Virus record (IMG/VR): IMGVR_UViG_3300048591_000522
Coordinates: 1 to 24,930 of that record
DNA: 24,930 nucleotides
Reading direction: 5' to 3' (one strand)
Origin: a virus
The position numbers were made by a program, and so were the translations under genes. The notes below the pieces were generated by a model. That model did not search any database. It had not been told where the DNA came from and was given only the letters and a program-made list of their open reading frames with translations. How positions within the stretch are numbered: the first letter of the stretch is position 1; each line of letters begins with the position of its first letter. Shown here one piece after another: positions 1-24,930 of the stretch.

Positions 1-22
1 ACAAGAGAGGGGTAAGCTCTTT

Positions 23-54
23 TTATTATTATATTATTATTATTATTATTATTA
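23..54. repeat. TTA trinucleotide tract
   Basis: Nearly uninterrupted run of TTA/ATT triplets in an otherwise GC-rich genome, with one slip in the period near base 33. It adjoins the inverted repeat at 62-165 and forms part of an AT-rich, gene-free stretch (1-154). Possible roles are a DNA-unwinding element or a relaxed intergenic spacer; the sequence alone does not decide. No gene is seen in 1-154. Confidence 0.85.
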
Positions 55-61
55 AAAAGAA

Positions 62-165
62 TAATATATTAACTTACTTACCTTTTTTTCCTGGGCTGCG
101 ATCCCTCCCCCCTTCCTCACAAAACCACGGGAGAATAAAAACAAGGTAAGTAAGTTAATATATTA
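62..165. repeat. 23-bp perfect inverted repeat with 58-nt spacer
   Basis: The arm at 62-84 is the exact reverse complement of the arm at 143-165. The arms are AT-rich and contain ACTTACTTACC / GGTAAGTAAGT. The right arm overlaps the 3' end and stop codon of the neighbouring minus-strand gene. A third related block, AAGTAAGGTAAG, lies at 264-275. Arm length and AT-richness would allow a long hairpin or cruciform. It could be a replication-origin element, a protein-binding dyad or a processing/termination structure. There is no T-tract after a GC stem, so it is not a classical intrinsic terminator. Confidence 0.8.
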
Positions 166-337
166 AGTAATTCAAAAATAATTCCGGCTTTTTCTTAGGC
201 CCTTCAAGGACATACACCTCTCTTGTCTCGATACTTTTCGGGACACACTTTTCCCCAAAATCCAAGTAAGGTAAGCGCACGCCCCGGGCCCAAAAAACAG
301 GAAAAGTAAACTCACTGCCCGTAAAAATCAGAGCCAC
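155..337 (-). CDS. small hypothetical phage protein (60 aa)
   Basis: Unrecognised. The frame reads as an ordinary soluble protein, with VRLPYLDFGEK in the middle and a Lys-rich tail (GPKKKPELF). I chose the GTG at 337 because it lies at the end of the preceding short frame (which stops in CTCTGA), giving the overlap style used throughout this genome. A TTG at 361 is an in-frame alternative and adds eight residues. The stop codon lies inside the right arm of the 62-165 inverted repeat, so the 3' end of the message would carry that structure. It is the last gene before the AT-rich zone. No function is assigned. Confidence 0.5.
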   Translation of the reverse strand: MALIFTGSEFTFPVFWARGVRLPYLDFGEKCVPKSIETREVYVLEGPKKKPELFLNYLIY

Positions 338-481
338 CCGCCCCGCTCGGCATCCGCCCAAGCATCCTCTTCGGTGACCCCTTGTCCGATCAGGAACCGG
401 CGGGCGGGGCCGTCCACACGCTATAGGTCGGGCTCCCGTTCAGGAGGTCTTCCTGGGCCCGAGCCTCCGGGTATCGTTCCC
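338..481 (-). other. ambiguous coding remnant with two competing frames
   Basis: Two minus-strand frames here both look protein-like but neither forms a normal gene. One, stopping at a TGA near 371, ends in natural-looking sequence (RERYPEARAQEDLLNG). The other begins after an amber codon at 421-423 and ends with LIGQGVTEEDAWADAERGGW, stopping next to the start of the following gene. Neither has a good start codon with a Shine-Dalgarno. A gene disrupted by one or two frameshifts, a programmed frameshift from the upstream basic-protein gene, or sequencing errors could each explain this. Confidence 0.35.
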
Positions 482-673
482 TTAGCTGGCTCGTGTTCGC
501 CTCCGGGCCCTTCGGGCGGCTTTTCTCTTCTTTTTCGCCCGCAGCCTTTCTCCCCGAGCTTTGCGGGTTGCCCCGACTCGGGAGCGGTAGCGGCGGGGTT
601 TCTCATAGGGTAGGTTCTCGCTCGCCCAAATGGTGGAGTGGGCCCACAGACAGTACAAAAGCGGGGTTCTCAT
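482..673 (-). CDS. small, strongly basic hypothetical protein (63 aa)
   Basis: The ATG shares its A with the TGA stop of the preceding gene (TGATG), a translational-coupling junction. The N-terminal third is hydrophobic/aromatic. From about residue 25 onward it is dominated by Arg and Lys (for example RLRAKKKRKAARRARRRTR), as in small nucleic-acid-binding proteins. No family recognised. The A/G-rich stretch encoding KKKRK could allow ribosomal slippage into the minus-one frame, which stays open for about 40 more codons (see the 338-481 entry). The reading-frame choice is therefore only moderately certain. Confidence 0.5.
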   Translation of the reverse strand: MRTPLLYCLWAHSTIWASENLPYEKPRRYRSRVGATRKARGERLRAKKKRKAARRARRRTRAS

Positions 674-930
674 CAGTTGTCCTCACAGCGGTGTAGGGCG
701 TAGCCCCCCGCGCTCAGCAGTCCACGAAAGCTCTGTGTTCGGGGGAAGTCTGCTGTGATTTCATCCCACGTCCACTCCGGGCCGTAGCCCATAGCCGATT
801 CTCCCAGCTTCGGCATTCGGATTTTTCGTTGGTCGGTTAGGGTCGGGAAGAAGTTGAAAAACACGTCCCGGCGGGAATCGAATCGCCCAACAACCTGGTC
901 TCCTTTCGTCAGTAGGTAGTATTGGGTCAT
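673..930 (-). CDS. hypothetical protein (85 aa)
   Basis: Begins with MTQYYLLTKGDQVVGRF, a small beta-rich start reminiscent of short phage accessory proteins. It overlaps the upstream gene by four bases (ATGA) and the downstream gene by one (TGATG), so it sits in a coupled mini-operon. It has a Trp-rich middle (PEWTWDEIT) and one Cys near the C-terminus. No transmembrane segment or signal peptide. No family recognised. Confidence 0.75.
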   Translation of the reverse strand: MTQYYLLTKGDQVVGRFDSRRDVFFNFFPTLTDQRKIRMPKLGESAMGYGPEWTWDEITADFPRTQSFRGLLSAGGYALHRCEDN

Positions 931-1430
931 ACGGTCACCAATAGTTCTATTTCATACCAACCATTCTCTATCGGGGCAACGATTCCGCTGTCATCTATCG
1001 CAGTGTCCCAGATGATTTCCTTGTCTTTACAGACAACAACGTGGTTAGTTCCGTTCCGGCTCTTTCCGGTGAGGAGGTAGGTCACTCCCGGGTTGCGGGT
1101 TCCGAACCAGTTGAGGACATCCTCCGGCCCTTTTTCTTCCCCGGCCCACATAGGGAAGGAGACCGAACGAAGCCCCTGCGTGGCCAAGTATTTTTGGGCT
1201 TCCTGCTCGAATAGGTCGGGGGTTTCCGCGTACACTCCCCAGTTCGGGATCGAGTCCCGGGCTACTCCCAGCACGCAGGCAATCGCAGTTCGGTGGCAGT
1301 CACCATATTGCCCCTCCTCCGGCCGGTGAAGAAAGGCCTGTTTTTGTTTCCGAAGTTCCGGGCTCCCCCAGCTGGCCCTTTCCCGGAAGAGGGCGCGATT
1401 TTCCGGGTCACTCTTTCGGCTCCGGGTCAC
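927..1430 (-). CDS. papain/C39-like cysteine-peptidase-fold protein (167 aa)
   Basis: The central motif GQYGDCHRTAIACVLG places Cys45 at the N-terminus of a helix with Gln41 before it. GTNHVVV supplies His130 on a strand and WDTA supplies Asp142, the order Cys-His-Asp of papain-like and peptidase C39-like folds. Similar one-domain proteins with a GDC...H...D layout are widespread in phages and their hosts with unknown substrate. It is inferred to be a cytosolic protease, amidase or deamidase; catalysis is not proven. No signal peptide. The start is GTG in a GTGA overlap with the upstream gene. A 19-bp tandem duplication covers this start, so the first residues (MTRSRK) derive from the duplicated copy. 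The N-terminal 40 residues are basic and probably flexible. Confidence 0.7.
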   Translation of the reverse strand: MTRSRKSDPENRALFRERASWGSPELRKQKQAFLHRPEEGQYGDCHRTAIACVLGVARDSIPNWGVYAETPDLFEQEAQKYLATQGLRSVSFPMWAGEEKGPEDVLNWFGTRNPGVTYLLTGKSRNGTNHVVVCKDKEIIWDTAIDDSGIVAPIENGWYEIELLVTV

Positions 1431-1445
1431 TCTTTCGGCTCCGGG
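1408..1445. repeat. 19-bp perfect tandem duplication at a gene junction
   Basis: Two adjacent identical 19-bp units, with the match extending about five bases further left (from 1403). One copy encodes the end and stop of the 63-aa gene, the other the first codons of the cysteine-peptidase-like gene. Because 19 is not a multiple of three, the duplication changes which GTGA junction is used. Confidence 0.9.
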
Positions 1446-1618
1446 TTGAAATTGATGGTCAAGCTGACAAGTTGTCCGTCATCCTGCTTCGTCCATGCCA
1501 CTCTTTCGACGCTGCACAGGTTGATACCCATGTGGTTGGGGATCACCGACAGCGGTAGTGGGCAATACACACCATTCAAGTTATCCTGATTTTCCACTTT
1601 GATTTCTTCGTGCTTCAT
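1427..1618 (-). CDS. hypothetical protein (63 aa)
   Basis: The ATG is preceded by AGGAG with an eight-base spacer. The protein starts with an acidic/polar N-terminus (MKHEEIKVENQDN) and has a short conserved-looking core (VIPNHMGINLC), with a C-terminal strand pattern (LVSLTINF). Family not recognised. This is the first phage gene downstream of the cassette array: its Shine-Dalgarno starts about 30 bases left of attC1, so it would be read by transcripts that cross the array from promoter P1. It shares a GTGA overlap with the next gene. Confidence 0.7.
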   Translation of the reverse strand: MKHEEIKVENQDNLNGVYCPLPLSVIPNHMGINLCSVERVAWTKQDDGQLVSLTINFNPEPKE

Positions 1619-1659
1619 GTTCTTTTCTCCTGTTACTGCCGCGCATTCATCGGGTGCAC

Positions 1660-1729
1660 GGCTAACCCGTCATTCCACCGGACGGCCCAAAGCGCAGCTT
1701 TGGTCCTCCGGTGAATTCAGTCGTTATAG
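1660..1729 (+). repeat. attC1 (70 bp)
   Basis: R''-like core GGCTAAC at 1660-1666 and R'-like core GTTATAG at 1723-1729. The inner stem pairs TTCCACCGGA (1673-1682) with TCCGGTGAA (1707-1715), leaving one unpaired C on the left arm, and continues with CCAAAGC / GCTTTGG around a GCA loop. The spacers beside the cores do not pair, as in a typical unpaired central spacer. The extra base is in the left half, which indicates plus-strand polarity. Confidence 0.85.
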
Positions 1730-2212
1730 GAACTTCTTTCGTACATCGTCCAAGAAAATTGGAACTCCACCAACATTTTCGACGCATACGTTTATATATC
1801 TATCATCATCAATACTCCGATGATGCACGTGCCCATGGATGTTTCGCTTTCCGCGCAACTCATCTGGATGAATCGGGGCATGTGTTAGCCAGAATTCTTT
1901 ATATTTAACGATGCCACCAATGACAGAAAACCCTACAGCTTCATACTCAGCAATCTTAAACCTATCATGATTTCCAAAAACCATCTTTTTGATGCCAGTC
2001 AGGCGCTCGGCTTTTGCAAGTCCGTCTTTGCTGAAAGCAATATCACCGAGCACATAAACAACATCACGCTCAGTAACAACTGAGTTCCACTGCTTTATTA
2101 TCCATTCGTCATGACTTTCAACTGATTTACACTCACGCAGCAATGCTGAAAATTCAATGATTTTCTTATGACCTAAATGCAAATCTGATATAAAAAATAC
2201 TTTTGTGCTCAT
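1724..2212 (-). CDS. calcineurin-like metallophosphoesterase, cassette 1 (162 aa)
   Basis: Complete set of metallophosphoesterase motifs: DLH (Asp10, His12), GD (Asp57), GNHD (Asn81, His82), a lone His111, and GHVHH (His128, His130). These ligate two metal ions in the calcineurin-like fold. The short length (162 aa) and the early ISDLHLGH match small bacterial and phage phosphoesterases that hydrolyse phosphomonoesters or phosphodiesters; the substrate is unknown. The start is the ATG at 2212 because an upstream extension would read through attC2. No clear Shine-Dalgarno precedes it. The stop TAA lies in the terminal core of attC1. Codon use is AT-rich compared with the phage genes. It is the most recognisable cargo of the array. 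Confidence 0.9.
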   Translation of the reverse strand: MSTKVFFISDLHLGHKKIIEFSALLRECKSVESHDEWIIKQWNSVVTERDVVYVLGDIAFSKDGLAKAERLTGIKKMVFGNHDRFKIAEYEAVGFSVIGGIVKYKEFWLTHAPIHPDELRGKRNIHGHVHHRSIDDDRYINVCVENVGGVPIFLDDVRKKFL

Positions 2213-2219
2213 ACTGTCA

Positions 2220-2298
2220 CTATAACAACATGCTGTTGCTCGCCCTTTGGGCTGGATTCCTCGCCTGCGGCTCGTCACCGCAAAGCAAGGGGTTAAAC
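2220..2298 (+). repeat. attC2 (79 bp)
   Basis: Cores CTATAAC (2220-2226) and GTTAAAC (2292-2298). A basal stem pairs TTGCT with AGCAA just inside the cores. The interior forms two small hairpins (GCCC-TTT-GGGC and TGCGG...CCGCA), a larger variable terminal structure than the 48-bp sites. It separates the phosphoesterase gene from the next cassette gene. Confidence 0.65.
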
Positions 2299-2301
2299 GA
2301 A

Positions 2302-2496
2302 CTACTTCGCGCTCCACCCATTGCACCACGCACTAGTATTCGTTCTGAAAATAATATCTGGGTTTCTTTTGCATGTGTCGCCGATGCCGAAATTATCAGT
2401 GGTCATATCCTCTGAAAAATGTTTGCAGTTTTTACAGCTATTATGCGCTGTAACATAGCCCATTTTCTCTTTTACCATTTTTACTAAGTCTGTCAT
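2302..2496 (-). CDS. small four-Cys (probable zinc) protein, cassette 2 (64 aa)
   Basis: After a Lys-rich N-terminal helix (about residues 1-15) come CKNCKHF (Cys21, Cys24), GDTCKRNP (Cys42) and WCNGW (Cys58). This CxxC...C...C spacing with aromatic residues is typical of small zinc-knuckle-like phage or mobile-element proteins. Function unknown. I chose the ATG at 2496 because GGAG lies six bases upstream. The 80 bases from this start through attC3 differ at only three positions from the same segment of cassette 4. The stop TAG lies four bases from the attC2 core. Confidence 0.7.
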   Translation of the reverse strand: MTDLVKMVKEKMGYVTAHNSCKNCKHFSEDMTTDNFGIGDTCKRNPDIIFRTNTSAWCNGWSAK

Positions 2497-2523
2497 TTTC
2501 ATCTCCAAGTTTAATTACCGCTC

Positions 2524-2571
2524 GTTTAACAACCGCAGTCATGGGACAAGCCCATGCTGCCAGGGTTATGC
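2524..2571 (+). repeat. attC3 (48 bp)
   Basis: Cores GTTTAAC (2524-2530) and GTTATGC (2565-2571), both good matches to RYYYAAC and GTTRRRY. The stem is GCAG-T-CATGGG / CCCATG-CTGC, with an extrahelical T on the left arm, loop ACAAG and unpaired AACC / CAGG spacers. Nearly identical to attC5 and closely related to attC7. Confidence 0.88.
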
Positions 2572-2766
2572 GTCAACATACCTATACCCAAACGCCGTTA
2601 AAATCATTGTACTGCTGCATCCGTGCGCCCTGACACAATCCATGCAAAACGCAGTACCTTTTTTAACATATCTTGGTTTTTTACTGCAATCTTCAAGACA
2701 GTCAACGCATAACAACTCGCTAGAGGCCGTGGCTGCGCCACTGGACTTGTTCTTCGCTTCGCTCAT
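2566..2766 (-). CDS. small Cys-rich (zinc-finger-like) protein, cassette 3 (66 aa)
   Basis: Two Cys clusters, CVDCLEDC (Cys20, Cys23, Cys27) and CMDCVRAHGC (Cys41, Cys44, Cys50), suggest one treble-clef-like zinc site. Function unknown. The ATG and its GAGGGG Shine-Dalgarno lie inside attC4, so about 18 N-terminal residues (starting MSEAKNKSSG) are encoded by the recombination site itself, and the stop TAA lies in the core of attC3. A later start would remove the attC-encoded tail but no equally good ribosome site is visible. If real, the attC supplies translation signals to its cassette. Confidence 0.65.
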   Translation of the reverse strand: MSEAKNKSSGAATASSELLCVDCLEDCSKKPRYVKKGTAFCMDCVRAHGCSSTMILTAFGYRYVDA

Positions 2767-2793
2767 CTCTCGCCCCTCAGCTCCGGGTTATGT
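2707..2793 (+). repeat. attC4 (87 bp)
   Basis: Cores GCATAAC (2707-2713) and GTTATGT (2787-2793). The outer stem pairs part of GCTAGAGG with the CCCTCAGC side near the right core, with an extra A on the left arm. The longer interior contains a GTGGC...GCCAC hairpin and carries the start codon of the cassette 3 gene. Pairing is less regular than in the 48-bp sites. Confidence 0.6.
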
Positions 2794-2795
2794 GA

Positions 2796-3092
2796 CTATG
2801 CTTTACTGCCGATATGGTGCAAAACTTTCAACTGCATATCTGATATGCCTTTTTGTTTTGCTGCATTGAGTACATTTATCACAGTGCCTATGCCGTGCTG
2901 ATAAATTTCATAACTCTCATCACGATAGCCGCCGCCGTAATCTGTGCAACCTTTCGCCAGCTTCAAAGCATCGTCAAAACTTAGACTATTAATTGCTTCC
3001 AACATTTCATTATGCAAACTTACCATCATCTTTTTAAAATCTGATTCAGGCATACATTGCTCACAAATTCTGCATCTTTCTTCAAATGTCAT
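2796..3092 (-). CDS. hypothetical helical protein, cassette 4 (98 aa)
   Basis: N-terminal CRICEQC (Cys7, Cys10, Cys13) is followed by a predominantly helical protein with a Gly/Tyr-rich turn (DYGGGYRDESYEIY). No family recognised. The ATG at 3092 has GGAG six bases upstream, within a leader shared almost exactly with cassette 2. The stop TAG lies three bases from the attC4 core. Codon use is AT-rich like the other cassettes. Confidence 0.7.
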   Translation of the reverse strand: MTFEERCRICEQCMPESDFKKMMVSLHNEMLEAINSLSFDDALKLAKGCTDYGGGYRDESYEIYQHGIGTVINVLNAAKQKGISDMQLKVLHHIGSKA

Positions 3093-3119
3093 TTTCATCT
3101 CCTAGTTTAATTACCGCTC

Positions 3120-3167
3120 GTTTAACAACCGCAGGCATTGGACAAGCCCATGCTGCCAGGGTTATGT
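3120..3167 (+). repeat. attC5 (48 bp)
   Basis: Cores GTTTAAC (3120-3126) and GTTATGT (3161-3167). The stem is GCAG-G-CATTGG / CCCATG-CTGC, with an extrahelical G on the left arm and one mismatch. Together with 33 bases to its left it matches the attC3 region at 77 of 80 positions. Confidence 0.85.
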
Positions 3168-3323
3168 TCTGTAGTCTTTCTCTGCCGTTAAATATGGGCA
3201 GTCATTTTGTGCCTCTGGCATATTATTTAAAATAGACTCCGCCCAAAGCCTTGCTTTTTCATTGCTAACGCCATGCAACACATACTGCTCTATAGCTTTT
3301 TCTATCCATTCTTCTCTTTTCAC
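3162..3323 (-). CDS. small hypothetical protein, cassette 5 (53 aa)
   Basis: Starts at a GTG preceded by GAGG seven bases upstream and encodes an amphipathic, helical, acidic protein (KREEWIEKAIEQYVLHG near the start, AEKDYRT at the end). The stop TAA is inside the attC5 core, a hallmark of cassette genes. AT-rich codons. No family recognised. Without it this cassette would be empty. Confidence 0.6.
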   Translation of the reverse strand: MKREEWIEKAIEQYVLHGVSNEKARLWAESILNNMPEAQNDCPYLTAEKDYRT

Positions 3324-3347
3324 AATCAACCTCGATTAACCAATCGA

Positions 3348-3395
3348 ACATAACAACCGCTTCAACCGGACAAGCCGGTTAGCGCAGGGTTATGT
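3348..3395 (+). repeat. attC6 (48 bp)
   Basis: Cores ACATAAC (3348-3354) and GTTATGT (3389-3395). The stem is CGCT-TC-AACCGG / CCGGTT-AGCG with loop ACAAG. The left arm TTCAACCGGAC follows the L'' pattern of known attC sites such as aadA7 (TTCAAGCCGAC), strong support for plus-strand polarity. Its core encodes the stop codon of the cassette 6 gene. Confidence 0.88.
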
Positions 3396-3593
3396 GTTAT
3401 CGCCCACAAGTTCTGCCAGTTTTCCTAATGCAGCACGGCTCTTGTTATTGTCTCGAAGCCACCCGCGAGTTGGCAACCTACCTTCTCTATGCGTCAGCAA
3501 TTCTTTAACCGCATCTTGCAGCTCCAAGTAGTGTTCATATTCTTTATTAGAACCTTCTATCCTGTCTTGCATTCTGATTTCCATGTATTCCAT
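3390..3593 (-). CDS. hypothetical acidic/helical protein, cassette 6 (67 aa)
   Basis: The ATG follows an AGAGG Shine-Dalgarno with about eight bases of spacing. The N-terminal half is a charged helix (MEYMEIRMQDRIEGSNKEYE) and the C-terminal half has PTRGWLRDNN and a short helix. The TAA stop lies inside attC6. No family recognised. It is the cassette ORF nearest promoter P1, so it should be the best expressed if transcription decays through the array. Confidence 0.68.
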   Translation of the reverse strand: MEYMEIRMQDRIEGSNKEYEHYLELQDAVKELLTHREGRLPTRGWLRDNNKSRAALGKLAELVGDNT

Positions 3594-3625
3594 TTTTGTT
3601 TACCTCTCAAGTTAATCTTTTGGGT

Positions 3626-3673
3626 GCATAACAACCGCAGGCATGGGACAAGCCCATGCTGCCAGGGTTATAT
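3626..3673 (+). repeat. attC7 (48 bp), right end of the array
   Basis: Cores GCATAAC (3626-3632) and GTTATAT (3667-3673). The stem is GCAG-G-CATGGG / CCCATG-CTGC with loop ACAAG and an extrahelical G on the left arm. The right core lies one base from the stop codon of the 46-aa phage gene, so this is the junction between array and phage DNA. Confidence 0.88.
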
Positions 3674-3674
3674 G

Positions 3675-3815
3675 TCATGCGTTCAGCTTCCGCTCCCATA
3701 TGAATCTCCTGCACTGGGCCCGGTCGTAGATCGCGGTTTCTACCCGGAGGAAGTCCGGGCCGAAGAGGCGGGGCAGGAGGTCAAGGCGGGCTTGGTCGTC
3801 AGTTATGCGGGTCAT
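3675..3815 (-). CDS. small phage protein directly behind promoter P1 (46 aa)
   Basis: Short but well signalled: promoter P1 and the conserved CAGAAATGGAGA leader lead to an ATG with GGAG eight bases upstream. The product starts MTRITDDQARLDLLPRLFG and ends ERKLNA, a charged helical peptide with GC-rich codons like the rest of the phage. No family recognised. Its TGA is one base from the attC7 core, so the array appears to have inserted at or next to the 3' end of this gene. Whether the C-terminus was altered by that insertion cannot be seen here. Confidence 0.65.
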   Translation of the reverse strand: MTRITDDQARLDLLPRLFGPDFLRVETAIYDRAQCRRFIWERKLNA

Positions 3816-3818
3816 GGG

Positions 3819-4124
3819 TTATCTCCATTTCTGTGATCTCCGGGAAAGTATAGTACCAGCTCCCCCGAAAAGTAAAGTATTTTCAGCCCATACCCCGAAA
3901 CTTTTATTGCCCAGCGGGCGGCCCGCTTCCAGCCGTAGGGGTCGGGCCCGGTACTCAATCCGGACAAGGCCGGTTCCAAAGTCAAATTGGGCGACCCGCC
4001 AGGGCTCCCGTATCCACACCAACTCTCCCAGGGAAGGGTAGCGTTGGCGCTTCCTCACCGGCCGCACACAAAGGCGCGGTATGCGGAAGCTCCGGGCCTC
4101 TTCTTCCGTCAGCACTAGGTACAC
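3819..4124 (-). CDS. ASCH/PUA-like small protein (101 aa)
   Basis: GTG start with GGAGGGG upstream, overlapping the previous gene by ten bases. The stretch RQRYPSLGELVWIREPWRV followed by a strand with IEYRA resembles the core of ASCH domains (a beta-barrel related to PUA, with a G-x-x-x-W-V/I-R-E-x-W signature), which bind RNA or modified nucleotides. The match is partial, so the call is tentative. The last 25 or so residues are encoded by promoter P1, which is embedded in this frame, so the C-terminus may be unconstrained. Confidence 0.6.
   Translation of the reverse strand: MYLVLTEEEARSFRIPRLCVRPVRKRQRYPSLGELVWIREPWRVAQFDFGTGLVRIEYRARPLRLEAGRPLGNKSFGVWAENTLLFGGAGTILSRRSQKWR
3847..3876 (-). 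promoter_or_regulatory. promoter P1 (TTTACT-18-TATACT)
   Basis: The -35 TTTACT (3871-3876) and -10 TATACT (3847-3852) are separated by 18 bases, followed by the shared CAGAAATGGAGA leader. It drives the 46-aa gene and, in the same direction, the whole cassette array. It lies within the 3' end of the ASCH-like gene. Confidence 0.85.
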
Positions 4125-4522
4125 AACCCCTCCAGCCAGGCGACTTCCCCGGTCAGTAGTTTTCCTCCAGCCTTCACAGTAGCCTCCAGCCTCAGCAGCT
4201 TCCGGCGGTCTTCCCGAGACCGGGCCCGGCCGCGAACCCGGACAAGGAGCCCGGGCACTTTATGGTTTTGGCGTTCCATGTTTTCCAGCTCATGGCGGAA
4301 GGCCCGGATTGCCGACACAGAGAGGGTCTCCGGGTCAAGGCGATCCCCGTACAGTTCGCAGAGGTGTTCCGCTCCGGCTCCGGCGGCGGCCCCTACAGCT
4401 TGGGCCAGGTTCATCCCCCCGGTGTTCCAGGGTACAATGGTCGTTGTCTTCAGGCCCGGGCGGGCGGAAGAGCGTACAAGCACCTCAATCCCCTCCCGGC
4501 TCAGTCGCAGCTGTACGCTCAT
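4115..4522 (-). CDS. hypothetical protein (135 aa)
   Basis: Begins MSVQLRLSREGIEVLV; the ATG at 4522 has GGAGG six bases upstream and an ATGA overlap with the preceding gene, so it is preferred over an upstream ATG. An Ala/Gly-rich segment in the middle (AVGAAAGAGAEHLCELYG) is followed by a basic helical region (RVRGRARSREDRRKLLRLEA). No transmembrane segment. No family recognised; the charge pattern would fit a nucleic-acid-associated accessory protein, but this is only a guess. Confidence 0.7.
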   Translation of the reverse strand: MSVQLRLSREGIEVLVRSSARPGLKTTTIVPWNTGGMNLAQAVGAAAGAGAEHLCELYGDRLDPETLSVSAIRAFRHELENMERQNHKVPGLLVRVRGRARSREDRRKLLRLEATVKAGGKLLTGEVAWLEGLCT

Positions 4523-5058
4523 GTCGATACCTCCGGTACTCGGGTTCCCGTCCCCTTCTTCGGTAAGGGCCACCATTCGGCCACCTCAACGATCCCGTAG
4601 AGGTGGTCACATCGCCACTCCCCGCTCTTGTGGAAGTAGCGGCCCCGGAGAATCCCGCTGCCGTTTCGTAGCCTGACCAATACCTCTTCGCTCCTCCCGC
4701 AGAATTGGTCTAGCGAAGTGGCGGCCGGGTCGGGGGGCGGAAGGTCGGGCGGCCCGTTGTCCGAAGCCCCGAGGGCCGGTATAGTGCCCCAGGCTGTCCG
4801 AAGATCGGACGGGGCCCGCTCCCGGATACAAACCAGGTGGGGGGCTACTTCGTCAAAGTCCATGTTTTCCCGCGCCCAAGACTTCGCACAATAAGGGTCG
4901 GCCTCAAACAAGGGCAGGGTATCTTCCGCCAGGGATCGGGCCATGTCCCCGTTAAACTTCGGGCCCGCATAAAAGGCCGCCCGGTTTTCGGCCACTACGG
5001 AAACGGGGAGCCCGTACACGGAACCGTCCGGAAGGGCAAGGGTGAGGTATTTTTTCAC
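4519..5058 (-). CDS. hypothetical protein (179 aa)
   Basis: GTG start in a GTGA overlap with the upstream gene. The first 40 residues form a compact beta-rich opening (KKYLTLALPDGSVYGLPVSV). An acidic, Pro-rich linker around residues 100-115 (GPPDLPPPDP) separates it from a C-terminal part rich in Trp and Tyr (GEWRCDHLYGIVEVAEWWPL). The two-lobe layout suggests two small domains. No motif that I can assign. Confidence 0.7.
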   Translation of the reverse strand: MKKYLTLALPDGSVYGLPVSVVAENRAAFYAGPKFNGDMARSLAEDTLPLFEADPYCAKSWARENMDFDEVAPHLVCIRERAPSDLRTAWGTIPALGASDNGPPDLPPPDPAATSLDQFCGRSEEVLVRLRNGSGILRGRYFHKSGEWRCDHLYGIVEVAEWWPLPKKGTGTRVPEVST

Positions 5059-5318
5059 AGCATTCTCCTGCGCCTGCGGCGCGGTTGGTTGTTCTCAATG
5101 ATGTCGATAATCTCTTGGTCAAGGCTATCGTCTTTCAGCTTGCGGGCCAGCCAGGGGGCTTCCCGCCCCCGGCGGTCAAGGATGTCATATTCCACCTCAG
5201 CGGGGGAGGGCTCGCACAGGTAGTCGTAGTTGCGGCACCCCGGGTCGGCCGGGGAGTAGTCGGTGACCCGGATCAGGCACGGGATTCCGCAGATACGGTG
5301 ATCAATCAGCAGGTTCAT
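5055..5318 (-). CDS. hypothetical protein with Arg-rich tail (87 aa)
   Basis: ATG in an ATGA overlap. Strand-like N-terminus (LIDHRICGIPCLIRVTDYSP), three Cys, then an acidic middle and a C-terminus ending in six consecutive Arg residues before ML. The opening resembles small phage proteins in which a short beta domain precedes a charged tail, but I do not recognise the family. The Arg run may bind nucleic acid. Confidence 0.7.
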   Translation of the reverse strand: MNLLIDHRICGIPCLIRVTDYSPADPGCRNYDYLCEPSPAEVEYDILDRRGREAPWLARKLKDDSLDQEIIDIIENNQPRRRRRRML

Positions 5319-5785
5319 TCCCGGTGAATCCCCCGATACCCGACCACCTCATCCAACCAACCCCGCTCTTCGGAACAGGAACAACAAACCCCCTTCCCGG
5401 CCGGAAGGTTGGCCCATTGGCGGCCTCGGGTTAGTTTGCCGCAACAAAAACACTCCAGGGCCACCTGCGGGTCTTCGTGCTGAATTTCCTCCCGGGGGAT
5501 TTTTATCAACCCCCCGAGGGCTTCCGCCAGCCCGGCAGCCAGCTGGTTGATCGGGTCTTCCAGGTGGTTCCCGTTCTCATCCCTCAGCTCCCGGACGGCA
5601 TACCCAAAGACGATCCCGTGGAGAATCTCGTGAAGAAGCGTAATCAGGAACACGTCCGGGGAGGTATCCTGCAACTCAATGCGGCGCTCCTGGTAAAGTA
5701 TGTGGCCGATAACCCGGCTTTCCGGCACCACCATGGCCTTCTGGGTCACCCGGTAGGTTATCCCCCCGATCTTTACCTCAAACAT
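5315..5785 (-). CDS. zincin-type metallopeptidase with C-terminal Cys cluster (156 aa)
   Basis: The helix LITLLHEILHGIVF carries HExxH (His52, Glu53, His56), the zinc-binding and catalytic signature of zincins of the IrrE/ImmA or SprT sort. A downstream helix (INQLAAGLAEALGG) could supply the third ligand, Glu88. From residue 112 there is a zinc-ribbon-like module with ECFCCGK and GVCCSCSEE. Small phage proteins with the HExxH helix near residue 50 are common, and substrates are unknown. The product is cytosolic, with no signal peptide. ATG start, eight-base overlap with the upstream gene. Confidence 0.75.
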   Translation of the reverse strand: MFEVKIGGITYRVTQKAMVVPESRVIGHILYQERRIELQDTSPDVFLITLLHEILHGIVFGYAVRELRDENGNHLEDPINQLAAGLAEALGGLIKIPREEIQHEDPQVALECFCCGKLTRGRQWANLPAGKGVCCSCSEERGWLDEVVGYRGIHRE

Positions 5786-6299
5786 GCTGGAACCTCCCGG
5801 TGTCCGTCCGGGCCCAGTTCCGGCGGCGGTTCACCCCCATCTTGTAGTCAACGACCGCCTGAAGCTCTATCTGGAGTGTTTCCGCTATCTGGGCCAGCAT
5901 TATGTACACGTCTGCGCACTCCTGCTGAAGGGCCGTGACTCGGGGGCTTCCCTCGGCAACCTCTTCCGGGGAGAGGTTGGCCAGGCCCACAAGGAGTTCC
6001 GCCACTTCGCAGTTCATCCGGGTCGCCACCGCTATCGGGGGCGGGTTGCCGAAGGTGTCCACGGCCCACTGGGTTATCGTCTCCGGGGTTTCTCCCGGCC
6101 GGAGAGTTTTCCACTCCTGAATCCCAATCCAGTACACCACCTCATCGTCAACTTCCGGGCGGGTAATCGCTACCCGCTCCCGGTTGGTGTCCATCCCTAT
6201 AGTAACCCAACCACCGACCCCGTTTGGGCCCGGCCTCCGGTAGAATCGTTTTGACTTAACGGCTTCGGCGATCGCGTCCAGCGTTTCTTGATCAATCAT
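5778..6299 (-). CDS. MazG-like nucleotide pyrophosphohydrolase (173 aa)
   Basis: The C-terminal half has the all-alpha NTP-pyrophosphohydrolase signature: NCEVAELL (Glu98, Glu101), then ECADVYIML (Glu127, Asp130), then KMGVNRRRNW (Lys153, Asn157, Trp162). These residues bind magnesium and the nucleotide in MazG-family enzymes. The N-terminal 90 residues form an extra domain of unknown role. In a phage that replaces or decorates thymidine, a pool-sanitising enzyme that removes dUTP, dTTP or (p)ppGpp would fit, but the substrate is not readable. ATGA overlap with the upstream gene. Confidence 0.78.
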   Translation of the reverse strand: MIDQETLDAIAEAVKSKRFYRRPGPNGVGGWVTIGMDTNRERVAITRPEVDDEVVYWIGIQEWKTLRPGETPETITQWAVDTFGNPPPIAVATRMNCEVAELLVGLANLSPEEVAEGSPRVTALQQECADVYIMLAQIAETLQIELQAVVDYKMGVNRRRNWARTDTGRFQHV

Positions 6300-6793
6300 G
6301 ACGGCTCTCCCTCTTTTTTCTTGGCCATGAGCTGTAACAACTCACGGGTAGCTGGGGTCAACCGGGAAACCCTCTCAGCAAGGTCGATCACCCCGCTCAG
6401 ATCGCGCACCGACAAAGAATCCAGGTCACGATTCAATAGGGCAACCTCCTTCCGGAGAAAGGCAATCTCGTCCCGGATCGGGTTCAGCGTTCCCGCCAAC
6501 TTTTTGGCGCTTTCCGCTATACTGGCGACAGGGGCCGACATCTCCCCCCACAACTTATCCACGAGGGCCGATTGTTCCGCATAGACTCCCGACAAGGCCG
6601 CCCGGTGCGTCAGACAGATCGCCCGGAATTGGAGTACATCGTCATCCAGCTGTCTCAGCTCTTCGGTGAAGTCCTTTCGTTGCTGGGCGATAACCTCCAG
6701 CACAATACTCCTTTTTGCCTCATCGTCCAGGGCGGCCGCATACTTTTTCGCCACCCCCTCATCAACCCAGATCAATTCTTTTTTGTTACTCAT
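6296..6793 (-). CDS. coiled-coil hypothetical protein (165 aa)
   Basis: The ATG at 6793 overlaps the upstream stop as TGATG and has GGAG eight bases upstream. Almost entirely helical and highly charged; heptad-like Leu/Ile/Val spacing from about residue 35 to 145 (for example ELRQLDDDVLQF and EIAFLRKEVALLNRDLDSL) predicts coiled coil. No enzymatic motif. Phage coiled-coil proteins of this size include replication and scaffolding accessories; the location argues against a structural role, but no function is assigned. Confidence 0.7.
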   Translation of the reverse strand: MSNKKELIWVDEGVAKKYAAALDDEAKRSIVLEVIAQQRKDFTEELRQLDDDVLQFRAICLTHRAALSGVYAEQSALVDKLWGEMSAPVASIAESAKKLAGTLNPIRDEIAFLRKEVALLNRDLDSLSVRDLSGVIDLAERVSRLTPATRELLQLMAKKKEGEPS

Positions 6794-7026
6794 CACACTC
6801 TCTCCTTCGGGGGAATCCCGGATTTCAGTCTATCCTGAACCGCCTTCCGCAGCTCTACGGGGGCCAGTTCCGTTACGTTTTTGACGGGCTTCGGGAGTAG
6901 GGCCGCAGCTTCCGGCAGAACCCCCTCCAGCTGTTTTACGGTCTTACACGAACGAAGGATTGCCGTCACGTCTGTGTGGAAGTCTTCAATAGCAACAAAC
7001 GCTACCAACAGGTCATTCTTTAACAT
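6793..7026 (-). CDS. helical hypothetical protein (77 aa, possibly longer)
   Basis: The ATG at 7026 has AAGGAGG five bases upstream and is the safest start. The product is helical (NDLLVAFVAIEDFHTDVTAIL) with a basic C-terminus (QDRLKSGIPPKERV). The frame stays open for 30 more codons upstream, and the added residues look protein-like (RFVYGRTLPRIDGFGG). That extension would need an ATT start at 7116, placed as ATTGA over the upstream stop codon. No family recognised. If the longer form is wrong, 7027-7111 is a short intergenic gap. Confidence 0.65.
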   Translation of the reverse strand: MLKNDLLVAFVAIEDFHTDVTAILRSCKTVKQLEGVLPEAAALLPKPVKNVTELAPVELRKAVQDRLKSGIPPKERV

Positions 7027-7111
7027 TCGGGCCTCCTTCAACAAATCCGGGTCAGTAACCCCTCCGAAGCCGTCTATTCTGGGGAGGGTGCGACCGTAGA
7101 CAAATCTCAGT

Positions 7112-7546
7112 TCAATACTTCCTCTGTCCCGCCCGGAGTCGGTCGGCTATCTTCGCGGGAACCGCCAGCCGGACATCCTGCGGGGAGTACCCGGCAACGA
7201 TATCCTTCACCGCTTCGTTGAAATCGTCTATTGCCTTCTGAAGCTCTCCTGGCGGGCTCTCCTCGTGTTCCCAGAAGTCGCCCACGTCCAGGCGGGTAAC
7301 GTATTCCGGGCGACACACTAACAGCCGGAGGTCGGCCAACTCTTCAAAGGAGAGAAGGTCGTCAGCAGCGGCATCCGGGGTGGCGTAAAAACGGTCAAGG
7401 GCTTCGGAATACACGACACCTTCGTGCTCCTCTTCCGGGAGGGAGCGGAACCGCTCCACCTCTTTCTTCTTCCGGCAATCGGGACAACGAAGGCTATTGG
7501 TGCCGGTCATCCGGGCCCCGCAATCGGGGCAGGCAGGAGGTTTCAT
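7112..7546 (-). CDS. zinc-ribbon protein (144 aa)
   Basis: First gene of the P2 transcript. N-terminal CPDCGARM ... RCPDCRKKK (Cys6, Cys9, Cys21, Cys24) is a classical zinc ribbon, followed by a basic linker and then an acidic alpha-helical region (EELADLRLLVCRPEY, GELQKAIDDFNEAVKDIV). Zinc-ribbon plus helical tail suggests a nucleic-acid- or polymerase-binding phage factor; that is inference. ATG preceded by GGAG in the conserved leader. Confidence 0.75.
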   Translation of the reverse strand: MKPPACPDCGARMTGTNSLRCPDCRKKKEVERFRSLPEEEHEGVVYSEALDRFYATPDAAADDLLSFEELADLRLLVCRPEYVTRLDVGDFWEHEESPPGELQKAIDDFNEAVKDIVAGYSPQDVRLAVPAKIADRLRAGQRKY

Positions 7547-7586
7547 ATCGTTTCTCCATTTCTGTGTTTTGGTTGACTACGGGAGA

Positions 7587-7616
7587 AGTATAGTACCGAC
7601 CTTCCGGAAAAGTAAA
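7587..7616 (-). promoter_or_regulatory. promoter P2 (TTTACT-18-TATACT)
   Basis: The -35 TTTACT at 7611-7616 and -10 TATACT at 7587-7592 have an 18-base spacer that starts TTTCCGGAA, containing a TTCCGGAA palindrome. The downstream CCCGTAGT and CACAGAAATGGAGAAA are shared with P4 and P5. It serves the run of genes from the zinc-ribbon protein toward 3819. Confidence 0.88.
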
Positions 7617-7625
7617 GTCCCCGAG

Positions 7626-7787
7626 CTAATTATTTTTGTACCTCTCCCGAACCACTACAAGCAACATCACCGGCCCGGCCAGCGGAACCAACAACCAAAG
7701 GAAGTCATACCAGCGGGCGGCCCGCCACTCGGGGTTTCTCTCCGGGTCGTCAACCAGCAGCTCTCGGTACAGCTCGGGGGCGGTCAC
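7626..7787 (-). CDS. small single-pass membrane protein (53 aa)
   Basis: I place the start at the GTG at 7787, which overlaps the previous stop as GTGA and has GAGGAAGG upstream; a GTG at 7862 would give a longer, heavily overlapping form. An acidic N-terminal stretch precedes one transmembrane helix (about residues 28-46, FLWLLVPLAGPVMLLVVV) and a basic tail (RERYKNN). The positive-inside rule puts the C-terminus in the cytoplasm. Function unknown. The stop is followed by the -35 box of P2. Confidence 0.65.
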   Translation of the reverse strand: MTAPELYRELLVDDPERNPEWRAARWYDFLWLLVPLAGPVMLLVVVRERYKNN

Positions 7788-8077
7788 AGGGCCTTCCTCT
7801 TCCGGGGCTTTCTCTTCGGAACTATCCGGACAACGGGCCCGGTATTCGCCCAAACAGAACACTCATCCATAATCCGATCCCCGACACGGGCCCGTAGTAG
7901 ACGCACAGAAGGCTTCTTCACTCTACCCCCGAGCCGTACAACCACGGCCAGGGCCGTTCCTTCGCTCCTTCCGGGCGGGAGGGTCGTGACCAGGGCCCGG
8001 CGCTCCTCCCCGAGGGCGGCCAGCTCCTCCTTTATCTGGAGCAGTCTCTCAATCTTCTGGTCAATCGTTCGGTTCAT
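7784..8077 (-). CDS. coiled-coil plus basic-tail hypothetical protein (97 aa)
   Basis: The ATG at 8077 has GAGGAGGG four bases upstream and an ATGA overlap. Residues 4-32 are a strong helix/coiled coil (IDQKIERLLQIKEELAALGE). A middle strand region follows, and the C-terminus is very basic (PKRKPRKRKAL). The layout is that of a small oligomeric nucleic-acid-binding protein. No family recognised. Confidence 0.68.
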   Translation of the reverse strand: MNRTIDQKIERLLQIKEELAALGEERRALVTTLPPGRSEGTALAVVVRLGGRVKKPSVRLLRARVGDRIMDECSVWANTGPVVRIVPKRKPRKRKAL

Positions 8078-8244
8078 TTTTCCCTCCTCACGCAAATAGT
8101 CGCCTGGAACAGCGGCTTGCTGGGATCGGGTCGGCACTCCCAGACATAGGCCGCCAACGGCTTCGGCTCAACAACTACCGGGGGCGGGGCTACCTGCCCG
8201 ACACCGGCGGCCCGTACCACCTCAAACGCAACAAACCACTTCAT
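8074..8244 (-). CDS. small hypothetical protein (56 aa)
   Basis: Begins MKWFVAFEVVRAAGVGQVAPP; the ATG lies in an ATGA overlap with the upstream gene. Contains a Pro/Val-rich stretch (PPPVVVEPKPLAAY) then CRPDPSKPLFQATICVRREK. This looks like a compact beta-rich accessory protein. A longer in-frame extension exists but overlaps the previous gene extensively and is arginine-biased, so I rejected it. Function unknown. Confidence 0.6.
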   Translation of the reverse strand: MKWFVAFEVVRAAGVGQVAPPPVVVEPKPLAAYVWECRPDPSKPLFQATICVRREK

Positions 8245-8507
8245 TTTACCCACCAGTGATGATATTTTTTCGGAAGGGCGGCGCAACTTCCTTCGCTCCC
8301 GTCCGGGTAGTAAACGGCCACGCACTTCCCGGTGGTGTGGCTGAACTCAACGTCCGGGATTCTCAAAACCGTATCCACGAAGGCGATTGACGATAAAATC
8401 AAAGCGCAAACGATGATTCCCGGCAAGATAACGGGCCGCCTGCGCGGGATTGCTCCCCGGCGGGAGCGGCCGCCCCATAATCTCCCGGTATGCTTCTTGA
8501 AGTTCAT
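8241..8507 (-). CDS. small membrane protein with periplasmic tail (88 aa or shorter)
   Basis: After a basic N-terminus there is one hydrophobic segment (about residues 26-44, VILPGIIVCALILSSIAFV) and then a soluble C-terminal part with two Cys (GKCVAVYYPDG, GSCAALPKK) that could form a disulphide outside the cytoplasm. The ATG at 8507 has AGGAG ten bases upstream and is the first start after promoter P3. Its first 50 codons overlap another plausible frame (8347 onward), so the N-terminus is uncertain; an internal TTG just before LPGIIV is an alternative. Function unknown. Confidence 0.55.
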   Translation of the reverse strand: MNFKKHTGRLWGGRSRRGAIPRRRPVILPGIIVCALILSSIAFVDTVLRIPDVEFSHTTGKCVAVYYPDGSEGSCAALPKKYHHWWVK

Positions 8508-8535
8508 AGTGCGTCAGCTCCTGTCCAATGATGAA
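8347..8535 (-). CDS. overlapping frame, possible hypothetical protein without canonical start
   Basis: This frame encodes a natural-looking helical peptide (ELQEAYREIMGRPLPPGSNP, then ARYLAGNHRLRFDF and a C-terminus at GYGFENPGR). It lies behind P3 and its AGGAG, but has no ATG, GTG or TTG between the promoter and the internal ATG at 8478, which has poor ribosome-site spacing. It competes with the membrane-protein frame. Either frame could be the real product, or the two are truly overlapping genes. Start position approximate. Confidence 0.4.
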   Translation of the reverse strand, partial: FIIGQELTHYELQEAYREIMGRPLPPGSNPAQAARYLAGNHRLRFDFIVNRLRGYGFENPGR

Positions 8536-8551
8536 TCGTTCGGTTCTGATA

Positions 8552-8581
8552 AGTATAGTCCTGGCCCTCCGGAAAAGTAAA
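8552..8581 (-). promoter_or_regulatory. promoter P3 (TTTACT-18-TATACT)
   Basis: The -35 TTTACT at 8576-8581 and -10 TATACT at 8552-8557 have the same 18-base spacing and TTTCCGGAGG beginning as P2. Unlike the other four it lacks the CAGAAATGGAGA leader downstream. It starts the transcript for the small-protein run 8507-7626, immediately after the primase-helicase gene. Confidence 0.82.
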
Positions 8582-8587
8582 GTATTC

Positions 8588-10990
8588 TCAGAAGGCCGTT
8601 TGTTCCGGCTCCGGAAGGGCCGACCAATCGAATGGGCCCCCAAACTCCCGATCCCAGTGGGCCCGTATTTCCGCCAGCGGGGGGAAATAGTACACATACC
8701 CCCGGCGCTTCACCATAACTTCCATCCCGATCTCGTTGGTGAAGGGCATCTCCACCGTCTCCTGCTTGATCACCGGCCAGTGGTCGGGGAGGGCCTTATG
8801 GATAAACCGCCCGAGGGAGGTGCGGGAAAGCCGGAAGTTGCGCCCCTGATCCCGGAGGTCGTGGATATAGTCGTCATACAGCTCATCCTTAGCTGCCCGG
8901 CCTTCCCACTTTCCGTGGCGCTTCAGTATCCGCCCGTCCACCAGTTTCTCGAAAAACCAGGTTGTCTCCGGGCTCATTGAGAATATCTTCTGCTCCTGGA
9001 GGGCCAGGGTGTTTGGTACAACCCGCACCTCAAAGTCGGCCAGCGAATAGGTGAGGAGGTAGTGAAGGAGGTTTTCCCGCCCGCCTCCCTCCAGGGCTGC
9101 CCGGATCGCCCGGAAGTAGCCATGATCTTGCTTTCGGGCCGCTCCCACATCCAGAACGAAAAACCGGCGCTCATCCAGCCCGGCCGGAATCACCCAGTCA
9201 TCGTTGGAGGCCAGGATGAGGTGGGTATAGTTCGGGGCCGCTTCCGCGTCAACCCCCTTCCCCTCGATGACGATATGCTCCTCAGTGACCAAAGTCTTCA
9301 ACACTGATTCGTGTTTCTTGTCGCCCGCAAAGAAGGCCTCATCACCGAATAACACCACGGTGTCCCGGAGGTGGGCGTTGAAGGAGCCGACAAGGTGCTT
9401 GGAGTCGGATACCTGCAGAAAGTGGCGACCGAAGAGGCCCCCAAACTCCTTCGCAAAAAAAGATTTCCCCGTACCCCTCGGGCCCCGGAGAACCAGGGCC
9501 ACTTCTCCCGGCCCGTCCGGGCACTGAACCGCCCGGGCCATCCAGCCGATCAGGTAGTTGTAGTGGGCTTCGTTTCCGGCACAGAGGTTGTCCCGGAGGT
9601 GCTCCAGGAAGGGGCGGTGCCCTTCCCCCGGGAGGGAGTCGCAAGCGAACCCCCGCCAGAGGTTATAGGCGCTGTCGATCTCCTGGCCGGGGGCAAAAAC
9701 GATGGTCTCATACTGGCGGCGCATTGGGTGGTTGATCCAGAAAGTTCCGGCCGCCTGCTCAATCGGGGCTCCGGCTTCGTTCCGCCCAATCACTACCTTC
9801 CGGTTGCGGTAGCGGTTTTTGAAATCCTCGAAAGACTGCTTGCTGATCTTATACCGCTTCATTGCGGCATCGAATACCTCGCTGATGATGCGGCATTTCC
9901 CGCCAATATCCGCTATGACCGCATGCTTTTCGTTTAGCTCCCGGAGGGTTGGGTCAATCGCCTCCTCCTTCGCCCGCTCTATTTGCCGAAGGGCGTAGCT
10001 CTCCCAGTTGGGCTTCTCCCGGACACTCACTGCGATCTCGTTGGAGCCGGTGATCGCCGCGAAAACCATCTCATCAGGAACCCCCGCCCGGACAAGGTCG
10101 CAGCACACACGGAACAGGGCTTCACTCCGGGAGGAGTACCGGGTGGGGTCTACCGGATCGGCCCCGGAGGCGATAAGCGCCAACGTGTGATCCTTCAGCG
10201 CGGTGTTGTTCTTGGCCGCCCAATCCCGGAGGTCTTCCACCCCAACATCCGCCACGTTCCCGGTGATCACGACCTTCGGCCGCCCGCCCGATAGCGTCCC
10301 GGTGTCCGTAGACTGTACCCGGACGGCGGCGACAAACCGCTCCAGGGGGTATTCCGCCCCTTCCAGCCAGCGAACAACCTGCGTGGAAGTAGGTGTGCGA
10401 CCCTTCGCTTTTTTCTTCTTCGTGGGCAGGTTCACGGTTCCCGGGAGGCGCATTATCCGGTCGATATTGTGGCAGTGGTCGCCCCCGAATATCTTTTCCA
10501 GCTGGATGTTATAGGCCTCCAGCTCTGCGGCCTTCGCCACGCTCCCGTCTATCCGGAGGCGCTCAGAGGGCTCCAGCTTCCAGAACCCCTGGAACCCTCC
10601 CCCGGAGTCCACGATGACCGTGGGGGCCGGGTCGTAGTTCTGAAGTAGCGCCAGCGCACGGGCCCTCTCCTCCTCAATCGCCTCCCCGGGCCGGGGGTCG
10701 ATATCAATATGGAGCCAGCTCATTCGGGCTATGTCTTCCTTGCCGGCCTTGCTATTTATCGGGCGGCGAACCGGATTCACATGGAAATAGAGGTTGCGGC
10801 GGCCCTGATATTTTTCTATCCACTCAGAGGCCTCCCACCATTTCTCTGGGGAAAAGGTGACGGTCTCTGTCACCCCGTCCGGAATGATGGAGGTGAGTGC
10901 CCAGGGGCCTTCGGGAGCCCATTGGCGAAGGAAGGTCACCGCCTCCCGCGTATCAAACGGCGGCATGCCGGGTAGTTTTTTGACCGCCAT
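8588..10990 (-). CDS. primase-helicase: RepB/AEP-type primase plus SF3-like helicase (800 aa)
   Basis: The N-terminal region has primase features of archaeo-eukaryotic/RepB-type enzymes: WLHIDIDPR (Asp96, Asp98), VDSGGGFQGFW (about 128-137), and DHCHNIDRIMRLPGTVN (about 171-187). The C-terminal region is an SF3/D5-like (DUF5906-type) helicase: Walker A GPRGTGKS (503-510), Walker B VVLFGDEA (545-552), sensor LILASN (591-596), and the arginine pair DERRF. The protein would synthesise primers and unwind duplex DNA at the phage fork. One base separates the start from the upstream HTH gene, and GGAGG lies seven bases before the ATG. Multidomain length of about 800 residues is normal for phage primase-helicases. 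Confidence 0.9.
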   Translation of the reverse strand: MAVKKLPGMPPFDTREAVTFLRQWAPEGPWALTSIIPDGVTETVTFSPEKWWEASEWIEKYQGRRNLYFHVNPVRRPINSKAGKEDIARMSWLHIDIDPRPGEAIEEERARALALLQNYDPAPTVIVDSGGGFQGFWKLEPSERLRIDGSVAKAAELEAYNIQLEKIFGGDHCHNIDRIMRLPGTVNLPTKKKKAKGRTPTSTQVVRWLEGAEYPLERFVAAVRVQSTDTGTLSGGRPKVVITGNVADVGVEDLRDWAAKNNTALKDHTLALIASGADPVDPTRYSSRSEALFRVCCDLVRAGVPDEMVFAAITGSNEIAVSVREKPNWESYALRQIERAKEEAIDPTLRELNEKHAVIADIGGKCRIISEVFDAAMKRYKISKQSFEDFKNRYRNRKVVIGRNEAGAPIEQAAGTFWINHPMRRQYETIVFAPGQEIDSAYNLWRGFACDSLPGEGHRPFLEHLRDNLCAGNEAHYNYLIGWMARAVQCPDGPGEVALVLRGPRGTGKSFFAKEFGGLFGRHFLQVSDSKHLVGSFNAHLRDTVVLFGDEAFFAGDKKHESVLKTLVTEEHIVIEGKGVDAEAAPNYTHLILASNDDWVIPAGLDERRFFVLDVGAARKQDHGYFRAIRAALEGGGRENLLHYLLTYSLADFEVRVVPNTLALQEQKIFSMSPETTWFFEKLVDGRILKRHGKWEGRAAKDELYDDYIHDLRDQGRNFRLSRTSLGRFIHKALPDHWPVIKQETVEMPFTNEIGMEVMVKRRGYVYYFPPLAEIRAHWDREFGGPFDWSALPEPEQTAF

Positions 10991-10991
10991 G

Positions 10992-11306
10992 TCAGAACCT
11001 CCAATATGCGCGCAGACGTTCTACCGGCGCGGAACCTTCCTCCATCTTTATGACCCAGAGCCGCGTCATACCTAACTGAGCGGCCAGGGCCTTTTGAGTC
11101 ATTCGCGCACGGCGGCGCAACACATAGCACAGTTCAAACGGCCGGGGCTCCAGCCGGATAACGGGGACATCTTCCCGGCGGCCTTTCTCCCAATCGGCAT
11201 AGGTGTCCACCGTCACGGCGAAATAGGCGGCCGCCTCCTTCTGTTTGTAGCGCAGCCTGCGCCTCCAAATAACCAATCTTTCCCCTTTCGTCAGCTTAAT
11301 AACCAC
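10992..11306 (-). CDS. HTH (XRE-like) DNA-binding protein (104 aa)
   Basis: Two helix-turn-helix-like segments occur in tandem: around residues 10-45 (WRRRLRYKQKEAAAYFAVT...WEKGRR) and 60-95 (RRRARMTQKALAAQLGMTRL...MEEG). The second matches the XRE/Cro pattern well. I selected the GTG at 11306, which has GGAGA upstream and overlaps the previous gene by 16 bases. It precedes the primase-helicase gene, so a role in regulating early phage promoters is possible; binding sites such as the TTCCGGAA palindromes in P2 and P3 are candidates only. Confidence 0.75.
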   Translation of the reverse strand: MVIKLTKGERLVIWRRRLRYKQKEAAAYFAVTVDTYADWEKGRREDVPVIRLEPRPFELCYVLRRRARMTQKALAAQLGMTRLWVIKMEEGSAPVERLRAYWRF

Positions 11307-11686
11307 GGGCAAATCTCCTCTGTTTTGGGTAATCTTTTCCAGCGACAAGTACAAATCTGGTACAACTCCTCCCGGGTAGCGTCCCCGAGGGTGATGGCGG
11401 CTTTTACCCCGTCAATCAACAACCACTCCACGTCAACCTTCAGCAGAACAAATACCCGGCCCCCCGCCCGGCGGCGCTTCTGGTGCCAGACTCTCTGCTG
11501 CTTCGTGTAGTGCTCTAGCCGGAGGGGGCCGCCCCGAGGGGGCCACCTATCCGCAAACTTCAGCTCAATCCAACCTCCCGTATAGTTCACGTCCGGCGTA
11601 CCCGGCCCCACCGGATTCTCTACCCGAACGGGATCAAGGGAGGATAATACCGGGCGGATCGCATCCCACATACTGTCTTCAGACAT
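11291..11686 (-). CDS. VRR-NUC-type PD-(D/E)xK nuclease (131 aa)
   Basis: The core GTPDVNY (Asp32) followed by GWIELKFA (Glu41, Lys43) is the PD-(D/E)xK motif. Downstream HYTKQQRVWHQKRRRAGG supplies the Q-x6-R-type helix of VRR-NUC/Holliday-resolvase-like nucleases, and VFVLLKV a final strand. Phage relatives act in replication and recombination or genome processing. I chose the ATG at 11686, seven bases after GGAG; two alternative upstream starts add a few residues. It overlaps the upstream gene by eight bases and lies between polymerase and primase, consistent with a replication role. Confidence 0.8.
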   Translation of the reverse strand: MSEDSMWDAIRPVLSSLDPVRVENPVGPGTPDVNYTGGWIELKFADRWPPRGGPLRLEHYTKQQRVWHQKRRRAGGRVFVLLKVDVEWLLIDGVKAAITLGDATREELYQICTCRWKRLPKTEEICPWLLS

Positions 11687-11984
11687 ACTCATACTCCATA
11701 CCAAGCAGGCGGGCGGTTTTCGCGGCCTCCAGATAGGTGTAGACACTCCCAAGGGGAACCGTTCGGAACCGCTTCACCCGGACACGGGAGACCCCGTGGA
11801 GGCGGGCCAGGATCAACTCCGGTTCCGTGAGAGGATACCCGGCGAAGAGGGAGGAGTCCGGGCGAACCTCATCCAACACGTCCCCGAGTACCGGGCCGCT
11901 GAATACCAGGTTTCCCGAGGTGAGTACAAACCCCCGGCCCGTCTTTTCGGAAATCCGCCCAGCGAAACGGTCACACGCCTTCAT
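11679..11984 (-). CDS. hypothetical protein (101 aa)
   Basis: Starts MKACDRFAGRISEKTGRGFV, overlapping the polymerase stop by 14 bases. The middle contains an acidic patch (DVLDEVRPDSS) and a helix-like ELILARLHGVSRV segment, ending with a helix (YTYLEAAKTARLLGMEY). It sits between polymerase and nuclease genes, suggesting a replication accessory, but I recognise no family. Confidence 0.68.
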   Translation of the reverse strand: MKACDRFAGRISEKTGRGFVLTSGNLVFSGPVLGDVLDEVRPDSSLFAGYPLTEPELILARLHGVSRVRVKRFRTVPLGSVYTYLEAAKTARLLGMEYEYV

Positions 11985-13959
11985 CGTTGTACCCCATAGA
12001 GTGCCCCCAGCTCTTCCCGATCTCAACATCTACCTTACTGGGAAGCTCCAGCGGGGTACAACTCCTCATTATCTCTGCGGCGGCTTCCGCCTCTTCCGGG
12101 CCCGATACCGAAAAAGCAATCTCATCATGAACCTGGATAATCGTATCCAGCCCGGCGGCGGCGGTCGCAACCATAGCCATCTTTGTCTGGTCAGCAGAAG
12201 CTCCCTGAATAAGCCGGTTCAGGGCCTTGTGTGTCCAGTCATAGTCCCCGTCCGGCTTCCGGGGGAACCTACACCGGCGGCCACTCAGGGTGGTGATAAA
12301 GCCCACCGACTTCGCCCGGCCTTCGGCCGCCCGTGCCAGGGCTTTTACAAACGGCACTTTCTCGTCAAACGCATTGAGGAGGGCCTGCCCCTCGGGCCCG
12401 GCCGCGTCAAACATCTTCGCCCCCTTATCCCAAAGGGCCTGACCTTCGGCCGTATCCACCGGCACCATCCTCCCACGGGGGCCCCGGACAACCCGGCGGG
12501 TCGGCAGGCCGATTTTTTCGCACATCTTCGCCCCGCCCATCCCGTAGCAGAGGCCCAGGAAAATCTCCTTGGCGGCCTTGCGCTTTATCTTCGCCATGTC
12601 GGCCATCATCTGGTGGTTGTCAGTTGACGGGTCATCCCGGTATTTATCACGGGCGGCGATAGCGGCCGCCCAGGCGGTCTCCCCGATCTGGGGCCGGGAA
12701 AGGCAGGCATAGTGAACCGTCATCCGGGGCTCCTGCTGAGAGTAGTCGCAAGAGGCCCACTGCTGGCCGGGCTCCGGCAGGTAGATCGCCCGCCACATAG
12801 AGGCAAACTCATCCCGGGAGGGTTGCTGTTGGAGGTTCGGTTGTTCGCTGGACAGTCTCCCGTAGGCCGCCCCTCCCGTTCCCTGATTTTCGTCATCCTT
12901 CTGCTTGCGCAGCTGGTTGAAGGTGCAATGAATCCGGTTCCGGTCGGTCATTCGATCCCAGATAGAAGCGGCGAAGGTAGTGCGCAGCTTGTTCACTTTC
13001 CGGGCCTGTTCCAGAGCCCGGGCCACCGGGTCTTTTAAGGAGGCCAGGAGAACCTTATCAATATTGGGCTTTCCGGTAGCGGTAGTCTTCAGGTCTACCC
13101 CGATAGACCGGAGAACCGGGGCCAGCACTTCCGCCTTCCAAACGTCCCCGACAGCGATCCGCTGGCCGGTGAGGCGGAAGACTTCCTGAAGTTGAAGGGC
13201 CTCCTGTTCCTTCGCCCAGTCACCTACCCGAAGGAGGTGGGCCGTGTCGATCAACACCCCCCGGCGGCGAAGCCCAGACAGGATCGGAACCAGCCGGGAT
13301 TCCAGGTCATACACCTTCCAGAGCCCCTGAGCATCAATCTCCCGTTCCTGTTTCCGGAGTATCTCCAGAGGCAACCGGGCATCCTGTTCCGCATACCCGC
13401 CCACGTAACGGGCAGGGAGTAACCACATGTCTTTCTTCGGGTCTATCCGGTAGTCAGCGGCGGCGGCCCGCAGAATCGTCTCATCCTTTCCCTCAAACCC
13501 CCACCGGCCCGCGATAGACTGGAGAGAGTAGGAATCGTTCAACTCACAGATAAGCGGATCAGCCACCATCACGTCCCGGAAGAAGCGGGCCCGAGGGAAC
13601 AGAACCCCCTCCCCCGCAAGGCAGTCCAGGTCATAGGATAGATTCGCACCGGCAACATCCCCGGTAAAGGCGGCGGCCTGTTCCCGGAGGTAGCGGAAAA
13701 CCCCATCAACCGGGAGGTTATCCCCCCCGTCATGCCGCACCGGGAGGTAAAAGGCCGGGCCGTCTTCGATGGCGAAACTCACCCCCGTGACGTAGCTGTT
13801 CGCCCTCCTTCCCACGCCCGGCCCGAGGGTAGTCAACCCCGGGTCTCGGGTCTCGCAGTCAATAGCGATCCGGCGGGCTCCCTCCCATAACGGGAGGCGG
13901 GCCAGCTCCGGAGGAGCCCAGCTGGACTCAGCTGTGTGAAATAGGGGCTGGGGTCTCAT
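11971..13959 (-). CDS. family A DNA polymerase with 3'-5' exonuclease (662 aa)
   Basis: Exonuclease motifs: AIDCETR (Asp34, Glu36), GANLSYDLD (Asp110), YAEQDARLPLEIL (Asp193). Polymerase motif A is CDYSQQEPRM (Asp405), motif B is RKAAKEIFLGLCYG (Arg460, Lys464, Tyr472) and motif C is QVHDEIAF (His611, Asp612, Glu613). The N-terminal 5' nuclease of bacterial Pol I is absent, as usual for phage enzymes. The position equivalent to E. coli Phe762 is Leu468. ATG at 13959 with a TTG directly before it as alternative. It overlaps the DUF3310 gene by 32 bases. It must copy templates carrying modified thymidine if the neighbouring modification genes act as predicted. Confidence 0.95.
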   Translation of the reverse strand: MRPQPLFHTAESSWAPPELARLPLWEGARRIAIDCETRDPGLTTLGPGVGRRANSYVTGVSFAIEDGPAFYLPVRHDGGDNLPVDGVFRYLREQAAAFTGDVAGANLSYDLDCLAGEGVLFPRARFFRDVMVADPLICELNDSYSLQSIAGRWGFEGKDETILRAAAADYRIDPKKDMWLLPARYVGGYAEQDARLPLEILRKQEREIDAQGLWKVYDLESRLVPILSGLRRRGVLIDTAHLLRVGDWAKEQEALQLQEVFRLTGQRIAVGDVWKAEVLAPVLRSIGVDLKTTATGKPNIDKVLLASLKDPVARALEQARKVNKLRTTFAASIWDRMTDRNRIHCTFNQLRKQKDDENQGTGGAAYGRLSSEQPNLQQQPSRDEFASMWRAIYLPEPGQQWASCDYSQQEPRMTVHYACLSRPQIGETAWAAAIAARDKYRDDPSTDNHQMMADMAKIKRKAAKEIFLGLCYGMGGAKMCEKIGLPTRRVVRGPRGRMVPVDTAEGQALWDKGAKMFDAAGPEGQALLNAFDEKVPFVKALARAAEGRAKSVGFITTLSGRRCRFPRKPDGDYDWTHKALNRLIQGASADQTKMAMVATAAAGLDTIIQVHDEIAFSVSGPEEAEAAAEIMRSCTPLELPSKVDVEIGKSWGHSMGYNDEGV

Positions 13960-14341
13960 CAATCATCGTCTCAAGTAATAGAACGACTTTCTGCAGGTCT
14001 TGTTCCGTCTCCCAGAAGGTGACCAGCTCCACCGCCAGGCGCTCCTGATCCGTCAACCCGTTTTCCTTCGCAAAACCGGATACCGGGAGAGGAAGCCCAC
14101 GAAGAGGGTTTGTGCGCGGCTTCACGGTTCCCGCCCGGAAGGCCTCTTCCAGCTTCTGAAGGTAGTGTACCGCCTTCCGGAGGTCTTGGGCGGGGCTTTC
14201 GTGCTTCTTCCGGCTCCGGGAAATATACTTGGTTGCGCACCCTTCCAGGTAGCCCAAACCGTTATGAAGGACAAAATCCCAGTGTTGTATCCGGGCCTTG
14301 TAGTGGGCTCCCCCCACCTGGGTTTCGTTCGCTCGGGTCAT
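13928..14341 (-). CDS. DUF3310-type phage protein (137 aa)
   Basis: The N-terminal 65 residues carry the DUF3310 pattern: VGGAHYK, then IQHWDFVLHNGLGYLEG, CATKYISRSRKK and DLRKAVHYLQKLEE. This small helical domain is very common in phages and often annotated as nucleotide-kinase-like without proof. The C-terminal half (about 70-137) is an additional helical region (ERLAVELVTFWETEQDLQKV). ATGA overlap upstream, and it lies between the HD hydrolase and DNA polymerase, which fits nucleotide metabolism. Confidence 0.85.
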   Translation of the reverse strand: MTRANETQVGGAHYKARIQHWDFVLHNGLGYLEGCATKYISRSRKKHESPAQDLRKAVHYLQKLEEAFRAGTVKPRTNPLRGLPLPVSGFAKENGLTDQERLAVELVTFWETEQDLQKVVLLLETMIDETPAPISHS

Positions 14342-14862
14342 ATTACGTCTCCAAAAAAGTCACTCAATCGGTCTTTTTTATCCCAGTTGCGTTGATAAAA
14401 CTCAACCACCGGGACGGGTAGGGTGTGGTTTTGTCGGCGGTTCAGCAGGGATCGTTCGCAAGCTGTCCGGATAACCTCTGACCCGTTATTCCGGGCCCAG
14501 AACCACAACTCAAGGGTATCCACGGCCGAAAGCCACAGCCGCTCCTCTTCCGTTAGTTCCGAAAACAGGCCTAGCTTTCGCAGCACCTCCTCTTCAGCGG
14601 CCTCATACACCGCCCCCAGCTCCGGGAACACCCATTTGGCGGGGGAAGGAAGGTCACCCAGCCACCGCTCCCCGACATCGTGCCACAACACCGCCCGGAT
14701 GAGGGCCGGGGAAGGATCGGGGTGAAGAAGGAGGAGAAGGGACAGCGCCCCGTAGCTGTGGGCGGCCACAGTATACGGCGTGCTGTGGGGTACTACGTGA
14801 CACCGGCGAACCTCCCCGGCCTCCAAGACCGCCTTGATTTGCGTGTCCCGACTACTCCTCAT
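14338..14862 (-). CDS. HD-domain phosphohydrolase, 5'-nucleotidase-like (174 aa)
   Basis: Metal ligands in HD order: His35 (VAAHSYGAL), His61-Asp62 (LWHDVGERWLGDLPSPAK) and Asp115 (AVDTLELW). The GDLPSPAK segment resembles YfbR-like deoxynucleoside 5'-monophosphatases and other nucleotide HD enzymes. It is inferred to remove unwanted dNMPs or dNTPs so that modified or hydroxymethylated uracil nucleotides dominate the pool; the substrate is not shown by the sequence. The gene lies just downstream of the thymidylate-synthase homologue (11-base overlap). Confidence 0.85.
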   Translation of the reverse strand: MRSSRDTQIKAVLEAGEVRRCHVVPHSTPYTVAAHSYGALSLLLLLHPDPSPALIRAVLWHDVGERWLGDLPSPAKWVFPELGAVYEAAEEEVLRKLGLFSELTEEERLWLSAVDTLELWFWARNNGSEVIRTACERSLLNRRQNHTLPVPVVEFYQRNWDKKDRLSDFFGDVI

Positions 14863-15883
14863 AGTTCACCCCGTCATCAGCAGCCCGGCGGCGCTTGGCC
14901 AGCCGGAGTTTGATCCACTTCTTCCCGGCCAGCCTCCAGTCAGAAGCCCCGACGGTCTCCAACACCTCCAGCGCCTCTTCCAGCCGGTTGTCCTTATACA
15001 ACCGGTGGGCTCGGGCCATAGGGCCCGCAACCTTCCTGAAAAACGGGTCTTGAAATCCGATCGCGTCCGGATTATCCATAAACACAGAAAGATCCAACTG
15101 CCAATCCCGGTTCGGGCGGGACATAAGCGGGAAGGGGGAGACCTCCCCGGCCTCATACGGGTCAACGGGTCGGCTCCCGGTGACCGGATCGGCCGCCATT
15201 TCAGCAAGGGGCCGCATCTTGTCCCAAATATCCGCGTACACATGGAGGTTCGCGGAAACCTGGCGGTATTTTCCCACCGGCCTCCCGATCCGGAGGGCCA
15301 TGTATTCGTGGAGGTAGCTGAAGTGTACCGCGTTCGCGCCATAGGCCCCCCAAACAAGGTCGTTGGAGCGGTTGGTCACCATCATATCCAAGTCCCCGCC
15401 CGGGGTGATCTGGAAGATCACCTGCAGATTACAGGGAATGTCTTTTCCCGTTCTCCCGAGGTCTATGTTGGCGTCCCACATCGACAGTACCTGGCGGCGG
15501 TCATCCCTGTTATGGGCCAGGGCCCCCGCGATCTTATCCAGCTGCTCCCCGAAAGCCCTGCGCCAGCGGTATCCGTAGGCCCCGTGAAACGTCTTCCCGT
15601 CATCTGAGTACTGGGCCATGCTCGGGAGATAGCGGGCGATCCACTCCACATCGTTCCGCCCGGCGAGCATCCAGAGAGACTCCATGAGGTGGAAGAAGGG
15701 ATTGGCGTCCCGTTGGGCCCAGAACAGAACCCGCTCCTGCGGGCGGTCGTAAACGGTCGTGACGGGCTCCGGGAACATGATCACCGGGCCGTTCCGGGAG
15801 TCCCGGCGCAACCCGATCCGGTTCAACTGGTACAAGGCCTCCGGGAGGGCTTGTTGTACGTTTCTTGCGTTAATTATGATCAC
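14852..15883 (-). CDS. thymidylate synthase homologue, probable dUMP hydroxymethylase (343 aa)
   Basis: Thymidylate-synthase fold: the catalytic Cys151 in KDIPCNLQVIFQI, and NRSNDLVWGAYGANAV with the phosphate-binding Arg172/Ser173, Asp175 and Asn184. The Asn, rather than the Asp of dCMP hydroxymethylases, argues for a uracil substrate. The C-terminus departs from cellular ThyA, and phage-encoded homologues of this sort make 5-hydroxymethyl-dUMP rather than dTMP. With kinase, aGPT-PPlase, radical SAM and PLP genes alongside, hydroxymethylation is the likelier reaction and the first step of modified-thymidine synthesis. GTG start in a GTGA overlap with GAGG five bases upstream. Confidence 0.88.
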   Translation of the reverse strand: MIIINARNVQQALPEALYQLNRIGLRRDSRNGPVIMFPEPVTTVYDRPQERVLFWAQRDANPFFHLMESLWMLAGRNDVEWIARYLPSMAQYSDDGKTFHGAYGYRWRRAFGEQLDKIAGALAHNRDDRRQVLSMWDANIDLGRTGKDIPCNLQVIFQITPGGDLDMMVTNRSNDLVWGAYGANAVHFSYLHEYMALRIGRPVGKYRQVSANLHVYADIWDKMRPLAEMAADPVTGSRPVDPYEAGEVSPFPLMSRPNRDWQLDLSVFMDNPDAIGFQDPFFRKVAGPMARAHRLYKDNRLEEALEVLETVGASDWRLAGKKWIKLRLAKRRRAADDGVNYEE

Positions 15884-16377
15884 GGTGACCTCACTTTGGT
15901 TACGGTTGATGCTAAATAACTCACCCAGATAGCTGCTACCTCGGGCCAGGCCTTCTGCAGCTTGGAGGTGGTAGAAAACCCGGCCAGGGCGGTCTCCAGG
16001 GCGCTCAGGTACTCCCGGCGGTCTCTGTCCAGCTCTTTCTCCAATCGGCGAATATCCCGGCGTTCTTTCTGTAGGTCGCCATCCCCCAACGGAGAAGAGC
16101 CGACCGACCGGGAAAACGGAACCCGAACCCGACTATCCAAAACGATCGTGGTTACGGGTAGCCCGGGCTCTGGGCGTATCCGGAGGTTGTCCGTCTCCGG
16201 CAACCATCCCTCGGGAAGGGAGTACATCAGATCAATCTCCCGCTTGCTGAAGATGTGGTGATAGACCTTACTAGCAAACTCCCGGCGACGATAGGACAAC
16301 TCCTCCTCCCTCCCGTCGAACCGGGCGGCCATAGCGGCCCGGGCGATTTCGTTCCGGAGCTCTTTGGTCAGCCTCAT
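15880..16377 (-). CDS. Nmad5-like (nucleotide-modification-associated) phage protein (165 aa)
   Basis: An N-terminal helical region (MRLTKELRNEIARAAMAARF) is followed by a PEGWLPETDN segment and a C-terminal coiled-coil stretch (KERRDIRRLEKELDRDRREY). The opening and the P-x-GWLP motif resemble Nmad5-type proteins, which co-occur with phage base-modification genes; I make that match from memory and only tentatively. It lies between the aGPT-PPlase and the dUMP hydroxymethylase with ATGA/GTGA overlaps on both sides, which supports a shared role. Molecular function unknown. Confidence 0.55.
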   Translation of the reverse strand: MRLTKELRNEIARAAMAARFDGREEELSYRRREFASKVYHHIFSKREIDLMYSLPEGWLPETDNLRIRPEPGLPVTTIVLDSRVRVPFSRSVGSSPLGDGDLQKERRDIRRLEKELDRDRREYLSALETALAGFSTTSKLQKAWPEVAAIWVSYLASTVTKVRSP

Positions 16378-17282
16378 ACAAGTCCCTCCGGGCGATATTT
16401 CGACCGCATTTTGCCATCTCCGGACATCACCCGGACATACTTGTCATACTCGCAAAGAGTGTGCTCAATGTCCCGCATCTCGAACCGGAGGGCCCGAGTT
16501 CCGAAGACCTTATTGAAATAAGTGTCGCCGGTCTCCACGCAGTTTAGGCGCTCCATGAGGTCTTTCATCTCAGCGGTGGCCTGTTCCTTCCGAAGCGGGG
16601 CCGTCACGCACCGGCCGTGAACCCGGTTCAGACCGCGAAGGGCTCCGGGCCCGGCGTTTGCCCAGGTGTAGATGTCCGGGGCGTTCCGGAGGTAGCGGGT
16701 GTGGCGAAGGTCGGTCACGACCTCATAGGCCATAAACGGCCCCCAACCAATGTACCGCTTGTTCTGGAACCGCTCCCAAACCAGCTCAAGGGAGGGCCAT
16801 GGGAGGGTCTCCCACTTCTCCCGATCTTCCCAAAGGCGGCCCAGGACTATCTCGGCAATGTATCTGTGTTTCGTCCAGGAGTACCACTCAGCCTTTTCGT
16901 TGGACTCCGCCCGGATCATGTAGGCCCCGGTATAGACCTTCTCCCCGAAGGAGGCGCGGGCCTCCAGCACGGCGGTCATATTCTCCGGGGAGAAGTCGTT
17001 GTGCGACGGCCAGGCCCCGGGGGCGGCCATAAGAGTCTCCAACGTCTCCGGCCAGTTGATATAGCGGGCGATCGCCAGCATGAACCAGAGGTGTGGGTGA
17101 TCGGCGAAGGGCTCCCGGATATTTTTCCTCACCCATATCGTCACGGTGTCCAGCTCCCGGAAGATATTACAGAATCGGTTGTCACGCAGAATCGGATCGT
17201 TTGTCCAGGGCCATGCGGCTCCGGTCTCCCGTAGTTGGTAGATCGCGTGGCGATCCGCCATAAACTTCTTCAGGTCAGACAT
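16374..17282 (-). CDS. aGPT-PPlase / base-hypermodification family protein 1 (302 aa)
   Basis: Shows WPWTNDPIL (25-32 region), RFCNIFRELDTVTIW (36-50) and YIGWGPFMAYEVVTDL (177-192), then WANAGPGALRGLNR. The first two blocks are the signature of phage proteins annotated as putative DNA base hypermodification or 5-hmdU-kinase-associated helical domains. The third is helix-hairpin-helix-like, as in the glycosylase-related alpha-glutamyl/putrescinyl-thymine pyrophosphorylases. Known relatives replace a pyrophosphate on 5-hydroxymethyl-dU in DNA with an amino acid. Its kinase partner is directly upstream (eight-base overlap). Whether this protein is the transferase or an auxiliary to the kinase cannot be settled here. 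A second relative is encoded at 20779-21636. Confidence 0.8.
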   Translation of the reverse strand: MSDLKKFMADRHAIYQLRETGAAWPWTNDPILRDNRFCNIFRELDTVTIWVRKNIREPFADHPHLWFMLAIARYINWPETLETLMAAPGAWPSHNDFSPENMTAVLEARASFGEKVYTGAYMIRAESNEKAEWYSWTKHRYIAEIVLGRLWEDREKWETLPWPSLELVWERFQNKRYIGWGPFMAYEVVTDLRHTRYLRNAPDIYTWANAGPGALRGLNRVHGRCVTAPLRKEQATAEMKDLMERLNCVETGDTYFNKVFGTRALRFEMRDIEHTLCEYDKYVRVMSGDGKMRSKYRPEGLV

Positions 17283-17823
17283 AAGACTTCAGCGCCTCCA
17301 GCGCGGCAAGGTAGGGAAGGGATAAAACGGCCTGATGGTCGGCCAGGGCCTTATCCCGGACACGGGAAATCGTGCGGTGCTTGTCGGCCACCTGGTCTTC
17401 CTTGATCGGCTTTCCCCCGTTCCGGGCCTGAATCCGCTGAAGGCAAACCTCCAGCGGGGTATCCAGGAAGGCCCAGATCATACCGCCGTTGCGGTCTGAC
17501 CACTCTTTCCAAGGGCCGTATATTGTAGACACAACGACTCCTTCAAACAGCACGGTATTGACCCCCGGCAGCTTCGCGGCCTCCTCTGCGGCCGCTTTCG
17601 CGGCGGCCTGTGTCTTTATCCGATCCAGCCCGGCGGTAGTACAGCCCGCAGCCGCTTCTGTGTAATCTCCCACTATCGCCCAGCCCGGGCCGATAGTGAT
17701 CGGGATCGGCCGGTGGTCAGGAACCGTGACCTGCGTGACGTGGGTGGCCTCCTTCCCCAGTTGGCGAAGGAGGGTTGTTTTGCCGGAACCGTTACAGCCC
17801 CGCACGTTGATGAATCTGGTCAC
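17275..17823 (-). CDS. P-loop kinase, 5-hmdU DNA kinase-like (182 aa)
   Basis: Walker A GCNGSGKTT at residues 9-17 at the end of strand 1, a Walker B-like hydrophobic strand ending FEGVVV near residue 95, and a lid-like Arg/Lys-rich region (LQRIQARNGGKP) around 130-140. The overall size and the RGCNGSGKTTLLRQL start match phage kinases that phosphorylate 5-hydroxymethyl-dU within DNA. Position beside an aGPT-PPlase and the dUMP hydroxymethylase supports this over a deoxynucleotide kinase. GTG start in a GTGA overlap. Confidence 0.82.
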   Translation of the reverse strand: MTRFINVRGCNGSGKTTLLRQLGKEATHVTQVTVPDHRPIPITIGPGWAIVGDYTEAAAGCTTAGLDRIKTQAAAKAAAEEAAKLPGVNTVLFEGVVVSTIYGPWKEWSDRNGGMIWAFLDTPLEVCLQRIQARNGGKPIKEDQVADKHRTISRVRDKALADHQAVLSLPYLAALEALKSYV

Positions 17824-18134
17824 AGGGAAATACCTCCGGAGGCGGTAAGGGCAACAAAAGAATCGTACACAGGGAGCCCGGTCACAGAGCGGCCCTTGGT
17901 GTACTGATAGATCAACGAGGCCTGGCCGTCCAGAAGGGTCGCCCCGGTGACGGAAGCCATTGCTTGAAACTCAGCGGCGTAGAGGTCGGGGACGTGAATC
18001 CCCTCTTGAGCAGAGAAAGACTCGGTCAACTCTCCCAAAAGGTTCCCGGCCCCTTCCGGAGGCTTCCCGGAACGGACGGAACAGTTGGCGGTGGCGGTAT
18101 AAAACTGGCTGAGGTCTTCGGCGGTAAGGTACAT
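17820..18134 (-). CDS. hypothetical protein, first gene behind P4 (104 aa)
   Basis: Unrecognised soluble protein beginning MYLTAEDLSQFYTATANCSV, with aromatic and small residues alternating (IYQYTKGRSVTGLPVYDSFV). No metal or nucleotide motif. It leads the P4 transcript directly upstream of the 5-hmdU DNA kinase and shares its GTGA overlap, so it is likely expressed with the modification genes. GGAG lies in the conserved leader before the ATG. Confidence 0.7.
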   Translation of the reverse strand: MYLTAEDLSQFYTATANCSVRSGKPPEGAGNLLGELTESFSAQEGIHVPDLYAAEFQAMASVTGATLLDGQASLIYQYTKGRSVTGLPVYDSFVALTASGGISL

Positions 18135-18174
18135 GTGTTTTTCTCCATTTCTGTTTTTGATTAACTACGGGGAA

Positions 18175-18204
18175 AGTATAGTAACCTTCCCCCCGAAAAG
18201 TAAA
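18175..18204 (-). promoter_or_regulatory. promoter P4 (TTTACT-18-TATACT)
   Basis: The -35 TTTACT at 18199-18204 and -10 TATACT at 18175-18180 are 18 bases apart, followed by CCCGTAGTT and CAGAAATGGAGAAA. It lies between the radical SAM gene and the 104-aa gene and would start the long transcript of kinase, aGPT-PPlase, hydroxymethylase and replication genes. There is no stem-loop terminator for the upstream transcript between its stop and this promoter. Confidence 0.88.
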
Positions 18205-18212
18205 CCCCTTTT

Positions 18213-19595
18213 TTATTCTTTTTTATCGGTGGCGATTATGTGACGGTAATCCGGGGCCCGCAAGGCCCGGGCGGCGCCCATCTTCGTGTCCCCGCACCGG
18301 GGCTTCCCGTCATTATCGTCCTCACAGTACATACAACCGGACGGCGGGCACTCGGGAACCTCCTGGAACAACTCCTGAAGGCTCTCCCGGCGGAACATAG
18401 GAACCCTCTGCCCGTGGCACTGGGCGGCGGTAGTCAGCTCCCGGCCCATACTCACCCAGCCGGAACCCTCCCGGCGGTACTCATAGCAGGTAGAGTAGGT
18501 CATGCCGCGTTCGGTGGCCCACTTCCGGTAGAGTAGGTGCGCCTCCCGGCGGTACTCCTCCTGAATCGTGCGCTGGGCCCCGGCCTGGTTCTCTGTGAAC
18601 AGATCGGAAAACTGTTTGGCCAGACCCGGCCCGAACCTCTTTTCCAGCCGCTCTACCATAACACCCGCCCAGGAGTATCCGGCCTCCACAAACTTCACAA
18701 TGACGTGGTTATTCCCTACCGCTTGCAGCTTATCGAATAACAGCCGAATATCGTCATGCGGAATGATACCAGGCACCACCGGGTTTACCTGGATGGACGT
18801 ATAAATACCGGCGGCCCGTAGCGCCCGGATTTCCTCGAGATGCTCCTCCAGCGGGATCGCCCCGGGGCTCAACTTCTGCCAGCGGTCATCGTTCCCGGTG
18901 TTGAGTGATTTCTGGGCGTAGCTGTACGGGTTCTTCTTCAGAAGGTCAAACGCCCAACCCGGGTAGGAAAGGCGGGAGAGGAAGAATATCGGCAACCCCA
19001 CGTCTGTGAAGGCCCGGGCCCCTTCTTCCGTGTTGTGGTAGATTTCCTCCAGGGGGAGGAAGGGGTCAGTGAAGCTGCTGAAATACCCGGCGGCGCTGGT
19101 GTGTGTCTTGGACAGCAGCTTCCTTACCTGATCCCCGTAGTGAACGGGAACCGACACAAGGCCGGTGCCCCGATACCCCCGGAAACCCGAATTGACGTAG
19201 CAGAAGGCGCAGCCAACCGTACAATATCCCCCATAGGGTTCAGTCAGGATCGCTTCCGTGAAGCAGGGCCGGGGCCGGGAGCCCCGTTTGTCGTTGTGCT
19301 TGTCCTGGTACCAACCCTGGAGGGGCTTTGCGTTCGGAATCCGCAGGTGCGGGAGGTAAGTCACCCCGTCAAAGCCCAGATACACCTTCACTTCCTTCAT
19401 CGAATCTTCCGGGGCGTTCCGCACCATACCAACCTTCGCCATTCGGAAGCGGGCCGTCTTCCCAGTCAACGGGTCGTGCTCCTCCTCAATAGGGCCCAGA
19501 AACTCCCGTTGGGAGGGGTCGGGCCGCATGAAGTAGCGGTAGGCCTCTTGGGCGGCTTCGCCCGTTTCGTCTTGTAACCATTCAGTGTGTTTCAT
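18213..19595 (-). CDS. radical SAM enzyme of the thymidine-modification pathway (460 aa)
   Basis: Cluster motif CTVGCAFC gives Cys125, Cys129, Cys132 (CX3CX2C) for the SAM-binding 4Fe-4S cluster, inside a TIM-barrel-like region that resembles spore photoproduct lyase-type enzymes. The C-terminus has further Cys: C370, C393, C416, C421, C424 and C434 (ECPPSGCMYCED), enough for an auxiliary cluster or a zinc site. In M6-like phages a radical SAM isomerase rearranges an N-linked glycyl-thymidine to the C-linked form before decarboxylation; position next to PLP and aGPT-PPlase genes makes that role likely. Four bases separate its ATG from the PLP gene. Confidence 0.85.
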   Translation of the reverse strand: MKHTEWLQDETGEAAQEAYRYFMRPDPSQREFLGPIEEEHDPLTGKTARFRMAKVGMVRNAPEDSMKEVKVYLGFDGVTYLPHLRIPNAKPLQGWYQDKHNDKRGSRPRPCFTEAILTEPYGGYCTVGCAFCYVNSGFRGYRGTGLVSVPVHYGDQVRKLLSKTHTSAAGYFSSFTDPFLPLEEIYHNTEEGARAFTDVGLPIFFLSRLSYPGWAFDLLKKNPYSYAQKSLNTGNDDRWQKLSPGAIPLEEHLEEIRALRAAGIYTSIQVNPVVPGIIPHDDIRLLFDKLQAVGNNHVIVKFVEAGYSWAGVMVERLEKRFGPGLAKQFSDLFTENQAGAQRTIQEEYRREAHLLYRKWATERGMTYSTCYEYRREGSGWVSMGRELTTAAQCHGQRVPMFRRESLQELFQEVPECPPSGCMYCEDDNDGKPRCGDTKMGAARALRAPDYRHIIATDKKE

Positions 19596-19599
19596 CTGC

Positions 19600-20424
19600 T
19601 CAGTCCCCTATGTTCCAAAAAACTATCGGCCCCGGGAGGTCTTTGTGGTTTAACTCTAGCCAGGCCCAGGCCTTCCGGTCGTAATACTGGTTGCACGGGA
19701 AGGGAGGGTTGGCCCAACGGGGGGCCTTGTCGGCATACCCATACCCCTCGTCAATCAAGTCAACCCCCGCGCAATCCGAAAAAGACACCCCGGAGGTCTG
19801 CTCAATGTAGGCAATAACGGCCTCCCGGCTCCGGGAGTACCCCATATGCAGCACTATCCGGTAGGCGGGCAACAACCCCTTCGCAGCCAGCCCCCGGATA
19901 ACCCCGGCCGCCACGGTTCCTGAGCTGATGGAGATCACTATCGTGCCTGCGGGCGGAAGGTCTGTGCGCAAGACCTCTTCCGCGTTTTCCGCTACTGACT
20001 CCGGCAGCTTCAACGCATTGGGCATCATATAGGCCCCCGGGTAGCGGGCGGCCAACTCCTTCTTCGCTTGGTGGTACAGTATAGCCGATCTCCCGGCGGG
20101 TAGGGCGATCAAATCTGCGCCAATCGCTTCCGCCCTCTGCTGCTGAAAACGGGGGAGGCCCGGGGGGTCTGCTTTGTACCGGGGCCAGAAGTTGACGCAC
20201 AGCTTCCCGAGTTGGGAACACGTCCAGGCTACCGCCCAACCGGCTTTCGAGTGGTAGGTATCCAGCACCCCAATAACCTCTTCCGGTCGGGCGGCGATAT
20301 GGGGCAGCACTCCACGCATTTTACTGAAGGAGGGCCCCGGCGGGGGACAACAAAGGTCTTCCCGCTTCACCAGGATCGGGTTCCCCTGGATAAAGTAGTG
20401 CTCAACCGGCCCGTAGGGTAGCAT
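19600..20424 (-). CDS. PLP-dependent fold-II enzyme, probable modified-base decarboxylase (274 aa)
   Basis: Tryptophan-synthase-beta/ACC-deaminase-like fold: ILVKREDL at the start with the candidate PLP Lys35 in PSFSKMRG, and the phosphate-binding loop SISSGTVAAGVIRG around residues 166-178. Length 274 is short compared with metabolic relatives. Among phage hypermodification genes such an enzyme decarboxylates an amino-acid-decorated thymidine. I chose the ATG at 20424, with GGAGGAG seven bases upstream; it overlaps the preceding gene by 23 bases. A longer in-frame form would absorb that gene's sequence and is rejected. Confidence 0.82.
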   Translation of the reverse strand: MLPYGPVEHYFIQGNPILVKREDLCCPPPGPSFSKMRGVLPHIAARPEEVIGVLDTYHSKAGWAVAWTCSQLGKLCVNFWPRYKADPPGLPRFQQQRAEAIGADLIALPAGRSAILYHQAKKELAARYPGAYMMPNALKLPESVAENAEEVLRTDLPPAGTIVISISSGTVAAGVIRGLAAKGLLPAYRIVLHMGYSRSREAVIAYIEQTSGVSFSDCAGVDLIDEGYGYADKAPRWANPPFPCNQYYDRKAWAWLELNHKDLPGPIVFWNIGD

Positions 20425-20782
20425 GGTTGCGCTCCTCCATAACGTCAAAAAGTCGGTCAGCGTCCTGGAACACCTGGCGGGCCTCTTCAGCTTCCGCACA
20501 GTAGGAATACCCTCCGTCATGAAGGTGGTCATAATCGGCCCCAATCTGAAGGCTGGTCTCGTGTTGTCGATAATACGACACCCCGCCATGAAGGGGTAGA
20601 TACTCCCCGGCACCTCCCCGCGTGATGCGGTAATCGGGGTGCCCCGCGTAGATGTACACGTACACGCACCAGCGGTTCGGGCCCCGGTCTTGGTCTTCCG
20701 GAACCGTATGGCGGGAAACCTCCACGAGGTAGTTGTGCCCCCGGCGGTGCCAGAGGTCTTTCTTCACCCATTCTTTCTTCAC
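20402..20782 (-). CDS. hypothetical protein of the modification operon (126 aa)
   Basis: GTG at 20782 overlaps the upstream stop as GTGA and has GGAG before it. Beta-rich and aromatic ([24 protein letters not shown]), with an acidic helix near the C-terminus ([18 protein letters not shown]). No motif recognised. It sits between the aGPT-PPlase and the PLP enzyme with overlapping ends on both sides, so it is translationally coupled to the modification pathway and may be a substrate-binding or acceptor subunit. Confidence 0.7.
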
Positions 20783-21636
20783 GGCATATTCTCCAAAAAA
20801 GTGTTTGCGGTGGGGCAGAAGGGAAGCCACGGGGCCACTCCCTTCCGTATCTCCCTGATGTCGTTTCCGGGCGGGTAGTGCCCGTTCATGTGACTTTTCC
20901 ACTTACATAGCACGGTCTCTACCTCCTGGATATTTATCGGGCGATCCCCGAAGGGCGGGGCCTTCAGGTCAGAAAACTCCTTGATCAGGTAGGCCGCTAC
21001 TGTGTTCAGGACGGTTTCCCGGTCGGTCGCAAACTCAGAAACCCCCTTGCTGTACCTGTGCTGTAGCGCATCTCTCCCCCACTCCTCCCACAGCATCATG
21101 GCGGCCTTCTCCGGGTCTTTGAACATAAACACGGCGGCGTTGTCGAAACTCACCGGCCGCCCGAGTACCCGATCCACCATGTCAGCGATCTTGAAGCCCA
21201 TCCAGGGGCCGAACCCCCGGTGCTCCTGGGCCCGTTTCGACACTTCCCGGAAATCCTCCCCCCACCCCCCGCTCCCGGCGCAATACCGGGCCATATCCTC
21301 CGGATAACACGGATACCGATCCAGAAGTGCCGTGACGGAATCCACGGCAATCTTCGCCCGGAAATGGCGGCGCTCATGCCCCCGGCTCCAGCGGGTTCCG
21401 AAGGGCGTTGCCTCTTCATTCACGGCCGCCTTCATCATCCACTCCCAGTACTCCTGGCCCTCCTTTTCGGACATCCAGCAGGCCACCCCGGCGTCATAGT
21501 AACACCAATAGGCCAATAGCCACCGGCATAGCTGAGACTCTGGCAGCCCCTGGCGGGTAAGGGCTATGTAAATCGGGTCAAGGTCTCCCGAGGTGATCAA
21601 CTCCCGCCCGAATACTTCAATACACTGCTTCGTCAT
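20779..21636 (-). CDS. aGPT-PPlase clade-3-like DNA amino acid transferase (285 aa)
   Basis: Contains [21 protein letters not shown] (about 41-60), [12 protein letters not shown] (82-93) and a helix-hairpin-helix-like [19 protein letters not shown] (141-159), then [12 protein letters not shown]. This set matches clade-3 alpha-glutamyl/putrescinyl-thymine pyrophosphorylase proteins of phages. In characterised systems such proteins couple an amino acid to pyrophosphorylated 5-hydroxymethyl-dU in DNA. It differs strongly from the 16374-17282 relative, so the two probably act at different steps or on different partners. ATG at 21636, overlapping the upstream gene by 20 bases. Confidence 0.82.
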
Positions 21637-22120
21637 AACAGAACACCTTGTTGTCGATAGAATGAACCCACGTCCGGGAGAAGTCGTGAAAAACCAGCGG
21701 GGCCCCTTTATAGCGAACGTCATACAGCTTTCTTCCGGGGCAGCGGGTAAGTAACCACCACCAGCGAACCTCCCCCAAGAAAAACAACTTTTTCCTCCAG
21801 TAGACCCAGGCCGTCAGGTCGCCCTCCCCGCACGGGTACTCCAGGCGAAGAGTAGTCAACACCGGGCTACGGCCGGGGGTATCGTTCCAGGCCAGGAAGT
21901 CTATCCGGGCGGCGTTCGCGGTAGCGATCTTCCGGCGGGCCGTCTCCTGAACCCACTGGAAGGCCGCTGGCCTCTTCCTGGCCGGGAATACCTGCGCTTC
22001 CCGGTGCTGTCCCCACAACACAAGCTCCGGGCGAATCTGGACAACAGCCCGCCAAAAACCGTCCTCATCCCGGGTAACGAAGCCCACCGGGGTATCCCCG
22101 ACACACACGACCTCCTTCAT
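21617..22120 (-). CDS. hypothetical protein (167 aa)
   Basis: ATG at 22120 in an ATGA overlap. A beta-rich start ([20 protein letters not shown]) leads to a basic middle ([20 protein letters not shown]) and a Trp-rich C-terminal half ([18 protein letters not shown]). No recognised motif. It lies between the first P5 gene and the aGPT-PPlase, and shares its 3' end with the latter, so it likely belongs to the same functional group. Confidence 0.7.
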
Positions 22121-22764
22121 ACCCGACACCCCATCAAAATCCCCTCAACCCGGAGTCCCTCCACCACGGCGGTAAACACCGCAGCGTTCTCCCCGTCCAC
22201 CAAAAAGACCTCAGCCCCTTCCGGGAGACTGTCTGCCAGGGTTTTTTGAAAGTACTGCTCCCCGGCCCGGTAGAGGAGCGCCCCCGAGTCTTGGCGGAAC
22301 ACTTCCCAACCCGTAATCGGTTCCGGCCTCCGGGGCTTCGCCAGCCACTCAGTCAGCACCCGTTCGCAATCCCCCCCGTGGTTGCGGGTAAAGAAGGTGG
22401 GGGAGATACGGATACCCGCCCGGTCATAGTACCCGTCAACCAGTCCCATCCCGTGTATGGCGATCATCAACCCGCCCCCGGGCTCCACGGCATAGGCAAC
22501 CCCGTTCTCCACGCAGAAGAGTTCCCGCCAGGGCTTTGCCTTACAAGGGCCCAGGAGGCGGGCAAGGCATTGGAGCGGGGTGTGTGTGGTCTCTACGGCC
22601 GGGAGGAAGAAAGCGTACAGGGCGGCCCAGTCGTGCGGGTCTTTGAGCTCCTCCTGGGCCTCCAGCAGGTCAGTAAGAGCTTTGAAGGCGGCCGCCCTAC
22701 TCGGGCGGGTTTTTTGCGTAGCGATCCGGGCAACTTCTTGAATGACCGTCTTTTCTGAACTCAT
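22117..22764 (-). CDS. hypothetical protein, first gene behind P5 (215 aa)
   Basis: ATG at 22764 with GGAG nine bases upstream in the conserved leader. The N-terminal 60 residues are helical (KTVIQEVARIATQK ... ALTDLLEAQEEL); the rest reads as beta-rich (GVAYAVEPGGGLMIAIHG) and ends with a VFTAVVEGLRVEGI-type strand. I considered a sliding-clamp-like protein but see no convincing motif, so function is unassigned. It heads the transcript that carries the radical SAM and PLP enzymes. Confidence 0.7.
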   Translation of the reverse strand: MSSEKTVIQEVARIATQKTRPSRAAAFKALTDLLEAQEELKDPHDWAALYAFFLPAVETTHTPLQCLARLLGPCKAKPWRELFCVENGVAYAVEPGGGLMIAIHGMGLVDGYYDRAGIRISPTFFTRNHGGDCERVLTEWLAKPRRPEPITGWEVFRQDSGALLYRAGEQYFQKTLADSLPEGAEVFLVDGENAAVFTAVVEGLRVEGILMGCRV

Positions 22765-22805
22765 CTTTCGTTTCTCCATTTCTGTGGTTTGTTTACTACG
22801 GGAGA

Positions 22806-22835
22806 AGTATAGTTATCCCTCCCCAGAAAAGTAAA
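22806..22835 (-). promoter_or_regulatory. promoter P5 (TTTACT-18-TATACT)
   Basis: The -35 TTTACT at 22830-22835 and -10 TATACT at 22806-22811, 18 bases apart, followed by CCCGTAGTAAAC and CACAGAAATGGAGAAA. It separates the helicase gene from the modification operon and would start the 22764-to-18213 transcript. Confidence 0.88.
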
Positions 22836-22840
22836 CCCCC

Positions 22841-24037
22841 TCACATCAAAATAATCGAGATTTTTTCCGAAGCCCTCGTGACGGCGGTATACAACCACTC
22901 CTTCCGGTCGGCCCGCCTCCACTCATCGAACAACAGAACGTCTCTCCACTGGGAGCCCTGAGACTTGTGAACCGTCAAGGCATAGCCATAGTCAAACTCT
23001 TCCGCATCCTTCTTCCCCCAGTAGTCCGGCTGCCCTCCCCGGAAATAGTCCGAATGAGCCAGCACCTCTATCCGGGCCCCGTCAACCCCCTCCAGTCTCA
23101 GACACAACTTTCCGCACCCATCCTCCACTGCGGCCTCCCGGGCGGCCCATAGCTGCCCGTTCAGTATCCCGAGGTCATGGTTGTTCCGTAGGCACACCAG
23201 CTTGTCCCCCTTTTCCGGGAAGACCGACTTGCGGCCCAACAACTCCCGCGTGCGGCGATTTACCGCCCCCCGCGTTGCGTTCCTCCCGACCAACTGCTGA
23301 TCGGCCCCCAGGGCCCTCTTCTGCAGCTCCTCCCGGGGAATATCGGAACGGCCCACCACAAGGCTCTCCCCGTAACGCCCGGGCTTCAGCTCCCGGCCTT
23401 CCCGTATCTCCCGGCTCATCCAGATTATCGGGTTGTCCTTCGCCTGCCGGTGTATCTCTGTCAGCATCACCTCCGGCGGGCCGGTGAAAAACGGCTTCCC
23501 CGATACCGGAGGGAGCTGGCCGGGGTCGCCCAATGCGAGTACCGGGCAACCGAAGCTCAGAAGGTCTTCCCCCATCTGCTGGTCAATCATCGAATACTCA
23601 TCCACGATAAGAAGGGAAGCCCCCTTCAGCGGGGATTCCGTGTTCAGCTGGAAGGAGGGCCGGGAGAGGTTCTGGCGCTCTGCCTGAATCGCCCGGTCAA
23701 CCCGCTCAACCTCTTCGCGGGGCGGCGGGGATCGCGTCAACAGCTTCGCCCGGTCAGCCTCCAGGGCCTTCAACCGCTGCTGTGACTTCTCTTTCGGGCT
23801 ATAAATCAGCTTGTGTATCGTGGACACGTTGACGCAACCGGCCTGGAGTAGAACCAGGGCGGCTTTCCCGGTGTATGCGGCGAAGTACACCCGGCCTCCG
23901 GCGGCCTCTGCTATATGTTTTGCCAACGTGGTTTTGCCGGTTCCGGCCCAACCCCCGAGGCGGAAGAAGGGGGCTTCCTTACTTTTTAGCCAACGGCCTA
24001 CCCTATCCAGCGCATTACGCTGATCGTTTGACCACAT
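22841..24037 (-). CDS. SF1B (RecD/Dda-like) DNA helicase (398 aa)
   Basis: Motif I GWAGTGKTTL (residues 29-38), motif II LLIVDEYSMID, motif III GDPGQLPPV, then late motifs VHKSQGSQW and YTAVTRA. This order is that of RecD2/Dda helicases, which move 5' to 3' on single-stranded DNA. A charged coiled-coil insertion (about 85-120, RLKALEADRAKLL) lies between motifs Ia and II. In phages it acts at the fork or in recombination-dependent replication. GGAG lies seven bases before the ATG; 45 bases separate it from the upstream gene, and P5 lies just past its stop. Confidence 0.92.
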   Translation of the reverse strand: MWSNDQRNALDRVGRWLKSKEAPFFRLGGWAGTGKTTLAKHIAEAAGGRVYFAAYTGKAALVLLQAGCVNVSTIHKLIYSPKEKSQQRLKALEADRAKLLTRSPPPREEVERVDRAIQAERQNLSRPSFQLNTESPLKGASLLIVDEYSMIDQQMGEDLLSFGCPVLALGDPGQLPPVSGKPFFTGPPEVMLTEIHRQAKDNPIIWMSREIREGRELKPGRYGESLVVGRSDIPREELQKRALGADQQLVGRNATRGAVNRRTRELLGRKSVFPEKGDKLVCLRNNHDLGILNGQLWAAREAAVEDGCGKLCLRLEGVDGARIEVLAHSDYFRGGQPDYWGKKDAEEFDYGYALTVHKSQGSQWRDVLLFDEWRRADRKEWLYTAVTRASEKISIILM

Positions 24038-24082
24038 GATCGTTCTCCGGTGAGAAGGCCCCTTGCGGGGCCTGGTTGAAGG

Positions 24083-24892
24083 CTAGTAGGGCGCACCGTC
24101 CCCGTCACTCACCGGGGCGGCTCCCTGACTTTCGTAGGCCGCACGGGCCTTACCGGAGTCAAGCAGGTTTTTGATACCAACGGCCGCCTGGAATAACGGA
24201 TCGGTTGGCGACAGTCGGGCAGCAACGGCGCTCTCCCCGTCAAAGGCGATCGCGTCCCAGTTGGCAAAAGTACCCTTGTTGTTCTTTTCGTTGATCGTCT
24301 TCAGGCGATAACGGTGGGCGAAGAGCGGGGCGGGAATCCTGCGGCCGTCTTTCAGCTGCAGCTGAATGGTCTTCGCCTTGGTCATCCAGCCCTTGTACTT
24401 CTTGATCTTCGTGGAGGTGAAGGCGATCACGGCCTCTGACGGGGTTCCGTCCGGGGCAACCATGATCCCGTACACATAGAACGTCTCAATCAGGTCGTTA
24501 CCTTCCGGGGTCGTGTACTGCCCGAAGTCGGTGGAGGCCGACTTGGCGGCGGTGACGATAGGACTATCAACCGCATGGGTGCCGACAAAACCGCCTCCCG
24601 CGTCCCGGGGCTTCCACTCAACATACAGGTGCTGAGTACTGGCCGGGATAAAGACCACCCCCGCTTTCCCGTCAAAGGCCTCCCCGGTGACCGTATTGAA
24701 CACCATTCCCTGTTTCAGGGAATCGTTCTCCATGACCTGCGGGGAGATCGCCTGGAGAATCTGGAGGAAGGGAATGGAGTAGTCGTCACTGGTCTGGTTC
24801 TCAAAACCCGAGCCCGCAAACTCCTCATAACCTTCCGCAACCGATACAGCACCGCCAGCAGGGGCGGCAACCTCTTTTTTAGCACTAGCCAT
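24083..24892 (-). CDS. phage protein, candidate ssDNA-binding protein (269 aa)
   Basis: An Ala-rich N-terminus precedes YSIPFLQILQAISPQV (about 38-53), a pattern seen in a widespread phage family often proposed to bind single-stranded DNA. Beta-rich middle (VVFIPASTQHLYVEWKPRD), a basic patch (TSTKIKKYKGWMTKAKTI) and an acidic C-terminus ending in SDGDGAPY, as in SSBs whose acidic tails recruit replication partners. The assignment rests on this layout and on the neighbouring helicase, not on a solid motif. GAGG lies eight bases before the ATG. The promoter is beyond the window. Confidence 0.6.
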   Translation of the reverse strand: MASAKKEVAAPAGGAVSVAEGYEEFAGSGFENQTSDDYSIPFLQILQAISPQVMENDSLKQGMVFNTVTGEAFDGKAGVVFIPASTQHLYVEWKPRDAGGGFVGTHAVDSPIVTAAKSASTDFGQYTTPEGNDLIETFYVYGIMVAPDGTPSEAVIAFTSTKIKKYKGWMTKAKTIQLQLKDGRRIPAPLFAHRYRLKTINEKNNKGTFANWDAIAFDGESAVAARLSPTDPLFQAAVGIKNLLDSGKARAAYESQGAAPVSDGDGAPY

Positions 24893-24930
24893 GGGAAAAT
24901 CCTCACGTTGATCCGGGTAAATAGGGGCTC

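Follow-up and report, generated by a model that had tools for sequence, protein, structure and literature searches.

An integron cassette array in a phage contig with open reading frames antisense to their attC sites

How did an array of integron gene cassettes come to lie in a phage genome, and is it laid out there as it is in bacteria? The question is raised by a linear metagenomic contig of 24.9 kb (IMG/VR record IMGVR_UViG_3300048591_000522), whose full 24,930 nt constitute the window analyzed here. The array, at positions 1660-3673, consists of seven attC sites bracketing six small cassettes, and the sites carry the R″/R′ boxes, L″/L′ stems, unpaired spacers and one or two extrahelical bases of an integron gene-cassette array. 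The sites are as follows:

1660-1729, + strand: attC1, 70 nt, leftmost site, two extrahelical bases in the 5′ arm; bulge score 11.7 (5′) versus 4.7 (3′)
2220-2298, + strand: attC2, 79 nt; bulge score 8.2 (5′) versus 4.7 (3′)
2524-2571, + strand: attC3, 48 nt, with a GGACAAGCC loop
2707-2793, + strand: attC4, 87 nt; bulge score 7.5 (5′) versus 7.3 (3′)
3120-3167, + strand: attC5, 48 nt
3348-3395, + strand: attC6, 48 nt, with about 87-91% identity to sites in viral contigs L098, L102 and L089
3626-3673, + strand: attC7, 48 nt, right end of the array, G/TT crossover at 3667/3668

This layout, proposed by an initial annotation made from the sequence alone, was borne out by the fold, by the single ORF in each interval and by a custom scorer that found seven sites in the array and at most two in simulated sequence (200 Markov simulations over the same 2.1 kb: no site in 167, one in 29 and two in 4). 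In an alignment of 28 sites, the majority from phages themselves, 88.5% of cells were paired against 29-36% when slid, and the extrahelical column (16) was present in every row. Because MAFFT misaligned the long sites when all seven were aligned, covariance models were built on the 48-nt sites. Model R1, derived from the window + strands, matched control attCs on their coding strand, and model R2 gave coding-strand matches at nine control sites. The two models place the repeats in the known attC family, contrary to the possibility, raised with the initial annotation, that they would score as non-attC. Among other searches, Rfam returned no match, exact and gapped attC patterns gave nothing or chance matches in genome and viral collections, a blast search of named phages with a single 48-nt attC gave chance matches only, and a high-threshold attC-cluster scan of primase relatives missed the array of viral contig L026, which the pattern and R2 recovered.

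The contig is of the Mesyanzhinovviridae type, with a homologous replication module in similar gene order and about 70% identity to MW2 and Yua-type phages; it contains no structural genes. Phage genes identified on it include:

927-1430, - strand: left-flank phage gene (phrog_5845, E=1e-25), with a homologue in viral relative L038
3675-3815, - strand: KlcA/ArdB-type anti-restriction gene remnant, 46 aa
8588-10990, - strand: phage primase/helicase, which served as query for relatives
11971-13962, - strand: phage DNA polymerase A, about 70% identical to those of Bordetella phage MW2 and Pseudomonas phage PAE1

Residues 2-34 of the remnant align at 61-64% identity with Mesyanzhinovviridae homologues 137-142 aa long, and homology ends at 3714. 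The array, which had been placed inside the replication module, instead adjoins this truncated klcA-like gene in a variable region past the replication genes. Relatives were sought through the array-flanking genes and none were obtained. As annotated, the array is AT-richer than the phage (GC of 0.43 against about 0.60), and the edges of the low-GC block fit the terminal attC boundaries, with phage genes on both flanks. The absence of a visible integrase was likewise confirmed, since the contig matches neither the integron integrase profile TIGR02249 (intI) nor the tyrosine recombinase profile PF00589; within this incomplete contig the array is not part of a complete integron.

Each interval between attCs is a short unit with one small ORF:

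1724-2292, - strand: cassette f, antisense ORF 1724-2212, attC2
2293-2565, - strand: cassette e, antisense ORF 2302-2496, 64 aa, Shine-Dalgarno GGAG, start codon 28 nt from attC3
2566-2787, - strand: cassette d, Cys-rich antisense ORF within 2566-2766, start uncertain
2788-3161, - strand: cassette c, antisense ORF 2796-3092, 98 aa, AGGAG, 28 nt from attC5
3162-3389, - strand: cassette b, antisense ORF 3162-3323, 53 aa, GTG start, GAGG, 25 nt from attC6
3390-3667, - strand: cassette a, antisense ORF 3390-3593, 67 aa, GAGG, 33 nt from attC7

The 162-aa product of ORF 1724-2212 is a calcineurin-like phosphoesterase (phrog_547, PHROG E-value 1.4e-54; Pfam PF12850, 1.7e-6). Cassette d has a weak DksA-like PHROG match (E=0.022) and an ATG, at 2766, that falls inside attC4. 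The leader and attC of cassettes c and e are 96% identical, and the leader of cassette a is 89% identical to one in viral contig L110; a search for plasmid relatives of cassette c found none.

In canonical cassettes, attC lies 3′ of the ORF on the same strand, and the gene is usually promoterless and read from Pc. In this array, in contrast, attC leads an opposite-strand ORF and most units have their own ribosome site. Judged by the agreement of extrahelical bases, TAACAA box, covariance models and homology to the blaOXA-129 attC, the attC top strand is the + strand; all six ORFs lie on the - strand with their starts flanking attC, usually behind a Shine-Dalgarno box, so that none follows the sense arrangement of an ORF on the attC top strand with attC at its 3′ end. 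Bulge scores on the + strand were higher in the 5′ arm than in the 3′ arm at 7/7 window sites, clearly so in six, and the same rule held on the coding strand for 13/14 control attCs, a set that excludes the L007 site at 2249-2372, which is inside a gene. Over 37 nt, the + strand of attC4 shares 89% identity with the attC end of the blaOXA-129 cassette, in which the gene is on the same strand. No account of such antisense polarity was found in the literature searched.

The antisense layout is common to about 20 further viral contigs and to the cultured phage H101, whose host is a Pseudoalteromonas. Coding opposes attC at 23/31 viral sites versus 0/10 bacterial sites of the same family (Fisher p=4e-5), the bacterial control being ten sites only, each with a sense adjoining ORF. 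Counted by cassette, 62 are antisense and 4 sense after removal of five “bacterial-like” contigs, which were chosen after their sense ORFs had been seen; a later Pfam check found defence-type domains in three of the five. Genes were called with a simple custom caller, and the contigs compared are mostly metagenomic fragments. A Shine-Dalgarno box precedes 49 antisense ORFs, at a median distance to R″ of 24 nt. Viral contig L087 carries two arrays on opposite strands, with sense cassette calls in neither, and in H101 the attCs are on the + strand and every annotated CDS there on the - strand, two of its sites being ambiguous by arm score. The cassettes of Tetrasphaera phage TJE1 are sense, so the antisense layout is not universal among phage arrays. 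Site 3′ ends also differ, being mostly GGGTTA in phages versus GGCGTTA in bacteria.

Signatures of mobility accompany this layout. Complementarity of excised-circle ends and the G/TTRRRY crossover are both present: in a value that pools 56 cassettes from all arrays, cassette starts match their own R″ at 5.09 of 7 bases, against 3.45 when shuffled (maximum of 2000 shuffles, 3.86). Among attC pairs, which are mutually non-independent, homology continues for at least 10 nt beyond the site on the leader side in 15/76 and on the R′ side in 1/76. As judged from these alignments, homology ends at the integrase crossover G/TT. In the related phage contigs L102 and L108, homology runs from the R′ crossover onward and the attCs beside it differ. 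The alternative raised with the initial annotation, that related phages carry the repeats as conserved non-mobile intergenic elements, failed: cassette content differs between related phages, and there is no fixed intergenic element. Phage cassette cargo includes phage-type genes, namely an Acb2/Tad1 sponge, DNA methyltransferases and Rha; an Acb2/Tad1-like cassette protein is encoded in L091.

In our view the segment is probably a true array of integron cassettes, belonging to a phage-adapted class that is exchanged by host integrases and expressed by phage transcription. Comparative analysis establishes its sequence-level elements, namely attC fold and polarity, antisense ORFs, the phage-versus-bacterial layout, self-complementary ends and the stop of homology at G/TT. 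No phage integron integrase was found and therefore a host integrase presumably acts; we infer both this enzyme and present-day mobility. Read along the + strand, the mobile unit comprises stop codon, antisense ORF, start codon, Shine-Dalgarno box, about 24 nt, attC and G, so that in transcription order attC precedes its gene. A host-supplied integron integrase would recombine the folded attC bottom strand, and units may move between co-infecting phages or between phage and prophage. Since attC polarity would fix the orientation of insertion, only antisense units would be expressed in a phage whose attC top strand opposes its transcription. Such units, whose cargo is small accessory and counter-defence genes, would bring their own ribosome sites and rely on phage promoters, and the phage pool would thereby be kept separate from the sense pool that bacteria drive from Pc.

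A more conventional origin, suggested for other phage clusters by Qi et al. (2023; PMC9892861), is that a fragment of an ordinary bacterial array was captured by illegitimate or off-target recombination and is carried as passive cargo. The occurrence of this attC family in bacteria, the unphage-like GC of the array and its position beside a truncated klcA, which resembles a single intrusion, are consistent with such an event. However, the antisense pattern is found in many phages (about 20 viral contigs besides this array) and at none of the bacterial sites sampled, which argues against simple capture; the phage sites moreover have a style of their own at their 3′ ends and phage-type genes are among the cargo. 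We therefore regard capture as unlikely. An assembly chimera of phage and bacterial array, as a lone linear metagenomic record with a sharp GC step might suggest, is scarcely credible, because the low-GC block matches the end attC boundaries between phage genes on both sides and the layout recurs in many contigs and one cultured phage genome.

The near-constant distance of the hairpins upstream of start codons and their stable folding would also suit a role in phage transcripts, as RNA or DNA elements (a 5′ leader structure, a processing site or a terminator) copied in front of each gene, in place of a role in recombination. This is quite improbable given that TAAC and GTTA boxes are retained, that cassette-end complementarity exceeds all shuffles, that homology halts on the crossover side, that the models recognise known attCs and that attCs of H101, a phage with this same layout, were shown to be recombined by IntI1 (PMC9892861). 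We give equally little weight to a merely apparent polarity, in which an integrase with reversed strand preference would recombine the other strand and the cassettes would be functionally ordinary. Each ORF does stop in the box beside one attC and begin close to the other attC, and swapping strands gives a normal appearance, but bacterial copies with the same fold and the extrahelical base at the same position are sense, the leader travels with attC and homology ends at the + strand R′ side, and, with phage attCs, IntI1 favoured the bottom strand (PMC9892861).

The initial annotation therefore stands as to an integrase-less cassette array in a phage but not as to its novelty, and it had missed the antisense polarity. 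Qi et al. (2023) already reported 17 attC clusters without integrase (CALIN) in phages and recombination by IntI1 of 5/6 phage attCs (PMC9892861). Their clusters, found in virulent phages, resemble ours in lacking intI and in having small single-ORF cassettes, DNA methyltransferases in some of them and several sites recombined by IntI1, but antisense polarity is not reported in the available text; we find it in this phage, in the other viral contigs and in H101 of their set, TJE1 of the same set being sense. Sedentary chromosomal and mobile integrons (class 1, Vibrio, Shewanella) share the attC fold, R″/R′ boxes, extrahelical bases, G/TT crossover and own-end complementarity. Treponema integrons also have unusually oriented parts, but there intI is reversed and cassette genes follow its direction, whereas here the ORF-attC relation is reversed (PMC3607928). 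A Treponema-type reversed integron was accordingly dropped as a candidate. Inversion of the Vibrio cholerae superintegron similarly shifts the recombinogenic attC strand relative to replication, but is a laboratory inversion of a whole array that keeps the ORF-attC relation (PMC11023631).

With polarity reversed, the attC strand that recombines may also be the non-template strand, and possibly the lagging-template one, which would favour folding and high rates of exchange. Whether Gram-negative phages share an opposite-polarity integron pool of their own, trading accessory and counter-defence genes through host integrases as their hosts trade defence genes in sense cassettes, is in our judgement evenly balanced. 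A separate phage pool moved by host integrases would be a specific exchange route for such small genes among phages and would tie integrons to the phage-host arms race from both sides. The layout also bears on the question of cassette origin, because attC, leader and ribosome site are common to cassettes with different ORFs, and antisense attC with a start codon about 24 nt off is a searchable signature for mobile phage genes of unknown function. A further ORF lies just left of the array; no matching left cassette boundary was found for it, and it is a possible seventh antisense cassette:

1427-1618, - strand: candidate antisense cassette, 63-aa ORF, AGGAG, start 42 nt from attC1

The record is a linear IMG/VR virus contig of 24,930 bases. 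Nearly all of its genes lie on the − strand and match a Mesyanzhinovviridae replication region; the order of thymidylate synthase, polymerase and primase resembles that of Mesyanzhinovviridae phages, and the DNA polymerase A is ~70% identical to its homologues in Bordetella phage MW2 and Pseudomonas phage PAE1. Within 1660–3673, the attC hallmarks (boxes, stems, spacers and extrahelical bases) recur at seven sites, as the initial annotation had proposed, and the GC content of this segment (0.43 versus ~0.60 for the phage) agrees with its description there as AT-richer. A scorer combining R″/R′ and L″/L′ with the bulge called seven sites on the + strand of the array; of 200 Markov simulations, 167 yielded no site, 29 a single site and 4 two sites. 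Since chance yielded at most two, the seven sites are genuine. A phage-borne array as such is not new, because 17 attC clusters without integrase have been reported in phages (Qi et al. 2023, PMC9892861), and the novelty first attached to it therefore falls away. In the same study, IntI1 recombined 5 of 6 tested attC sites, from three virulent phages, and the bottom strand of the tested phage attCs was the better IntI1 substrate (PMC9892861). What appears to be new is the antisense arrangement of attC and ORF, for which we found no account in the literature searched, a scope outside which preprints and most subscription papers fell.

The coding strand of an ordinary cassette is the top strand of its attC. 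On the + strand, arm scoring assigned the extrahelical bases to the 5′ arm at all seven window sites, which are listed from left to right with the gene remnant that follows them:

attC1, + strand, arm scores 11.7 (5′) versus 4.7 (3′)
attC2, + strand, 8.2 versus 4.7
attC3, + strand, 11.1 versus 1.9
attC4, + strand, 7.5 versus 7.3
attC5, + strand, 8.3 versus 1.0
attC6, + strand, 10.8 versus 3.5
attC7, + strand, 11.1 versus 1.0
3675–3815, remnant (46 aa) of a KlcA/ArdB-type anti-restriction gene, adjoining attC7

The 5′-arm score was higher on the coding strand in 13 of 14 control attCs (class 1 plasmid, Vibrio, Shewanella), a count that leaves out one further control row located inside a gene. 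The TAACAA box, which the controls carry on the coding strand, lies on the + strand at six of the seven window sites. The end of the blaOXA-129 cassette matches attC4, read on +, with 89% identity across 37 nt, and the blaOXA-129 gene lies on the strand that matches. R1, a covariance model built from four window sites, matches one site of Tetrasphaera phage TJE1 and one of Shewanella, both on the coding strand; in 398 Pseudomonadota genomes it matched bacterial attCs, mostly downstream of a same-strand ORF. Bulge arm, TAACAA box, blaOXA-129 match and R1 matches thus all point to + as the attC top strand of the window. All ORFs of the array, including an unmistakable phosphoesterase (PHROG 547, 1e-54), are on the − strand, opposite to this top strand, and hence antisense.

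Patterns derived from the window attC family retrieved overlapping sets of 19 and 18 viral contigs. Twenty-eight attCs of 48 nt align without gaps and retain the extrahelical column in every row; standard pairs occupy 88.5% of paired cells versus 29–36% when the alignment is slid, and both sides have changed at 13 of 18 stem pairs. R2, a covariance model built from these 28 sites, made calls at control attCs on coding strands exclusively and detected arrays of at least five sites in viral contigs L086, L087, L091, L095, L098, L101, L103, L108 and L110. The coding direction within 1.2 kb runs against the attC for 23 of the 31 viral sites and for 0 of the 10 bacterial ones (Fisher p = 4e-5). Counted per cassette with five sense-ORF contigs set aside, 62 are antisense and 4 sense; both counts are stated because the set-aside was chosen after orientation had been seen. 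Defence-type domains (Cap15, Mrr, FRG) in three of these five contigs, checked after the set-aside, fit bacterial cargo post hoc. L087 carries two arrays on opposite strands, 861–2809 (+) and 6999–7355 (−), and no cassette of either array was called sense. A Shine-Dalgarno box is present for 49 of the 66 antisense ORFs next to phage attCs, with a median of 24 nt between start codon and R″. In the cultured virulent phage H101, attCs are on + and all annotated CDS of the attC region on −, with arm scores ambiguous at two sites and clear at one. The TJE1 cassettes are sense, so the antisense rule is not universal among phage arrays. Sense-type cassettes adjoining Cap15, Mrr and FRG domain genes in IMG/VR contigs L092, L096 and L097 probably represent defence cargo of bacteria, located within prophages or next to them.

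Comparing the first bases of 56 closed cassettes with the complement of each cassette's own R″ gave 5.09 matches in 7 positions, versus 3.65 for the same comparison inside one linear attC and 3.45 (maximum 3.86, 2000 trials) with shuffled partners; such own-end complementarity is the pattern predicted for excised circles. Of 76 non-independent homologous pairs containing an attC, 15 stayed similar for at least a further 10 nt at the leader side, and one did so at the R′ side. Window cassettes c (2788–3161) and e (2293–2565) are 96% identical across leader and attC and diverge at the crossover and past the start codon. The near-identical leader-attC stretches at 2491–2570 and 3087–3166, joined to unrelated ORFs, are a possible trace of cassette formation. 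L102, related to the window through its primase and the same contig as L026, is 95% identical to L108 in a core stretch, and the two share a further homologous block ending at the R′ crossover, beyond which attCs and cassettes differ.

Polarity, layout, recurrence, own-end complementarity and crossover-bounded homology are established at the level of sequence. Searches of the window and 27 other contigs yielded no integron integrase at the family cut-off, and those of the window and several long contigs no tyrosine recombinase, consistent with the earlier remark that no integrase is visible. In the mechanism that we infer as a whole, a host integron integrase would recombine the folded attC bottom strand, attC polarity would set the direction of insertion, and phage transcription would read a unit only if its ORF is oriented against the attC. 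Because only such antisense units would be read, phages and hosts would maintain separate cassette pools. Inversion of the Vibrio cholerae superintegron places the recombinogenic strand on the lagging template and raises excision (PMC11023631); by analogy, the layout seen in these phages might act likewise, depending on the direction of replication.

Phage cassettes encode an Acb2/Tad1-type protein (Pfam PF24729, 1.7e-21), two N6/N4 DNA methyltransferases, a Rha regulator and members of many PHROG families of unknown function. The Acb2/Tad1-family counter-defence cassette is located in L091 near 2691 (reverse complement coordinates).

The KlcA/ArdB-type gene is intact in Mesyanzhinovviridae relatives (137–142 aa versus 46 aa in the window). 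Its homology ends 40 nt short of attC7, and the remainder does not reappear on the far side of the array, so insertion of the array was accompanied by a deletion. The left flank is likewise phage (phrog_5845). Close to the array region's left margin, an exact 19-bp tandem duplication (1402–1439, TCCGGGTCACTCTTTCGGC) lies at the junction of ORFs 927–1430 and 1427–1618. At the left contig end, a long imperfect inverted repeat (45–89/138–182; 45-nt arms, 82%, AT-rich triplet runs) could mark a terminus, serve in replication or have arisen in assembly.
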